From the NCBI RefSeq assembly GCF_003751945.1, contig NZ_RJKL01000001.1, positions 5,270,001 to 5,334,000 of the forward strand: a stretch of DNA of 64,000 nucleotides, given 5' to 3'. The position numbers and the translations under genes are program-made. This DNA comes from Couchioplanes caeruleus (lineage in GTDB: Bacteria > Actinomycetota > Actinomycetes > Mycobacteriales > Micromonosporaceae). Positions within the stretch are counted from its first letter, which is position 1, and each line of letters begins with the position of its first letter. Below the pieces are notes generated by a model that ran no database searches, was not told the DNA's origin, and was given only the letters and a program-made list of their open reading frames with translations. Shown piece by piece: positions 1 to 64,000 of the stretch.

Positions 1-1
1 G

Positions 2-199
2 AGCAGCCAGGCCGAGCAGGCGCTCGCCGACCACCCGCCCGCCCACCTGCACACGATGGCGTACGAGGACCTGGTCGCGGACCCGGTGGGTCAGCTCACC
101 GCGCTGGGCACGTTCCTGGGTTTCGCCGACCCGGGCGGTTGGGCCGCGTCGGTGGCCCACCGTGTCCGCAAGCCTGAACCCGTGGCAGTTCCGGCATGA
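2..199 (+). CDS. Sulfotransferase family protein, C-terminal fragment
   Basis: This is the last 65 codons of a gene that begins outside the window. The reading frame is open from base 2 to a TGA at 197-199. The segment YEDLVADPVGQLTALGTFLG is the typical C-terminal portion of PAPS-dependent sulfotransferases, which have a YEDL motif followed by a helix ending in FLG. Such enzymes transfer sulfate from PAPS to carbohydrates or other acceptors and release PAP. The next gene starts inside its stop codon (ATGA overlap), so the two are probably co-translated. With only the C-terminus visible, the substrate cannot be guessed and the family call is moderately sure. Confidence 0.6.
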   Translation, partial: SSQAEQALADHPPAHLHTMAYEDLVADPVGQLTALGTFLGFADPGGWAASVAHRVRKPEPVAVPA

Positions 200-1806
200 A
201 CAGCCTGGCCGGGTTGACCGCTGCGGTCCTGCTCGGCGCGAGTGCCGCGGTCGCACCGGCGGCGGCCGCGGACACGTACGCCCACCGGCTGCTCGGCAAG
301 GCGGCGCCCGACGAGTGTTTCGCCGGCATCGGGCAGCCTTATCCGCCCGGGCCGCCGTGCGCCCGGGGCCAGGCCAAGGTGAACCAGTCGTACGTGTGGG
401 GCATGACCCGCGTCGGCCGCCAGGTCTGGTTCGGCACCGGCGCCAACACGCACTGCCTCACCAGCGGCTCCGGCCTCGCGGATGCGGACCCCGTGGTCAA
501 CGACGACTACGTCTGTGAGTTCGCCGAGAGCCAGGTCGCCAAGGAGCACCCGACCGTGCCGGACGCGTTGGGCGACATCCGGGTGCCGCAGATCTGGCTG
601 TACGACGCCGGCGTCCTGACGAATCGGACCGCTGAGGTGATGGCCTCCGACGCCGACGCCCGCCGCCTGCGCAGCACGCTCGGCATGCGCGCGGCCGGCA
701 ACGCCGGCGGCGTGGTGCTCTTCGCCGGGCCGTCGCTGACCAGCACGCTCAACGTCTTCGCCTTCGACGCGGTCACCAAGCGCTTCCTCGGTTCGCGCAC
801 GCTCGCCCGGTACGGCAACGCCCGTACGTTCCTCGCCGCGGCGGGCGACCTCTATCTCGGCGCCGGCATCGGGCCGGACGGCGGCCTCGGCGGTGCGGTG
901 CTGCGCTGGCGTGGCAACCGGATCGCGCCGTTCCTCTTCGACCGGGTGGCGACGCTGCCCGCGCAGGCGGCCGACCTCGCGTACGCCGACGGCCGGCTCT
1001 ACGCGACGACCTGGTCCACCGCCAGGCCCACGACGGACGCGCAGATCGCCGGCGTGTGGCGCAGCCCGCCCCTGCCGCTCGACGGCGCCGGGTGGACCCA
1101 GGTGTGGCAGGCCGGGTCCTACGAGAAGGATCCGCTCACCACCACCACGTACGGCGTCGGCGGGGTAGCGGCCTACGGCGGCTGGCTCTACTGGGGCAGC
1201 ATGCACGTCCCGCTGAAGGCGACCAAGGCGCACCAGGCGGCGTATCCGCAGCCCACCGAGGAGACCAGGAACGCTCAGATCCGGTATACCCAGCGCGCCG
1301 CGACCATCTGGCGGGGCCGCGACCTTGGCACTCCCGAGCAGCAGATCGAGCTGCTCTACGGCGAGTCCGTGCTGCCCGTGTACCAGCCGACCGGCGGGGC
1401 CTGGGCGCCCGTGCCGACCGGCTGGACCGCGCGGTACGGCAAGTCCGGCTTCGGCAACACCTTCAACAACTACACCTGGCGCATGACCGTCGCCGGGGAC
1501 CGGCTCTACGTGGCGACGATGGACTGGAGCTATCTGGTCCACCTGCTGTCCGACACCGCCCCACCGACCGACCCCGCCGGCTGGGGCGCCGACCTGTGGA
1601 CCTTCCCCTCCGCCGATTCGCCCGCCCAGCCGGTGAACGTGAGCGGGCTCGGCAACCATCTCAACTACGGCATCCGCACCATGGCCGCCGACGGTGACGA
1701 CCTGTACCTCGGCCTGGCCAATCCGATGAACCTGCGTACCGACCCGGCCGACTCCGTCCCCGAGGGCGGCTGGGAGCTCATCCGGCTCGACAGAACCGTG
1801 TCCTGA
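196..1806 (+). CDS. Secreted protein of unknown family, paralog 1 of 3
   Basis: This 536-residue protein has a hydrophobic N-terminus ending in APAAAADTY, consistent with a cleaved signal peptide, although the n-region (MNSLAG) lacks basic residues. The mature N-terminus has four cysteines shared by all three neighbouring paralogs, in the contexts DECF, PPC, HCL and YVCEF; two disulfides are plausible. Downstream, short strand-like motifs recur (LYLGAGIG, LYWGSMHVP, LYVATMDWSY, LYLGLANPMN), which suggests a beta-propeller or other repeated beta fold. No catalytic motif is recognised. The ATG overlaps the stop of the upstream sulfotransferase fragment, so translational coupling is likely. The function is unknown. 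Confidence 0.85.
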   Translation: MNSLAGLTAAVLLGASAAVAPAAAADTYAHRLLGKAAPDECFAGIGQPYPPGPPCARGQAKVNQSYVWGMTRVGRQVWFGTGANTHCLTSGSGLADADPVVNDDYVCEFAESQVAKEHPTVPDALGDIRVPQIWLYDAGVLTNRTAEVMASDADARRLRSTLGMRAAGNAGGVVLFAGPSLTSTLNVFAFDAVTKRFLGSRTLARYGNARTFLAAAGDLYLGAGIGPDGGLGGAVLRWRGNRIAPFLFDRVATLPAQAADLAYADGRLYATTWSTARPTTDAQIAGVWRSPPLPLDGAGWTQVWQAGSYEKDPLTTTTYGVGGVAAYGGWLYWGSMHVPLKATKAHQAAYPQPTEETRNAQIRYTQRAATIWRGRDLGTPEQQIELLYGESVLPVYQPTGGAWAPVPTGWTARYGKSGFGNTFNNYTWRMTVAGDRLYVATMDWSYLVHLLSDTAPPTDPAGWGADLWTFPSADSPAQPVNVSGLGNHLNYGIRTMAADGDDLYLGLANPMNLRTDPADSVPEGGWELIRLDRTVS

Positions 1807-1821
1807 GAGGACCCCCGTCTC

Positions 1822-3507
1822 GTGAGAGCACCACTGCGCAGACTCGGCACCGCCGCCGCTGTCGTCCTCCTTGCTCTGACCGCCCCGGCGACTCCGGCCG
1901 CCGCCGACGACACCTACACGTTCAAGTTGCTGGCCAAGGCGGCACCCGACGAGTGCTTCCACGGCATCGGCAACCCCTATCCGCCGGGGCCGCCGTGCGC
2001 CGAGGGGCAGGCCAAGGTCAGTCAGGCGTACGTGTGGGGCCTCACCCGGGTCGGCGCCGACATCTGGTTCGGCACCGGCGCCAACGTCAACTGTCTGGTC
2101 AGCGGCGCCACGCTGGACAGCGTCAACCCGGTGGTCAACGAGGACTACGTCTGCGAGTACGGCGAGAGCCAGATCGTCGCGAACGACCCGGACTGGCCGG
2201 CGGAGATCGGCGACCAGCGCGCCCCGGAGGTGTGGCTCTACAACGCGTACACGAAGCGGAAGGTGAACAAGAGCGCGGAGATCCGGGCGAAGAGCACCGG
2301 AGACGCGGAGCGGCTGCGCACCACCATCGGCCTGCGCGCCGCCGGGAACCTCGACGGTGTCGTGCTGCTCGGCGGCCCGGCGCTCAACGACTCGCTCAAC
2401 CTGTTCGCCTTCGACGCCCGGACCAGGCGCTTCCTCGGCTCGGTCAACCTGCCGCAGTACGGCAACATCCGCACGTTCCTGGTCGCCGAGAAGGCGCTGT
2501 ACCTCGGCGTCGGCATCGGCGCCAACGGCGGCTCGGGTGGCGGCGTGCTGCGCTGGACCGGCGACCTGGCCAACCCGTTCGCCTTCGAGATCGTGGCGAA
2601 CCTGCCGGTGCAGGCGGCCGACCTCGCCTACCACGACGGTCGGGTCGCGGCGACGAGCTGGCCGGCCAACCAGCCCACCTCGCCCGCCCAGCTCGCCGGC
2701 GTCTGGCTCAGCCCGGCGCTCGCCGGCGGCGCTCCGGGCCTCAACGCCGAGGACGCGGCGGGCTGGAAGCAGGCCTGGCACGTGCGCCAGTACGAGACCG
2801 ACCGGGTCGTCGCCGCGACCTACGGCGGGGGCGGGATCGCCTCGTACGGCGGCTATCTCTACTGGGGCACGATGCACGTGCCGCTGAAGTCGACCAAGGT
2901 GCACCAGCAGGTCTACCCGCAGGCCACCGAGGAGGCCAAGCAGGCCCAGGTGGCGAACACCCAGCGGGCCATCAGCATCTGGCGCGGCAGGGATCTGGGC
3001 CTGCCGACCCAGAAGATCGAACTGCTCTACGGGGCGACAGCGCTTCCCGCGTACGACCCGGCGACCGCGGCCTGGATTTCGGTGCCCACCGGCTGGACCC
3101 CGCTCTACGGCAAGTCCGGCTTCGACAACCCCTTCAACAACTACACCTGGCGGATGGCCGTGGCCGGGGGACGGCTCTATGTGGGAACGATGGACTGGAG
3201 CTACATCGTCCAGCACATCGCCGCCGAGAACCCCGGCGTCCGGGTCCGCGACGTGGCGCCGCCGCCGATCGACCCCTCCGTGTACGGCGGCGACCTGTGG
3301 GTCTTCCCGTCCGCGTCGGAGAAGGCCCGGGCGGTCAACACCCAGGGCGTCGGCAATTACCTCAACTACGGGATCCGAAACATGATCCCGGACGGACCGG
3401 ACCTGTATCTCGGCATGGCCGACCCGATGAGCCTGCGGACCGACCCGGCCGACGACGTTCCGGAGGGTGGCTGGGAGCTGATCAAGCTCACCGCGCCCCG
3501 CACGTAA
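1822..3507 (+). CDS. Secreted protein of unknown family, paralog 2 of 3
   Basis: This 561-residue protein starts at GTG 1822, with GAGAGGA about 10 bases upstream overlapping the end of the previous gene. It has a conventional signal peptide: MRAPLRR, a hydrophobic core, then PAAADDTY. The four conserved cysteines and the motifs DECFHGIG, YVWGLTRVG, WFGTGAN, LYWGTMHVPLKS, TMDWSY and NYLNYGIRNM align with both neighbours, and identity to the third copy looks particularly high by eye. Compared with paralog 1 it has a longer loop before the last repeats (AAENPGVRVRDVAPPP). It is followed by a strong hairpin. The function is unknown; the family looks extracellular and beta-rich. Confidence 0.87.
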   Translation: MRAPLRRLGTAAAVVLLALTAPATPAAADDTYTFKLLAKAAPDECFHGIGNPYPPGPPCAEGQAKVSQAYVWGLTRVGADIWFGTGANVNCLVSGATLDSVNPVVNEDYVCEYGESQIVANDPDWPAEIGDQRAPEVWLYNAYTKRKVNKSAEIRAKSTGDAERLRTTIGLRAAGNLDGVVLLGGPALNDSLNLFAFDARTRRFLGSVNLPQYGNIRTFLVAEKALYLGVGIGANGGSGGGVLRWTGDLANPFAFEIVANLPVQAADLAYHDGRVAATSWPANQPTSPAQLAGVWLSPALAGGAPGLNAEDAAGWKQAWHVRQYETDRVVAATYGGGGIASYGGYLYWGTMHVPLKSTKVHQQVYPQATEEAKQAQVANTQRAISIWRGRDLGLPTQKIELLYGATALPAYDPATAAWISVPTGWTPLYGKSGFDNPFNNYTWRMAVAGGRLYVGTMDWSYIVQHIAAENPGVRVRDVAPPPIDPSVYGGDLWVFPSASEKARAVNTQGVGNYLNYGIRNMIPDGPDLYLGMADPMSLRTDPADDVPEGGWELIKLTAPRT

Positions 3508-3517
3508 CACCGCAAGC

Positions 3518-3555
3518 GTGGACGGGCGGTGCATCCCACGACGCCGCCCGTCCAC
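3518..3555 (+). terminator. Terminator-like hairpin between paralogs 2 and 3
   Basis: A perfect 12-bp inverted repeat (GTGGACGGGCGG at 3518-3529, CCGCCCGTCCAC at 3544-3555) encloses a 14-base loop, 10 bases after the stop of paralog 2. There is no T-tract, as is common for actinobacterial terminators. It suggests that paralog 3 is expressed separately from paralogs 1 and 2 or by partial read-through. Confidence 0.6.
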
Positions 3556-3634
3556 TCACCAGCTCTTCTGCGCCCCCGCGGACCGCCGCGGCGGGCGCTC
3601 GTTGCGTCTCGGAAGGGAATTCAAGTTGATAAAT

Positions 3635-5350
3635 ATGAGGAAAATCTTCGCGGCCGGGGCGGTGGCGCTCGTGGCCGCCGGCCTCGCGGTGGCGCCCGCG
3701 ACGGCCGCACCCGCACGGCTCGACTACAAGTTCACCCGGCTCGCCAAGGCCAAGGCGGACGAGTGCTTCGACGGCGTCGGGAAGGCGTACCCCGCCGGCC
3801 CCCGGTGCAAGACCGGCAAGCCCAAGGTCAACCAGGCGTACGTCTGGGGCCTTACCCAGGTCGGCAAGACCCTCTGGTACGGCACCGGGGCCAACGTGCA
3901 CTGCCTGGTCAGCGGCGCCACCCTCGACTACGTCAAGCCGACCGCGAACGACAACTGGACCTGCGAGTACGGCGAGAGCCAGGCCGCCAAGTCCGACCCG
4001 GTGATCCCGCCCTACATGGGCGACATGCGCGCGCCCGAGGTGTGGACCTACGACACCACCACCGGACGGTCCGTCAACAAGAGCGCCGAGATCCGCGCCA
4101 AGTCACCCGACGACGCGCTGCGCCTGTCCCACACCGTCGGCCTGCGCGCCGCCGGCCACCTCGGCAACGTCGTCCTGCTCGGCGGCCCGGCGCTCGAGAA
4201 CACGCTCAACATGTTCGCCTTCGACGCCACCACCCAGCAGTACCTCGGCTCGATCAACTTCCCGGACTTCGGCAACATCCGTACGTTCCTCGTCGCCGAC
4301 GACGGCCTCTACCTCGGCGTCGGCATCGGTCGCAACGGCTCCGCCGGCGGCGCCGTCTGGCGCTGGAACGGCGACACCACCCGACCCTTCGACTTCACCA
4401 CCGTCGCCGCCCTGCCCGTGCAGGCCGCCGACCTGACCGTCTACGACGGCCGCCTCGCCGCCACGAGCTGGCCCGCCGAACAGCCCACCAGCCAGCAGAT
4501 GCTCGCCGGCCTGTGGATCAGCCCCAAGCTCGCCGACGGCCTGCCCGGCCTCAACGACGAGGACAAGTCCGGTTGGCGCCAGGTCTGGAACGCCCGCCTC
4601 TACGAGCAGGACCGCGTCGTCTCCGCCACCTACGGCGGCGGTGGCATCGCCACGTTCGACGGCTACGTCTACTGGGGCACCATGCACGTCCCGATGAAGT
4701 CCAGCATGGTGCACGCCACCGTCTATCCGCCCGCCACCGACCAGGCCGCCAAGGACCAGTCGGTCAAGACCCAGCGGGCGATCAGCATCTGGCGCGGCAA
4801 GGACCTGGGCACACCGACCCAGAAGATCGAGCTCCTGTACGGCGAGAAGACCCTGCCGGCCTGGGACCCGGCGACCTCCACCTGGTCGGACAAGCCCACC
4901 AACTACACGCCGCTCTACGGCAAGTCCGGCTTCGGCTACCTGTTCAACAACTACACGTGGCGCATGACCGTGGTGGACAACAAGCTCTTCGTCGGCACCA
5001 TGGACTGGAGCTACCTGGTCAAGGATCTGCTCGCCGGCGCGGCCCCGCAGCCGCCGGTCAACTCCCGGGCCAAGCGTGCCCTCGCCGACCCGAGCAACTG
5101 GCACTTGCCGCTGATCGACCCGACCAAGTTCGGCGGCGATCTCTACATGTTCCCCGACTCTAACTCGCCGGCCCAGGCCGTGAACGTCCGCGGCCTCGGC
5201 AACTACCTCAACTACGGCATCCGCAACATGATCCCGAACGGCAAGGGCGGGCTCTACATCGGCATGGCCAACCCGATGAACCTGCGTACCGAGAAGTTCG
5301 ACCTCCGTCCCCAGGGCGGCTGGGAGCTCATCGAAATGAACAAGCGTTGA
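3635..5350 (+). CDS. Secreted protein of unknown family, paralog 3 of 3
   Basis: Starting at ATG 3635 gives 571 residues with a clear signal peptide (MRKIFAAGAVALVAAGLAVA, cleavage near ATA-AP). An alternative TTG at 3626 lies 8 bases after GGAAGGG (3611-3617), which is better ribosome-binding-site spacing; it would add only three residues. The four paired cysteines (DECF, PRC, HCL, WTCEY) and the repeated LYLG, YWGTMHVP, FVGTMDWSYL and LYIGMANPMN strands match the two upstream paralogs. A lysine-rich insertion (NSRAKRALADPSNWH) precedes the final repeats. No enzymatic motif is recognised. The gene sits between two hairpins and is probably its own transcription unit. Confidence 0.87.
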   Translation: MRKIFAAGAVALVAAGLAVAPATAAPARLDYKFTRLAKAKADECFDGVGKAYPAGPRCKTGKPKVNQAYVWGLTQVGKTLWYGTGANVHCLVSGATLDYVKPTANDNWTCEYGESQAAKSDPVIPPYMGDMRAPEVWTYDTTTGRSVNKSAEIRAKSPDDALRLSHTVGLRAAGHLGNVVLLGGPALENTLNMFAFDATTQQYLGSINFPDFGNIRTFLVADDGLYLGVGIGRNGSAGGAVWRWNGDTTRPFDFTTVAALPVQAADLTVYDGRLAATSWPAEQPTSQQMLAGLWISPKLADGLPGLNDEDKSGWRQVWNARLYEQDRVVSATYGGGGIATFDGYVYWGTMHVPMKSSMVHATVYPPATDQAAKDQSVKTQRAISIWRGKDLGTPTQKIELLYGEKTLPAWDPATSTWSDKPTNYTPLYGKSGFGYLFNNYTWRMTVVDNKLFVGTMDWSYLVKDLLAGAAPQPPVNSRAKRALADPSNWHLPLIDPTKFGGDLYMFPDSNSPAQAVNVRGLGNYLNYGIRNMIPNGKGGLYIGMANPMNLRTEKFDLRPQGGWELIEMNKR

Positions 5351-5357
5351 TGAATGG

Positions 5358-5390
5358 CCGGGCGGGTATCCACGGTGGATGCTCGGCCGG
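5358..5390 (+). terminator. Hairpin after paralog 3
   Basis: Bases 5358-5372 pair with 5376-5390 through a long imperfect stem (CCGGGCGGGTATCC against GGATGCTCGGCCGG, one mismatch and two G-T pairs) closed by a three-base loop. It lies 8 bases after the stop codon and about 60 bases before the next start. It probably acts as a terminator. Confidence 0.5.
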
Positions 5391-5447
5391 TCCCGTCCCT
5401 GACCGCGCCCGAACAGTCCCCGAACATCGCCGAGGAAGGCTGGTCCC

Positions 5448-6455
5448 ATGAAGCGCCAGACCGCCCTCGCGGCCGTGCTCCTGCTGCTCCTCGCCGGCTG
5501 CACCCGCGACCGCCGCGACCCGTCCCCCGCGCCGAGCTCTGCCCCATCGAACGGCGTCCCTTCCGCTCCCTCCGCGCCCGGCTCACCACCGGGTGAGACC
5601 GGCGCGCCCACCTCGGCCCTGCCGGTCGGCAGGTCCAGCGCCTCGCTGACCGTCGACGGCCGTCAACGCACTTACCTGATGTACCGGCCCGCCTCCGCCA
5701 AGGCCGGAGCGCCCCTCGTCGTGGTGCTGCACGGCGCGGTGGGCACCGGGCGTCAGGCCGCGCAGGCGTACGGCTGGGACGCCGAGGCCGACAAGGGCGG
5801 CTTCCTGGTCGCCTACCCCGACGGGGTCAACCGCACCTGGAACGTCAGCCCGGACTGCTGCGGCGTGGCGGCCCGCGACGACGTGGACGACGTCGGCTTC
5901 ATCACGAAGCTGGTGGCGGCGGTGCCCGGGGTGGATCCGAAGCGGGTCTACGCGACCGGCATCTCCAACGGCGCGATGCTCGCCTACCGCCTCGCCTGCG
6001 AGACGACGATCTTCGCCGCCATCGGCCCGGTGGCGGGCACCATGCTCAACGAGTGCGACGATCCCGCGCCGATCTCCATCATCCACATCCACGGCGACAA
6101 GGACCCCACCGTCCCGTACGGCGGAGGCCCGGGCCGCCGCAGCAACGCAGGCACCGGCCGCCTGCCTGCGAAGATCGACGGCCCCTCCGTGCCGTCGCTC
6201 ATCGACACCTGGCGCCGCACGGACGGCTGTCCGGCCCCGGCCACGACCAAGTCGGGTCCGGTGACGACCTCCGTGGCGACCTGTCCCCAGGGCCGCGCGG
6301 TAGAGCTGATCACCGTCGCGGGCGCGGGACACCAGTGGCCGGGATCGAAACCGGCCCCGGCGGCCGAGCGGCTCTTCAGGCTCGACCCGCCCTCCACGGC
6401 CCTCAACGCCACCCCGACCATCTGGACGTTCCTCCACGCCCACCCCAAGGCCTGA
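5448..6455 (+). CDS. LpqC/PHB depolymerase-type esterase lipoprotein
   Basis: This 335-residue protein has a lipoprotein signal peptide with lipobox LAGC (Cys about 18), then a Ser/Pro-rich linker to about residue 55. The alpha/beta-hydrolase domain follows: VVLHGAVGTG (oxyanion region), a nucleophile elbow GISNG, an Asp region near HIHGDKDPTVPYGG, and a late GAGHQWPG that supplies the catalytic His. The sequence CCGVAARDDVDDVGF is typical of the poly(3-hydroxybutyrate) depolymerase/feruloyl esterase group (COG3509). It should hydrolyse ester bonds at the outer face of the membrane; the natural substrate is unknown. ATG 5448 is preceded by GAGGAAGG at ideal spacing. Confidence 0.85.
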   Translation: MKRQTALAAVLLLLLAGCTRDRRDPSPAPSSAPSNGVPSAPSAPGSPPGETGAPTSALPVGRSSASLTVDGRQRTYLMYRPASAKAGAPLVVVLHGAVGTGRQAAQAYGWDAEADKGGFLVAYPDGVNRTWNVSPDCCGVAARDDVDDVGFITKLVAAVPGVDPKRVYATGISNGAMLAYRLACETTIFAAIGPVAGTMLNECDDPAPISIIHIHGDKDPTVPYGGGPGRRSNAGTGRLPAKIDGPSVPSLIDTWRRTDGCPAPATTKSGPVTTSVATCPQGRAVELITVAGAGHQWPGSKPAPAAERLFRLDPPSTALNATPTIWTFLHAHPKA

Positions 6456-6568
6456 CGGATCCGCCGCCGAGGGGCGAAGACGCACAACCCGTCCTCGGCC
6501 CGCCGCGGGGTGAGGAATCCTGGTTCGTGGTCGCGAGATGGTCGAGCTGCCCGAGCCGGGGGAGACGC

Positions 6569-6574
6569 TAGTAT
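6569..6574 (+). promoter_or_regulatory. Candidate -10 element for tRNA-Gln
   Basis: TAGTAT fits the actinobacterial -10 pattern TANNNT and lies about 43 bases before the mature tRNA 5' end. No good -35 hexamer is visible at 17-18 bases, so this is only a candidate. Confidence 0.3.
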
Positions 6575-6617
6575 GTAACCCGCGTACATGACCTAGGTCG
6601 CTTTGTCCGCTTTGCCC

Positions 6618-6688
6618 TCCCGGGTCGTCTAATGGTAGGACCGCGGCTTTTGGTGCCGTTTATAGGGGTTCGAATCCTCTCCCGGGAG
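6618..6688 (+). tRNA. tRNA-Gln (anticodon TTG)
   Basis: The sequence folds as a cloverleaf. The acceptor stem is TCCCGGG/CCCGGGA with discriminator G. The D arm is GTC/GAC. The anticodon stem GCGGC/GCCGT carries the loop TTTTGGT, so the anticodon is TTG, reading CAA. The T arm is AGGGG/CCTCT with loop TTCGAAT. CCA is not encoded. It stands alone between the esterase and glmU. Confidence 0.95.
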
Positions 6689-6750
6689 CTTTTCGTCCGC
6701 GGCTGAGCTGACGCCGCTTCTCTGACAGACTGCAAACAATGGAGTCCCGC

Positions 6751-8187
6751 GTGAGCCAGGCCCCGAGCCGTACCGTCGTCGTCCTCGCCGCCGGCGAGGG
6801 CAAGCGGATGAAATCCGCCACGCCCAAGATGCTGCACCCGCTGCTCGGTCGGACGCTGCTCGGTCACGTCCTGCACGCCGCCGAGGCCGCCGAGGCGTCG
6901 CGGACCGTCGTGGTCGTGGGGCACAAGGCCGATCAGGTGCGCGCCCACCTCGCCGAGATCGCACCCGGCGCCACTCCGGTGCTGCAGGCCGAGCAGAACG
7001 GCACCGGGCATGCTGTGCGCATCGCTCTCGAGGCCATTCCCGAGGCGGCCGGCACCGTCGTGGTGCTCAACGCCGACGTGCCGCTGCTGCGGCCGGAAAC
7101 GGTCGAGGCGCTCGTCGCCGCGCACGAGAGCGCGCGCACCGGTGCGACCGTGCTCGCCGCCGAGGTGGCCGACCCGGCCGGGCTCGGGCGGATCGTGCGC
7201 GGCGCCGACGGCAACCTCGAGCGGATCGTGGAGGAGCGGGACGCCGGTGCGGAGATCCGGGCGATCCGTGAGATCAACGCCGGCATCTACGTCTTCGACG
7301 CCGTGCTGCTGCGGGAGGCGCTCGGCAAGCTGTCCACCGACAACGACCAGGGCGAGGAATACCTCACCGACGTCTTCGGCATCCTGGCGTCGGTCGGTCA
7401 CCCGGTCGGCGTGTACGTGGCCGCCGACGCCCGGGAGACCCTCGGGTGCAACGACCGGGCCGAGCTGGCACGGCTGCGGTCGCTGCTGCGTGACCGGGTC
7501 AACACCGCCTGGATGCGCTCCGGCGTCTCGATCCTCGACCCTGCCACGACCTGGATCGACGTCACCGTGACCCTCGAGCCGGACGCGGTGGTCGACCAGA
7601 ACTCGCAGCTCCAGGGCTCCACGACGGTCGCGACCGGCGCGGTGATCGGGCCGGACACGACGCTGGTCGACACGGTCGTGGAGGAGGGCGCGACCGTGCT
7701 GCGCTCGCACTCGCTGGGCGCGGAGATCGGCCCGGACGCCTCCGTGGGCCCGTACTCGTACCTGCGGCCGGGCACGCGGCTGGGGCGCAAGGCGAAGGTC
7801 GGCGGCTTCGTCGAGACCAAGAACGCCGAGCTGGGCGCCGGCGCGAAGGTGCCGCATCTTTCGTACGTCGGCGACGCGACCGTGGGCCCGAAGTCCAACA
7901 TCGGCGCGGGCACGATCTTCGCGAACTACGACGGGGTCGCCAAGCACCACACGACGATCGGTGAGGCCGCGTTCGTGGGCAGCGACACCGTGCTGATCGC
8001 GCCGGTGGAGATCGGGCCGGGTGCCTATGTGGCCGCGGGCAGCGCCGTCGCCAAGGACGTGCCCGCGGGAAACCTGGGCGTGACGCGCGCGCAGCAGCGC
8101 AACATTGAGGGCTGGACGGCGCGGAAGCGGCCGGGCACGGTGTCCGCGGACGCGGCCGCGCGGGCGGCCTCCGACTCCGACGAATGA
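6751..8187 (+). CDS. glmU: Bifunctional GlcN-1-P acetyltransferase/GlcNAc-1-P uridyltransferase
   Basis: GlmU makes UDP-GlcNAc, the precursor of peptidoglycan and of the surface glycans encoded at the right of this window. The N-terminal uridyltransferase has the signature LAAGEGKRMKS and later NADVPLL. The C-terminal half is a left-handed hexapeptide-repeat helix (for example TVATGAVIGPDTTLV) carrying GGFVETKN and the acetyl-CoA/GlcN-1-P site motif ANYDG..KHHT. GTG 6751 is chosen because GGAG sits 6 bases upstream; ATG 6739 has no ribosome-binding site. The length of 478 residues is normal. The gene is followed 167 bases later by prs, the usual actinobacterial order. Confidence 0.96.
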   Translation: MSQAPSRTVVVLAAGEGKRMKSATPKMLHPLLGRTLLGHVLHAAEAAEASRTVVVVGHKADQVRAHLAEIAPGATPVLQAEQNGTGHAVRIALEAIPEAAGTVVVLNADVPLLRPETVEALVAAHESARTGATVLAAEVADPAGLGRIVRGADGNLERIVEERDAGAEIRAIREINAGIYVFDAVLLREALGKLSTDNDQGEEYLTDVFGILASVGHPVGVYVAADARETLGCNDRAELARLRSLLRDRVNTAWMRSGVSILDPATTWIDVTVTLEPDAVVDQNSQLQGSTTVATGAVIGPDTTLVDTVVEEGATVLRSHSLGAEIGPDASVGPYSYLRPGTRLGRKAKVGGFVETKNAELGAGAKVPHLSYVGDATVGPKSNIGAGTIFANYDGVAKHHTTIGEAAFVGSDTVLIAPVEIGPGAYVAAGSAVAKDVPAGNLGVTRAQQRNIEGWTARKRPGTVSADAAARAASDSDE

Positions 8188-8303
8188 CGACGGTGCCTGG
8201 CTCGCGTCCGGCGCGGTCCTAGTCACTGAGATCGCGGTTGCGCAAGCTGGCGTGAGGCATCCCACGACGCGGATCTGGCGCGTGGCCATCCGGCGGCCGC
8301 GGG

Positions 8304-8309
8304 TAATAC
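8304..8309 (+). promoter_or_regulatory. Candidate -10 element for prs
   Basis: TAATAC lies 45 bases before the prs ATG in the 167-base glmU-prs gap. The -35 region is not convincing. It is a candidate only. Confidence 0.3.
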
Positions 8310-8354
8310 TTCACGTGAACCCCACCCCCTCGAGTCACGGGAGCGGACGAGCCC

Positions 8355-9335
8355 ATGGGCAGCATCGTCGCGGAGAACCGTAAGAGTCTGATGCTTTTCT
8401 CCGGGCGAGGCTTCCCGGAGCTTGCCGAGGAGATCGGCCAGGTGCTCGGCGTCGCGCCGACGCCGTCGGACTCGTACGAGTTCGCGAACGGCGAGATCTT
8501 CGTCCGGTTCAAGGATTCCGTCCGCGGCTCCGACGCCTTCGTGGTGCAGTCGGTGACCGAGGGCGTGAACCGGTGGGTCATGGAGACCCTGATCATGATC
8601 GACGCGCTGAAGCGGGGTTCGGCCAAGCGGATCACCGTGGTGCTGCCGTTCTACCCGTACTCGCGGCAGGACAAGAAGCACCGCGGCCGGGAGCCGATCT
8701 CGGCGCGGCTGGTCGCCGACCTGTTGAAGACCGCGGGCGCCAACCGCATCCTCACCGTCGATCTGCACACCGCGCAGATCCAGGGCTTCTTCGACGGCCC
8801 CGTGGACCACCTGTTCGCGATGGACATCCTCGCCGAGCACGTGCAGCGCAAGTTCGAGGGCCGGCCGATGACCGTGGTCGCGCCGGACTCGGGCCGGGTG
8901 CGGGTGGCGGAGCGCTGGACGGACCGGCTGGGCGGCTGCCCGCTGGCGTTCATCCACAAGACGCGCGATCCGCTGAAGCCCAACCAGGTCGTCGCCAACC
9001 GGGTCGTCGGCGAGGTCGAGGGCCGGATCTGCCTGGTGGTCGACGACATGATCGACACCGGCGGCACCATCACCAAGGCCGCGGACATCCTCTTCGACTC
9101 CGGTGCGGCGGACGTGATCGTGGCGTCGACGCACGCGCTGCTGTCCGACCCGGCGACGGAACGGCTGAAGAACAGCAAGATCTCCGAGCTGATCGTGACG
9201 AACACGCTGCCGCTGCCGCCGGAGAAGCGGCTGGACAAGATCACGGTGCTGTCGATCGCGCCGCTGCTGGCCCGCGCGATCCGCGAGGTCTTCGACGACG
9301 GCTCGGTCACGACCCTCTTCGGCGGCCTCAGCTAG
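8355..9335 (+). CDS. prs: Ribose-phosphate pyrophosphokinase
   Basis: This enzyme makes PRPP from ribose 5-phosphate and ATP for nucleotide, His and Trp synthesis. The 326-residue length is normal. Motifs include FANGEIFVRF, PYSRQDKKHRGREPISA (ATP binding), DLHTAQIQGFF, the flexible-loop region, and the PRPP-binding loop VVDDMIDTGGT near residue 230. It follows glmU as in most Actinobacteria. PRPP is also the co-substrate of upp at 45100. Confidence 0.97.
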   Translation: MGSIVAENRKSLMLFSGRGFPELAEEIGQVLGVAPTPSDSYEFANGEIFVRFKDSVRGSDAFVVQSVTEGVNRWVMETLIMIDALKRGSAKRITVVLPFYPYSRQDKKHRGREPISARLVADLLKTAGANRILTVDLHTAQIQGFFDGPVDHLFAMDILAEHVQRKFEGRPMTVVAPDSGRVRVAERWTDRLGGCPLAFIHKTRDPLKPNQVVANRVVGEVEGRICLVVDDMIDTGGTITKAADILFDSGAADVIVASTHALLSDPATERLKNSKISELIVTNTLPLPPEKRLDKITVLSIAPLLARAIREVFDDGSVTTLFGGLS

Positions 9336-9692
9336 CCCGGATCTGCCTGCTTTGACGCAAACCAGGCGCCGATTTCCGGTGGGCGCGGGAGACTGTGCAA
9401 GTTGCATCGGGTGGGTGAACTTTTCGCAGGGAGAGCGAGCCCTCGGGACCCGCCCGCTAAGGCGCGGCATGAGCAGGTAAGCTAGTGCGGTTGCCACGGC
9501 GAGGGTGCCACGCGGTCTGCTGCAAGTTTGCGGAGTTCGCTTGAGGCACCGTGATCGACGCGGTGCTCCGGGCCTGTGCCCAGTGCGCCCCTTGCCGAGC
9601 ACTGAGCACCACCACCGCTCGGCCCCCGCCGATCACCGCCCGTAGCCCGCAGACTTAGACGCAGCCCGATTCAGAGTTTCAGGAGTTTCCCC
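9336..9692 (+). other. prs-rplY intergenic region
   Basis: This 357-base gap has no ORF I can support. It holds a candidate -10 TAAGCT (9478-9483), which would give an rplY leader of about 200 bases. Within that leader GGTGCC at 9504-9509 can pair with GGCACC at 9544-9549. No known riboswitch or ribosomal-protein leader is recognised. Confidence 0.4.
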
Positions 9693-10319
9693 GTGTCCGA
9701 GGTAAAGATCAGCGCCGAGCCCCGTACCGAGTTCGGCAAGGGTGGTGCCCGCCGCACGCGCCGGGCCGGCCTGGTGCCCGCAGTGCTGTACGGCCACGGC
9801 GAGAAGCCGCAGCACATCGCGCTGCCGGCGCGTGAGTTCGCGGCCGCCATCCGGCACGGCGGCCTCAACCAGGTGTTCACCATCGACATCGTCGGTGGAT
9901 CGGGCGCCACGCTGGCGCTGCCGAAGGCCATCCAGCGTGACCCGATCCGGGACACCTACGAGCACGTCGACCTCATCATCGTGAAGCGCGGCGAGAAGGT
10001 CCAGGTCGACGTCCCGGTGACGCTGGTCGGCGAGGCCGCCAAGAACACCCTCGTGGTGAGCGAGAGCACGACGCTCTCGGTGACCGCCGAGGCCCTGCAC
10101 GTGCCCGCCGCCCTCGAGGTCTCCATCGAGGGCCTGGAGGCCGGTGCGCAGGTGACCGCCGGTGACGTGACGCTGCCGAAGGGCACCGAGCTGGCCGTGG
10201 ACCCGGGCCACGTCATCGCGATCGTGTCGCAGGCCCAGACCGCCGCTCAGATGGAGGGCGACACCGGTGAGGCCGCGGAGGCCGCCGCGGGCGAGGCGAC
10301 CGAGGAAGCCGCCGGCTGA
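9693..10319 (+). CDS. rplY: 50S ribosomal protein L25/general stress protein Ctc
   Basis: This 208-residue protein is the long (TL5/Ctc) form. The N-terminal L25 domain, which binds 5S rRNA, covers about residues 1-95 (RTEFGKGGARRTRRAGLVPA, VLYGHG). A beta-rich C-terminal domain runs to about 185, followed by an acidic Ala/Glu tail (GEAAEAAAGEATEEAAG). GTG 9693 follows AGGAG at 7 bases. A strong terminator directly follows the stop codon. Confidence 0.95.
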   Translation: MSEVKISAEPRTEFGKGGARRTRRAGLVPAVLYGHGEKPQHIALPAREFAAAIRHGGLNQVFTIDIVGGSGATLALPKAIQRDPIRDTYEHVDLIIVKRGEKVQVDVPVTLVGEAAKNTLVVSESTTLSVTAEALHVPAALEVSIEGLEAGAQVTAGDVTLPKGTELAVDPGHVIAIVSQAQTAAQMEGDTGEAAEAAAGEATEEAAG

Positions 10320-10335
10320 CCGAGCAAAACCGCCG

Positions 10336-10371
10336 AACAGGGAAAGTGCCGGTCGGCACTTTCCCTGTTTT
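10336..10371 (+). terminator. Rho-independent terminator after rplY
   Basis: A perfect 15-bp stem (AACAGGGAAAGTGCC at 10336-10350 with 10355-10369) and a GGTC loop are followed by TTTT. It ends only 14 bases before the pth ATG, so pth must be transcribed by read-through or from a promoter overlapping the hairpin. Confidence 0.85.
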
Positions 10372-10385
10372 CGTGAGGAGGGCTG

Positions 10386-10973
10386 ATGGCGGAGGACGCA
10401 CCCTGGCTGGTGGTCGGCCTGGGCAACCCCGGCCGGGAGTACGCGGCCAACCGGCACAACGTCGGCTTCATGGTCGCGGACCTGCTGGCGTCCCGGGTCG
10501 GCGGCAAGTTCGGCCGGCACAAGCGCGCGGTGGCCGAGGTGGCGGAGGGGCGGCTCGGGTTCGGCGGCCCGAAGCTCATTCTCGTCAAGCCGCTGACGTA
10601 CATGAATCTCTCCGGGGCTCCGGTGGTGGCGCTGGCGCAGTTCTTCAAGGTGCCGGTCGAGCAGGTGATCGCCGTCCATGACGAACTGGACGTGCCGTAC
10701 GGCCAGGTGCGCGTGAAGCGCGGCGGCGGTGAGGGTGGTCACAACGGTCTTCGTTCGATGTCGAAGTCGTTGAGCACCAAGGAGTACGCGCGGGTGCGCT
10801 TCGGCATCGGCCGGCCCCCGGGACGGCAGGATCCGGCCGACTTCGTGCTGTCCGACTTTTCCGGTGTGGAGCGCAAGGAGCTGGAGTTTCTCGTCGACCG
10901 GGCGGCGGATGTGGTGGAGGCCGTGGTGTTCGAGGGCGTCGAGTGGACGCAGAACAAATACCACGGGAATTGA
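10386..10973 (+). CDS. pth: Peptidyl-tRNA hydrolase
   Basis: Pth recycles tRNA from prematurely released peptidyl-tRNA. The 195-residue protein has VVGLGNPGREYAANRHNVGF with catalytic His about 24, KPLTYMNLSG, and HDELDVPYGQVRVKRGGG followed by GGHNGLRS. ATG 10386 is preceded by GAGGAGGG at unusually short spacing (3-4 bases). It follows rplY as in most Actinobacteria, but a terminator separates the two. Confidence 0.96.
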   Translation: MAEDAPWLVVGLGNPGREYAANRHNVGFMVADLLASRVGGKFGRHKRAVAEVAEGRLGFGGPKLILVKPLTYMNLSGAPVVALAQFFKVPVEQVIAVHDELDVPYGQVRVKRGGGEGGHNGLRSMSKSLSTKEYARVRFGIGRPPGRQDPADFVLSDFSGVERKELEFLVDRAADVVEAVVFEGVEWTQNKYHGN

Positions 10974-10991
10974 TTCCATGAGGGTGGAACG

Positions 10992-11024
10992 GATAGATCG
11001 TTTGGACCGTTTTGTCCGTCTATC
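10992..11024 (+). repeat. Nested inverted repeat after pth
   Basis: An outer pair GATAGA/TCTATC and an inner pair GGAC/GTCC with a T-rich loop lie just after the pth stop. This could be a weak terminator or a protein-binding site. Its A/T content stands out locally. Confidence 0.3.
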
Positions 11025-11068
11025 AGTCCCGTGACGCTGCCTGCTGTTAGCGCGTTGGTCACATAGCC

Positions 11069-11083
11069 GCACCGAAACGGTGC
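11069..11083 (+). promoter_or_regulatory. Small hairpin upstream of the sugar transferase
   Basis: GCACCG-AAA-CGGTGC forms a perfect 6-bp hairpin ending about 18 bases before the ribosome-binding site GGGGAGG. It could influence translation initiation; no known element is matched. Confidence 0.3.
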
Positions 11084-11112
11084 GCGGGATCTGACGGCGC
11101 GGGGAGGTTCGG

Positions 11113-12915
11113 GTGACACAGGACCTGTCCGGCAGCCGCAAGGCGACGATGGACGAACCGACGGTGGTCCTGCCGACCGTCCAGCGGCGGGGCGGCTCGG
11201 AGCCGTCCCGGGCGGACATCCCCGAGAACCTCGGCCCGGCCAACCACCCACCGGCCAATCACGGTCCGCGCCCACACCGCCCGTCGCCGCACCGCGACCG
11301 GGTGCGCAACAGCAAGATTCCCTCCCCGGCCCGGCCCACGGGCGACGAGGACAACGCGCCGCCGCAGGCGGGTGCCGGCGGACAACTGGCGAGCGAACGG
11401 GCGAGGAACCAGGCCGTGGAGCGGCTCTGGTCGCCGCGGCCCAACCGCTCGGCGGCGGCCCGGCCCGCCGGCCGTCCCTTCGTCCGGGTCCGGGGCAAGC
11501 ACGCCGCGATGTCGCGGCGGCAGCGCTGGGAGCGCCGGTACGTGCGGGCCCTGGTCCTCTGCGACCTCTTCGCCGGGGTGGCGGCGGGGGCGGTGACCTT
11601 CGGACTGCGCTTCGGCGACGAGGTGACCGCGTACAACCGCTGGTATCTGCTGCTGTCGGCGCTGCTGCCGGTGGCGTTGCTGGCCGTCCTGGTGGTCAGC
11701 CGGGCGTACGAACGGCGTTTCCTGTTCGTCGGCACGGACGAATATCAGCGGGTGTTCCGCGGCGGAGTCGGGCTGATCGCGGGCGTGGCCGTCGTCTCGT
11801 ACGCGCTGGAGCTCGAGCTCGCCCGCTCCTACGTCCTGGCGGCGCTGCCGACGGCGATCGTCTCGGCCGTGGTGCTGCGCTTCGCGCTGCGCAAGCGGCT
11901 GCATTTGGAACGGTCGCGGGGCGCGAGCCTGCGCCGGGTGCTGGTGGTGGGGCACGAACTGTCCGTCATCGGGATCACCCGGCAGTTGCGCCGGGAGCGC
12001 TACCACGGCCTCGAGGTCGTCGGCGCCTGCCTGCCGCCCGGGCACGACGGCGCCAGCGACGTGGACCTGCCCGTCTACGGCACCTTCGACGACGTCGCGA
12101 ACGCCGTGGACGCCGCCGACGCGGACACCGTGGTGGTGTTGAGCTGCCCGGAGCTCGACGGTGCCGCGCTGCGCCGGCTCGCGTGGCGCCTGGAGCGCGA
12201 CGAGGTCGACCTCGTGGTGGCGAGCGCGCTGATCGACGTCGCCGGGGCCCGGACCACGATCCGCCCCTTCGACGGGTTGCCGATGCTGCACGTCGAGCAT
12301 CCGCGGCTGCACGGCGGCGCGCGGATCGTCAAGGACCTCTTCGACCGCCTCGGTGCCCTGTTTCTCCTGGTCCTGTTCGGTCCGCTGCTGTTAACCGTCG
12401 CACTCTGTGTCCGGCTCACCTCGCGAGGGCCGGTACTCTTTCGGCAGGTCCGGGTCGGGCGCGACGGGTCCCGGTTCCGCATCTTCAAGTTCCGCAGCAT
12501 GTATGTCGATGCCGAGGCCCGGCTGGCCGAGCTCCGGCACCTCAACGAGCACGACGGTGTGCTCTTCAAAATCCGCGACGACCCGCGCGTGACCCCGGTC
12601 GGACGGTGGTTGCGCAGGTTCTCGCTGGACGAGCTGCCGCAGCTTCTCAACGTCCTCTCGGGTCAGATGTCGTTGGTCGGGCCGCGGCCGCCGTTGCCGT
12701 CGGAGGTCGCCGCCTATGCCGACGACGTGCGGCGCCGGCTCGCGGTCAAACCGGGCATGACGGGCCTCTGGCAGGTTTCCGGTCGCTCGGACCTTCCGTG
12801 GGAGGAGGCGGTCAGGCTGGACCTGCGCTATGTGGAGAACTGGTCTCTCAGTTTGGACCTGGTGATCCTTTTGCGGACCATGACCGCCGTGGTGCGATCG
12901 TCGGGAGCGTACTGA
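11113..12915 (+). CDS. Polyprenyl-phosphate sugar-1-phosphate transferase (WbaP/CpsE type)
   Basis: This 600-residue initiating glycosyltransferase should load a sugar phosphate onto undecaprenyl phosphate for exopolysaccharide or wall polymer synthesis. A disordered, charged N-terminus runs to about residue 135. Hydrophobic segments follow (about 150-240), then a Rossmann-like CoA-binding-type domain (VLVVGHELSVIGI). The catalytic bacterial sugar transferase domain is at about 390-600, with LFRQVRVGRDG, FKFRSMYVDAE, RRFSLDELPQLLNVL, MSLVGPRPPLPSE, KPGMTGLWQVSGRS and DLRYVENWSL. GTG 11113 follows GGGGAGG at 5 bases. cysQ starts 16 bases downstream. Its partners may be the glycosyltransferases after 45961, but that is inference. 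Confidence 0.93.
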   Translation: MTQDLSGSRKATMDEPTVVLPTVQRRGGSEPSRADIPENLGPANHPPANHGPRPHRPSPHRDRVRNSKIPSPARPTGDEDNAPPQAGAGGQLASERARNQAVERLWSPRPNRSAAARPAGRPFVRVRGKHAAMSRRQRWERRYVRALVLCDLFAGVAAGAVTFGLRFGDEVTAYNRWYLLLSALLPVALLAVLVVSRAYERRFLFVGTDEYQRVFRGGVGLIAGVAVVSYALELELARSYVLAALPTAIVSAVVLRFALRKRLHLERSRGASLRRVLVVGHELSVIGITRQLRRERYHGLEVVGACLPPGHDGASDVDLPVYGTFDDVANAVDAADADTVVVLSCPELDGAALRRLAWRLERDEVDLVVASALIDVAGARTTIRPFDGLPMLHVEHPRLHGGARIVKDLFDRLGALFLLVLFGPLLLTVALCVRLTSRGPVLFRQVRVGRDGSRFRIFKFRSMYVDAEARLAELRHLNEHDGVLFKIRDDPRVTPVGRWLRRFSLDELPQLLNVLSGQMSLVGPRPPLPSEVAAYADDVRRRLAVKPGMTGLWQVSGRSDLPWEEAVRLDLRYVENWSLSLDLVILLRTMTAVVRSSGAY

Positions 12916-12931
12916 ATTCATGAGGAGAGCG

Positions 12932-13822
12932 ATGAGCGAGCAGACAGGGACGTCGGCACGCATTGCGGGTCAGCGCGAGCCGGAATCCGCCGGCACGCCG
13001 CCGGTCAACGACTCCGCGTTCGCGCGCTGGCTGGCGGACCGCGCCGGGCAGGTGCTGCTCCAGGTCCGTGCGGAGATGGGGTACGCCGACGGCAAGGCGC
13101 TGAAGGCGGCCGGCGACAAGGCCGCGCACGATCTGCTGCGTACGGAGCTCGCCCGGTGGCGCCCGGCCGACGCCGTGCTGTCGGAGGAGGACGACCACTC
13201 GCGGGTTGCGTGGCAGGACGGCGAGCGCGGCATCGTGCGCCCGGACCGGCTCGACGCCTCCCGCGTCTGGATCGTCGACCCGCTGGACGGCACCCGGGAG
13301 TTCTCCGAGGAGGGCCGCGCCGACTGGGCGGTGCACGTGGCGCTCTGGACCGCGGACTGCGCGAGCCCGAGCTGCCTGGCGGCCGGGGCGGTCGCGATGC
13401 CGGCCCAGCACCGGACGCTCGCCACCGACAACATCCCGGCGTACCCGCCGCTGCCCCTCGCCGCCGCCACCGGTGGCCCGATCCGGATCGCCGCGAGCCG
13501 CACCCGCCCGCCGGCCTTCGTCACCGCCCTCGCCGAGGACATCGGCGCGGAGCTGGTGCCGATGGGATCGGCCGGCGTCAAGATCGCCGCGGTGATCAGC
13601 GGGGAGGCGGACGCCTATGTGCATGCGGGCGGGCAGTACGAGTGGGACAGCGCCGCGCCCGTCGCTGTGGCGTCAGCCACTGGACTGCACGCTAGCCGAA
13701 TCGATGGAAGTGAGTTGAAATACAACCAGGCCGATCCCAAGTTGCCGGACCTCGTGGTCTGTCGTAGGGACCTTGCTCCCCGATTGCTTGCAGCGCTGCA
13801 GCGTCACCTCCCGCTAACCTGA
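12932..13822 (+). CDS. cysQ: 3'(2'),5'-bisphosphate nucleotidase
   Basis: CysQ removes a phosphate from PAP, the by-product of PAPS-dependent sulfation or reduction. The 296-residue protein belongs to the inositol monophosphatase superfamily: AGDKAAHDLL, the metal-binding LSEEDDH, the signature IVDPLDGTREF, and late GSAGVKIAAVISGEADAYVH plus YEWDSAAP. ATG 12932 is preferred because GAGGAG lies just upstream; ATG 12920 in the same frame is possible. It sits between a sugar transferase and cysDN, linking PAP turnover to sulfate activation. Confidence 0.92.
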   Translation: MSEQTGTSARIAGQREPESAGTPPVNDSAFARWLADRAGQVLLQVRAEMGYADGKALKAAGDKAAHDLLRTELARWRPADAVLSEEDDHSRVAWQDGERGIVRPDRLDASRVWIVDPLDGTREFSEEGRADWAVHVALWTADCASPSCLAAGAVAMPAQHRTLATDNIPAYPPLPLAAATGGPIRIAASRTRPPAFVTALAEDIGAELVPMGSAGVKIAAVISGEADAYVHAGGQYEWDSAAPVAVASATGLHASRIDGSELKYNQADPKLPDLVVCRRDLAPRLLAALQRHLPLT

Positions 13823-13860
13823 CCCTCTGCACACACGCACATCGAAAGGCTAGGGATCCT

Positions 13861-14772
13861 GTGAGCCAGGCGAAGCCCTATCGCGTATCCCATCTCGATG
13901 CCCTGGAGGCCGAGAGCATCTTCGTGATGCGCGAGGTCATGGCCGAGTTCGAGCGGCCCGTGCTGCTCTTCTCCGGTGGCAAGGACTCGATCGTGATGCT
14001 GCGGCTGGCCGAGAAGGCCTTCGCCCCGGCGCGCATCCCGTTCCCGGTCATGCACGTCGACACCGGTCACAACTTCCCCGAGGTGCTGGAGTATCGCGAC
14101 GCCCGGGTCACCGAGCTGGGCCTCAATCTGGTGGTCGCCAGCGTGCAGGAGGCGATCGACTCCGGCCTGGTCCGCGAACTGCCCGACGGCACCCGCAACC
14201 GCATCCAGACGCCGGTGCTGCTCGCCGCGGTGGAGAAGTACCGCTTCGACGCCCTCTTCGGCGGCGCCCGCCGCGACGAGGAGAAGGCCCGCGCCAAGGA
14301 GCGCATGTTCAGCTTCCGCGACGAATTCGGCCAGTGGGATCCGAAGAACCAGCGTCCCGAGCTCTGGTCGCTCTACAACGGGCGCCACCACCCCGGCGAG
14401 TCCATCCGCGTCTTCCCGCTCTCCAACTGGACCGAGCTGGACGTGTGGCACTACATCGCCAAGGAGGACATCGCGCTGCCGAGCATCTACTACGCCCACG
14501 ACCGGGAGGTCGTCGAGCGCGACGGGATGTTCTACGCGGTCAACGAGTTCATCGTCCCGCGCGACGGCGAGACGGTCGAGACCCGCCGGGTGCGCTACCG
14601 CACGGTCGGCGACGCGTCGCAGACCGCCGCCGTGCTCTCCGACGCCGACACCGTCGAGAAGGTCATCGACGAGGTGGCGGCGACCCGGATCACCGAGCGG
14701 GGCGCCACCCGGGGCGACGACAAGGTCAGCGAGGCCGCGATGGAAGACCGCAAGCGGGAAGGCTACTTCTGA
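13861..14772 (+). CDS. cysD: Sulfate adenylyltransferase subunit 2
   Basis: CysD catalyses APS formation from sulfate and ATP together with CysN. The 303-residue protein has the PP-loop SGGKDS at residues 38-43, MHVDTGHNFPEV, FGGARRDEEKARAKERMFSFR, LYNGRHHPGESIRVFPLSNW and the conserved C-terminus REGYF. The start is GTG 13861. The stop codon overlaps the cysN ATG (TGATG). No cysC or cysH is visible in the window. Confidence 0.97.
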   Translation: MSQAKPYRVSHLDALEAESIFVMREVMAEFERPVLLFSGGKDSIVMLRLAEKAFAPARIPFPVMHVDTGHNFPEVLEYRDARVTELGLNLVVASVQEAIDSGLVRELPDGTRNRIQTPVLLAAVEKYRFDALFGGARRDEEKARAKERMFSFRDEFGQWDPKNQRPELWSLYNGRHHPGESIRVFPLSNWTELDVWHYIAKEDIALPSIYYAHDREVVERDGMFYAVNEFIVPRDGETVETRRVRYRTVGDASQTAAVLSDADTVEKVIDEVAATRITERGATRGDDKVSEAAMEDRKREGYF

Positions 14773-16070
14773 TGAGTCAGGCAGTTCTGGACACCGAGGC
14801 GGCCGCCGCCCGCAACATGGATCTGCTGCGGTTCGCCACCGCGGGCAGCGTCGACGACGGGAAGTCGACGCTGATCGGCCGCCTGCTCTACGACACCAAG
14901 TCACTCTTCTCCGACCAGCTCGAGGCGGTCGAGGCGGTCAGCGCCGCGCGCGGCGACGAGTACACCAACCTCGCGTTGCTCACCGACGGCCTGCGGGCCG
15001 AGCGGGAGCAGGGCATCACCATCGACGTGGCGTACCGCTACTTCGCCACGCCGCGGCGCAAGTTCATCATCGCGGACACTCCGGGGCACATTCAGTACAC
15101 CCGCAACATGGTCACCGGGGCCTCGACCGCCGACCTGGCGCTGATCCTGGTCGACGCCCGCAAGGGCCTGGTCGAGCAGTCCCGGCGGCACGCGTTCCTG
15201 ACCTCACTGCTGCGAGTCCCGCACCTCGTCCTCTGCGTCAACAAGATGGACCTCGTCGGCTGGGACAAGGAGGTCTACGATCGGATCGCCGACGAATTCA
15301 CCTCGTTCGCCGCGAAGCTGGACATCACCGACCTCACGATCATCCCGATCTCCGCGCTGGAGGGCGACAACATCGCCTCCCGCTCGGAAAAGAGCCCCTG
15401 GTACGAGGGCCCGTCGCTGCTGCACCACCTGGAGCACGTGCACATCGCGTCCGACCGCAACCTGGTCGACGTCCGCTTCCCGGTGCAGTACGTGATCCGG
15501 CCGCAGTCCACCACCGTGACCGACTACCGCGGCTATGCGGGCCAGGTCGCCTCCGGCGTGCTCAAGCCCGGCGACGACGTGATGGTGCTGCCGTCCGGCA
15601 TGACCAGCAAGATCGCGGCGATCGACACCGCCGACGGCCCGGTCGACGAGGCCTTCCCGCCGATGTCGGTGACGGTCCGGCTCGCCGACGAGATCGACAT
15701 CTCCCGGGGCGACATGCTCTGCCGGCCGCACAACGCCCCGGCGGTCGCCCAGGACATCGAGGCGATGGTCTGCTGGATGGACGAGACGGCGCCGCTGCGG
15801 GTGGGCGGGAAGTACACGATCAAACACACCACGCGGACGGCCCGGACGGTCGTCCGCGGGCTGCAGTACAAGCTCGACGTGAACACCCTGCACCGCGATG
15901 AGGGCGCACCGCAGCTCGGGCTGAACGAGATCGGCCGGGTGCGCCTGCGCACGACGCTGCCGCTGCTCGCGGACGAGTACCGCCGCAACCGCACCACCGG
16001 CGGCTTCATCCTGATCGACGAGACGACCAACCGGACGGTCGGCGCAGGCATGATCATCGAGGCGGCCTGA
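14772..16070 (+). CDS. cysN: Sulfate adenylyltransferase subunit 1 (GTPase)
   Basis: CysN is the GTP-hydrolysing subunit that drives APS synthesis by CysD. From ATG 14772 the protein is 432 residues. G-domain motifs are GSVDDGKST (25-33), DTPGH (102-106) and NKMD (157-160), followed by EF-Tu-like beta-barrel domains (VQYVIRPQ, YAGQVASGVLKPGD). It ends at GAGMIIEAA with no fused APS kinase (CysC) domain, unlike mycobacterial CysNC. Upstream open frame before 14772 overlaps cysD and is not coding. Confidence 0.96.
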   Translation: MSQAVLDTEAAAARNMDLLRFATAGSVDDGKSTLIGRLLYDTKSLFSDQLEAVEAVSAARGDEYTNLALLTDGLRAEREQGITIDVAYRYFATPRRKFIIADTPGHIQYTRNMVTGASTADLALILVDARKGLVEQSRRHAFLTSLLRVPHLVLCVNKMDLVGWDKEVYDRIADEFTSFAAKLDITDLTIIPISALEGDNIASRSEKSPWYEGPSLLHHLEHVHIASDRNLVDVRFPVQYVIRPQSTTVTDYRGYAGQVASGVLKPGDDVMVLPSGMTSKIAAIDTADGPVDEAFPPMSVTVRLADEIDISRGDMLCRPHNAPAVAQDIEAMVCWMDETAPLRVGGKYTIKHTTRTARTVVRGLQYKLDVNTLHRDEGAPQLGLNEIGRVRLRTTLPLLADEYRRNRTTGGFILIDETTNRTVGAGMIIEAA

Positions 16071-16083
16071 GCCTGCCGAGACT

Positions 16084-16123
16084 CGACCCAGCCCGTCCGG
16101 CCCAGGCCGGGCGGGCTGGGTCG
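16084..16123 (+). terminator. Terminator between cysN and the galactose operon
   Basis: Outer arms CGACCCAGCCCG (16084-16095) and CGGGCTGGGTCG (16112-16123) pair perfectly, and the interior adds CCGGCC/GGCCGG. The element is nearly symmetric and lies between convergent transcription units, so it may end both. Confidence 0.8.
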
Positions 16124-16187
16124 CATCAGGCGTCCGCGCCGGCGGCTGGCCCCCGTCAGCGGTCCGGGCCGGGTGGGCTGGTCCGGG

Positions 16188-16382
16188 TTAGCGGTCGTCG
16201 TCGCTGGTCGTCGCGTCCTCGATCGCCGCGCTGACCGCGCCGGTGATGTCGCCCGCGGGCACCGCGATGCTCTCGCCCTCGACCTTCTCGACCGGCTCGG
16301 GCCGGCGCTCGGGATCGGGCGCGGTGGCGGCGCCGGAGAAGCCGTGCTCGTTCGGCCGGTGCTCTTGCGATTCGACTGTCAT
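16188..16382 (-). CDS. Small acidic hypothetical protein downstream of galK
   Basis: This is a 64-codon ORF (ATG at 16382) starting 38 bases after the galK stop on the same strand. The product MTVESQEHRPNEHGF... is hydrophilic and acidic, ends in TTSDDDR, and has no cysteine or membrane segment. A weak AGGG lies close to the start. Longer versions of this frame overlap galK and are shadows. It could be the last gene of the galE-galK operon. I do not recognise the family. Confidence 0.45.
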   Translation of the reverse strand: MTVESQEHRPNEHGFSGAATAPDPERRPEPVEKVEGESIAVPAGDITGAVSAAIEDATTSDDDR

Positions 16383-16420
16383 GCCCTGCGCATACCCGCC
16401 CCGCCCCGCGGATATGCCGG

Positions 16421-17563
16421 TCAGAGGCGGCGGGCGCCGGGGCCCGGCGTGGCGGACCAGGCGGTGGGCGGGGCGAAGGAGCGGGTGCGGTAGGCCCGTT
16501 CGATCGCGGCCGTGGTGGCGCCGGCCGCGTCCGCGTCGATCAGGGCCAGGACACAGCCGCCGAAGCCGCCGCCGGTCATCCGGGCGCCGTACGCCCCCGC
16601 GGCGAGCGCCGCCTCGACCGCCACGTCCACCCGGTCCACGGTGATCTCGAAGTCGTCGCGCATCGAGGCGTGCGACGCGGTCAGGAGCGGGCCGATCTCG
16701 CGGATGCGCCCCGCGCGCAGCAGACCCACCGTGTCGAGCACCCGCTGGTTCTCGGTGACGATGTGGCGGACCCGGCGGCGCATGACCCCGTCGTCGAGCC
16801 GGGCGAGCGCGCGAGCGAGGTCGCCGGTCGGCACGTCGCGCAGGGCCGGCACGCCGAGGATCCCGGCCGCCGCCTCGCAGGATGCCCGGCGGGCGCCGTA
16901 CTCGCCGTCGACATGCCGGTGCGGGGTGTTGCTGTCGACGACCAGCACGGCCAGCCCCTCGGCCGCCAGGTCGAACGGGATCTGCTCGACCTCCAGCGAC
17001 CGGCAGTCCAGGAACAGCGCCCGGCCGGCCTCGCAGCGCAGGGAGGCCGACTGGTCCATGATCCCGGTCGGCGCGCCCACGTAGCCGTTCTCGGCGCGCT
17101 GGGCGAGCGCGGGCCGCCGCGGGACCGGCAGGTCGAGCCCGCCCAGGTCGGCGAGCGCGGTCAGCACCGCGGACTCCAGCGCCGCCGAGGAGGAGACGCC
17201 GGCACCGACGGGCACGTCCGAGGCGAGCGCGATCCGGGCGGGCGGCACCGCGTGGCCGGCCTCGCGCAGCGCCCAGACCACGCCGGCCACGTACGCCGCC
17301 CATCCCTCGACCGTGCCGGGCGCCGGCTCGGCGAAGGTCACGGCCTCCGGGGCGAGGTCCGAGCAGACCGTCCAGCCCGGGCCGTCACCGGGCGCCGCGG
17401 CCACCACCACCTGCTGGGGCAGGGCGAAGGGCAGCACGTAACCGGCGTTGTAGTCGGTGTGCTCGCCGATCAGGTTGACCCGCCCGGGTGCGGCCCAGAG
17501 CCCGGCCGGGTCGGCGCCGAATGTGGTGCGGAAGGCCGCCGTTGCCGAGGACGCGACATCCAT
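16421..17563 (-). CDS. galK: Galactokinase
   Basis: GalK phosphorylates galactose at C1 in the Leloir pathway. The 380-residue GHMP kinase has the galactokinase signature GRVNLIGEHTDYN (27-39), the ATP-binding motif PVGAGVSSSAALE, MDQSASL, and the C-terminal GHMP motif MTGGGFGGCVLAL. It starts 13 bases after galE, with which it forms an operon. No galT is seen in the window, so galactose 1-phosphate must be uridylylated by a gene elsewhere. Confidence 0.96.
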   Translation of the reverse strand: MDVASSATAAFRTTFGADPAGLWAAPGRVNLIGEHTDYNAGYVLPFALPQQVVVAAAPGDGPGWTVCSDLAPEAVTFAEPAPGTVEGWAAYVAGVVWALREAGHAVPPARIALASDVPVGAGVSSSAALESAVLTALADLGGLDLPVPRRPALAQRAENGYVGAPTGIMDQSASLRCEAGRALFLDCRSLEVEQIPFDLAAEGLAVLVVDSNTPHRHVDGEYGARRASCEAAAGILGVPALRDVPTGDLARALARLDDGVMRRRVRHIVTENQRVLDTVGLLRAGRIREIGPLLTASHASMRDDFEITVDRVDVAVEAALAAGAYGARMTGGGFGGCVLALIDADAAGATTAAIERAYRTRSFAPPTAWSATPGPGARRL

Positions 17564-17576
17564 GGCGATGATCAGA

Positions 17577-18554
17577 TCACGCGACGTGGGCGCGGTAGAA
17601 CTGCCAGGCGTCGCCGATCATGTCCTGCAGCGTGGCCTTCTCCGGGATCCAGCCGAGCTCGTCGCGGGCCCGCTCCGAGGAGGCCACCAGGGTGGCGGGG
17701 TCGCCGTCGCGCCGCGGGGCCACCTCGAAGTCGAGCGCGGCGCCGGTGACCTCGCGCGCCACCTCGACGACCTGGCGGTTGGAGAACCCGTTCCCGTTGC
17801 CCAGGTTGTAGATCTTGTGTTCGCCGCCGGTGGCCGCCTCCAGGGCGAGCAGATGGGCGCGGGCGAGGTCGGCCACGTGGATGTAGTCGCGGACGCAGGT
17901 GCCGTCCACCGTCGGGTAGTCGTCGCCGAAGAGCTGCAGCTTGTCCCGCTTGCCGGCGGCGGCCTGCAACGCGATGGGGATGAGGTGGGTCTCCGGGTCG
18001 TGCCGTTCGCCGATGGCGGTGCCGTCCTCGCGGATCAGGGCGCCGGCCACGTTGAAGTAGCGCAGCGACACGGCGGCCAGCCCGTGCGCGAAGGCTTCCG
18101 AGGTGAGCGCGAAGTCGAAGGTCAGCTTGGTGGCGCCGTACGTGTTGGTGGGCGCCTTGGTCGCGGACTCGGTGATGGGCAGCTCGGTGGGGTTGCCGTA
18201 GACGGCGGCGGTGGAGGAGAAGACGAGGCGGGGGACCCGGGCGGCGCGGACGGCGTCGAGCAGCGCTAGCGAGCGGGTGACATTGTGGTCCCAGTAGAGC
18301 TCGGGCTTGACCATCGACTCACCGGCGGCGATCAGGCCGGCGAAGTGCAGTACGGCGTCGAAGCCCGAGCCCGGGGTGAGCACCGAGGCGGCATCGGCGA
18401 TGTCGGCCTGGACGAAGGTGGCGTCGGGTGCGACCGCTTCCCGGAAGCCGGTGCTGAGGTTGTCGAGTACGACCACCTCGTGACCGGCGTCGAGCAGCAG
18501 GCGGCTGGTGACGCTGCCGACGTAGCCGGCGCCTCCGGTGACGAGAAGTTTCAC
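17577..18554 (-). CDS. galE: UDP-glucose 4-epimerase
   Basis: GalE interconverts UDP-glucose and UDP-galactose, feeding both the Leloir pathway and galactosylation. The 325-residue extended SDR protein has NAD-binding TGGAGYVGS at the N-terminus, the catalytic YGATK, RYFNVAGA, and the C-terminal YIHVADLARAH. GTG 18554 (second of two tandem GTGs) is chosen because GAAAGG lies 7 bases upstream. It is divergent from trpS and followed by galK. Confidence 0.95.
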   Translation of the reverse strand: MKLLVTGGAGYVGSVTSRLLLDAGHEVVVLDNLSTGFREAVAPDATFVQADIADAASVLTPGSGFDAVLHFAGLIAAGESMVKPELYWDHNVTRSLALLDAVRAARVPRLVFSSTAAVYGNPTELPITESATKAPTNTYGATKLTFDFALTSEAFAHGLAAVSLRYFNVAGALIREDGTAIGERHDPETHLIPIALQAAAGKRDKLQLFGDDYPTVDGTCVRDYIHVADLARAHLLALEAATGGEHKIYNLGNGNGFSNRQVVEVAREVTGAALDFEVAPRRDGDPATLVASSERARDELGWIPEKATLQDMIGDAWQFYRAHVA

Positions 18555-18590
18555 CACACGACCTTTCGTAGCGGTTAGGTCTTGGCGTCC

Positions 18591-19718
<1,128 letters not shown>

Positions 19719-19723
19719 CGCCG

Positions 19724-20275
19724 GTGGCGCAGACGGAGACACCCACCACGCGCATCGGCGTCGCGATCGACATCCCCGAGCCCTGGGGAGAGCTGCTGAC
19801 CCGCCGTCGCGCCGAGGCGGGCGACCCGCAGGCGGCGTACACGCCCGCGCACGTCACCCTGCTCGGGCCGACGGAGGTCTCCACCGCGTCGCTGCCGGCG
19901 ATCGAGAAGCATCTCGAGGAGGTCGCCTCGGCGCAGGAGCCCTTCACCGTCCACCTGCGGGGCACCGGGACCTTCCGCCCGATCACCGAGGTGGTGTTCG
20001 TTACGCTGGCGGCCGGCATCAGCGAGTGTGAGCTGCTCGCCGCCGCGATCGCCGACGCCGAGGGCGTGGAGCGCGACTCGCGTTTTCCGTACCACCCGCA
20101 CGTGACCGTCGCCCAGGACGTCTCCGCCGCCGCGCTCGACGCCGTCTTCGACGACCTGGCCGAGTTCGAGGCCCGGTTCGACGTGCCCGCCTTCACGCTC
20201 TTCTCGCACGATCTCTCCGCTCCCGGCGACCGCCCCTGGCAACGTCGCCGCGACTATCCGCTCGGCACCCCGTAA
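19724..20275 (+). CDS. 2'-5' RNA ligase/cyclic phosphodiesterase superfamily protein
   Basis: This 183-residue protein has two HxT motifs, AHVTLLGPT and PHVTVAQD, the hallmark of the 2H phosphoesterase superfamily (ThpR/LigT group). Such proteins act on 2',3'-cyclic phosphates or 2'-5' RNA linkages. The GTG start is 6 bases after the trpS stop, so the pair is likely co-transcribed. The exact substrate cannot be derived. Confidence 0.85.
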   Translation: MAQTETPTTRIGVAIDIPEPWGELLTRRRAEAGDPQAAYTPAHVTLLGPTEVSTASLPAIEKHLEEVASAQEPFTVHLRGTGTFRPITEVVFVTLAAGISECELLAAAIADAEGVERDSRFPYHPHVTVAQDVSAAALDAVFDDLAEFEARFDVPAFTLFSHDLSAPGDRPWQRRRDYPLGTP

Positions 20276-20292
20276 ATCCCCGCTCCGTTGGG

Positions 20293-20298
20293 TACGGT
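20293..20298 (+). promoter_or_regulatory. Leaderless-type -10 element (YihY gene)
   Basis: TACGGT fits TANNNT and is followed by 7 bases and then GTG 20306, the geometry of a leaderless transcript that starts at the start codon. No ribosome-binding site is present. Confidence 0.55.
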
Positions 20299-20305
20299 CA
20301 CCGGC

Positions 20306-21226
20306 GTGAACGCCATCGACCGGGCGTACGCGGTGGTCGAGGCGCGGATCATGGCCTGGCGGCACCGCTCCCGCTACTTCGACCATCTGTGCCGGGCCGG
20401 GCTGCGCTACGACGAGGTCAACGGTGGACGTCTGGCCGCGGCGATCGCCTACTACGGCTTCTTCGCGGTCTTCGCGCTCGCCCTGATCGGCTACTCGGCC
20501 TTCGGTTTCTTGATCAACTCCAATGTGGCGCTGTTCGGGATCGTCCAGGATTTCCTGGCGGCGAACCTGCCGTTCCTGGACGTGCAGGCGATCCTCGACA
20601 GCGGCAAGACGGTCGGCATCGTCGGCATCGTCGGCCTGATCTTCACCGGCATCGGCTGGGTCGAGGCGATCCGGTCGTCGCAGCGGCTGATCTGGCGGCT
20701 CAACGAGCAACCCGGCTACGTCGGCGTACGGCAGGCGGTCGACCTGCTGGTGCTGGTCGGCATCCTGCTGCTGCTCATCGTCTCGGTCGGCGCCGTCTAC
20801 GGGCTGGAGGCGCTGCTCGAATGGCTCGCCGACGGGCGGGTCGGCGTCCTGCTCTCCGTGGTCAGCGTGGTGCTCACCATCGCGGTCAACATGCTGCTCG
20901 CGGCCGCCCTGCTGGCCGCCATCCCGCGGTTGCGGATGACCGCGCGGCGCATGGCCCCGCCGGTGCTCCAGGTCGGGATCGGGATCTACCTGCTCAACAC
21001 CGTGGGCAAGTCGTTCGTCGGACTGATCCAGCACAACCCCGCGTACGGTCTGGTCGCCAGCGCAGTCGGCCTGCTGGTCTACCTCTACGTCTTCAACCAG
21101 TTGCTGCTGTTCGGCGCGGCATGGGCGGCGACCAGCCCGCACGGCCGCGTCGTGGATCTCTCGGCCGACGACAAAACCGCTCCGGTGGGGCAAAATACCT
21201 GGATTCGGCACCGTCGCCCGGAATGA
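20306..21226 (+). CDS. YihY/BrkB family inner-membrane protein
   Basis: This 306-residue polytopic membrane protein has about six hydrophobic segments (IAYYGFFAVFALALIGYSAF, VGIVGIVGLIFTGIGW, LLVLVGILLLLIVSVGAVYG, then others to the C-terminus). N-terminal LAAAIAYYGFFA and central IRSSQRLIWRLN are typical of YihY/virulence factor BrkB proteins (YhjD group), whose role is uncertain. GTG 20306 is chosen over the upstream TTG because it fits the leaderless promoter. The stop overlaps the next gene. Confidence 0.88.
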   Translation: MNAIDRAYAVVEARIMAWRHRSRYFDHLCRAGLRYDEVNGGRLAAAIAYYGFFAVFALALIGYSAFGFLINSNVALFGIVQDFLAANLPFLDVQAILDSGKTVGIVGIVGLIFTGIGWVEAIRSSQRLIWRLNEQPGYVGVRQAVDLLVLVGILLLLIVSVGAVYGLEALLEWLADGRVGVLLSVVSVVLTIAVNMLLAAALLAAIPRLRMTARRMAPPVLQVGIGIYLLNTVGKSFVGLIQHNPAYGLVASAVGLLVYLYVFNQLLLFGAAWAATSPHGRVVDLSADDKTAPVGQNTWIRHRRPE

Positions 21227-21633
21227 TGATCGGTGTGGGCACACTCGTGACGCTGCACCTGCCGCCGGGCTCACCGGTGGCCGACCTGCCGTGGATCATC
21301 ACCATCGGGCCGCTGGACGACGACGAGGGGTGGGAGCCGCTGGTCTGCGGACCGTACGAGCGGCCCCACGCTCTCGCCCTGGCCCAGGCCGTCGTCGCGG
21401 ACGAGGATCTGATGGCGGTGGTCGAGCCGCTGCTGCCCCTGGCGGACAGCGAGGCGATCCGCGCCGAGGTCGAGCTCGCCAAGAGCGGGGGTGAGCCCGG
21501 AGCCGACGAGTTGTCCGCCGAGACCTTCGACCGCGACGAGCCGCGTCGCACCACGCCGGGCCGCCCGCCCACGAAGGCCGAGGTGCGCGCCGGCTTCGCC
21601 CGGATCGCCGCCAAGCTGACGGCGGCCGGCTAG
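21223..21633 (+). CDS. Conserved-looking hypothetical protein, 136 residues
   Basis: The ATG at 21223 overlaps the YihY stop (ATGATGA), which implies coupled translation. The product has a compact N-terminal half (VTLHLPPGSPVADLPWII, WEPLVCGPYERPHALALA) and a hydrophilic, charged C-terminal half ending RAGFARIAAKLTAAG. It has no signal peptide or membrane segment. I do not recognise the family. A GTG at 21235 is an alternative start. Confidence 0.75.
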   Translation: MMIGVGTLVTLHLPPGSPVADLPWIITIGPLDDDEGWEPLVCGPYERPHALALAQAVVADEDLMAVVEPLLPLADSEAIRAEVELAKSGGEPGADELSAETFDRDEPRRTTPGRPPTKAEVRAGFARIAAKLTAAG

Positions 21634-21652
21634 CCCCTGGAGCCGCCCCCGG

Positions 21653-21658
21653 CATACT
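21653..21658 (+). promoter_or_regulatory. Leaderless-type -10 element (SCO4848-like gene)
   Basis: CATACT, a common variant of TANNNT, is followed by 6 bases and then GTG 21665. No ribosome-binding site is visible. Confidence 0.4.
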
Positions 21659-21664
21659 GGTCCC

Positions 21665-21946
21665 GTGCTGCTCTCCCGCAAGTGGTCCGCGTTCCTGATC
21701 GCGGTCGGCGTCTGGACCTGGCTGATCTGGCCGCGCTTCGGCGTCGCCATCGCCAAGGACGACCGGTCCTTCGCCGCCGGGGCGCCGACATCCTTTCTCT
21801 GGGTGCACGCGCTGTTGATCACCGCATCCCTCGCCGTCGGCACGACGGTCGGCGTTCTGGGCGTGCGCGGCTGGCGGGCGGCGGGAGCGCGCACATCGAT
21901 TTCCGAGGATTCCTCGGCGCTCCGGGCTGATACGCCGGAAAATTGA
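21665..21946 (+). CDS. SCO4848-family small membrane protein
   Basis: This 93-residue protein has two transmembrane segments (about 8-24 and 44-66). The motifs LSRKWSAFLIAVGVWTWLIW, KDDRSF, APTSFLWVHALL and GTTVGVLGVRGW match what I remember of the SCO4848 family of actinobacterial membrane proteins. The function is unknown. The C-terminal 25 residues are polar and probably cytoplasmic. It probably starts leaderless at GTG 21665. Confidence 0.8.
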   Translation: MLLSRKWSAFLIAVGVWTWLIWPRFGVAIAKDDRSFAAGAPTSFLWVHALLITASLAVGTTVGVLGVRGWRAAGARTSISEDSSALRADTPEN

Positions 21947-22058
21947 CTGCTTGCGACGAGCGTGCCGAAGTTTCCTGCAGTTTGGTGCCGGAACGCCGAT
22001 TCGGTCGGACCCGCGGTTGCGGCCAGGTAACGGTGAGCCAACAGTCCGGGCCGATTTC

Positions 22059-22087
22059 CTGACGAGGACTTTACCTGCGGTTACGCT
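22059..22087 (+). promoter_or_regulatory. Candidate promoter of the nucleoside-transport operon
   Basis: CTGACG (22059-22064) and TACGCT (22082-22087) are separated by exactly 17 bases. This predicts a start near 22094 and a leader of about 46 bases ending in the strong GGAAGGAGGG ribosome-binding site. Confidence 0.5.
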
Positions 22088-22139
22088 CCCGACCTGAGAT
22101 GCACCGCGCAGTGTCGGTGCGCTGTGGAAGGAGGGCGTC

Positions 22140-23237
22140 TTGCGCCCAGTAAGTGGGAAGCGAATCGTTGCGATTCTTGCGGCGGGTGGGCTGACGCTCG
22201 CCGCCGCTGCCTGTGGCGACGCCCCGAAGTCGACCCCGAGTGGTTCCGGCGCGAGCGCCGCCGCGGGATACAAGGCGTGCATGGTCACCGACACCGGTGG
22301 CATCGACGACCGGTCCTTCAACGCCTCGGCGTGGGCCGGCCTGCAGGCCGCCAAGCAGGCGCAGGGCAACGTCGACCCGAAGTACGCGCCGTCCTCGGCC
22401 GAGGCCGACTACGAGCCCAACCTGCGCGGCTACGTCACGCAGAAGTGCAACTTCATCCTCTCGGTCGGCGGCCTCATGGGCGACGTCACCAAGAAGGTCG
22501 CGGCGGAGAACGCCACCCAGCAGTTCGGCATCGTGGACAGCGCCGTCGAGGGCGCGACCAACGTCTACCCGATGCAGTTCGCCACCGAGCAGGCCGCGTT
22601 CCTCGCCGGCTACCTCGCCGCGGGCTACTCGAAGTCCGGCAAGGTCGCCACCTACGGCGGTCTGAAGATCCCGCCGGTCACCGTCTTCATGGACGGCTTC
22701 GCCGACGGCGTGGCGCACTACAACAAGACCAAGAGCAAGAACGTGGCCGTGCTGGGCTGGGACAAGGCCAAGCAGAACGGCACCTTCGCCGAGAACTTCG
22801 GTGACCAGACCAAGGGCAAGACGATCACCAACACGTTCGTCTCGCAGGGCGCCGACGTGATCATGCCGGTCGCCGGCGGCACCGGCCTGGGCAGCGCCGA
22901 CGTCGCCAAGGCGTCCGGCGGCAAGCTCTCGGTCATCTGGGTCGACCAGGACGGCTGCAAGAGCGCCGAGCAGTACTGCGACGTCTTCCTGACCACCGTC
23001 GTCAAGAACATCGCCGGCGCCGTGGAGCAGGCCGTGGTCGACGGCGCGCAGGGCAAGCCCCTCACCGCCACCCCGGGCTACCTGGGCACGCTGCAGAACG
23101 ACGGTGTCTCGCTGGCGCCGTACAACCAGTTCGACAGCAAGGTCGACGCGGGCCTCAAGTCCGAGGTCGACAAGCTCAAGGCGGACATCATCGCGGGCAC
23201 CATCAAGGTCGAGTCGGCCAACGCGCCCAAGAAGTGA
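22140..23237 (+). CDS. BMP-family nucleoside-binding lipoprotein (ABC substrate-binding)
   Basis: This 365-residue protein starts at TTG 22140, supported by GGAAGGAGGG 5 bases upstream. It has a lipoprotein signal (KRIVAILAAGGLTLAAAAC, Cys about 23). The mature part resembles Bmp/PnrA/Med proteins: MVTDTGGIDDRSFNASAWAG, EAAFLAGYLAAGYSKSG at the domain crossover, and VIMPVAGGTGLG. Such proteins bind purine or other nucleosides outside the membrane and deliver them to the ABC permease encoded downstream. The cdd, deoA and add genes nearby support nucleosides as substrate. Confidence 0.93.
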   Translation: MRPVSGKRIVAILAAGGLTLAAAACGDAPKSTPSGSGASAAAGYKACMVTDTGGIDDRSFNASAWAGLQAAKQAQGNVDPKYAPSSAEADYEPNLRGYVTQKCNFILSVGGLMGDVTKKVAAENATQQFGIVDSAVEGATNVYPMQFATEQAAFLAGYLAAGYSKSGKVATYGGLKIPPVTVFMDGFADGVAHYNKTKSKNVAVLGWDKAKQNGTFAENFGDQTKGKTITNTFVSQGADVIMPVAGGTGLGSADVAKASGGKLSVIWVDQDGCKSAEQYCDVFLTTVVKNIAGAVEQAVVDGAQGKPLTATPGYLGTLQNDGVSLAPYNQFDSKVDAGLKSEVDKLKADIIAGTIKVESANAPKK

Positions 23238-23260
23238 CACGTAAGTTGATCTAGCAAACC

Positions 23261-23309
23261 GGCCGCCGCGCGGTCGCGGGGAGCGATCCCCGTGGCCTGC
23301 GCGGCGGCT
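23261..23309 (+). terminator. Strong hairpin between binding protein and ABC ATPase
   Basis: An outer stem (GGCCGCCGCGC against GCGCGGCGGCT, last pair G-T) continues through a further paired stretch to GGGGA/TCCCC with a GCGA loop. There is no T-tract. In transport operons such a structure often protects or ends the binding-protein mRNA so that it outnumbers the membrane components; that role is inference here. Confidence 0.6.
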
Positions 23310-23340
23310 CTGCTCGGGCCGTCACCACGTCCCTCACGTC

Positions 23341-24920
<1,580 letters not shown>

Positions 24921-24924
<4 letters not shown>

Positions 24925-26249
24925 CAACCGACGGACCGGTCGGCGCGCAGAAAGACGCCGACGAGACGGCCGCGGAGACCGCCACGGGCGCTCCCGTCAC
25001 GGAGGCGACTCCTGCCGAGCCGCAGAAGAAGCCGGAAGACTCCTTCCTGAGCCACTTCATGCACAACCTGTGGGCGGCCAACACCGTGACGGTGACGCTG
25101 CTCTCGGTCATCCTGGCGATGATCATCGGCGCGATCATGATCGTCATCTCGGATCCCGCGGTGCTCAGCACATTCTCCTACTTCACCGCGCGTCCCGCCG
25201 ACGCGCTGAACGCGAGCTGGACGCTGGTCAGCACCGCGTACGCCGACCTGTTCAAGGGCGCGATCGTCGACCCGGCCGCCGTCACCGCCTGGATCGACGG
25301 CTCCGGCACGTGGCGACCGGTCTTCGCCCCGATCTCCGAGACCCTCACGTACGCCGCGCCGCTGGTCTTCACCGGCCTCTCCGTGGCGCTGGCGTTCCGC
25401 GGCGGCCTGTTCAACATCGGCGGCCAGGGTCAGGCGATCATCGGCACGATCACCGCGGCGATGGCGGGCTTCTTCCTGCCCCTGCCGCCCGTGATCCACC
25501 TCTTCGCGGCGCTGCTGGCCGGCATCCTCGGCGGCGCGCTCTGGGGCTTCGTGCCGGGCATCCTCAAGGCCCGCACCGGGGCCCACGAGGTCATCGTGAC
25601 GATCATGCTGAACTACACGGCCAACCTCTTCCTGGGCTGGCTCATCCTGCAGAAGGGCATTCAGCAGCCCGGCCGCAGCGACGCGATCAGCAAGGCCGTC
25701 GACAGCTCGGCGCAGCTTCCGTCGTTCGGCGCGGAGCTGCGGGCCAACCTCGGCATCATCCTCGCCGTGCTGGCCACGGCCGGGGTCGCCTGGCTGCTCA
25801 ACCGCTCCGCCTTCGGCTTCGAGCTGCGGGCGGTCGGCCACAACCCGGCCGCCGCCAAGACCGCGGGCATGAGCGTCGCCAAGACGTACACCCTGCTCAT
25901 GGTCACCGCCGGCGCCCTCGCCGGCCTCGGCGGCGCGACCCAGGTGCTGGGCACCGCGCACGCCCTGACCCCGCAGGTGGCCGGCAACATCGGCTTCGAC
26001 GGCCTGCTCGTGGCCCTGCTCGGGCGCAACCGTCCCTGGGGCACGCTCGTCGCGGCGATCCTGTTCGGCGCCCTGCGCGCCGGTGGGAACCGCATGCAGT
26101 CGTTCACCGGCATCTCCGTAGAGCTGGTGACCGTGGTCCAGGCCCTGATCGTCATCTTCATCGCCGCACCGGCGCTGGTGAAGGCGATCTTCCACCTCCG
26201 CGCCGCCCGCACCGCCCGGCTTGGCGCCTCCATGGCGAAGGGCTGGTGA
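24921..26249 (+). CDS. Nucleoside ABC transporter permease 1
   Basis: This 442-residue membrane protein of the BPD_transp_2 (RbsC/YufP) type starts at a GTG overlapping the ATPase stop (GTGA). A hydrophilic N-terminus runs to about residue 45, followed by about ten hydrophobic segments. Conserved blocks include FRGGLFNIGGQGQ, GAHEVIVTIMLNYTA and GHNPAAAKTAGM, plus the late loop GFDGLLVALLGRN. It pairs with permease 2 to form the channel for the BMP-delivered nucleoside. Confidence 0.93.
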
Positions 26250-27523
26250 CCGGCATGTCGACGGCGACAGTGGAAGAGACGGCGACGGCGGCGGCGCCCG
26301 CACGGTTCTGGGACCGGCAGCGGCGCCTCGGCGTGGGCGTGGTGTTCATCGGCCTCGTGGCGACGGTGGTGTTCGGCGCCCTCGCGGCCTCGGAGACCGC
26401 CCGGTTCACGCTCAGCGAGGACGCCGAGGGCGCCGCGCTGTCCATCAACGGTCAGTTCGGGGCGATCCTCTTCGGCATCGTCTCGCTGGCGGCGGGCGCC
26501 GTGCTCCTGGCCGGCCTGCTCCGCAAGTACCAGACGGGTGTGCTCAGCCTCGGCATCCTGACCTTCGTCCTGTCCTTCCTGTGCTGGCAGGTGGCGGGCA
26601 AGTTCATGCCGCTCGTGGACACCGCCAGCGGCACCCTGGAGCTGGCCGTGCCGCTGATCCTCGGCGCCCTGGCCGGCGTCCTGGGTGAGCGTTCCGGCGT
26701 GGTCAACGTGGCGATCGAGGGCCAGTTCCTCATGGGTGCGTTCGGCGCCGCCCTGGTCGGCACGATGGCCACCAGCGTCTGGGCCGGCGTGCTCAGCGCG
26801 GCCCTCGGCGGCGTGCTGATCGCGGCGATCCTGGCCGTGCTGGCCATCCGGTACCTCGTCGACCAGGTCGTCGTCGGCATCGTGCTCAACCTGTTGGCGC
26901 TCGGCCTGACCGGGTTCCTCTACGAGCGGCTGATGCAGCCCGACGCCCAGTCGTACAACCAGCCGCCGAAGATGCCCGAGTGGAGCATCCCGGTCCTGGC
27001 CGACATCCCCGTGGTGGGGCCGGTGCTGTTCCAGACCAACGGGCTGGTCTTCCTCGCCCTGATCCTGGTCTTCGTGGTGCACTTCGGGCTCTCGCGGACG
27101 CGCTGGGGTCTGCGGACCCGGGCGGTCGGCGAGCACCCGACGGCGGCGGACACCGTCGGCATCCGGGTGCGCGGCCTGCGCTACCTGAACGTGCTCATCG
27201 GCGGCCTGATCGCGGGTGCGGGCGGGGCGTACTTCACCCTGGCGGCGACCGGCAGCTTCAACAAGAACATGACGGCGGGCGCGGGCTTCATCGCGCTGGC
27301 CGCCCTGATCTTCGGCCGCTGGACGCCGTTCGGGGCGCTGGGCGCGGCGCTGTTCTTCGGCTTCGCGCAGAAGCTGGCCACGTACCTGAGTGCGGTGGGC
27401 AGCCCGGTGCCGAGCCAGTTCCTCAACATGCTGCCGTACCTGGCGACGATCGTGGCGGTAGCGGGCCTGGTGGGCCGCGTGCGCGCCCCGGCGGCCGACG
27501 GACAGCCGTACATCAAGAGTTGA
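26246..27523 (+). CDS. Nucleoside ABC transporter permease 2
   Basis: This 425-residue BPD_transp_2 (YufQ-like) membrane protein begins at GTG 26246, overlapping the stop of permease 1 (GTGA); ATG 26255 is an alternative. Blocks LGERSGVVNVAIEGQFLMGA, VDQVVVGIVLNLLALGLTGF, VGEHPTAADTVGIRV and AGAGFIALAALIFGRW are typical of the second permease of BMP-type nucleoside importers. It has about ten membrane segments. A terminator follows the stop codon. Confidence 0.93.
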   Translation: MTGMSTATVEETATAAAPARFWDRQRRLGVGVVFIGLVATVVFGALAASETARFTLSEDAEGAALSINGQFGAILFGIVSLAAGAVLLAGLLRKYQTGVLSLGILTFVLSFLCWQVAGKFMPLVDTASGTLELAVPLILGALAGVLGERSGVVNVAIEGQFLMGAFGAALVGTMATSVWAGVLSAALGGVLIAAILAVLAIRYLVDQVVVGIVLNLLALGLTGFLYERLMQPDAQSYNQPPKMPEWSIPVLADIPVVGPVLFQTNGLVFLALILVFVVHFGLSRTRWGLRTRAVGEHPTAADTVGIRVRGLRYLNVLIGGLIAGAGGAYFTLAATGSFNKNMTAGAGFIALAALIFGRWTPFGALGAALFFGFAQKLATYLSAVGSPVPSQFLNMLPYLATIVAVAGLVGRVRAPAADGQPYIKS

Positions 27524-27530
27524 TCCGCAG

Positions 27531-27568
27531 GGTGCGGGCCGGTCCTTGAAGGGGAGCCGGTCCGCACC
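27531..27568 (+). terminator. Terminator of the nucleoside-transport operon
   Basis: GGTGCGGGCCGG (27531-27542) pairs with CCGGTCCGCACC (27557-27568), 12 bp with one G-T pair. It lies 8 bases after the permease stop and upstream of the leaderless cdd promoter, so cdd and deoA form a separate unit. Confidence 0.7.
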
Positions 27569-27582
27569 GTAACGGGGTGGGG

Positions 27583-27588
27583 CAGAAT
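27583..27588 (+). promoter_or_regulatory. Leaderless-type -10 element (cdd)
   Basis: CAGAAT, a variant of TANNNT, precedes ATG 27596 by 7 bases, directly after the upstream terminator. There is no ribosome-binding site between. Confidence 0.4.
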
Positions 27589-27595
27589 CGGCGGC

Positions 27596-28312
27596 ATGGA
27601 GATCGACTGGGGATCGCTGCGGGCCGCGGCCATCGAGGCGATGCGGCACGCGTACGCGCCCTACTCCGACTTTCCCGTCGGGGTGGCCGCACTGGTGGAC
27701 GACGGCCGTGTGGTCGTCGGGTGCAACGTGGAGAACGCGTCGTACGGCGTCACCCTCTGCGCCGAGTGCGGGCTGGTCAGCTCGCTGCACGCCACGGGTG
27801 GAGGCCGGCTGGTCGCGGTCTCGTGCGTCGACGCCAACGGGCAGCCGCTCATGCCGTGCGGACGCTGCCGCCAGCTCCTCTACGAGCACGGCGGCCCGGC
27901 GTGCCTGGTCGAGGCGCTGCCCCGGCCGTTGCGGATGGCGGAGCTGCTGCCGAACGCGTTCGGTCCCGACGACATCGACAAGGTCACCGGGGCGTCGGCC
28001 GTGCCGGACGTGCCGGCCCAGCTCGCCCGGTGGCGCGGCCGCGGCACGGTCTTCGTGCACCCGGACCTCTCCGGCGGCACACAGGTCTGGACCGGATACT
28101 GGGAGCGCTCCGGCGGCAGCCCCGAGGAGAGCGACGCCGACAAGGGCATCCTCGAGGAGGGGCCCATCTTCCCCCACGTCGCCGCGGCGGTGACCTGGGG
28201 TCGCACCCGTACGTCCCGGGTGGTCGTGGTGGACGCGGAAGGCGGGCTCTCATGGGCCGGCGAAGGTGAACCGCCGGAAGGCATCGGCGCTAGGTGGGAG
28301 CAACAACAATGA
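27596..28312 (+). CDS. cdd: Cytidine deaminase with C-terminal extension
   Basis: This protein deaminates cytidine and deoxycytidine to the uracil nucleosides used by the phosphorylase encoded next. Residues 1-130 are a normal homotetrameric-type cytidine deaminase: PYSDFPVG, GCNVENASYG, the zinc motif CAEC, and PCGRCRQLL. The protein is 238 residues, about 110 longer than the usual 130. The extra part (WRGRGTVFVHPDLSGGTQVW, GPIFPHVAAAVTWGR, VVVVDAEGGLSWAG) looks folded, not repetitive, and I do not recognise it. The gene probably starts leaderless and overlaps deoA by 4 bases. Confidence 0.92.
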   Translation: MEIDWGSLRAAAIEAMRHAYAPYSDFPVGVAALVDDGRVVVGCNVENASYGVTLCAECGLVSSLHATGGGRLVAVSCVDANGQPLMPCGRCRQLLYEHGGPACLVEALPRPLRMAELLPNAFGPDDIDKVTGASAVPDVPAQLARWRGRGTVFVHPDLSGGTQVWTGYWERSGGSPEESDADKGILEEGPIFPHVAAAVTWGRTRTSRVVVVDAEGGLSWAGEGEPPEGIGARWEQQQ

Positions 28313-29586
28313 CGGAATTCGCGGCTGTGGATGTCATCCGGGCGAAGCGGGACGGGCACACGCTGTCCGACGCGCAGATCGACTGGGTCGTCGACGCGTA
28401 TACGAAGGGTGTCGTCGCCGACGAGCAGATGTCCGCCCTCGCCATGGCGATCCTGCTGCGCGGCATGGCGCCGGGCGAGATCGCGCGCTGGACCGCCGCG
28501 ATGATCGCCAGCGGTGAGCGGCTCGACCTGTCCGCGGTGTCCCGCCCGACCGTCGACAAGCACTCCACCGGCGGCGTCGGCGACAAGATCACGCTGCCGT
28601 TGACCCCGCTGGTGGCCGCCTGTGGCGCCGCCGTGCCGCAGCTCTCCGGCCGGGGCCTCGGCCACACCGGAGGCACCCTCGACAAGCTCGAGTCGGTGGC
28701 GGGCTGGCGTGCCCGGCTCAGCAACGACGAGTTCGTCCGGCAGCTTCAGGACGTGGGCGCGGTCATCTGCGCGGCGGGCGAGGGCCTGGCCCCGGCCGAC
28801 CGCAAGCTGTACGCCCTGCGCGACGTCACCGGGACCGTCGAGGCGATCCCGCTGATCGCCAGCTCGATCATGAGCAAGAAGATCGCCGAGGGCACCGGCG
28901 CGCTGGTCCTGGACGTGAAGGTCGGCACCGGCGCGTTCATGAAGGACCTCGACATGGCGCGCGAGCTGGCGCGGACCATGGTGGAGCTGGGCGGGGCGCA
29001 CGGCGTGAAGACGGTCGCGCTGCTGACCGACATGAACACGCCCCTCGGCCTCACCATCGGCAACGCCATCGAGGTCGAGGAGTCGGTGGAGGTCCTGGCC
29101 GGCGGCGGACCGGCCGACGTGGTCGAGCTGACCCTCGCCCTGGCGCGGGAGATGCTCGCCGCGGCGGGCATCGACGCCGACCCGGCCGAGGCGCTGCGCT
29201 CCGGGGCCGCCATGGACTCGTGGAAGGCGATGATCCGCGCCCAGGACGGCGACCCGGACGCGCCGCTTCCGGTCGCCCGCGAGACCGAGTTCCTGCGCGC
29301 GACCGAGGACGGCGTGGTGGCGTCGGTGGACGCGCTCGGCGTCGGCCTGGCGGCCTGGCGGCTGGGTGCCGGCCGGGCCCGCAAGGAGGATCCGGTGAGC
29401 GCCGGCGCCGGCGTCGTGCTCAAGGTGCGCCCCGGCGACCGGGTCAGCGCCGGCGACGTGCTGCTGGAGCTGCGTACCGACGAACCCGGCCGGATCCCCG
29501 CCGCGCAGGCCGACGCGGCCGGTGCGATCCGCATCGCGCAGGACGCGCCCGAGCCTGGGCGGCTGCTCCTCGACCGCATAGCCTGA
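28309..29586 (+). CDS. deoA: Thymidine/pyrimidine-nucleoside phosphorylase
   Basis: This enzyme phosphorolyses thymidine or deoxyuridine (uridine in some homologs) to base and (deoxy)ribose 1-phosphate. The 425-residue protein has DKHSTGGVGDKITLPLTPLV, SGRGLGHTGGTLDKLE, IASSIMSKKIAEG and DVKVGTGAFMKD, all glycosyltransferase family 3 signatures. ATG 28309 follows GGGAG at 8 bases and overlaps the cdd stop (ATGA); a few codons of open frame upstream are not used. It acts with cdd, upp and deoC in salvage. Confidence 0.96.
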   Translation: MTEFAAVDVIRAKRDGHTLSDAQIDWVVDAYTKGVVADEQMSALAMAILLRGMAPGEIARWTAAMIASGERLDLSAVSRPTVDKHSTGGVGDKITLPLTPLVAACGAAVPQLSGRGLGHTGGTLDKLESVAGWRARLSNDEFVRQLQDVGAVICAAGEGLAPADRKLYALRDVTGTVEAIPLIASSIMSKKIAEGTGALVLDVKVGTGAFMKDLDMARELARTMVELGGAHGVKTVALLTDMNTPLGLTIGNAIEVEESVEVLAGGGPADVVELTLALAREMLAAAGIDADPAEALRSGAAMDSWKAMIRAQDGDPDAPLPVARETEFLRATEDGVVASVDALGVGLAAWRLGAGRARKEDPVSAGAGVVLKVRPGDRVSAGDVLLELRTDEPGRIPAAQADAAGAIRIAQDAPEPGRLLLDRIA

Positions 29587-29592
29587 GCGGTC

Positions 29593-30270
29593 ATGAAGGC
29601 GGCCCCCGACCCCCGAGCGGTACGCGACGCCAGCCTGGACGAGCTCGAACGGCTCGGCCTGCCGCTGCCGCCGCCGACGTTCCCGCTGGTCTGGGAGCCG
29701 GGCGACGGCGTGGAGCTGCGGCCGACGGCGGAGCTGGAGGCCCGGGCCGCGGTGCTGCACGTGGTCGTGGGCCGGTGCTTCGGCATGCCCGCCGAGACCG
29801 CGATGAGCTGGCTGCTCGCCTCGAAGCTCGTGGATTTCGTCACCCCGCCGGAGTGGCAGTTCGTCGCCGGTGACCGGGGCGACCACCGGTCGTTCGTGCT
29901 GCACCACGACGCGGTGTTCGCCCTGGCGTGGCTGCTCGGACTGAGCCGCCACCTCGACCCGACGGCCCCGCCGGAGGACAGGTTCATGCGGCAGATGCCG
30001 GACCTGCCCGGCGGGGAGCTGTTCAACGAATGGCGGTCGCGGTCGTTGGTGGCGCCGCGGGACGCGGTCGAGGCGGCGGTCCTGCTCGACCTCTACTACT
30101 GCCTCGACTGGGCGTTCCAGGAGGCCGAGCGCAACGGCGTGCGCCCGCCCGGCGAGGTCGACAGCAACGCCGTCGGGCAGCGGCGGTGGGCCCTGGAGTG
30201 GGCGGTGCTCTTCTCGGGCCCATATCACGACCGCCCGCCGGAATGGGAAGAGGTCGACCTCTCGGTCTAG
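29593..30270 (+). CDS. DUF4272-domain protein
   Basis: This 225-residue soluble protein starts 6 bases after deoA. The pattern RAAVLHVVVGRCFGMP, MSWLLASKLVDFVTPPEWQFV, FVLHHDAVFALAWLLGLSRHL and YYCLDWAFQEAERNG matches what I know of DUF4272 proteins, whose function is not established. It may be co-transcribed with cdd-deoA. Its TAG stop is shared with the convergent methyltransferase gene through a CTAG palindrome. Confidence 0.75.
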   Translation: MKAAPDPRAVRDASLDELERLGLPLPPPTFPLVWEPGDGVELRPTAELEARAAVLHVVVGRCFGMPAETAMSWLLASKLVDFVTPPEWQFVAGDRGDHRSFVLHHDAVFALAWLLGLSRHLDPTAPPEDRFMRQMPDLPGGELFNEWRSRSLVAPRDAVEAAVLLDLYYCLDWAFQEAERNGVRPPGEVDSNAVGQRRWALEWAVLFSGPYHDRPPEWEEVDLSV

Positions 30271-31067
30271 ACCGGGCGGTACGCGACCACGTCCACGGCC
30301 ACGGTGACCTCGTGCGTCCCGGTGACCTCGAGCGGGACATGGCGCGCGCTCGGCGTCATACCGATCAACGTACGGGTCTCCGCCGCGGTCAGGCGCAGCG
30401 TACGGCGGTGGGTCGTGGTGTCCTCGGGCGTGAAGCCCTCTCCGAGTGCCCCGGCGACCCGCTCCGCCTTGGCCGGGTCGACCTTGATCAGCCCGAACGC
30501 GGCGATGAGCTCGGCGAGATGGTCCCGGGCCGGGGTGACCACCAGCAGCCTTCCGCCGGGCCGCAGGACGCGGCGGAACTCCGGGCCGTTGCGGGGCGCG
30601 AAGACGTTCAGCACCGTGCTCGCCGAGGCGTCCGCGAGCGGCAGCGGGCACCACAGGTCGGCGAGGGCCGCCGCGGCCCGCGAGTGCGCCCGGGCGGCGC
30701 GGCGCAGGGCCGGTTTGGAGACGTCGATCCCCAGGCCCTGTGCCGCCGGGTGGGCCTCGAGGACGCCGGCCAGGTAGCGGCCGGTGCCCGTACCGGCGTC
30801 GACCACCAGGCCGTCCGGGAGCGCCGCCGCGGCCAGCGCCTCGGCGATGAAGTCGTAGTGGCCCTCGGCCAGGAAGGCCTCCCGGTCCGCGATCATGTCG
30901 GCCGAGTCGCCCGAGTGGGGCGATCGGCCCGCCGTCAGGTTCACGTACCCCTGCCGGGCGATGTCGAAAGAGTGCCCGAGCGGGCAGCTCAGCGCCCGTT
31001 CGCCGGGTCGCGCGAGTGTTCCGCCACACACTGGGCACCGCAGGTATGGCAATGCGCCGTCGATCAT
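30267..31067 (-). CDS. RlmA-type 23S rRNA (guanine-N1)-methyltransferase
   Basis: This 266-residue protein has an N-terminal zinc-binding segment (CPVCGG at about 11-16 and CPLGHSFD at about 28-35) and RQGYVNLT. A class I SAM-dependent fold follows, with motif I DAGTGTGRYL at about 91-100. This is the layout of RlmA(I)/RlmA(II), which methylate G745 or G748 in 23S rRNA helix 35; the RlmA(II) branch (TlrB) can contribute to tylosin resistance. Which branch it belongs to is not decided by eye. AGAGGGG precedes the ATG. Confidence 0.85.
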   Translation of the reverse strand: MIDGALPYLRCPVCGGTLARPGERALSCPLGHSFDIARQGYVNLTAGRSPHSGDSADMIADREAFLAEGHYDFIAEALAAAALPDGLVVDAGTGTGRYLAGVLEAHPAAQGLGIDVSKPALRRAARAHSRAAAALADLWCPLPLADASASTVLNVFAPRNGPEFRRVLRPGGRLLVVTPARDHLAELIAAFGLIKVDPAKAERVAGALGEGFTPEDTTTHRRTLRLTAAETRTLIGMTPSARHVPLEVTGTHEVTVAVDVVAYRPV

Positions 31068-31081
31068 CTGCCGCGCCCCTC

Positions 31082-31087
31082 TAACAT
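31082..31087 (+). promoter_or_regulatory. Leaderless-type -10 element (add)
   Basis: TAACAT is followed by 6 bases and then ATG 31094. It lies inside the 26-base gap between the divergent methyltransferase and add genes. Confidence 0.55.
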
Positions 31088-31093
31088 CTGCTG

Positions 31094-32161
31094 ATGACTG
31101 CCATCTCCTACGACGACATAGTCAAGGCTCCCAAGGCTCTCCTGCACGACCACCTCGACGGCGGGTTGCGACCCGCGACGATCGTGGAGCTGGCGGACGC
31201 CGTCGGGCACGAACTGCCCGAGACCGATCCGGCACGGCTGGGGGAGTGGTTCGTCGCCGCCGCCGACTCCGGGTCGCTGGAACGCTACCTGGAGACCTTC
31301 GCGCACACGGTCGCGGTGATGCAGACCCAGGAGGGCCTGCACCGGGTCGCCAAGGAATGCGCCCTGGACCTCGCCGCCGACGGCGTCGTCTACGCCGAGA
31401 TCCGGTACGCGCCGGAGCAGCACCTCGAGTCCGGCCTGACCCTCGACCAGGTGGTCGACGCGGTGCACGCGGGCTTCCAGGACGGCACCGCCGAGGCGGC
31501 GGCCCAGGGCCGGCGGATCCGGGTCGGCACCCTGCTGACCGCGATGCGGCACGCGGCCCGCTCGCAGGAGATCGCCGAGCTGGCCGTGCGCTACCGGGAC
31601 CAGGGCGTGGTCGGCTTCGACATCGCCGGCGCCGAGGCCGGCTTCCCTCCCACCCGGCATCTGGACGCCTTCGAGTACCTGCAGCGGGAGAACTTCCACT
31701 TCACCATCCACGCGGGCGAGGCCTTCGGTCTGCCCTCGATCTGGCAGGCCATCCAGTGGTGCGGGGCGGATCGGCTGGGGCACGGGGTCCGGATCGTGGA
31801 CGACATCACCGCCGGAAACCTGGGCCGGCTGGCGTCGTACGTGCGCGACAAGCGCATCCCGCTGGAGCTCTGCCCGTCCTCCAACGTGCAGACCGGCGCG
31901 GCCGCCTCGATCGCCGAGCACCCGATCGGGCTGCTGAAGGACCTGCGGTTCCGGGTCACGGTCAACACCGACAACCGGCTCATGAGCGGCACCTCGATGT
32001 CGAAGGAGATGGCGCTGCTGTGCGAGGCGTTCGGTTGGGGCTGGGGTGAACTGCAGTGGCTCACGATCAACGCGATGAAATCGGCCTTCATCCCCTACGA
32101 CGAGCGACTGGCCATCATCAACGACGAGATCAAGCCGGCGTACGCGAAGTTGCTGGCATGA
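31094..32161 (+). CDS. add: Adenosine deaminase
   Basis: This enzyme converts adenosine and deoxyadenosine to inosine and deoxyinosine. The 355-residue metallo-dependent hydrolase has zinc ligands in HDHLDGG (H18, H20), the HAGE motif with catalytic Glu, [19 protein letters not shown] and [14 protein letters not shown] in place of NTDD is common in actinobacterial members. It probably starts leaderless. It completes the purine arm of the nucleoside island. Confidence 0.96.
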
Positions 32162-32604
32162 AGTCCGCTTTTAACCGGCATGAGGGACACGAGCGTACTT
32201 TCGTCGTATGAAACTGGCGATTCGGTCAGGTGGCTCAGCCGTTCGGACAGATGGCGTCTACAAACACTGCATAATCCGGCATCTTGCCTTGCCGTCGGCT
32301 TCCGTGCGAGCCATCGTCTGTGCTGCGCGATCGAAAGAGATCGGGCCAGATCGGCACGCACGAGAACCCGGGCGCGCCGACTGAATCGAGTGACGTTAAG
32401 AGACTTGCCATATACGAGCAGTGATGACTGGCCGGCGATGTCGGCGTCTCCGGACGCCGCTTCGCGTCACACAAACGGTCCGGGTCAGGCTGCTCTTTCT
32501 CTTTGACACTCGTCGTGATGGAATCTCGGGGGCCCGACCGGTGAGTCGGCCGTGTGCGGTGCCCGGTGATCCGACAACCGGGTCCGAATCAGGAGGACGG
32601 TGAC
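32162..32604 (+). other. Long, relatively AT-rich region upstream of the conservon
   Basis: This is a 443-base gap with visibly lower GC than its surroundings. ORFs of 108 codons (plus) and 80 codons (minus) exist, but their composition and lack of ribosome-binding sites make them unconvincing. A perfect -35 hexamer TTGACA (32503-32508) lies 97 bases before the kinase start without a matching -10. The region likely holds the conservon promoter and possibly regulator sites. Confidence 0.45.
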
Positions 32605-35600
32605 GTGAGCAAGCGCCCCAAGACGGCGAACGCTGTCATGTCGCGTCTCCGCCGGCCGGCAGGCCGGCTGCGGGACCTCCCCATCTGGTCCAAGCTCGGG
32701 CTCATCATGCTCGTGCCGACCCTGGCGACGATCGTCGTCGGCACCCAGGGCCTGCTCGACCACATCGACGAGGCCACCAACGCCGAGCGCGCCCGGACGC
32801 TGTCCGTGCTCTCCCGGGAGGCCGGCGGGCTCGTCGACCACCTGCAGAACGAGCGCGCCTACGCCGTGATGATCGCGACGACCGACGAGGGCACCAAGGA
32901 CCGCGACACCGCCGACATCAACTACCGGCGCGAGCACCCGAAGGTCGACGCCGCCAAGCTGCCGTACTCGCAGCAGAAGGCCGCCCTGGACGACATTCCC
33001 CCGCAGGTCAACACGCTTCTGGTGAAGCTCGACCGCGACCTCGAGGGGCTTCCCGCGGTCCGCAGCCAGACCTCCAACGGCAACCTCGACATCGAGGACA
33101 TCGAGTCGGCCTACGGCGCGATGATCGGCGGTCTGCTCAGCGTGCGTGAGGCGTCGGCCCAGCTAGCGCTGGACACCGCGCTGAGCGACCGGCTGCGAGT
33201 GGTCGCCGGCGTCGCCCGGTCGAAGGACTTCGTCTCCCAGCAGCGCAACGTCGGTCACAAGATTCTCGAGAACACCAACTTCACGACCGCGCTGCGCCGC
33301 GAGTTCCTGCTGACCGACACCGGTTTCGCGATCTCCGACGATGCGATGCGCCGGGTCGCCACCGCCGAGGACGAGGCCCTCGTCGACCGCGTCGTCTCCG
33401 GGCCGGCCAAGCGGGCCGCCGACAACATCATCACTCCGCTGAAGAACCTCGGTCTGAACCAGTCCACGCAGATCTCGTTCAACCGGGAGTCGTGGGAAAC
33501 CTCGATGACCGGCTACAACAACCTGTTCCGCAGCGTCGAGAACCGGCTCGACGGCCAGATCGTCGACCAGGCCACCGACATCCGCGACGACGTGCAGCGC
33601 CGGGTCTTCATCGAGACCAGCATCCTGCTCGGCATGCTCCTGCTCGCCATCGTCTTCGCCTGGCTGGTCGCCCGGTCGATGGCCCGCTCCCTGCGCGAGC
33701 TGCGCCAGGGCGCGCTCAACGTCGCCCAGTTCGGCCTGCCGCAGGCGGTCGAGCGGCTGCGTGACCCCGCGCTGACCGGCTCGCTCACCCCGGCCCAGGT
33801 GGCCGACCAGGTTGCCGAGCCGCTGCCGGTGCGCAGCCGGGACGAGTTCGGACAGGTGACCGAGGCGTTCAACGCCGTCCACCTGGAAGCCGTCCGCACC
33901 GCGGCCGAGCAGGCCGCGCTCCGCTCCTCCGTCTCGACGATGTTCGTCAACCTCGCCCGCCGCTCGCAGATCCTGGTCGACCGGCTCATCGGTCACCTCG
34001 ACCGCCTGGAGCGTGGCGAGGAGGACCCGGACCGCCTGGCCGAGCTCTTCCAGCTCGACCACCTGGCCACCCGGATGCGCCGCAACGACGAGAACCTCCT
34101 CGTTCTCGCCGGCGCCGACTCCACCCGGGTCCAGCGCGAGCCCGCCGCCCTCATCGACGTGCTCCGCGCCGCGCAGTCCGAGGTCGAGCACTACACCCGT
34201 ATCGAGTTCGGCATGATGGACCGGGACATCGAGGTGTCCGCGCACGCGGTCAACGACATGGTCCACCTGGTCGCCGAGCTCTTCGACAACGCGACCGCGT
34301 TCTCCCCGCCGAACTCGCACGTCGTGGTCGAGGCCCGGCGTCTCGGCGACGGTGTGGTGCTCTCGGTCGAGGACCGCGGCATCGGCATCAGCCGCGAGCA
34401 ACTGCGCGACCTCAACGAGCGCCTGGCCAACCCGCCGATGGTGGACGTCGCCGTCTCCCGCATGATGGGCCTGGTCGTGGTCGCCCGGCTGGCGAACCGG
34501 CACGGCGTCAAGGTCGAGCTGCGTCCGGCCGACACCGAGCGTGGCACCGTGGCCGACGTCGGCCTGCCGGTCGGCGTGCTGGTGACGCCGGCCATGGCCG
34601 CCCGGGTAGCGGCCGGCGCGACCAGCGGCGCCGGATCCTTCGGCGGCACCGAGCACGCCCGTCCCGCGTTCGCCGAGCCGCCGCTGGCGCTCGAGAGCGG
34701 CACCAACGGCAGGGGTGGCTACCCCGGCGGGCGCCCCTTCGACCCGAACCCGCCGATTCCCACCGGTGGCATGCTCGGCACCGGTGGCGGTCGTTCCGCC
34801 CCGGCCTGGTCCGACCTGACCGGCGCGTCGTCCAACGGCTTCGAGCCGCCGAACGGCTTCGGTGGTTCCTCCAACGGCTTCGGCGGACAGTCCCAGGGCT
34901 TCGCCAACGGTGCCGGTGGCGCCAACGGCTACCACGGACCGCGCAGCAACGAGCCGATCCCGCCGCTGCCGCAGGCCGGCCCCCAGGGCTTCGCCGGTGG
35001 CGAGGCGCTTCCGCAGCGCCGTAACGGCGAGACGTTCCGGCCGGACGACACGGGTTCCTTCGGGCACACCATCCCGCGCCAGCTTCCGCCCAGCCCGGAG
35101 TCGCAGGGCCGGTCGCCCTTCGTGCCGCCGGTCTCGGCGCCGCCGGTGCCGCCTGTCTCCGCGCCGCCGGTGTCGTCCGCGCCGCCGTACGCGGGTGGCC
35201 GTCCGGTGTCGGCGCCGCCCGTGTCGGGCCCGCCGATCTCGGCCCCGCCGAGCGCGGACCGGCCGTTCTCGGCCCCGCCGAGCACCAACCGGCCGTTCTC
35301 GGCCCCGCCGAGCGTGGACCGGCCGCTGTCGGCCCCGCCCGCCGCCGCCAACCCGCCGGCGTGGCCGCCGGTGTCGGCCGACCGCGAGCACGGCACCCCG
35401 CCCGTTCCGGAGAGCCTCGCGGCCGCCCTGGACCTGACCGCCGAGTTCCCGCACTACCGTGCGGAGCGCGCCGGCTCCGGAGCCCAGCCGCAGGTCGCCC
35501 GGCCGGCCGGCGCGGAGAAGGCGACGCCGTCGAGAGAGTCGTCGCCGCAGAGCGAGGCCGAGCGGTCCGCCGCGGCCGCCGCGGCGGCGCACGAGGCGGC

Positions 35601-36393
35601 GACCCAGCAGGCCGCGGCCGCCCAGGCGACCGCCGCCGCGCAGATCGCCGCCGCGCAGGCCGCCGCCCGTCAGCGGGCCGGTGACGGCCAGGCGAAGTTC
35701 TCCGACGAGACGATGGAGCTGCCGATTTTCCGGGAGCTCGAGTCGGCCTGGTTCACGACGGCCCGTCCGGCCGAGTCTCGGGTCACCGAGCCGCGGTCCA
35801 CCGAGCTCGCGCCTCCGGCCGAGCTGCAGGACGACGTGGTCAGCACCCAGCGCTTCTCGACCGGGGAGCCGGCGCGCACGGCCGCCGTGCCGCAGCAGGC
35901 CGCCTCGCCGGAGACACGCGACGGTGGCCGGGAGCCGGCACCCGTGGGCGCCGTCGCCACCGGCTCGGCTCCGAACGGCTCGGCCGTCAACGGCACGGCT
36001 TCGAACGGCTCGGCCGTCAACGGCACGGCTTCGAACGGCTCGGCCGTCAACGGCACCTCGGCCGGCACACCCGGCGTCGGCGGACCGGTCAACCCGTGGC
36101 AGACCGCGGCCGACGAGGGGTGGCATGCCGCTCGCAAGGCCGCCGAGATGCCGGTGGAGACCACGACGACGGCCGGCCTTCCGCGCCGTACGCCGATGGC
36201 GCAGCTCGTTCCGGGCGGTGTCGACCGGGCCGAGACCTCGGTGCAACGCCGCACTCCCGAATCGGTGCGTGGGCTGCTGTCCGCGTACCACCGCGGGGTG
36301 CAGCGGGGTCGCACGAAGGATCAATCGACCAACCCGGAGGAGACTCCGGGAGGGCAGCAGTCCTCGCAGGCTGGCAAGGAGCATGAGGCATGA
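32605..36393 (+). CDS. cvnA: Conservon sensor histidine kinase (CvnA-like, NIT domain)
   Basis: This 1262-residue membrane kinase is the first gene of a conservon. TM1 is at about 31-48. An extracellular nitrate/nitrite-sensing-like (NIT) helical domain spans about 55-320, TM2 is at about 335-357 and HAMP follows. The phosphoacceptor region [12 protein letters not shown] has His about 486. An HATPase_c domain has N-box [10 protein letters not shown] (about 557) and G-box EDRGIGIS (about 590). Residues from about 660 are a low-complexity Pro/Gly/Ala tail with two 10-residue repeat arrays and a conserved end: [11 protein letters not shown], then [15 protein letters not shown] and [12 protein letters not shown] 32605 follows AGGAGG at 8 bases. 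The stop overlaps the roadblock gene. No response regulator is adjacent; signalling probably goes to the CvnB-D partners. Confidence 0.93.
35242..35331 (+). repeat. Three 30-bp repeats encoding [14 protein letters not shown] decapeptides
   Basis: Three consecutive 30-bp units in the kinase gene encode [20 protein letters not shown] and [10 protein letters not shown]. They extend a Pro-rich linker in the cytoplasmic tail. Confidence 0.8.
35974..36060 (+). repeat. Three 30-bp repeats encoding [10 protein letters not shown]
   Basis: Three near-identical 30-bp units encode [10 protein letters not shown] twice and NGSAVNGTS once, in the kinase tail just before the conserved C-terminal block. Near-perfect identity at DNA level suggests recent expansion and likely length variation between strains. 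Confidence 0.85.
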
Positions 36394-36794
36394 CAAGTAC
36401 GCAGGATCTGGGTTGGCTCCTCGCCAACTTCGCCGACCGCGTTCCCGGGGTTGCGCACGCGATCGCGGTCTCCGCCGACGGTCTGCTGCTCGCGGCCTCG
36501 CGGGACCTCCCCCGTGACCGTGCCGACCAACTGGCGGCCATCGCCTCCGGCCTGGTCAGCCTGACCCAGGGCGCCGCGCGGTGCTTCGAGGGCGGCGCGG
36601 TGCTGCAAACGGTCGTGGAGATGGACAACGGGTTCCTCTTCCTGATGTCGATCTCCGACGGCTCCTCGTTCGCCGTGCTGGCGGCCCGGAGCTGCGACGT
36701 CGGCCAGGTGGGCTACGAGATGGCGCTGCTGGTGGACCGCGTGGGCGAGGCTCTGACGCCGGCTCCGCGCTCAGCGGCCGGGGTTCTCGGCTGA
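36390..36794 (+). CDS. cvnB: Conservon roadblock/LC7-domain protein (CvnB-like)
   Basis: This 134-residue protein overlaps the kinase stop (ATGA). It is a single roadblock/LC7 fold: [31 protein letters not shown], then a second helix and strand set ending [14 protein letters not shown]. CvnB proteins interact with the kinase and the GTPase in a G-protein-coupled-receptor-like complex proposed for Streptomyces conservons. The length is normal. Confidence 0.92.
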
Positions 36795-36880
36795 ACGGAT
36801 GGTTCTCCGGATCCGTCCGGTATCTGTCCAAACGCTTGACAACACGAGACACTTCTATGGGCCTAGGGATGGGGTGAGCG

Positions 36881-37261
36881 GTGACGATGCCCGAACGCGA
36901 TGAGCCGACCGGCGCACTGGTCAGACCGTACGCCGTAACCCGTGGCAGGACCCGGCCCAAGCTGGAGATCGCGCTGGAAGCGCTCGTCGAGACCACCGTC
37001 CGCGGCCGTTCCACCGGTACCGGCAGGGGCGGGAGCGAACACCAGTACATCGCGGCGATGTGCGACGGCGGCAGAGTGCAGTCGCTGGCCGAGATCGCCG
37101 CACGCATGCAACTACCGCTCGGGGTGGCTCGAGTGATCGTCGCCGACATGGCCCACGACGGCCTGGTGGCGGTCTACGAGCCGACATCGCTGGAGGATGA
37201 GACCGATGCGGTGGGTACGGAACTGCTGGAAAGGGTGCTGAGTGGACTTCGCAGGCTCTGA
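36881..37261 (+). CDS. cvnC: Conservon DUF742 protein (CvnC-like)
   Basis: This 126-residue DUF742 protein has LVRPYAVTRGRTRP near the N-terminus and a winged-helix-like C-terminal half (SLAEIAARMQLPLGVARVIVADMAHDGLV). It is separated from cvnB by 86 bases, unusual within an otherwise overlapping operon. That gap contains a TTGACA hexamer at 36836-36841 without a clear -10. The GTG start follows a G-rich stretch. It overlaps cvnD by 20 bases. Confidence 0.9.
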   Translation: MTMPERDEPTGALVRPYAVTRGRTRPKLEIALEALVETTVRGRSTGTGRGGSEHQYIAAMCDGGRVQSLAEIAARMQLPLGVARVIVADMAHDGLVAVYEPTSLEDETDAVGTELLERVLSGLRRL

Positions 37262-37850
37262 CATGGCGCGCCGGCCGACCGCCGGACGCGTGACATCGGC
37301 GAAGATTGTCATCGCCGGTGGGTTCGGCGTCGGTAAGACGACGCTGGTGGGGTCCGTCTCGGAGATCACCCCGCTGACCACTGAGGCGATCATGACCTCC
37401 GCCGGTGTGGGTGTCGACGACAACCGGCAGGTGCCGGGTAAGACGACGACCACCGTGGCGATGGACTTCGGCCGCATCAGCATCGATCGCGACCTGATCC
37501 TGTACCTGTTCGGCACGCCTGGCCAGACGCGTTTCTGGTTCATGTGGGACGAGCTGGTCCGGGGCGCGATCGGCGCCGTCGTCATGGTGGACACGCGTCG
37601 GCTCGCCGACTGCTTCGCCGCCATCGACTTCTTCGAGCACCGGCGGCTGCCGTACCTGGTCGCCATCAACTGCTTCGACGGCATGCAGTACCACAACGCC
37701 CAGGACGTTCGCGACGCCCTCGCGATCTCCAGCGACGTGCCGGTGGTGAGCTGCGACGCCCGCAACCGCGAGTCGACGAAGAACGTACTCATCTCGCTGG
37801 TCGAGTACGTCCTGACGATGCGCCGATCGCGCGCGGTAGCGCCCGCCTGA
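37242..37850 (+). CDS. cvnD: Conservon small GTPase (CvnD-like)
   Basis: This 202-residue Ras-like GTPase has P-loop GGFGVGKTT (26-34), switch-like TTTTVAMDFG, the G3 motif FGTPGQTRFWFMW, and INCFDG at the G4 position instead of NKxD, as in this ATP/GTP-binding family. GTG 37242 has AAAGGG 7 bases upstream and overlaps cvnC; ATG 37263 is an alternative. It should be the GTPase output of the conservon. A strong terminator follows. Confidence 0.92.
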   Translation: MDFAGSDMARRPTAGRVTSAKIVIAGGFGVGKTTLVGSVSEITPLTTEAIMTSAGVGVDDNRQVPGKTTTTVAMDFGRISIDRDLILYLFGTPGQTRFWFMWDELVRGAIGAVVMVDTRRLADCFAAIDFFEHRRLPYLVAINCFDGMQYHNAQDVRDALAISSDVPVVSCDARNRESTKNVLISLVEYVLTMRRSRAVAPA

Positions 37851-37861
37851 CAGCCGGTCAG

Positions 37862-37894
37862 AAGTCCCGCTCTGTGCGACAGAGCGGGACTTTT
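37862..37894 (+). terminator. Rho-independent terminator of the conservon
   Basis: AAGTCCCGCTCTGT (37862-37875) pairs perfectly with 37879-37892 around a GCG loop and is followed by TTTT, 12 bases after the cvnD stop. Confidence 0.9.
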
Positions 37895-38323
37895 GCATGC
37901 TCGGATGCCGTTCATCAAGCGAGCGTTCTCGTCCAGGAAGGACGTATGGCTCGCCGAAGTCGGGATTCCCTCCGGTGTCGCGGGCGGCGGCCTTCGCCCA
38001 CTTCATGGCCACGGAGGGAGTGCACCCGGACGGAGCGCACGCGGAGGGGCGCATGCGGACGGGGCCATGCCCGGACGGAGTGCGCGGACAGGGCCGCACC
38101 CGGACGGAGCGAACGCGGACGGAGCGCACGCGGACGGAGCGCACGCGCACCCGGACGGAGCGCACGCGCACCCGGACGGAGCGCACGCGCACCCGGACGG
38201 AGAGCATGGAGCCCCTCGAGAGCCGCTGAGCGCGATGCTGAGCGACCAAAGCCCCGTGGGTGTCAAGAAGGCCAGGCCTCGAAGGCTACGCCTCGGAGAC
38301 TTGCGCTGAGCTCGATCGGGTAG
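37895..38323. other. Region between the convergent conservon and IS110-like gene
   Basis: This stretch of about 430 bases is dominated by the tandem repeat at 38024-38203. Three plus-strand frames and one minus-strand frame are open across the repeats, because repeat units are multiples of three. None has a convincing start or normal amino-acid composition, so I call no gene. Confidence 0.5.
38024..38203. repeat. GC-rich tandem repeat array (15-bp and 21-bp units)
   Basis: The core GGACGGAG recurs at irregular spacing from 38027. It then becomes regular: three 15-bp units of type CGGACGGAGCGCACG at 38101-38145 (the first with one change), followed by two perfect and one partial 21-bp unit from 38149. 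The longer unit is the 15-bp unit plus six bases. Translations are HADGA/HAHPDGA or RTERT/RTRTERT depending on frame. Confidence 0.85.
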
Positions 38324-40495
38324 TCAGCGGCTGGGGTAGCCCGCGTTGCGGTAGTCCTCGACCTCTTGACCGTCGCGGCTGAAGTCCCAGCCGCCTGCGG
38401 ACTCGCGTCCGGGGCGTCCGCCGATCGCGTAGCCGCCGATCTCCTGGCCGCGGCGCCAGCCGCGGAAGTAGCCGGTGGTGTGTGCCGCGATGCTGGCGGC
38501 GTCGCGGACGATGCGCAGCGGCCGCTCCTCGCGCAGGGGGGAGCCCGGCACCAGGTTTGCCTGCGGGACGCGCTTGGGCAGGCCGGCCTTGGTCTCCGCG
38601 GCCACCTCCGGCGCCGAGGCCTTCTCCGCCGCGCGCCAGCCGGTGTCCATGGGGCTGGTCCAGTCGAGGTCGGCCGCCGAGGTCGTCGAGGACTCGTCGT
38701 GACCGGTGAACCAGGCCGAGCGGGCCGCCGCGAAGATCAGCAGGTCGCCGTCGCCCTCGGCGGGGACCGGTGGGGTGGTGCTGCGGTCGAGGGCGGTCAG
38801 CGTGGGGGCGCGACGGGCCGCGGCGCGGCCGTTGCGGCCGGCGCGCTCGTCGACCAGGCGCAGGGACGGCGGCTCGGTGATCGCCGTGATGTCCGCCGAG
38901 GTGTTCGCCAGGCCGGACTCCACCAGGCGCAACGCCGGCGGCTCCTTGGGCATGTCCTGCCACGGCGGCTTGACGCGGCCGTCGGCGGGCGGGCCGCTCA
39001 CCGTGGCGGCCGGCAGGGTGGCCGGCGGCGCGGCCGGGGACTCGGCCGGCTCGTCGCCGTTGAGCAGCGGCCAGTTGGCGCGCGAGCCGGGCTCGGGTGT
39101 CTCCGAGGCGGACCGCTGCACCGGCATGGGTAGGGAGAAGTCCGTCGCGCCGGTGCGGGTGCTGGGCGGGATGACCGTGCGCTGGCGCTCGGCGCGGGCG
39201 CTGCTCATGGCGGCGTTGGTCAGCGTCGGGCGGAACGGTTGCCCGGCGTCGGCCGGAGGCACCGAGGACGGGCGCGTGCCCGGCGTGATCGGCGTCATTC
39301 CCGGCGGGGGCGGCGGCACGGAGACCGGGCGGCTGGCGGGGCCGGGGTTCGGCGTGCGGCTCGGCAGGCCGGCGGCCGGGGCCACCGGCGGCGGCGTCAC
39401 CGGGCGGGGCGCCAGCGGCGGCGGCATGACCGGCTCCGGCGCGACCGGCGGGGAGGTCATCGGGCGGGGCGTCACCGGGCCGTTGCCCGAGACGGTGGGC
39501 TCCGGCCGGCTGCGGCGGCCGAGGCGTGCGGCGGCGGAGGTGCGGGTGGGCAGGCTCGCGGCGTCCGGCTCGGTCGCCCGGCGGGAACCCGCCTGGCGGC
39601 GCGCAGTGCCGGCCTGCTGACCGGACCGTGCGGCGAGCGTGCCGACCAGGGCCTCGCACGCCGAGTCGCACGACCGGACCGCGGCGACGGCGTGCCGGAT
39701 CGCGTCGGCGGCGGCCGGGGCGAGCGCCTTGTTGACGCCGCCGCGGCGGGGCGACTCGCTGATCGCCACGACCAGCGCGGTGACCGCCGAGACGACCTGG
39801 TCCTCGGTGCCGGCGCCGGCGCGGGTCAGCTCGACGGCGACCTCCTCGGCGACCTGCTGGGCGTCCTTGCCCCGGCTGGTGAGGCGGCCGGGCTCGGGCA
39901 GCGCGTCCAGGACGGCCAGGGCCAGCGGGTGCGCGGGGTCCGGATACGCCCGCAGCGCCGCCGGATACAGCTCCCGCAGCACCTCGCGCAGGGCCATCGC
40001 GGCGGCGTGCCGGCCGTCGAGCATGGCGATGTGGGCGGCGAGCACGGGCTTGTAGCTGACCAGCTCGCGCGGCGCCGGGATGGTGACGGCCGCGATGGCG
40101 CCGGCCTGCAGTGCGCGGGCGAGGCCCACGGCGCGGCGGGCGGCGGGCGGTGCGGCGATCTCCTCGGGGGACTCGTCGTCGGAGAAACGCTCGGCGAAGT
40201 CGTCGGCGGAGTCGTCGTCGGCCACCACGAGGGGGCGTCCGGCGGCGGTCAGCAGGGAGGTGACCGTGTGGTCGTCGCTGTCGGCGGCCACCGCGGCCTC
40301 GGCGAAGCCGCTCGTCCGCTCCACGAGCAGCGTGCCGAGCTGGGCGTACCCGGCCGGGTCGTCGCTGATCTCGTGGACGCCGAGCAGCCGGCCCGCGTCG
40401 TCCACCACGGCGATGGTCAGTGCCGATCCGGCCGAGGCCGTGCGCACCGTCTCATCAGCCGACGCCAGACCGCAGTACACGCGCACGAGCGCCAC
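38324..40495 (-). CDS. IS110-transposase-like N-terminus fused to conservon-kinase-type tail
   Basis: This 723-residue protein of unknown function starts at GTG 40495, with GGAGGAGG 8 bases upstream; longer versions of the frame lack support. Residues 1-190 resemble the DEDD RNase-H-like domain of IS110-family transposases (VYCGLASADE, VVDDAGRLLGVHEI, LLTAAGRPLVVADDD, then LRELYPAALRAYPDP and LDALPEPGRL). The positions where IS110 has its first Asp (GID) and Glu (VEATG) read GLA and VAADS, so catalysis seems lost. No second transposase domain (Transposase_20) follows. Residues about 300-590 are Pro-rich. The tail has LLIFAAARSAWFTG, TKAGLPKRVPQANLVPG and YFRGWRRGQE, as in the kinase at 32605. 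It may be a conservon-associated scaffold; this is inference. Confidence 0.75.
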   Translation of the reverse strand: MALVRVYCGLASADETVRTASAGSALTIAVVDDAGRLLGVHEISDDPAGYAQLGTLLVERTSGFAEAAVAADSDDHTVTSLLTAAGRPLVVADDDSADDFAERFSDDESPEEIAAPPAARRAVGLARALQAGAIAAVTIPAPRELVSYKPVLAAHIAMLDGRHAAAMALREVLRELYPAALRAYPDPAHPLALAVLDALPEPGRLTSRGKDAQQVAEEVAVELTRAGAGTEDQVVSAVTALVVAISESPRRGGVNKALAPAAADAIRHAVAAVRSCDSACEALVGTLAARSGQQAGTARRQAGSRRATEPDAASLPTRTSAAARLGRRSRPEPTVSGNGPVTPRPMTSPPVAPEPVMPPPLAPRPVTPPPVAPAAGLPSRTPNPGPASRPVSVPPPPPGMTPITPGTRPSSVPPADAGQPFRPTLTNAAMSSARAERQRTVIPPSTRTGATDFSLPMPVQRSASETPEPGSRANWPLLNGDEPAESPAAPPATLPAATVSGPPADGRVKPPWQDMPKEPPALRLVESGLANTSADITAITEPPSLRLVDERAGRNGRAAARRAPTLTALDRSTTPPVPAEGDGDLLIFAAARSAWFTGHDESSTTSAADLDWTSPMDTGWRAAEKASAPEVAAETKAGLPKRVPQANLVPGSPLREERPLRIVRDAASIAAHTTGYFRGWRRGQEIGGYAIGGRPGRESAGGWDFSRDGQEVEDYRNAGYPSR

Positions 40496-40640
40496 GGCGT
40501 CGTCCTCCTCCCCAGGTGAGGGTTGTTCGCGACCTACCTCGAGTTGCACGGCTGCCTGGCGGCTGTGCCGAGATCTCCACCGTCGCGAACAATGCTCATC
40601 GCTGCTGTTTTCGCCAAGGACTGATGGTCCCTGGTGAGGG

Positions 40641-41546
40641 TCAGTCGCGCCAGTCCACAGCGGCAGAGATCTTGCCGATGACCGAGCGCCACCCGAGACT
40701 CGCCTGCTGCGCCCCGATTTTACGGAGCTTGCGGCGACCGAAGAAACCGCCCATTCCGCCACTTTCCGCGGACCGGAGGGACTCGTCCAGGTCGTCGAGT
40801 GGCGACCCCGGTGCCAACGCCAGGATCACCGGCTTCAGCCGCAACGCGTGGCCCAGGTCGCGGGCCACCTCGCCCGCGGCGATGAGTAGCGGCAGGTCCC
40901 ATGTGTCGTGACCGCCGCGCAGGTTCTCCACCACGAGGTCCAGCTCGTAGCGATCCTCCGGCAGCGGGTCGATGTCGGACGACTGTACCCGCTCGGCCAC
41001 TGTGTCCCAGGTGTCGAGTTGTGCGAGGTCGTGCGGAGCACCCGATTGAATGAAGGCGACCAGCGACTCGGGGGTCTTGAAGGCCAGCAGTTTGCCGCGG
41101 TGGCTCAGGAAGACGGGCACCTCCTCATCCCCCGCTTGGACATCCGCCTCCTCCGCGGCGTCATCCTTGAAGTCCTCGGGGTCGGGCTCCTCGACGACCT
41201 CGCCGTCCTCGTTGCGCAGGACGGCGCCGGGCTTGCGGTCCTTCGGGTCGGCCTCGCCCTCGGTGACGAGCGCGGCGAACTCGTCGTCGACGATCGCGCC
41301 CTCCGCCGCGGCGGCCCGCGCGGCCGCGGCGCGCTCGCGCGCCTCGAACGGGTCGTCCTCGTCGGTCTCGATCTCGGTGGGAGTGAGCTCCGAGGCCTGC
41401 CGGTGCGCCCGCAGCGTCAGCGCCACGCCGCCCGGCATGGCGATCTCTACCGGCGACACCCGGACTTCTTCCCAGAGCGCACGGCCGGATAGGCCTCCCT
41501 TGACCGACGAGGTTTCTGCGGCCTCTTCGGGCGACTGGCTGGCCAC
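40641..41546 (-). CDS. Conserved-looking hypothetical protein, 301 residues
   Basis: GTG 41546 is 5 bases after GGAGG; the open frame upstream is a shadow of the aldehyde dehydrogenase gene. The N-terminal 50 residues are polar (ALWEEVRVSPVEIAMPGG). A strongly acidic Ala/Glu/Asp segment covers about 55-140. A globular C-terminal half follows (VPVFLSHRGKLLAFKTPESL, LDLVVENLRGGHDTWDLPLL) ending GKISAAVDWRD. There is no signal peptide. It lies 145 bases upstream of the IS110-like gene on the same strand and may be functionally linked. The family is not recognised. Confidence 0.78.
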   Translation of the reverse strand: MASQSPEEAAETSSVKGGLSGRALWEEVRVSPVEIAMPGGVALTLRAHRQASELTPTEIETDEDDPFEARERAAAARAAAAEGAIVDDEFAALVTEGEADPKDRKPGAVLRNEDGEVVEEPDPEDFKDDAAEEADVQAGDEEVPVFLSHRGKLLAFKTPESLVAFIQSGAPHDLAQLDTWDTVAERVQSSDIDPLPEDRYELDLVVENLRGGHDTWDLPLLIAAGEVARDLGHALRLKPVILALAPGSPLDDLDESLRSAESGGMGGFFGRRKLRKIGAQQASLGWRSVIGKISAAVDWRD

Positions 41547-41628
41547 GCTGACCTCCGGGTTGGTTCTCGCGAGCTGTTCGGACGGGTGAGTCTGGGCACA
41601 CACCTTAGTGGTCCAACCTGGAAGGAGG

Positions 41629-41642
41629 CCGACCGCGGTCGG
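41629..41642. repeat. Perfect palindrome CCGACCGCGGTCGG
   Basis: A 14-bp perfect palindrome lies in the 113-base gap downstream of the aldehyde dehydrogenase pair and upstream of the 301-residue gene. It could be a regulator-binding site. A TAAGGT -10 candidate for the 301-residue gene lies on the minus strand nearby. Confidence 0.35.
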
Positions 41643-41659
41643 AAACACCCTCCCGCGGG

Positions 41660-42616
41660 TCAGAAGCCCTTCGGGTGCCAGACGGTCTTGGTCTCCAGCA
41701 GTGCCGTCATCGCGCCCAGGCCCGGGTCCGCGGTGAAGTCGGCGGCCTCGGCGCTCGGGCGGACGACCCGCTTGAGGCTGCCGGCGGCGGACCGTTCCAG
41801 GTCGGCGGCGAGCGCCGGATCGGTGACCCCGGTCAGGTCGAGCGCGTTCACGTCGTCGTGTGAGGCCAGCCAGGGCGCGACCTCGGCGGCGTGCCCGGTG
41901 AGGATGTTGACCACCCCGCCCGGCACGTCGGAGGTGGCCAGCACCTCGGCGAGGGTGACGGCGGCCTGCGGGGCGGCGGCGAGCACGACGACCGTGTTGC
42001 CGGTGACGATCGCCGGGGCGATCACGCTGACCAGGCCGAGGAAGGACGGCGGTGCCACCACGGCGACGACCCCGGTGGGCTCCGGGGCGGAGAGGTTGAA
42101 GAACGGGCCGGCGACCGGGTTGGCGCCGCCGTGCACCTGTGCGATCTTGTCGGCCCAACCGGCGTACCAGACCCAGCGGTCGATGGCGGCGTCCACCTCG
42201 GCGGCCGCGACGCCGCGGGCGACGAACTCCGCGTGGCGCGCCTCGAGCATCTCCGCGACCCGGTAGAGCACCTGTCCCCGGTTGTAGGCGGTCGCCCCCG
42301 CCCACTTGGGCTGCGCCGCGCGAGCCGCGACGACGGCATCCCGCGCGTCCTTGCGGGAGGCGAGCACGACGTTGTCGCCGTCCACGAGATAGGTCCGTCC
42401 TGATTCGCTGCGCGGGAAGGCCCCGCCGATGAAGAGCTTGTAGGTCTTGCGGACCGCCAGCCGTCCGGCGCCGCCGGGGCGGGAAACGTCCGCCACGGCC
42501 GCCGGGACGGCCGAGGTCGCTCCGGCCTTGACCGCGGACGACCTTCGGACCGCGACGGCCTTGCCGGCCGCCACGGTGCCGGGCTTGCGCGAGCGGGAAG
42601 AGGATGACTCAGGCAA
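41660..42616 (-). CDS. Truncated aldehyde dehydrogenase-like protein without catalytic domain
   Basis: This 318-residue protein corresponds to the N-terminal NAD-binding part of an aldehyde dehydrogenase (YKLFIGGAFPRSESGRTYLV, WVWYAGWADKIAQVHGG, VVAPPSFLGLVSVIAPAIVTGNTVV). It stops near ADPGLGAMTALLETKTVWHP, lacking the catalytic Cys motif. The usual length is about 480. It starts at TTG 42616, with GGAGG 6 bases upstream inside the end of the full-length ALDH, overlapping it by 8 bases. A basic Ala-rich N-terminal extension of about 45 residues precedes the domain. The pair resembles the two-domain ALDH16 enzymes, split into two genes. Confidence 0.82.
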   Translation of the reverse strand: MPESSSSRSRKPGTVAAGKAVAVRRSSAVKAGATSAVPAAVADVSRPGGAGRLAVRKTYKLFIGGAFPRSESGRTYLVDGDNVVLASRKDARDAVVAARAAQPKWAGATAYNRGQVLYRVAEMLEARHAEFVARGVAAAEVDAAIDRWVWYAGWADKIAQVHGGANPVAGPFFNLSAPEPTGVVAVVAPPSFLGLVSVIAPAIVTGNTVVVLAAAPQAAVTLAEVLATSDVPGGVVNILTGHAAEVAPWLASHDDVNALDLTGVTDPALAADLERSAAGSLKRVVRPSAEAADFTADPGLGAMTALLETKTVWHPKGF

Positions 42617-44036
42617 GGTACGCCTCCAGACCGTGCCGGCCGCCCTCACGGCCGTATCCGGACTCCTTGTAACCGCCGAAGGGCGAGGTCGGGTCGAACT
42701 TGTTGAACGTGTTGGCCCACACCACGCCCGCGCGCAGCTTGTCGGCCACGGCGAGGATCTGCGAGCCCTTCTCGGTCCAGATGCCGGCCGACAGCCCGTA
42801 CGGCGTGTTGTTGGCCTTCTCGATCGCCTCCGCGGGGGTGCGGAAGGTGAGCACCGACAGCACCGGCCCGAAGATCTCCTCGCGGGCGATCCGGTGCGCC
42901 TGGGTGACCCCGGTGAAGATCGTCGGGGCGAACCAGAAGCCCTGCGCCGGCAGCTCGCACGGCGGGGACCAGCGCTCGGCGCCTTCCTCGGCGCCGATGT
43001 CGGAGAGCGTACGGATGCGCGCCAGTTGCTCCGCCGAGTTGATCGCGCCGATGTCGGTGTTCTTGTCCAGCGGATCGCCGACCCGCAGGGTGGCCATCCG
43101 GCGCTTGAGCGCCTCGATCACCTCGTCGTAGACCGACTCCTGGATGAGCAGCCGGGAGCCGGCGCAGCAGACGTGGCCCTGGTTGAAGAAGATGCCGTTG
43201 ACGATGCCCTCGACCGCCTGGTCGATCGGTGCGTCGTCGAAGACGATGTTGGCCGCCTTCCCGCCGAGCTCCAGGGTGAGGCGCTTGCGGGTGCCGGCGA
43301 CCGAGCGGGCGATCTGGCGGCCGACCTCGGTGGAGCCGGTGAACGCCACCTTGTCGACGCCCGCGTGCTCGACCAGGGTCCGCCCGGTCTCGCCGGCGCC
43401 GGTGACGATGTTGACCACGCCGGGCGGGAGCTCGGCCTGGCGGCAGACGTCGGCGAAGAACAGCGCCGACAGCGGCGTGGTCTCGGCCGGCTTGAGCACG
43501 ACCGTGTTGCCGGTGGCCAGCGCGGGCGCGATCTTCCAGGCGAGCATCAGCATCGGGAAGTTCCACGGGATGACCTGCGCGGCGACTCCCAGCGGACGGG
43601 GGTTGTCGCCGAAGCCCGCGTGCCTCAGCTTGTCGGCCCAGCCGGCGTAGTAGAAGAAGTGCGCCGCGGCGAGCGGGAGGTCGACGTCGCGGGACTCCCG
43701 GATCGGCTTGCCGTTGTCGAGCGACTCGAGCACCGCCAGCTCGCGGGAGCGCTCCTGGACGATCCGGGCGATGCGGAAGAGGTACTTGGCGCGTTCGGCG
43801 CCGGGCAGCGCGGACCACGGCCCGGCCGCGCGCCGCGCCGCGGCCACGGCCCGGTCGACGTCCTCGGGCCCGGCGGTGGAGACCTCCGCCAGGACCTCCT
43901 CGGTGGCCGGGTTCACGGTCTTGAAGACCCCGCCGGAGGACGCCGGCGAAACGAACTCTCCGTCGATGAAGAGACCGTACGAGGGTGCGATGTCGACGAC
44001 CGAGCGGGACTCCGGGGCGGGGGCGTATTCGAACAT
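42609..44036 (-). CDS. Aldehyde dehydrogenase
   Basis: This full-length (475 residues) NAD(P)-dependent ALDH has IPWNFPMLMLAWKIAPALA, GSTEVGRQI, catalytic Glu in LELGGKAA and catalytic Cys in NQGHVCCAG, then EEIFGPVLSVL and PFGGYKESGYGREGG. It lies 50 bases downstream of deoC on the same strand, so acetaldehyde from deoxyribose 5-phosphate cleavage is an attractive substrate. The overlapping downstream gene encodes a non-catalytic ALDH-like partner. Confidence 0.93.
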   Translation of the reverse strand: MFEYAPAPESRSVVDIAPSYGLFIDGEFVSPASSGGVFKTVNPATEEVLAEVSTAGPEDVDRAVAAARRAAGPWSALPGAERAKYLFRIARIVQERSRELAVLESLDNGKPIRESRDVDLPLAAAHFFYYAGWADKLRHAGFGDNPRPLGVAAQVIPWNFPMLMLAWKIAPALATGNTVVLKPAETTPLSALFFADVCRQAELPPGVVNIVTGAGETGRTLVEHAGVDKVAFTGSTEVGRQIARSVAGTRKRLTLELGGKAANIVFDDAPIDQAVEGIVNGIFFNQGHVCCAGSRLLIQESVYDEVIEALKRRMATLRVGDPLDKNTDIGAINSAEQLARIRTLSDIGAEEGAERWSPPCELPAQGFWFAPTIFTGVTQAHRIAREEIFGPVLSVLTFRTPAEAIEKANNTPYGLSAGIWTEKGSQILAVADKLRAGVVWANTFNKFDPTSPFGGYKESGYGREGGRHGLEAYLA

Positions 44037-44086
44037 CTCTTACCGGTTTTCTACTCGCAGTGCGGCGAAGCCGCTTCTCGGCGGGC

Positions 44087-45037
44087 TCAGTCCAGCGTGA
44101 AGTAGTCAGGGCCGGCGTAATGGCCGGTGGCGATTTTGGTGCGCTGCATCAGCAGGTCGTTGAGCAGCGAGGAGGCCCCGAAGCGGAACCAGTCGGGATC
44201 GAGCCAGTCGTCGCCGACGGTCTCGTTGATCATCACCAGGTACTTGATGGCGTCCTTGGTGGTGCGGATGCCGCCGGCGGGCTTGACCCCGACCTGTCGT
44301 CCCGTACGGGCCCGGAAGTCCCGGACCGCCTCGAGCATCACGAGCGTGACCGGCAGGGTCGCCGCCACCGGAACCTTGCCGGTGGAGGTCTTGATGAAGT
44401 CGGCGCCGGCCAGCATCGCCAGCCAGGAGGCGCGGCGGACGTTGTCGTACGTCCCCAGCTCGCCCGTCTCGAGGATCACCTTGAGGTGCGCGGAACCGCA
44501 CGCCTCCTTCACCGCGACGATCTCGTCGAACACGTGGTCGTAGCGTCCGGCGAGGAACGCGCCCCGGCTGATCACCATGTCGATCTCGTCGGCGCCGCCG
44601 GCGACGGCGTCGCGGGTGTCGGCGAGTTTGACGTCGAGCGGCGCCTGGCCGGAGGGGAATGCGGTGGCCACGCTCGCCAGGTGCACGCCGGTGCCGCGCA
44701 GCACCTCGGCGGCGACCGGGACCATGGCGGGGTAGACGCAGACCGCGGCGACGCCGGGGCAGCCCGGGTCGGCCGGATCGGGGCGCACCGCCTTGGCGGA
44801 GAGGGCGCGCACCTTGCCGGGGGTGTCGGCGCCCTCGAGGGTGGTCAGGTCGACCATGCGGATCGCGAGGTCGATGGCGGCCGCCTTGGCGCTGGTCTTC
44901 ACCGACCGGGTGCCGAGCGCCGCCGCCCGCGCCTCGACCCCGACCTTGTCGACTCCGGGCAGCCCGTGCAGGAAGGACCGGAGGCTGAAGGAGGAATCGG
45001 ACAGGTCGGACAGCCTCGACGTCGTCGTCGCAGTCAT
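44087..45037 (-). CDS. deoC: Deoxyribose-phosphate aldolase
   Basis: This enzyme cleaves 2-deoxyribose 5-phosphate to glyceraldehyde 3-phosphate and acetaldehyde. The 316-residue class I aldolase has VCVYPAMVPVAAEVL, VATAFPSGQ, DEIDMVISRGAFLAG, the Schiff-base Lys region ADFIKTSTGK and GVKPAGGIRT. It is of the longer subtype. It heads a deoC-ALDH-ALDH-like operon and is divergent from upp. A leaderless-type -10 precedes the ATG. Confidence 0.95.
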   Translation of the reverse strand: MTATTTSRLSDLSDSSFSLRSFLHGLPGVDKVGVEARAAALGTRSVKTSAKAAAIDLAIRMVDLTTLEGADTPGKVRALSAKAVRPDPADPGCPGVAAVCVYPAMVPVAAEVLRGTGVHLASVATAFPSGQAPLDVKLADTRDAVAGGADEIDMVISRGAFLAGRYDHVFDEIVAVKEACGSAHLKVILETGELGTYDNVRRASWLAMLAGADFIKTSTGKVPVAATLPVTLVMLEAVRDFRARTGRQVGVKPAGGIRTTKDAIKYLVMINETVGDDWLDPDWFRFGASSLLNDLLMQRTKIATGHYAGPDYFTLD

Positions 45038-45044
45038 GAATCGG

Positions 45045-45050
45045 AGTCTA
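45045..45050 (-). promoter_or_regulatory. Leaderless-type -10 element (deoC)
   Basis: On the minus strand TAGACT is followed by 7 bases and then ATG 45037, with no ribosome-binding site. The -35 region is not well conserved. Confidence 0.55.
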
Positions 45051-45086
45051 CGCGGCCCACCAACAGTTGATCTTGAATAACCCCGG

Positions 45087-45092
45087 TAGGTT
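45087..45092 (+). promoter_or_regulatory. Leaderless-type -10 element (upp)
   Basis: TAGGTT precedes GTG 45100 by 7 bases. A TTGATC at 45067-45072 could serve as -35, though its spacing of 14 is short. It lies in the same 62-base gap as the divergent deoC element. Confidence 0.5.
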
Positions 45093-45099
45093 GAGCGGC

Positions 45100-45732
45100 G
45101 TGGACGTACTTGTCGTTGATCACCCGCTGGCCCAGACCCGACTCACCGTCATGCGCGACGCCAGGACGGACTCCGGCGTGTTCCGCGCCGCCCTGCACGA
45201 GCTCACCACCATGGTCGTCTACGAGGCCGCCCGCGCCTTCGCCGTCGAGCAGTTCCCGATCAGCACCCCGGTCGCCCCGACCCAGGGCACCCGGCTGGCC
45301 AACCCGCCGCTGATCGTGCCCGTGCTGCGTGCGGGGCTGGGCATGGCCGACTCCGCGCTGGCCCTGCTCCCCGAGTCGTCCATGGGCTTCGTCGGCCTGG
45401 CCCGCGACGAGGACACGTACGAGCCGCGCGCCTACATGGAGTCCCTGCCGGGTGACCTCTCCGGCCTGCCGGTGCTGGTTCTCGACCCGATGGTGGCCAC
45501 CGGTGGCTCGCTGGTGCACTGCTGTCAGCTCCTGGTCGACCGAGGTTGCACGGACGTGACCATCTGCTGCGTGCTGGCGGCGCCGGAAGGCATCCAGCGG
45601 CTGAAGGACTCCGGCCTGCCCCTGCGGCTGGTGACCGCCAGCATCGACGAGGGACTGAACGAGAAGATGTACATCGTTCCCGGCCTCGGCGACGCCGGCG
45701 ATCGCCAATTCGGCGGCATGCCCCGGTTCTGA
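45100..45732 (+). CDS. upp: Uracil phosphoribosyltransferase
   Basis: This enzyme converts uracil and PRPP to UMP, using uracil released by the phosphorylase at 28309. From GTG 45100 the protein is 210 residues, the family norm. It has [29 protein letters not shown], the PRPP loop [10 protein letters not shown] and the C-terminal [15 protein letters not shown] longer open frame upstream has no support. Confidence 0.95.
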
Positions 45733-45960
45733 CTCACAGTAGTGACGTCTCGGGCCCTCAGGAGCCGTCATTCAGGCTCCCGATGCCTGGTCAGAGCCGT
45801 TCGGCGTCTGCGCAGAGTAATCAGTATGGGCGAGGGCATGCTGTACTGTGGCGTCCGCCGCGGTGTTATTGCGGCATGAAGGCCCGGTCACGCAAGCTGC
45901 ACGACAAGTGACCAGAGGCTTCCCCGCATCTGAAGCTGTGCGTATCCAGGAGGACCCTTC
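45733..45960 (+). other. Region upstream of the glycopolymer cluster
   Basis: This 228-base gap holds the start of the sugar cluster. A TANNNT hexamer TACTGT lies near 45843, and an 11-codon ORF (MKARSRKLHDK, 45876-45911) sits between it and the cluster's first ribosome-binding site AGGAGGA. A leader peptide or nothing at all is possible. Confidence 0.3.
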
Positions 45961-47067
45961 ATGACGGCAACCCACGCCGCCATCCCACCCGCTCGCCCGG
46001 TGATCGGCGACGCCGAGATCGAGGCCGCCGTGCGCGTGCTGCGCAGCGGCATGGTCGTGCAAGGCCCCGAGGTCGCGGCGTTCGAGCGTGAGTTCGGCGA
46101 GCTGGTCGCCGGCCGGCACTGCGTCGCCGTCAACTCCGGCACCTCGGCCCTGCAGCTCTCGCTGATGGCGCTGGGCTTCGGCCCGGGCGACGAGATCATC
46201 GTCCCGTCCTTCTCGTTCGCCGCCAGCGCGAACGCGGTCCGCCTGGTCGGGGCCACCCCGATCTTCGTGGACATCGAGGCCGGCTCGTTCTGCATCGACC
46301 CGGACGCGGTCGCCGCGGCGATCACCCCGCGCACGGTGGCGATCATGCCGGTGCACCTGTACGGCCACCCCGCCGCGATGGACCGGATCATGCCGATCGC
46401 CGAGGCGCACGGCCTCGCCGTGGTGGAAGACGCCGCGCAGGCTCACGCCGCCGCCCTGAACGGCACGCCGGTGGGTGCCTTCGGCGCGGTCGGGTGCTTC
46501 AGCTTCTACCCGACCAAGAACATGCACTCGCTCGAGGGCGGCATGGTCACCACCGCCGACGCCGAGCTGGCGCGCAAGCTGCGGCTGCTGCGCAACCAGG
46601 GCATGGAGGCGCGCTACCAGAACGAGATCGTCGGCGCGAACATGCGGATGACCGACGTCGCCGCCGCGATCGGCCGGGTGCAGTTGACCCAGCTCGCCGG
46701 CTGGACCGACCAGCGCCGCGCCAACGCCGCCTACCTGGACGAGCGGCTCACCGGCGTCGTCACGCCGCCGGTCGCCGGGGGCGCGAAGCACGTCTACCAC
46801 CAGTACACGATCCGGTTCACCGGCGACCGTGACGCGTTCCAGGCCGGGCTCAAGGAGCGCGGGATCGGCAACGCGGTCTACTACCCGACGCCGATCCACC
46901 GGCTGCTGCCGTACCTGAACGAGGACGGCACGCCGGGCCCGTGGAAGCTGCCGGAGACCGACCGGGCCGCCGAGGAGGTCGTGTCGCTGCCGATCTTCCC
47001 GGGGCTGACCACCGAGGAGCTGGACCGCATCGCCGAGGCCGTGAACGCCGTGGCGGTGCAGGCATGA
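45961..47067 (+). CDS. DegT/DnrJ/EryC1 aminotransferase (WbpE/WlbE-like)
   Basis: This PLP-dependent sugar aminotransferase should transaminate a 3-keto UDP-GlcNAc uronic acid. The 368-residue protein has NSGTSALQLSLMALG, VEDAAQAHAA, and catalytic Lys186 in CFSFYPTKNMHSLEGG. ATG 45961 follows AGGAGGA. Its stop overlaps the 3-dehydrogenase gene, the same adjacency as WbpB/WbpE in the UDP-diacetamido-uronic acid pathway. Confidence 0.9.
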   Translation: MTATHAAIPPARPVIGDAEIEAAVRVLRSGMVVQGPEVAAFEREFGELVAGRHCVAVNSGTSALQLSLMALGFGPGDEIIVPSFSFAASANAVRLVGATPIFVDIEAGSFCIDPDAVAAAITPRTVAIMPVHLYGHPAAMDRIMPIAEAHGLAVVEDAAQAHAAALNGTPVGAFGAVGCFSFYPTKNMHSLEGGMVTTADAELARKLRLLRNQGMEARYQNEIVGANMRMTDVAAAIGRVQLTQLAGWTDQRRANAAYLDERLTGVVTPPVAGGAKHVYHQYTIRFTGDRDAFQAGLKERGIGNAVYYPTPIHRLLPYLNEDGTPGPWKLPETDRAAEEVVSLPIFPGLTTEELDRIAEAVNAVAVQA

Positions 47068-48065
47068 ACGCGGGGCTGCGGGCGGGACTGATCGGCCTCG
47101 GCGCCATGGGGCGCAACCACGCCCGGGTGCTGAACCTGCTGGACGGCGTCGAGCTGGTCGGCGTGCTGGACCCGGCGCCGGGCGCGGCCGCGCCCGGCGG
47201 CGTGCCGGTGGTCGCGGACCTCGAGCAGTTCATCGGCCTGGGGCTGGACTACGCGGTCGTGGCCTGCCCGACCGGCCTGCACGAGGAGATCGGCCTGCGG
47301 CTGGCGGAGGCCGGCATCAACGCGCTGATCGAGAAGCCGTTGGCGCCCTCGCTGGAGGCGTCGCTGCGACTGGTCGAGGCGTTCGAGAGCCGCGGGCTCG
47401 TCGGCGCGGTCGGGCACATCGAGCGGTACAACCCGGCCCTGCAGAGCCTGCGGTCCCGGCTGGAGGCCGGCGAGCTCGGCGACATGTACCAGATCGTCAC
47501 GCGCCGGCAGGGCCCGTTCCCGGGCCGGATCGCCGACGTCGGCGTGGTCATGGACCTGGCCACCCACGACATCGACCTGACCGCCTGGGTGACCGGCCGC
47601 AGCTACGTGGACATCTCCGCGCGGACGGTGTCGCGCAGCGGGCGCCCGCACGAGGACATGGTGTCCGCGGTCGGCTTGATGCAGGACGGCCTGGTGGCCA
47701 ACCACCTGGTCAACTGGCTCAGCCCGATGAAGGAGCGGTCGACGGTCATCACCGGCGCCAAGGGCTGCTTCATCGCGGACACGCTCACCGCCGACCTGAC
47801 CTTCTACGCCAACGGTGCGATCGGCACCGAGTGGGAGGCGCTGCGCGCGTTCCGCGGGGTGTCCGAGGGCGACATGGTCCGGTATGCGATCCCGAAGCGG
47901 GAGCCGCTGCTCGTCGAGCACGAACGCTTCCGGGACGCCGTGGAGGGCAAGGAGAGCGACATCGTCACCCTCCGCCAGGGCATGCGTACGGTCGAGGTGG
48001 CGGAGGCCGTACTCCGCTCGGCCAGCAGCGGGTCCACGGTCGCAATTCCCGCGAAGCAGGCCTGA
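47064..48065 (+). CDS. Gfo/Idh/MocA sugar 3-dehydrogenase (WbpB/WlbA-like)
   Basis: This 333-residue NAD(P)-dependent oxidoreductase is the likely producer of the 3-keto sugar for the aminotransferase that overlaps it. Rossmann motif AGLIGLGAMGRNHARVL, EKPLAPSLEAS, GHIERYNPA (Lys and His of the family active site lie in EKP and the later DLATHDID) and the C-terminal VEVAEAVLRSA support the family. Adjacent genes encode the aminotransferase and a glycosyltransferase. Confidence 0.9.
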   Translation: MNAGLRAGLIGLGAMGRNHARVLNLLDGVELVGVLDPAPGAAAPGGVPVVADLEQFIGLGLDYAVVACPTGLHEEIGLRLAEAGINALIEKPLAPSLEASLRLVEAFESRGLVGAVGHIERYNPALQSLRSRLEAGELGDMYQIVTRRQGPFPGRIADVGVVMDLATHDIDLTAWVTGRSYVDISARTVSRSGRPHEDMVSAVGLMQDGLVANHLVNWLSPMKERSTVITGAKGCFIADTLTADLTFYANGAIGTEWEALRAFRGVSEGDMVRYAIPKREPLLVEHERFRDAVEGKESDIVTLRQGMRTVEVAEAVLRSASSGSTVAIPAKQA

Positions 48066-49267
48066 TGTCCGGCCCGGTCGCCGTCGTCACGCCGTGGTAT
48101 CCCAGCACCCAGTTGCCGTTCCGTGGTGCGTTCGTCCAGGCCATGACGGAGGCGACCGCGCCGGGCACGGCGTCGTTCACCGTGTACCACTGCGATAGCT
48201 GGGTAGCCCGGCTCTCGGCTGACGAGGACGCCCGGATCGCCGACGCGGTCCGGGCGCTCATGCCCGTGGCGGGTACGCCCAGCCGTACGGTCGGCGGCGC
48301 CGATCTGGTGACCGTGCCCGTGCCGATGCCCCGGGCGCTGCCGTTCGCGGAGCAGGCGCGGCGAGCCGCCGCGTCGCTCAAGGTGGCTCTCGGTGGACGG
48401 CCCATCGCCGCGCCGGTCGTGCACGCGCACGTCGGCCTGTTGGGTGGCCTACCGGCCCTGCGCAACATGCGCTCCGACAGCCGGCTCTTCGTGACCGAGC
48501 ACGCCACCTTCCTGGACCGGATGCTCGCCGAGCCGGACGGCCGGGCCGGCTACGCCGAGGTGCTCGCCGCCTGTGAGGCCTTCTTCGTGGTCGGCGATCC
48601 CCTGCGCGCGCAGCTTGCGGAGGCGTTCCCGGAGCACGCGGACAAGCTGCGGTCGATCGCCAACCCGATCGACTTCGCGACCCCGCGCGCCGAGCCGGTG
48701 AAGTCGCTGCACCGCTGGCTGTTCGTCGGCGGGCTGATCGAGCGCAAGGGCGTCGGCTGGCTGCTCGAGGCGTTCGCCGTCTGCCGCCGGCAGGAGCCCG
48801 CCCTGACCCTGACCCTGGTGGGCGAGGGCGAGCTGCGCGGCCGGCTGGGCGAGCGGGCCGAGGAACTGGGTGTCGCCGACGCCGTGACCTTCGCCGGTGC
48901 GCTGTCGCCCGTGGAGGCGCTGGGCCTGATGCGTGAGCACGACGTGCTCGTGCATCCGAGCCGGTACGAAACCTTCGGCGTGGTGGTGGTCGAGGCGGCC
49001 GCGGCGGGTATGCCGGTGATCGTCACCCGGTGCGGCGGCCCGGAGCAGACCCTGGCGGGAATCGAGTCCGACGCCGGCCAACTGATCGAGGTGGAGGAGG
49101 ACAGCACCGCCATCGTGGCCGGATACGAGCAGTTGCGCGACCGCTTCCCCGGCGGCATGGACCTGGACCGCGCCCGGCGGGTCCTGGCCGACCGGTTCGG
49201 TTATCAGGCCGTCGCCCGTCAGCACCACGACGCCTGGTTCTCCTCGCCGTCGGCGGACCCGAGCTGA
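48065..49267 (+). CDS. Family-4 glycosyltransferase
   Basis: This 400-residue GT-B enzyme has N-terminal VVTPWYPSTQLPFRGAFV, HAHVGLLGGLPAL and TEHATFL. The C-terminal donor domain has WLFVGGLIERKGVGWLLEAF, LVGEGELRGRL, and the family-4 E-x7-E region HPSRYETFGVVVVEAAAAGMP. The ATG overlaps the upstream stop (TGATG); open frame before it is shadow. The core is a close paralog of residues about 115-510 of the protein at 54551. Confidence 0.9.
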   Translation: MSGPVAVVTPWYPSTQLPFRGAFVQAMTEATAPGTASFTVYHCDSWVARLSADEDARIADAVRALMPVAGTPSRTVGGADLVTVPVPMPRALPFAEQARRAAASLKVALGGRPIAAPVVHAHVGLLGGLPALRNMRSDSRLFVTEHATFLDRMLAEPDGRAGYAEVLAACEAFFVVGDPLRAQLAEAFPEHADKLRSIANPIDFATPRAEPVKSLHRWLFVGGLIERKGVGWLLEAFAVCRRQEPALTLTLVGEGELRGRLGERAEELGVADAVTFAGALSPVEALGLMREHDVLVHPSRYETFGVVVVEAAAAGMPVIVTRCGGPEQTLAGIESDAGQLIEVEEDSTAIVAGYEQLRDRFPGGMDLDRARRVLADRFGYQAVARQHHDAWFSSPSADPS

Positions 49268-49312
49268 GCGAGTCTTCTCCGCCACCGATCGACGACAGCA
49301 TCATGGAGCATC

Positions 49313-49843
49313 ATGCGCGTTCTATTTCTTGCCCTGGGCGCCGGCCGGCGGCTGGCGGTGACCGGAGAGAGCCGCACGCTGACCGAGCGCGGTGAACGCC
49401 CGGTCGTGCTGGTCGACAAGGCGCAGACCTGGGCCGACGAGGAGTTCGCCGCCGGCGTGCAGGTTGTCGCGCTGGCCGGACTGGGCGGGCGGCACTGGCC
49501 GCTGACCGCCGAGCGCCTCGTCCTGCACCGGGCGCCGGCGGCCCTGCTCCGCCGCGTCGGCGGCCGCCGCGGCAAGCGGCTGGCGTCGGCGTACGACCGG
49601 CGCATCGGTCGCCCACTGCACCGCCGCGTGTTCCTGCCCCTGTACGGTCGGCTGTGGCGAGACGCCGCCGACCGCCCGTTGGCCGAGTTCCGCCGCCGGT
49701 GGGGACGGTTCGACGCGATCGTGGTGACGGACCCGCAGTCGTTCCCCGTGGCACAGCGTCTCGCCGGCGACGAGCGGCACCGGCCGCGCGTCGCGTTCCG
49801 CATCGATCAGCTGACCACCGCCGACCGTGAGGACAAGGAATGA
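49313..49843 (+). CDS. Stand-alone Rossmann-like module of the glycan cluster, copy 1
   Basis: This 176-residue protein starts MRVLFLALGAGRRLAV and has a mid-part rich in Arg (RRIGRPLHRRVFLPLYGRLW). It ends with FDAIVVTDPQSFPVAQRLAGD. The order of elements matches the protein at 51213 and the C-terminal domain of the protein at 54551. It looks like the acceptor half of a GT-B enzyme without a donor half, so a non-catalytic partner role is possible. The stop overlaps the next gene. Confidence 0.72.
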   Translation: MRVLFLALGAGRRLAVTGESRTLTERGERPVVLVDKAQTWADEEFAAGVQVVALAGLGGRHWPLTAERLVLHRAPAALLRRVGGRRGKRLASAYDRRIGRPLHRRVFLPLYGRLWRDAADRPLAEFRRRWGRFDAIVVTDPQSFPVAQRLAGDERHRPRVAFRIDQLTTADREDKE

Positions 49844-51216
49844 CCGCGAGCGAACGGCGTCCTCGCCTGCTCTATCTCGCCTTCTACTTCCCCCCGTCGC
49901 GGGCCAGCGGCGTCTACCGGGCCCGCGCGACGGCGAACCACTTCGCCGCCGCCGGCTGGGACGTCACCGTCTTCGCCGCGCCGCTGGGGTTCCTGTACGA
50001 CGTGATCGGCTCGACCGACGAGAAGCTGCTCGAAACCGTCGACCCGCGGATCGCCGTCGAACGCCCCGAGCTCGACACCTTCCGGTGGGAGCACGAGCTG
50101 CAGAACATGAGCTGGTTCCGCGGCACGATGCCCACCGCGTCCAAGAAACTCTTCGACTGGTACGAGGCCAGGCAGTTCCCCGAGCAGTACGTGTCCTGGG
50201 CGCGGTCGTCGGTCGGCAAGGCGCTCAAGCTGCACCGGCGGGATAAGTTCGACGCGGTCCTGGCCACCGGCAACCCGTTCGCCGCCTTCGCCGCGGGCTG
50301 GGCGATCGGCAAGCTGGCGAGGATCCCGTACGTGATCGACTATCGCGACTCCTGGACCCTCGACCTGTTCAAGGACGAGCCGGCCTACCCACCGAAGCAT
50401 CCGACGTGGAAGTGGGAACGTCGGGTGATCGGCGGCTCCGCGGCGACCGTCTTCGTGAACAACGCGCTGCGTGACTGGCACGCCGAGCGGTATCCCGGGG
50501 CGGCGGACCGGATGATGGTCGTGCCGAACGGATGGGATCCGGACCTGCTCGAACTGCCTCCCGCCGAGCCGGTGGAGACGGCGACGCCGCAGGGCCCGCT
50601 CAAGTTCGGCTATCTCGGCACGATCACCACCCATCAGCCGGTGGAGGAGATGGCGGAGGCCTTCCGGATCGCCCGCGCCCACCCGGATCTGTCCGGCGCC
50701 GAACTCAACATCTACGGGCATCTCGGCTTCTTCAAGCACAGCCACGCCAGCTTCCTGCCACGGCTCGGCTTCGACGCCACCGGCCAGGTCGACCCCGAGC
50801 TGGACGCCGGGCTGCGGTTGCGCGGGCCGGTCTCGAAGACCGAGGTGTCGTCGGTCTACGCCGACAGCGACGTGCTGGTCTTCCTGGCCGCCGGCGGCCG
50901 GTACGTCACCTCGGGAAAGATCTTCGAGTACATGGCCACCGGCCGGCCCATCGTCTCGGTCCACGCGCCGGACATCGCCGCGCGGGAGGTCCTCGAGGGC
51001 TATCCGCTGTGGTTCCGCGCGGACAGTCTCGATCCCGAGAAGGTGGCGCAGTCCTTCATCGAAGCCGGCCAGGCGGCCCGCGAGGCCACCGCGGACGTAC
51101 GCGCGGCGGCCCGCCGGCATGCCGACACCTTCAAGCGCGACACCCTGCTGGCCCCCCTGGAGGCCCGCATGCGCACCCTCGTCCGACCGTCGACCGTTCA
51201 GGAGCAGTCGTCGTGA
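49840..51216 (+). CDS. Family-4-like glycosyltransferase
   Basis: This 458-residue GT-B protein begins RLLYLAFYFPPSRASGVYRA, then has IPYVIDYRDSWTLDLF and VPNGWDPDL. The C-terminal domain has KFGYLGTITTHQPVEEM, VFLAAGGRYVTSGKIFEYMATGRPIV. These resemble the glycosyltransferase group acting on lipid-linked or capsule precursors. ATG overlaps the preceding stop (ATGA) and its stop overlaps the next gene (GTGA), so all three are translationally coupled. Confidence 0.88.
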   Translation: MTASERRPRLLYLAFYFPPSRASGVYRARATANHFAAAGWDVTVFAAPLGFLYDVIGSTDEKLLETVDPRIAVERPELDTFRWEHELQNMSWFRGTMPTASKKLFDWYEARQFPEQYVSWARSSVGKALKLHRRDKFDAVLATGNPFAAFAAGWAIGKLARIPYVIDYRDSWTLDLFKDEPAYPPKHPTWKWERRVIGGSAATVFVNNALRDWHAERYPGAADRMMVVPNGWDPDLLELPPAEPVETATPQGPLKFGYLGTITTHQPVEEMAEAFRIARAHPDLSGAELNIYGHLGFFKHSHASFLPRLGFDATGQVDPELDAGLRLRGPVSKTEVSSVYADSDVLVFLAAGGRYVTSGKIFEYMATGRPIVSVHAPDIAAREVLEGYPLWFRADSLDPEKVAQSFIEAGQAAREATADVRAAARRHADTFKRDTLLAPLEARMRTLVRPSTVQEQSS

Positions 51217-51803
51217 GCACGTCAGCCGTCCCGGGCACCACGCCGCGCGTCGTCGTCATCGCCCTGAACTACAAGCTCACCACGCGGGTACGTTCCTACG
51301 TACAGGACCTGGCCGATGCCGGGGTGGACATCGACCTGCTGGTCGCGGAGACCGGCAGCACGGCCGATGCCGACCTCGATGCCCGGGTCCGGGTCCACCG
51401 GGTGCTCGACGTGGAGGTGCACGACGTCCTGATCCGGCGGATCGTCCGCGGCGTCCTGTTCACCTTCCCCACCAAGGCGTTCGGCAAGGCTCGGTCGATG
51501 ACGGTCGGCCGGCCGGCGCTGAAGAAGGTGGACGCGGGACTGGCGCTGACCCGGCGCACCCAGTCGTGGGTCTCCAGGGGCATCCACAAGAAATTGTTCT
51601 GGCCGACGTTCCGTGCAGTGCGCCCGCTGATCCTGGCCCGCAGGGGCCGGGGACCCGCGATGGAACTGGACCTGGCGGGGGCGGACCGGATCGTGGCCGC
51701 CGACCAGCCGGCCGTGCCCCTGGCCTGGCGGCTGGCGCGGCGTTACCCCGGGGTGCGCGCGACGACGGCCCTGGACCGCAAGCCGTACGTCGGCGACAAG
51801 TAG
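51213..51803 (+). CDS. Stand-alone Rossmann-like module of the glycan cluster, copy 2
   Basis: This 196-residue protein begins at GTG overlapping the upstream glycosyltransferase stop. It contains RVVVIALNYKLTTRVRSYVQ, VRVHRVLDVEVHDVLIRRI, and ends ADRIVAADQPAVPLAWRLAR. The last block parallels those in the proteins at 49313 and 54551 (both ends). No donor-binding domain follows; it is not a truncated ORF because the stop is followed closely by a convergent gene. The function is unknown. Confidence 0.75.
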   Translation: MSTSAVPGTTPRVVVIALNYKLTTRVRSYVQDLADAGVDIDLLVAETGSTADADLDARVRVHRVLDVEVHDVLIRRIVRGVLFTFPTKAFGKARSMTVGRPALKKVDAGLALTRRTQSWVSRGIHKKLFWPTFRAVRPLILARRGRGPAMELDLAGADRIVAADQPAVPLAWRLARRYPGVRATTALDRKPYVGDK

Positions 51804-51819
51804 GAGGAACGGGCCGCCG

Positions 51820-52911
51820 TCAGCGGGCGGCGAAGCGCTCGGCCAGCACCTGGACGACCCGTTTCGCCGCCGCGCCGTCCCCGTACGGGGTGCCGCGCCC
51901 GGCCTGTGGCGCGGGGCGGGTCGCCAGCGAGGTCCAGTCGTCGCCGAGCTCGTCGGGGTGGTTCACGAGGTGGTTCCAGCCGTCCTCGAGCGTCTCCACC
52001 CACTCCGTCTCGCTGCGCAGGGTCGTGCACGGGCGGCCCAGGAGGAAGGCCTCCTTCTGCAGGCCTCCCGAGTCGGTGACCACGCCGACGGAGCCGAGCA
52101 CGCCGGCCACCATCGAGGCGTACGGCAGCGGCGTCCCCACGTGCACCGCACCCTGCTGCAGCTTCAGCCCGTGGGCCTCGGCCCGGGCCACGAGCCGCGG
52201 GTGGGCCAGCAGCGCCACCGGCACCGGCAGCTTGGCCAGCGCACCCAGCAGCTCGGCCAGCCGCTTCGGGTCGTCGGTGTTCTCCGCGCGGTGCAGCGTG
52301 GCGAGCAGGTACGGCTGCTCGGGGTCGATGCCGTCCGGCAGCGCGGGAGCGGTGTGCCGACCCGCCAGGACGTCGTCGCGGACCCGCAGGCAGACGTCGA
52401 CCATCACGTCGCCGACCAGCTCGGTACGGTCGCCGAGGCCCTCGTCGCGCAGGTGGCGGACCGCTTCCTCGGTGGGCGCGAGCAGCAGGTCGGCCGCGTG
52501 GTCGGTGAGCACGCGGTTGTGCTCCTCCGGCATGCGGCGGTTGAACGAGCGCAGGCCGGCCTCGAGGTGCGCGACCGGGATGTGCATCTTGACCGCGGAC
52601 ACGGCGCCGGCCAGCGTCGAGTTGGTGTCGCCGTAGACCAGGACCCAGTCCGGCCGCTCCCGCTCCAGCACCGGGTCCATCGCGCTGAGCACGGCGCCGG
52701 TCTGCACGCCGTGGCTGCCGGAACCCACGCCCAGGTGGACGTCCGGCGCCGGAATGCCGAGACCGGTGAAGAACACGTCGGAGAGATTCACGTCGTAGTG
52801 CTGTCCGGTGTGGACGATGACGTGTTGGTGTTCGGTGTTCGCGAAGGCCTGTGCGATGGGCGCCAGCTTCACCAGCTGCGGCCGGGCGCCGACGATGCTC
52901 ACAACCTTCAT
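51820..52911 (-). CDS. wecB: Non-hydrolysing UDP-GlcNAc 2-epimerase (WecB/WbpI-like)
   Basis: This 363-residue GT-B-fold epimerase inverts C2 of UDP-GlcNAc or of UDP-GlcNAc3NAcA. The N-terminus VVSIVGARPQLVKLAPI, HTGQHYDVNLSDVFF, VYGDTNSTLAGA, HLEAGLRSFNRRMPEEHNR, and late VVTDSGGLQKEAFLLGRP are signatures. GARPQ and the HTGQHYD-SDVFF-PEEHNR set look closer to WbpI-type epimerases than to E. coli WecB (GTRPEAIK), favouring a UDP-ManNAc3NAcA role; that subfamily call is by memory. It is convergent with the plus-strand glycosyltransferase block. Confidence 0.93.
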   Translation of the reverse strand: MKVVSIVGARPQLVKLAPIAQAFANTEHQHVIVHTGQHYDVNLSDVFFTGLGIPAPDVHLGVGSGSHGVQTGAVLSAMDPVLERERPDWVLVYGDTNSTLAGAVSAVKMHIPVAHLEAGLRSFNRRMPEEHNRVLTDHAADLLLAPTEEAVRHLRDEGLGDRTELVGDVMVDVCLRVRDDVLAGRHTAPALPDGIDPEQPYLLATLHRAENTDDPKRLAELLGALAKLPVPVALLAHPRLVARAEAHGLKLQQGAVHVGTPLPYASMVAGVLGSVGVVTDSGGLQKEAFLLGRPCTTLRSETEWVETLEDGWNHLVNHPDELGDDWTSLATRPAPQAGRGTPYGDGAAAKRVVQVLAERFAAR

Positions 52912-52975
52912 CGCAGTCTTCTCCGTGGGTTCGGGACGGTTGGTCGAGTTCGACGGCCACCATACAGGGGCGGGA

Positions 52976-53797
52976 TCACTGCCCCGGACGGCCGCCGGAC
53001 TTATCCCGCTTGCGCCAGATGCGGACGAGGCCGACCGGCACGCTGACGATGGCCCGGGTCGGCCGGCGCGCGCCCTGCACCACGGTCGCCCCGACTCTGA
53101 AGGAGGTGGAGGCGCGCAGGTCGGCGGCCTCCTTGCGGGCCCGGGCGACCCGGCTCTCCGCCGCGGTGACCGCGGCGTCGCGAGCCTTGATCTCCTTCTC
53201 CAGGTGCCGGATGCGTTCGTCCTGTTCCTTCACCCGGTCGGCCGTTTCGGCCAGCTTGCGACGCAGGGGACGGCTGAGCAGATCGCCGAACACGTACTCA
53301 CCGGTGAGCCGCAGCAGGGCGCGCAGGTCGGGGGTCTCCTCGTCCAGCGCGACCGGCGTGTCCGACAGGTGGGTACGCAGCGGTGCGAGGCGATCGACCC
53401 GGGCGGCCAGGACGGCGCAGTGCGCTCCGTGCCGCGAGACCTTGTCCAGCGGCACGACCTGAAGAACCTGGCATCCCGCGGTGACCAGCTCGTCCAGCAG
53501 CCGGTGGTACGGCAGGTCCGGCACCGCCCAGCCGAGCAGTAGCAGCGCCCGGCCGCCGACGGGCAGCTCCCGCAGGGCCGGAGCGACCGTTTCCGCGTCG
53601 ACGTGCGTCTCGGGCCTGGGGCCCACGAAGGCGACCACCACCGTGTCGGGATCCATCTTCTCGCCGCCCGGCACATACTTCCGGTACGCCGACGACGCCG
53701 GAGCGCGCAGCAACTCCTTGAGCGTTTCTCCGCTATCGCTCACTTCCACGACGGTCTTCGCGTCACCGACGAGGGGAAGCAGTTCCTGAATGAGCAT
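52976..53797 (-). CDS. Hypothetical protein with coiled coil in the glycan cluster
   Basis: This 273-residue protein starts at ATG 53797, 14 bases after the methyltransferase stop. The N-terminal 150 residues look like a Rossmann-type fold (MLIQELLPLVGDAKTVVEV, GGRALLLLGWAVPD). A coiled coil of charged residues covers about 190-235 (KEQDERIRHLEKEIKARD). It ends with SFRVGATVVQGARRPTRAI and a basic tail. A coiled coil followed by SFRVG is a motif I associate with proteins of actinobacterial surface-polysaccharide clusters. No catalytic site is seen. Confidence 0.75.
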   Translation of the reverse strand: MLIQELLPLVGDAKTVVEVSDSGETLKELLRAPASSAYRKYVPGGEKMDPDTVVVAFVGPRPETHVDAETVAPALRELPVGGRALLLLGWAVPDLPYHRLLDELVTAGCQVLQVVPLDKVSRHGAHCAVLAARVDRLAPLRTHLSDTPVALDEETPDLRALLRLTGEYVFGDLLSRPLRRKLAETADRVKEQDERIRHLEKEIKARDAAVTAAESRVARARKEAADLRASTSFRVGATVVQGARRPTRAIVSVPVGLVRIWRKRDKSGGRPGQ

Positions 53798-53811
53798 GTC
53801 CTCGCCGATTC

Positions 53812-54453
53812 TCAGCCGATGCGGGTGAAGGTGTAGAGACCGATGGGGCTCCGCCGGAAGCGGTAGGGCTCCCAGCCGTCGAAACGCATGCCGCAGGCGT
53901 CCAGCAGGGGCAGATACTGGTCGCGGCCGCGGACCACCTGGTAGTTGCCGTAGACCCGGTCGCCATCCTCGCCCCAGTCGCCGATGATGAGTTTGCCACC
54001 CAGCCGGACCAGTGACGCCAGGTTGCGGGTGGACCGGGCCCACTCCGCGTCGTCCAGGATGTGGAACAGCACGTCGATCGTGAAGACGGCGTCGTAGAGC
54101 CAGGGCGTACGCCAGCCGGAGAGCGTCGTCTGGTGGTAGCGCGGGCCGCCGCCGAGCTCCCGGCAATGCGCGATCGCCGCCTCGCTGCCGTCGATGCCGT
54201 CGACCTGATGGCCGAACTTGGCCAGCTCCCGGCTGAAGTAGCCCTTGCCGCACCCGGCATCGAGCAGATACAGCGGCGCCACGGGGTTGTTCTGCAGACC
54301 GACGCGGTCCATCAACATGGTGAGGCGCCGCAGGTAGAACATATAGTTGGTCGCTTCGTCGAACGAGATGTCGCCGCCGGACCGCAGGTCGCTCTCCTGC
54401 TGGTGGCGCTCGTTCCAGTATTTCGAGGCTTCCGCGTCGGTCAGAAGCGTCAT
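53812..54453 (-). CDS. Class I SAM-dependent methyltransferase
   Basis: This 213-residue protein has SAM motif I LLDAGCGKGYFSRELAKFG, followed by VDGIDGSEAAIAHCRE, VFTIDVLFHILDDAEW and LVRLGGKLIIGDWG. ATG 54453 is preferred because AAGGTGG lies 9 bases upstream; GTG 54465 is an alternative. The substrate is unknown; in this context a sugar residue of the glycan or a lipid-linked intermediate is plausible. It is followed by the coiled-coil protein on the same strand. Confidence 0.88.
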   Translation of the reverse strand: MTLLTDAEASKYWNERHQQESDLRSGGDISFDEATNYMFYLRRLTMLMDRVGLQNNPVAPLYLLDAGCGKGYFSRELAKFGHQVDGIDGSEAAIAHCRELGGGPRYHQTTLSGWRTPWLYDAVFTIDVLFHILDDAEWARSTRNLASLVRLGGKLIIGDWGEDGDRVYGNYQVVRGRDQYLPLLDACGMRFDGWEPYRFRRSPIGLYTFTRIG

Positions 54454-54550
54454 GACATGATCCACCTTCGCAGCGGGAGGTGACGCGAACCTGCGCAGAG
54501 TAGTACCTCGGTGCGGGTTGCGGTGGTCAACTTCAGAGAAACGGAACGGG

Positions 54551-56683
54551 ATGTCGCGCCGGAAAGTCGTCTACCTCGCGCTCGGCAGTCGGCGCATCGA
54601 CGCAGCGCTACGGTTGACCGCCCAGGCGGCGGACGACGGCGCCGAGGTGACGCTCGTGGTGCTCGACCGGCCGGCCTGGGCCGGCGTCGACGCGCCCGCC
54701 GGCGTGGATCTTCGAAGGCTTCCGGACGAGCGCGCCGTGGCCGGGCTCCTGCGCGACGACGGTGTCCTGCCCTCCGGCGCCGTCCTCGTGGCCGGCGACG
54801 CTCCGGCGCTGGTGCCGGCCTGGGATGTCGCGCGGCGACGGCCGGACATCAGCGTCGGCATCGAGCCGGACGCCACGGCCGGTCGCCGGCCGCGGCCGGC
54901 CGATCTCGTCGTCGTCACCCCGTGGTATCCGGGCCCGAACGACGACTTCGCGGGCGCATTCGTGCGGGCCACCACCGATGCCGTGCGGCCGGGCCGCGGC
55001 GCCGTCTCCACGGTGCACAGCGAGGGCTGGTTCTATCCCCGTGCGGAGGCGTCACCGGACGCGGTCGACACGGTCTCGGACCGGTTCACGGCCGGCCCGG
55101 GCCTGTTCGTGGTCCGGGACACCCCGCAGGGCGAGCTGTGCCGGGTCGCGGTGCCCAGCCTGACGACCGGCGGCTACCCGCAATGGATCGACGCTCACGT
55201 GCGCGCCGTACGGGCCGTGCTGCCCACCGGGCGGATCGAGGCGCCGGTGGTGCACGCGCACACGGGCCTCTACGGAGGGGCCGTCGCCGCCGCCCTGGCC
55301 CGGCCCGAGGCACGCGTCGTGGTGACGGAGCACGCGACCTTCCTGCCGCGGGTGCTGGGCAAGGCGGGCGTACGACGCCGGTACGCCGCCATGCTCGACC
55401 GGGCCGACGTGGTGTTGTGCGTGGGTGCGGGCCTGCGCGACTATCTGCGTACCGAGTTCCCGCGCCACGCGGGCAAGTTCGAGGTGGTGCCGAACCCGAT
55501 CGACTTCGACGGTTTCGCGGTCCGGCCGTCGCCGGTGACCGAGCTGAACCGGTGGCTCTATGTCGGACGGCTGATCGAGCACAAGGGCGTACGGCTGCTG
55601 CTGGAGGCCTTCGCCGTCGCCGCCGCGGAGGAACCGGCCCGCACCCTGACCCTGGTGGGCTCGGGGCCACTGGCGGACGACCTGGCGCGCCGGGCCGCCG
55701 AACTGGGGCTGGCCGATCGCGTCCGGCTGCTGCCGCCGGTACGCCCGGACCAGGTCGCCGGCCTCATGCACGACCACGATCTCCTCGTGCATCTCAGTAC
55801 CAAGGAGACGTTCGGCATGACCGTGGTGGAGGCGGTCGGCACCGGTCTGCCGGTGCTGGTGGCCGGCAGCGACGGACCGCGGGAGACGCTGGCGGGCCTC
55901 GACGGCGTCGCCGGCCGGCTGATCGACGTGGACCGCACGCCGGCGCAGGTGGCCGAGGCGTTCCGCGCCCTGGCCGAGGAGCTGCCCAGGCTCGATCTCG
56001 AGGCCGCCCGGGAGATCCTGCGCGAGCGGTACGGCAACGCCGCCGTGGCCGAGCGCCTGCGGCGGTGGTACGACGAGCCGATCGAGGGCGTCGTCGCCGA
56101 GCCGTCCGAGCCGTCCGAGCCGTCCGGCGACCGAGTCGTCGTGCTCGTCACCGACGCCGCGGCAGCGGCGCAGGTTCGCCCGGCCCTCGACCGGATCGCC
56201 GCCGCCGGACAACAGGCGGACGTGCTGACGACGGTGGACGGTTCCTTCGGCGGACCCGGGATCACCGTGCACCGGCTCCGCGCCGGGGCCGGTCTCGAAC
56301 GCGTCCGGCACGCCGAGGACGTCGTGGTACGCCAGGTGGCCGGAAAGGTCATCGAGGGGCTGCTGGCCGTCGCCCGAAAGCGGCCGGAGCCGGGCTGGGA
56401 GGTGGTGATGCGCCGGGCGCGCCGCTTGCATCGCCGCGGCGTGCGCAAGGTGGGTGCCGTCTTCACCGGCCGCCGATGGGTGCGTCGGCGGGCCGACGCG
56501 CTCTGGTCCGAAGTGCGTGGCACAGTTCTGCCCGGCCTGGATCTCACGCGGACGCGCTACGTGGTGGCGCCGGGGCCGGTGGGCCGGGAGTTGGCCGCTC
56601 GCCTCGTCGCCGGTCGTGCGGACCTGGTCGTCGTGGCGTCGCCGGATCGACTCCTCCGCGGCGGTGCCGGGCCCGGACGGTGA
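54551..56683 (+). CDS. Three-part glycosyltransferase: module, GT4 core, module
   Basis: This 710-residue protein has three parts. Residues about 1-110 (KVVYLALGSRRID, ending VLVAGDAPALVPAWDVARRR) form a short Rossmann-like module. Residues about 115-510 are a family-4 glycosyltransferase (VVTPWYPGPNDDFAGAFV, HAHTGLYGGAV, WLYVGRLIEHKGVRLLLEAF, STKETFGMTVVEAVGTGLP), a paralog of the enzyme at 48065. A SEPSEPSEPSG linker leads to a C-terminal module (about 520-710: VVVLVTDAAAAAQVRP, TVHRLRAG, RYVVAPGPVGRELAARLV) like the stand-alone proteins at 49313 and 51213. ATG 54551 is chosen; the open frame continues a few codons upstream. Confidence 0.87.
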   Translation: MSRRKVVYLALGSRRIDAALRLTAQAADDGAEVTLVVLDRPAWAGVDAPAGVDLRRLPDERAVAGLLRDDGVLPSGAVLVAGDAPALVPAWDVARRRPDISVGIEPDATAGRRPRPADLVVVTPWYPGPNDDFAGAFVRATTDAVRPGRGAVSTVHSEGWFYPRAEASPDAVDTVSDRFTAGPGLFVVRDTPQGELCRVAVPSLTTGGYPQWIDAHVRAVRAVLPTGRIEAPVVHAHTGLYGGAVAAALARPEARVVVTEHATFLPRVLGKAGVRRRYAAMLDRADVVLCVGAGLRDYLRTEFPRHAGKFEVVPNPIDFDGFAVRPSPVTELNRWLYVGRLIEHKGVRLLLEAFAVAAAEEPARTLTLVGSGPLADDLARRAAELGLADRVRLLPPVRPDQVAGLMHDHDLLVHLSTKETFGMTVVEAVGTGLPVLVAGSDGPRETLAGLDGVAGRLIDVDRTPAQVAEAFRALAEELPRLDLEAAREILRERYGNAAVAERLRRWYDEPIEGVVAEPSEPSEPSGDRVVVLVTDAAAAAQVRPALDRIAAAGQQADVLTTVDGSFGGPGITVHRLRAGAGLERVRHAEDVVVRQVAGKVIEGLLAVARKRPEPGWEVVMRRARRLHRRGVRKVGAVFTGRRWVRRRADALWSEVRGTVLPGLDLTRTRYVVAPGPVGRELAARLVAGRADLVVVASPDRLLRGGAGPGR

Positions 56684-56788
56684 TCGATCGCGAACGCCTC
56701 CTGAACGTTGTGGATCTAGCGATGCGGCGAGCGGCGATGTCATAGACTCCCGTCGTCTTCGAGACTTGAGGTGCCGGGGAGGCGCGTA

Positions 56789-58357
56789 GTGGGTGGACCC
56801 GACGTCAGCGTGGTGGTTGCCGTGTACAACACGATGCCCTACCTGACCGAGTGCCTGCGCTCGCTCGTCGACCAGAGCATCGGGGTGGACCGGCTGGAGA
56901 TCGTCGCGATCGACGACGGGTCCACCGACGGCAGCGGCGCCGAGCTCGATCGCTGGGCGGCGGAATACCCCGGCACGATCAAGGTCGTGCACCAGGAGAA
57001 CTCGGGCGGCCCCGCCGGCCCGAGCAACCGTGCCCTCGACATGACCACCGGCCGGTACGTCTTCTTCCTCGGCGCCGACGACTACCTCGGCACGGAGGCG
57101 CTGCAGCGCCTGGTCACCGCGGGTGACGAGCTGGATGCGGACATCGTCCTCGGCCGGCTGGTCGGCGTCGGCGGCCGGGTCGTCAACCAGGCCGTGTTCG
57201 AACCGGGCAACCGTGACGACATCACGCTGGTCAACTCCGCACTGCCGTGGGCCTTGTCGAACACGAAGCTGTTCCGCCGCTCCCTGCTGGAGGAGCACCA
57301 CATCCGGTATCCGGAGGAGCTGCGCTCCGGCAGTGACCAGCCGTTCACCATCCGCGCGGTGGTGGCGGCCCGCCGGATCGTCGTCCGTGCCGACTACGAG
57401 TACTACTACGCCGTACGCCGCAAGGACTCCAGCAACATCACCTACCGGACCTCGCTGTCCGGCTTCGTGCAGGACACGGCGCTGATCATGGACACCGCCG
57501 CCGACGTCATCACCGACCCGGAGGCCCGCGCCGCGGTCCTGCGCCGGCACTTCACCTGGGAGCTCGGCAAGCTGCTCGGCAAACGCTTCCTGGCCGCCGA
57601 CCACGACGAGCGGGTCCGGGTGCAGGAGGGCGTCCGCAAGCTCGCCGACACCTACCTCACCGAAGACATCCGGGCGGCGCTGGACGTCTCGCACCGGATC
57701 TCGCTGAGCGTCGCCCAGCACGGCAGCGTCGACGACCTGGTGGCGGTCGCGAAGCACCACGCCCAGCACGGGCTGACGCCGGTGGTGATCGAGGATGATC
57801 ACTACTATCTCGACTTCCCCGGCTTCCGGGACCCGGCGCGCGGTTTTCCCGACGAGTGGTTCGACGCCGGATCCCACCTCCGGCAACTCGTCCACCAGAG
57901 CAAGCCGGCGACCGTACGCTGGGGGCGTACGCCGGACGGCCGGCGCTCCCTGCTCGTCGGCTGGCACATGTCGCTGCTGGATCTCGGCGGCGACGAGACG
58001 CCGCCGCGGGTGTCGGCGGGCGACCGCCCGGCCGCGCTGACCGAGGTGGTGCCCGCGGACGGGGGCACCCGGGTCCTGGGTTACCTGGCGGTCGACGACA
58101 TCGTCGCCGGTCAGACCAAGCCGCGGCAGCGCCGGCGGGTGCGTTTCACCTGGACCATGCAGGGCGAGTCGAGCAGTCGTCCGGTGACCGCCTTCGACCT
58201 GTCGGCGGCGAGGCGTATCCTCCATCGGCGTGGTCTTCGTTTGCACCTCGTGGGCGTGGAGCTCGACGAGAAGGCCAGACTGCACGTCGTGAGCACCACC
58301 GTCACACCCCGGCGGATCGCCGGCCGTCTCGCGCGCTGGCTCCGCCTCAGGGGCTGA
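56789..58357 (+). CDS. Family-2 glycosyltransferase with C-terminal extension
   Basis: This 522-residue GT-A enzyme has N-terminal VSVVVAVYNTMPYLTECLRSL, DDGSTDGS, SGGPAGPSNRAL and the DxD-type GADDYLG. An all-helical middle and a beta-rich C-terminal domain (VRWGRTPDGRRSLLVGWHMS, RRVRFTWTMQGESSSRP) follow, similar in style to accessory domains of teichoic-acid glycosyltransferases. GTG 56789 has GGGGAGG 6 bases upstream; GTG 56771 is less likely. The UDP-sugar dehydrogenase follows closely. Confidence 0.87.
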   Translation: MGGPDVSVVVAVYNTMPYLTECLRSLVDQSIGVDRLEIVAIDDGSTDGSGAELDRWAAEYPGTIKVVHQENSGGPAGPSNRALDMTTGRYVFFLGADDYLGTEALQRLVTAGDELDADIVLGRLVGVGGRVVNQAVFEPGNRDDITLVNSALPWALSNTKLFRRSLLEEHHIRYPEELRSGSDQPFTIRAVVAARRIVVRADYEYYYAVRRKDSSNITYRTSLSGFVQDTALIMDTAADVITDPEARAAVLRRHFTWELGKLLGKRFLAADHDERVRVQEGVRKLADTYLTEDIRAALDVSHRISLSVAQHGSVDDLVAVAKHHAQHGLTPVVIEDDHYYLDFPGFRDPARGFPDEWFDAGSHLRQLVHQSKPATVRWGRTPDGRRSLLVGWHMSLLDLGGDETPPRVSAGDRPAALTEVVPADGGTRVLGYLAVDDIVAGQTKPRQRRRVRFTWTMQGESSSRPVTAFDLSAARRILHRRGLRLHLVGVELDEKARLHVVSTTVTPRRIAGRLARWLRLRG

Positions 58358-58385
58358 ACCCGCGCCAAGGAGGATGTACCCAAGC

Positions 58386-59669
58386 ATGAAGATCTGTGTC
58401 GTCGCCCTGGGCAAGATCGGGCTGCCGCTCGCCGTCCAGTTCGCGTCCAAGGGACACACCGTGATCGGTGCGGACGTCTCCGAGCCGACGGTGCGCACGG
58501 TCAACGAGGGCCTGGTGCCGTTCCCCGGCGAGGCCGACCTCGACGTCAAGCTCAAGCAGGCGGTCGACGCCGGCCTGCTGACGGCCACCACCGACACCGC
58601 GGCCGCGGTCGCCGAGTCGGAGGCCGTGGTCGTGGTCGTGCCGCTCTTCGTCGACGGCGAGGGCGTGCCGGACTTCGGCTGGATGGAGTCCGCGACCCGG
58701 GACATCGCCCGCGGCCTGCGGCCGGGCACCCTGGTCAGCTACGAGACCACGCTGCCGGTCGGCACCACCCGCACCCGCTGGGCGCCGCTGCTGGAGGAGG
58801 GCTCCGGCCTGGTCGCCGGCCGCGACTTCCACCTGGTCTTCAGCCCCGAGCGGGTGCTCACCGGCCGGGTCTTCGCCGACCTGCGCAAGTATCCGAAGCT
58901 GGTGGGCGGCATCGACGCCGCGTCGGCGCAGCGCGGCATCGAGTTCTACGAGGCCGTGCTCGACTTCGACGAGCGTGCCGACCTGGACCGGGCGAACGGC
59001 GTCTGGGATCTCGGCTCGGCGGAGGCCGCGGAGCTGGCGAAGCTGGCCGAGACGACCTACCGGGACGTCAACATCGGGCTCGCCAACCAGTTCGCCCGGT
59101 ACGCCGACACCATCGGCGTCGACGTGAACGTGGTCATCGACGCGTGCAACACCCAGCCGTACAGCCACATCCACCGGCCGGGTATCGCGGTCGGCGGGCA
59201 CTGCATCCCGGTCTACCCGCGGCTGTACCTGTGGAACGACCCGGCCGCGACGGTGGTCCGCTCGGCCCGCGAGGCCAATGCGGCGATGCCGGCGTACGCG
59301 GTGGACCTGCTCGCCGCGGCGCTCGGCGACCTGGAGGGCGTCGGCGTGCTGGTGCTCGGCGCCGCCTACCGCGGCGGAGTCAAGGAGACGGCGTTCTCGG
59401 GCGTCTTCCCGGCCGTCGAGGAGCTGCGCCGCCGGGGCGCCAAGCCGTACGTGTCCGACCCGATGTACTCCGCGGCCGAGCTGACCGCCCTGGGCCTGCC
59501 GGCCTGGAACGGCGAGGAGCTGGGCGCGGCGGTCGTGCAGGCGGACCACGCGGAGTATCGCGGCCTCACCCCGGCGGACCTGCCGGGCGTCAAGGTGATC
59601 GTCGACGGCCGGCGCACCACCGACCCGGAGCGGCTCGAAGGCATCCGCCGGATCGTCATCGGCGGCTGA
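58386..59669 (+). CDS. UDP-N-acetylhexosamine 6-dehydrogenase (WbpA/WecC-like)
   Basis: This NAD-dependent enzyme oxidises the 6-hydroxyl of UDP-GlcNAc or UDP-ManNAc to a carboxylate. The 427-residue protein has KICVVALGKIGLPLAVQFA, SYETTLPVGTTRT, FSPERVLTGR, LAETTYRDVNIGLANQFA, and catalytic Cys273 in GGHCIPVYPRLY. ATG 58386 lies 12 bases after AAGGAGG; an ATG at 58374 abuts that site and is unlikely. With the genes at 45961, 47064, 51820 and 59731 it completes a candidate UDP-ManNAc3NAcA pathway. Confidence 0.92.
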   Translation: MKICVVALGKIGLPLAVQFASKGHTVIGADVSEPTVRTVNEGLVPFPGEADLDVKLKQAVDAGLLTATTDTAAAVAESEAVVVVVPLFVDGEGVPDFGWMESATRDIARGLRPGTLVSYETTLPVGTTRTRWAPLLEEGSGLVAGRDFHLVFSPERVLTGRVFADLRKYPKLVGGIDAASAQRGIEFYEAVLDFDERADLDRANGVWDLGSAEAAELAKLAETTYRDVNIGLANQFARYADTIGVDVNVVIDACNTQPYSHIHRPGIAVGGHCIPVYPRLYLWNDPAATVVRSAREANAAMPAYAVDLLAAALGDLEGVGVLVLGAAYRGGVKETAFSGVFPAVEELRRRGAKPYVSDPMYSAAELTALGLPAWNGEELGAAVVQADHAEYRGLTPADLPGVKVIVDGRRTTDPERLEGIRRIVIGG

Positions 59670-59676
59670 GGCGTGC

Positions 59677-59707
59677 GCTCCCGGGGCGGTCGCACCGCCC
59701 CGGGAGC
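59677..59707 (+). terminator. Terminator between the dehydrogenase and acetyltransferase genes
   Basis: GCTCCCGGGGCGG (59677-59689) pairs perfectly with 59695-59707 around a TCGCA loop. It lies 8 bases after the dehydrogenase stop and 24 bases before the convergent acetyltransferase end, so it may serve both. Confidence 0.85.
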
Positions 59708-59730
59708 ACTGCCATGGCCGGCCGCCGCGG

Positions 59731-60276
59731 TCAGGGCCGCTCGGGGTCGCGGCTGACGATCTCGCCGCGCTCGTCCACCCAGCCCCTGGGCCGGGCCGGG
59801 TTGCCCGCCACCAACTGGTACGGCGGCACGTCCTTGGTCACCACCGAGCCGGCCGCGATCATCGCGTACTCGCCGACCTCGATGCCGCAGACCAGTGTCG
59901 CGTTCGCCCCGATCGAGGCGCCGCGGCGGACCAGCGTCGGGGTGATCTTCCAGTCCGGGTTCTGGGCCCGGGGCCGCAGGTCGTTGGTGAACACCGCGCA
60001 CGGCCCGACGAAGACCTCGTCCTCGATCGTGACGCCCTGGTACACCGAGACGTTGTTCTGGATCTTGACGCGGCTGCCGACGACGGCGTTGGCGTCGAGA
60101 TAGACGTTGCGCCCGATCACGCAGTCCTCGCCGACGACGGCGGACGAGCGGACGTGTGCGAGGTGCCAGACCTTGGTGCCGGCGCCGAGTGTGGCGCCCT
60201 CCTCCACGTCAGCGGAGGGGTGGACGAACGGCTGCCTGGCGCTGCCGGCGTCGGTGCCATTGTGGGTGTGTTCCAT
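59731..60276 (-). CDS. Hexapeptide-repeat sugar N-acetyltransferase (WbpD/WlbB-like)
   Basis: This 181-residue left-handed beta-helix acyltransferase has FVHPSADVEEGATLGAGTKV, WHLAHVRSSAVVGEDCVIG, NNVSVYQGVTIEDEVFVGP, VFTNDLRPRAQ and GEYAMIAAGSVVTKDVPPY. It closely fits WbpD/WlbB, which acetylates the 3-amino group of UDP-GlcNAc3NA. ATG 60276 has only GGG next to it. It is divergent from the TagF-fusion gene and on the opposite strand from the other pathway genes except the epimerase. Confidence 0.92.
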   Translation of the reverse strand: MEHTHNGTDAGSARQPFVHPSADVEEGATLGAGTKVWHLAHVRSSAVVGEDCVIGRNVYLDANAVVGSRVKIQNNVSVYQGVTIEDEVFVGPCAVFTNDLRPRAQNPDWKITPTLVRRGASIGANATLVCGIEVGEYAMIAAGSVVTKDVPPYQLVAGNPARPRGWVDERGEIVSRDPERP

Positions 60277-60396
60277 CCCTGCAGTGTGATACCCGACCGG
60301 GTTGAGGTGGAAATCGGGGAGACGGTTACGGGCGGTTGCCGGTGTAGCCTGGGCGCTTTCCCGGTAACACAGCGTACGGACGGTATGCGCACATAT

Positions 60397-62514
60397 ATGA
60401 ACTTCATCAGCATCGTCGTCCCCGCGTGGCGTGTGCAGGGATATCTCGCCGAGTGCCTGGATTCGATCCTCGAGCAGCAGACCGCGCAGGCCGAGGTGAT
60501 CGGCGTCGATGACGCCTCCCCGGACCACTCGGGCGAGGTCCTCGACGACCGGGCCGCCCGGGACCCGAGGTTGACGGTGCTGCACCTGAGCGCCAACGGC
60601 GGGCCCGGGCCGGCCCGCAACGCCGGTCTCGAGCGGGCCACCGGTGAGTACGTCTGGTTCGTCGACGGCGACGACCGGATCGTCCCCGGCGCGCTCGCCG
60701 CCGTCGAGGCCCGGTTGCGCGAGGAAAAGCCGGACGTGCTCGTCGTCGGCGCCGCCCGCGAGAGGTGGAACAGATCCGTGTCCGGCTGGTGGACGCCGGC
60801 GTCCGTGCCCACCGCGGCCGAGGCGCTGACCCGGCGCACACCGCCGCTGGGCGCCCTGGTGGTGCGCCGGCAGTTCCTCGTCGAGTCGGGCATCCGCTTC
60901 GAGCCCGGCTGGTACGAGGACGTGTCCTTCGCGTACGCGGTGCTCGCCCAGGCAGGCCGCGTCGCGACGTTCGCGCCGGCCTGCTATCTCCGGCGGTTCG
61001 ACCGCGACGGCTCGATCCGCTCGGCCCGCTCCGCCCGGCACGCCGACGCGGTCGCGCAGTACGACCACGCGCTGAGCCGCCACCTGGCCGGCGCCTCGGC
61101 CACGCTGCGCCGGCGGGCGCTGGACCACGCCGTCACCGAGCTGCTCAAGATCGTGGAGGACGGTTCCCGGGTGCCTCGCGACGCCCGCCGGGCGATGTTC
61201 ACCGCGATCTCCGCGCTGGTGCGCAGGCACGAGGCCGGTGCCGCCCCGCGCCCCGGCGGCGCCACCGGCCTGCGACTCAAGCTGGTCGCCTCCGACTTCT
61301 TCGGTGCCTACCGGGCGCTGCGCGGTGTCGGTGGCGCGCTCCGCTCGGTGCGCCGGGCGCCGGGCACCGCCAAGGCGCGCCTGCGCAAGCGCGGCCTGCG
61401 CTGGTATTACCGGTGGCAACTCCGTCGGCCGATCGACGAGAACTTGGCCGTCTACGCGGCGTACTGGTATCGCGGGTACGCCTGCAACCCGGCCGCCATC
61501 TATGAGAAGGCCAGGGAACTCGCTCCCGGCGTCAGGGGCGTCTGGGTGGTCAAGCGCGGCCACCGGCCACTGCCCCCGGGCGTCGACTACGTCATGTCCG
61601 GAAGCCGCGCCTACTACCGCACCATCGCGCGCGCCAAGTACCTGATCAACAACGCCACCTTCCCGCCCGAGGTGGTGAAGCGCCCCGGCGCCATCCACGT
61701 GCAGACGCACCACGGCACGCCGCTCAAGACGATGGGCCTCGACCAGCCCAGGTTCCCGGCGTCCACGGTCGGATACGACGCCGAGCGGCTGCGCCGCAAC
61801 ATCGCCAAGTGGGACTTCAGCATCACCGCCAACCGGCACACCACCCTGCTCTGGGACCGGCAGTTCCCGATCAGGGGAGAGACGCTGGAGACCGGCTATC
61901 CGCGCAACGACCGGCTCGCGCTGGCCACCGAGGAGGACGTCGCGGCGGCCCGGTCCGAGCTGGGCCTCGCCCCGGGGGAGCGGGTGGTGCTCTACACCCC
62001 GACCCACCGCGAATGGCATGCCGCCTTCACGCCGGTGCTCGACGTCGACGCGCTCGCCGAGGCGCTCGGCCCGGATACCCGGGTGCTGCTGCGCGGTCAC
62101 TACTTCTACGGCCTCGCCGGCTTCCCGCTCCGGCACCCGCGGGTCAGCGACGTGTCGTCCTTCCCCGCGGTGGAGACCCTCTACCTCGCGGCCGACGCGC
62201 TGATCACCGACTTCTCCTCGGTGATGTTCGACTACGCCGTGCTGGACCGGCCGCTGATCATCTTCGCGCCGGACTGGGAGATCTACCGGGCGGTCCGTGG
62301 CGTCACGTTCGACCTGGAGACCGAGCATCCCGGCAGCTTCACCCGTACGTTCGACGAACTGGTCGAAGCGTTCCGCAGCGGCCGGGCGACCGGCGCCGAG
62401 GCGGCCGCGGCCCGGGCCCGGTTCCAGGCGCGGTTCTGCTCCCTGGAGGACGGCCGCGCCGCCGAACGTGTGGTCCGCCGAGTGTTCCCCGGCGCGGGGG
62501 TAGCCGATGTCTGA
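60397..62514 (+). CDS. Family-2 glycosyltransferase fused to TagF-like CDP-polyol phosphotransferase
   Basis: This 705-residue bifunctional protein has two domains. Residues 1-about 330 are a GT-A family-2 domain (ISIVVPAWRVQGYLAECLDS, VDDASPDHSG, FVDGDDRI). Residues about 345-700 are a CDP-glycerol/ribitol:polyol-phosphate phosphotransferase domain, with THHGTPLKTMG, TPTHREWHAAF, LLRGHYFYG and ALITDFSSVMFDYAVLDRP. It points to a phosphodiester-linked, teichoic-acid-like polymer or linkage. ATG 60397 is used; ATG 60385 is equally possible and neither has a clear ribosome-binding site. The stop overlaps the next gene by 8 bases. Confidence 0.9.
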   Translation: MNFISIVVPAWRVQGYLAECLDSILEQQTAQAEVIGVDDASPDHSGEVLDDRAARDPRLTVLHLSANGGPGPARNAGLERATGEYVWFVDGDDRIVPGALAAVEARLREEKPDVLVVGAARERWNRSVSGWWTPASVPTAAEALTRRTPPLGALVVRRQFLVESGIRFEPGWYEDVSFAYAVLAQAGRVATFAPACYLRRFDRDGSIRSARSARHADAVAQYDHALSRHLAGASATLRRRALDHAVTELLKIVEDGSRVPRDARRAMFTAISALVRRHEAGAAPRPGGATGLRLKLVASDFFGAYRALRGVGGALRSVRRAPGTAKARLRKRGLRWYYRWQLRRPIDENLAVYAAYWYRGYACNPAAIYEKARELAPGVRGVWVVKRGHRPLPPGVDYVMSGSRAYYRTIARAKYLINNATFPPEVVKRPGAIHVQTHHGTPLKTMGLDQPRFPASTVGYDAERLRRNIAKWDFSITANRHTTLLWDRQFPIRGETLETGYPRNDRLALATEEDVAAARSELGLAPGERVVLYTPTHREWHAAFTPVLDVDALAEALGPDTRVLLRGHYFYGLAGFPLRHPRVSDVSSFPAVETLYLAADALITDFSSVMFDYAVLDRPLIIFAPDWEIYRAVRGVTFDLETEHPGSFTRTFDELVEAFRSGRATGAEAAAARARFQARFCSLEDGRAAERVVRRVFPGAGVADV

Positions 62515-64000
62515 GCGGGTACCCGGTCTCGTCAGCGTCATCGTGCCGATCTACAACGTGGAACCGTTCCTGCGCGACTGCCTCGACTCGCTGCGCGCGC
62601 AGACCTACCGCGACCTGCAGGTACTGATGGTGGACGACGGCAGCACCGACGGCTGCGCGGCCATCGCCGCGGAGTTCGCCGCGGCCGACCCCCGATTCGA
62701 GCTGATCCGCCAGGCCAACGCCGGGCTCAGCGCCGCCCGCAACGTCGCCGTCCCGGCCGCCCGGGGCGAGTATCTGGCCTTCGTCGACAGCGACGACGTG
62801 CTGGCCGCTCATGCCTACGAGCTGCTGGTGCAGGCCATGGCCGGGGGCGCGGACTTCGCCACCGGCGGCGTCCGCCGGTATTCCTCCCGCGGCACCTATC
62901 GCGGCGCCCCGCACAACGAGGCGATCGGCCCCACCGATCTCGACACGCACGTCTCGCGCAACCCGAGTCTGCTGCGCGACCGCACGATCTGGAACAAGCT
63001 GTACCGCCGCAGCTTCTACGACGCACACGGCTTCGAGTTCCCGGTCGGCCGGCTCTTCGAGGACGTGCCGGTCACCGTGCCGGCGCACGCCCTGGCCACC
63101 AGCGTCGCCGTCGTCGGGGAGCCGATCTACTTCTGGCGGGTCCGCGAGGGCGCGGTCCGCTCGATCACCCAGTCCGACAACGGCCTGCGCAACCTGACCG
63201 ACCGGTTCTACTCGGTCAACCTGACCCGCAAGCTGCTCAGAGAGGCGGGTCAGGACGAACTGCTGCGGGTGTACGAGGAGCAGGCGGTCTGGGACAAGCT
63301 CAGCGGCTACCTCAAGTTCCTACCGGCCGCCTCGCCGGAGTTCCGCCAGACGTTCCTGGACCTGGCGACCGGTTACCTGGCCGAGCTCGATCCCGGCGCC
63401 GTCGACCGTCAGCCCGCCGGGATGCGCGAGCACTGGAGGCTGATCCGCGATCGCCGCGTCGACGACCTGATCGAGCTCATCGACCACGGGTTCCGCAAGC
63501 CCAAGGCGCCGTCGCGGCCCAGGCTCGAATCGGCCGTCCGCGGCCTCGCCTGGCGAGACGGCCGGCTGGAGCTGACCGGCTACGCCTTCGTGCCCGGCCG
63601 CCCGCCGCGCCGGTTCGGCTTCCGGATGCTCTGGCTCTCCAGCGAGGGCGGACGGCGCAAGATTCCGCTGCGGACACGGGCGTACCGGGACCGCACGGCC
63701 GCCCCGGCCGAGCAGGCGGCGGGGTTCGCCGTCTCGGTGAACCCTTTGGCCCTGCGCAAGGGGAAGGTCTGGCGCAGCGGCACCTGGACCGTCGCGGTCG
63801 CCGCGACCAGCGGTCTCACGCTGCGGCGGGCCGCGCTACGGATGGCCGAGGACTGGACCGGACCGCTGCCGCGCCTGCGGATGGAGCCGGGTGTCTGGGT
63901 CGCGCCGATCGTGACCAAGGGCCGCCTGCGGCTGCGGGTCGGCAAGTCGGACGGCTGGCTCACCGCGAGCCACCGCGACGGCGACGACCTGGTGCTGCGG
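62507..64000 (+). CDS. Family-2 glycosyltransferase, 3' end outside window
   Basis: The frame is open from ATG 62507 to the window edge (498 codons, no stop). The start overlaps the previous stop within ATGTCTGA. The N-terminal GT-A domain has VSVIVPIYNVEPFLRDCLDS, VDDGSTDG, NAGLSAARNV and FVDSDDVLA. A helical segment follows, and from about residue 340 a beta-rich domain (ESAVRGLAWRDGRLELTGYA, LWLSSEGGRRK) of the type seen fused to teichoic acid enzymes. It may continue into another TagF-like domain outside the window. It is co-transcribed with the fusion gene upstream. Confidence 0.88.
   Translation, partial: MSERVPGLVSVIVPIYNVEPFLRDCLDSLRAQTYRDLQVLMVDDGSTDGCAAIAAEFAAADPRFELIRQANAGLSAARNVAVPAARGEYLAFVDSDDVLAAHAYELLVQAMAGGADFATGGVRRYSSRGTYRGAPHNEAIGPTDLDTHVSRNPSLLRDRTIWNKLYRRSFYDAHGFEFPVGRLFEDVPVTVPAHALATSVAVVGEPIYFWRVREGAVRSITQSDNGLRNLTDRFYSVNLTRKLLREAGQDELLRVYEEQAVWDKLSGYLKFLPAASPEFRQTFLDLATGYLAELDPGAVDRQPAGMREHWRLIRDRRVDDLIELIDHGFRKPKAPSRPRLESAVRGLAWRDGRLELTGYAFVPGRPPRRFGFRMLWLSSEGGRRKIPLRTRAYRDRTAAPAEQAAGFAVSVNPLALRKGKVWRSGTWTVAVAATSGLTLRRAALRMAEDWTGPLPRLRMEPGVWVAPIVTKGRLRLRVGKSDGWLTASHRDGDDLVLR

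Follow-up and report, generated by a model that had tools for sequence, protein, structure and literature searches.

The gene described here lies in the window, that is, the whole stretch of 64,000 nucleotides of Couchioplanes caeruleus DNA that was analysed. It is carried by the minus strand, with a GTG start at 40495 and a stop at 38324-38326, and its translation gave a protein of 723 amino acids with no inner stop. The protein consists of an N-terminal head, a long linker and a C-terminal tail (Table 1). The initial annotation had placed the gene beside a conservon, and this conservon proved to be complete (cvnA to cvnD, 32554-37850) and convergent with the gene. The neighbour on the other side, encoded on the same strand as the gene, had no Pfam match. 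The closest named relative also came from Couchioplanes caeruleus, with 95% identity in the best segment.

Table 1. Positions of the gene, its parts and its neighbours in the window.
Feature	Position	Strand	Supporting evidence
Whole gene, 723 aa	38324..40495	-	Clean translation; relatives in 39 named loci; matches in 298/300 host-family genomes
Degenerate RuvC-like (IS110 DEDD) domain, residues 1-140, catalytic residues altered	40076..40495	-	
Helical part, aligned with the coiled-coil region of IS110, residues 141-298, with ELYPAALRAYPDP	39602..40075	-	hhalign alignment spans it; model helices 149-176 and 259-296
Proline-rich linker, long and disordered by prediction, residues 299-580	38756..39601	-	pLDDT mostly <50; highest dN/dS of the three parts in 11/11 pairs
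CvnA-type C-terminal tail, residues 581-723 (LLIF..SAWF, GLPKRVPQANLVPG, YFRGWRRG)	38327..38755	-	BLASTP to the window's CvnA, E 2e-10; profile A2
LPxR motif, L639 P640 K641 R642	38570..38581	-	Invariant in 26 aligned full-length sequences
Ribosome-binding-site-like GGGGAGGAGG	40504..40513	-	Nearly invariant in 22 aligned upstream stretches
cvnA, NIT-HAMP-HATPase kinase with a similar tail; true start may be further in	32554..36393	+	Pfam NIT, HAMP, HATPase_c; tail match
cvnB, roadblock protein, 4-base overlap with the end of cvnA	36390..36794	+	Robl_LC7, E 8.8e-23
cvnC, DUF742	36881..37261	+	
cvnD, small GTPase	37242..37850	+	ATP_bind_1 (PF03029), E 1.2e-33; weak Ras, E 0.0037
Hairpin resembling a terminator, located between the gene and the convergent cvnD	37859..37895	.	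Inverted repeat I11, 17 nt, 94% complementary, T run on +
Conserved upstream neighbour, same strand as the gene, start provisional	40641..41510	-	tblastn, 37/39 loci and 11/12 divergent regions

The good ribosome-binding site that had been read in the sequence was borne out by the alignment of upstream stretches, GGGGAGGAGG lying 8 bases ahead of the GTG start. The gap before the gene measured 61-86 nt in 19 of the 22 sequences and 145-158 nt in the other three, that of the window among them. Directly before the window's gene (40517-40598) there are two 17-nt inverted arms, 48 nt apart; they may belong to a small inserted element that gave these three sequences their longer gap. A conserved RNA upstream of the gene was considered and held unlikely, given the 61-86 nt available in most sequences, the rarity among the aligned sequences of the palindromic stretch found in the window's longer form, and the lack of an Rfam match for the upstream stretch (61-158 nt, 22 sequences); an RNA gene elsewhere is conceivable. 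The initial annotation had noticed no terminal repeats, and, of the 33 inverted-repeat pairs in 37840-41700, none of the 25 listed bracketed the gene. On the other side, 473 bases separate the end of the gene from cvnD. In the window they hold tandem repeats (38012-38206; 12 copies of 15 nt, and 4 copies of 21 nt at 96%) at the place where divergent relatives have a roadblock gene, and neither a roadblock frame nor a roadblock gene directly downstream was seen there. The gap between the gene and cvnD reached about 5-7 kb in five of the named loci (L010, L014, L016, L017 and L034), as against about 0.5 kb in the window. CvnB and CvnD of the window's conservon are highly conserved, with 93-100% identity in those named loci that extend far enough to include them.

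In the tail of the protein, residues 612-684 matched the end of the window's CvnA, and in both proteins a similar SAWF box precedes the matched stretch. We built a profile (A2) from 18 tails, namely that of the window's protein and 17 of the 19 divergent ones that the tail motif had picked out; the near copies L115 and L120 were omitted, the motif missed the tails of L104 and L106, and contig ends cut L105 and L109. In the window's genome (150 of 254 candidates scored), A2 recovered three proteins: the one studied here, CvnA next to it and another kinase of the CvnA type. The latter, a NIT-HATPase conservon kinase with the same tail, was located at C1:3376021-3376284 (L159). A search of 148 genomes of the class, with 27 candidates scored, matched 53 of them; the best match outside the host family reached 81.8 bits, and the gene's own tail scored 163-169 bits in four genomes. 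When 17 tail proteins, two of them from the host family, were scanned with Pfam, HATPase_c was present in 16, and the seventeenth (L172) was a fragment, upstream of which a different frame holds CvnA-like sequence. HATPase_c was absent by Pfam from the window's protein and from three divergent members, and the window's protein had no Pfam match to NIT, HAMP, GAF or P450. The L, P and R of the LPxR motif were invariant in the 18 aligned tails, and the motif reads LPKR or LPRR in the kinase-free protein. Conservon kinases were described in 2014 as having a C-terminal extension that bears a conserved LPxR motif and had no settled role; its arginine was remarked on as notable in that these GTPases and the roadblock proteins have no conserved arginine finger (PMC4316618). 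The "signalling-type tail" of the initial annotation can be made more exact: it appears to be the LPxR tail of conservon kinases (CvnA) in a protein from which the kinase is absent, an identity well supported by the sequence comparisons. The long proline-rich linker ahead of it was also recovered (residues 299-580; Table 1). The full-length model was mostly below a pLDDT of 50, and the tail had no confident fold.

In some lineages the gene has a roadblock gene of its own. Ten of the 12 divergent regions carried a second roadblock gene downstream on the same strand, the product of which was 37-44% identical to CvnB; both of the two such proteins tested in Pfam were Robl_LC7. The stop of the gene and the presumed roadblock start overlapped or touched in seven of these ten regions. 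A profile of this second roadblock type (A3) matched 20 of 69 host-family genomes at 165-234 bits, a proportion that is not a frequency in the family, as the genomes were chosen by hand and divergent ones were deliberately included. All 20 matches lay downstream of the gene on the same strand and within about 150 bases of it (19 worked out, and G419 by estimate). The other 49 genomes, including that of the window, lacked such a gene at the threshold: a single match of 108-115 bits was found in 41, which in the window's genome is the cvnB of the conservon, and eight had no A3 match at the threshold. In these 49, therefore, any pairing would have to be with another protein, or there is none. No conservon was present within the stretch read in four of the 12 divergent regions, so the gene and its roadblock partner can stand alone. 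Tail-bearing kinase loci had a CvnB-like gene within 250 bases downstream in 18 of 18 tested. As the pairing occurs with both kinds of gene, a tail protein is often encoded next to a roadblock protein, whether or not it has a kinase.

For the head, searches with the single protein returned nothing from Pfam or from the PDB sequences, one chance match from NCBIfam (E 0.096) and one from PHROGs (E 0.42), and a tblastn search of plasmids yielded two records alone, with weak matches to the tail. When 34 heads were run singly against Pfam, PF01548 was touched by two (best E 0.027) and the unrelated FMN_red by 16 (best E 0.014). As FMN_red was touched more often, Pfam alone does not carry the claim of an IS110 relationship. 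We therefore rely on a profile (A1) made from these 34 heads, which came from the window and 33 of the 39 loci (the near copies L004, L006 and L014 were omitted, as were L027 with its frame break and L033 and L037, which lack the start). Among 394 genomes of the class, with six candidates scored per genome, A1 matched 17, over its full length in three genomes of the host family and partially in 14 others, where IS110 transposases were matched at E 9.6e-4 to 1.6e-15. Six of the 14 partial matches ran from column 47 or earlier to column 180 or later, and eight began at column 137 or later, near the ELYPAAL stretch. L042, an IS110 frame of the window's own genome that is also a PF01548 match, was found by A1 at E 8.5e-8. 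That genome has nine PF01548 matches above the cut-off (L040-L047 and one more), several of them partial or in short frames. Against PDB sequences, A1 gave sigma-54 factors and a reductase at E values of at least 0.31, and no IS621.

Profile-profile comparison did detect the relationship. We read 26 frames at IS110-like places; the 17 that have the IS110 start motif followed by more than 300 aa served as the target for 55 heads, comprising the 34 close ones and 21 of 23 divergent ones (L107 and L125 failed the start motif). hhalign aligned the two sets with a probability of 99.5 and an E value of 3.5e-22 over 261 columns, far beyond the controls, in which the E values were 0.12 for the best of 50 column-shuffled targets and 0.16 for the target in reverse. 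With other alignment options the E value was 3.9e-28, and the 11 most divergent heads alone still gave E 1.3e-16. The alignment covers the RuvC part and the helical part and stops short of the Tnp domain. The N-terminal IS110-like pattern of the initial annotation is thereby upheld although Pfam stays below the PF01548 cut-off, and so is its ELFPGAL-type stretch, as ELYPAALRAYPDP was complete in 32 of 34 aligned heads and ELYPAALRA was present in all 34. The AlphaFold model of the head was of middling confidence (pLDDT 67.6, pTM 0.52), and the top four PDB matches of a Foldseek search with it were IS621/ISCro4. By profile and by fold, a relationship of the head to IS110 recombinases is well supported.

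IS621 is divided into a RuvC domain (residues 1-122), a coiled coil that makes the dimer (123-188) and a Tnp domain (189-326), and its recombination needs each of D11, E60, D102, D105 and S241 (PMC11208158). In all 34 close members, i.e. the window's protein and 33 orthologues, the four catalytic positions of the RuvC domain read A, D, A and R. The first Asp, annotated from the outset as replaced by Ala, was indeed Ala in the alignment of the close members and was lost in 55 of 55 heads. The Glu had also been taken as replaced by Ala; it aligns to the Asp of VAADS, and the change is better read as Glu to Asp. Among the 21 divergent heads, this position held Asp in 17 and had kept Glu in one. 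Asp occurred at the third catalytic column in two and at the fourth in five of the 21, in an alignment that is uncertain by one residue, and several divergent lineages have KDALDDA-like letters at the place of DxxD; given this uncertainty, we claim the loss of DxxD for the close members only. As for the second transposase domain, reported as absent, Pfam gave no match to the Tnp domain with the catalytic serine (PF02371) up to E 10, and the linker that follows the coiled coil was modelled as disordered. Judged by these alignments, the head is the RuvC-like and coiled-coil half of an IS110-type recombinase, with its catalytic set changed and the Tnp domain gone.

The gene proved to be nearly universal in the host family. 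With seven candidates scored per genome, A1 matched 296 of 300 genomes and 43 of 44 genera. A tail search of the four genomes that it missed gave a strong match in two (163 and 169 bits), which brings the count to 298, and the remaining two genomes are assembled in 780 and 360 contigs. Twenty-eight of the 296 head matches, all from four genera, were weaker than E 1e-20; the tail was present in all 12 of these that were read, and the other 16 are known by profile match. The match was single in 278 of the 296 genomes, and the extra one in the window's genome is an IS110. The survey of synteny found cvnD downstream and convergent in 36 of the 39 named loci, the contig ending first in the other three, and the upstream neighbour in 37, the other two beginning inside the gene; of the 12 divergent regions, 11 had kept this neighbour as well. 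The several copies and varying sites of a mobile element were not seen, and the position of the gene among its neighbours is conserved. The dN/dS ratios of 11 close pairs lay at 0.07-0.21 in the head, 0.09-0.41 in the linker and 0.00-0.25 in the tail. By these ratios, the gene is under purifying selection, with head and tail both constrained, and it looks like an old core gene rather than a mobile one. A relative in Actinoplanes sp. TFC3 (L027) has a frame break after 459 aa, which is either an error or a real loss. The loss of catalytic residues would suit a transposase relic in decay or a fusion that arose by chance, a reading that we consider practically negligible in the face of matches in 298 of 300 genomes, a conserved place and dN/dS well below 1.

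The likeness in profile and fold, the changed catalysis, the lack of a detectable Tnp domain, the purifying selection and the conserved place together favour the main proposal of the initial annotation, the domestication of an IS110-type RuvC domain near a conservon. We propose that the protein is probably an adaptor that lacks a kinase and acts in conservon signalling, the G-protein signalling of actinobacteria. Its dead-recombinase head would bind a partner and its tail would engage the roadblock-GTPase module. The mechanism can be sketched as follows. The head would dimerise through its coiled coil, as IS621 does, and the dimer would bind a partner or ligand. The tail would engage a roadblock protein, a link suggested by gene order alone; this would be the gene's own roadblock protein where there is one and, in the window's lineage, CvnB of the adjacent conservon. 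Through the roadblock protein, the tail could set the state of the GTPase CvnD, and a signal would thus enter the G-protein module, or compete with it, without a histidine kinase. In the studied conservons, two-hybrid tests showed interactions among CvnA9 to CvnD9, and CvnB8 is proposed to connect the sensory and the GTPase halves (PMC8510531, PMC13343842). How signals enter conservons is described as poorly understood (PMC13343842).

A tail without a kinase could also act as a decoy that holds roadblock proteins off the kinase and turns the conservon down with no signal of its own, and family searches did reveal no sensor or output domain in the protein. We regard this as unlikely, since the head is under purifying selection and since head and tail occurred together in all 21 divergent frames that no contig end cut before the tail, which a plain decoy would not need.

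The nature of the partner bound by the head bears on a further alternative, in which RNA or DNA binding persists in the head, as with bridge RNA in IS110, and the protein is a nucleic-acid sensor that feeds the G-protein module. The heads of the 34 close members had a mean net charge of -14.7; for the 19 of 21 divergent heads that were long enough the mean was -11.8, with values from -26 to -2. The 17 IS110 proteins averaged -0.6 over the same stretch and +10.2 over the whole protein. Divided by part, the means were -14.2 (close), -5.7 (divergent) and -4.8 (IS110) for the RuvC part, and -0.5, -6.2 and +4.2, respectively, for the helical part, so that in the divergent members the shift is confined to the helical part. 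Nucleic-acid binding becomes less likely with the whole head turned acidic, and the sensor is, for this acidity, decidedly improbable. A fuller version, in which a bridge-RNA recombinase became a sensory head early in the host family and the dead RuvC-coiled-coil dimer still reads nucleic acid, an RNA or DNA state of the cell gating the roadblock-GTPase switch without a kinase, is a shade less probable again. The initial annotation had suggested nucleic-acid or protein binding as the job of the domain; by its charge, protein binding appears the likelier of the two. A precedent for such a protein job of an inactive RuvC may be seen in Nop5, whose dead RuvC recruits a methyltransferase, i.e. a protein effector (PMC12045711).

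It may still be asked whether the head is an RNase-H-fold domain with no special IS110 kinship. Pfam made no call at its cut-off, other RuvC-like folds (Spt6, RuvC and Tex) came close to the IS110 structures in structural score, and a tree built from 14 heads together with 16 IS110 proteins, in which the heads formed one group with full support, does not distinguish a position inside IS110 from that of a sister. The profile alignment also takes in the helical part, where IS110 has its LREFYPAALxAF-type stretch, and the A1-found frames outside the host family that were read were IS110-like, which makes this reading very improbable.

The adaptor that we favour would be a new component of the conservon type, with an IS110-type head such as we have not found described for conservons, and the search of the open-licence literature found no precedent for an IS110 domain in signalling. 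A natural kinase-free tail protein, accompanied in some lineages by a roadblock gene of its own, splits the job of the tail from that of the kinase. The role of the tail thereby becomes testable, namely whether it binds roadblock proteins and whether its arginine acts on the GTPase. Our data suggest that a former DNA recombinase has been turned into part of a bacterial G-protein switch, which would make it an example of the recruitment of an IS110 recombinase to signalling.

The IS110 fold has been put to chromosomal use in the DNA invertase Piv, an IS110 relative. Piv reportedly needs its DEDD motif, which has been lost in the present head. With IS110 recombinases proper (IS621, ISCro4; PF01548 and PF02371) the head shares the RuvC-like fold, the coiled-coil region and the ELYPAALRAF-type stretch; it differs from them in its altered DEDD residues, greater acidity, fusion to a signalling tail and conserved place. 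Nop5 of box C/D RNPs and TasR resemble the head in joining an inactive RuvC to a coiled coil, a likeness that is a middling structure match, and no counterpart of the C-terminal RNA-binding Nop part was seen in the present protein. Among conservon components, the known accessory proteins are CvnF (GAF) and CvnE (P450) (PMC13343842, PMC8510531), of which CvnF8 binds and stimulates its kinase (PMC13343842). Like them, the present protein is an extra one encoded beside a conservon; unlike them, it has no GAF or P450 domain and carries an LPxR tail of its own, and the kinase next to it has a NIT sensor, whereas those of CvnE and CvnF are described as lacking one (PMC13343842). With the CvnA kinases it shares the C-terminal LPxR tail and, in some lineages, a roadblock gene downstream, but it lacks their NIT, HAMP and HATPase domains and bears an IS110-type head in their place.
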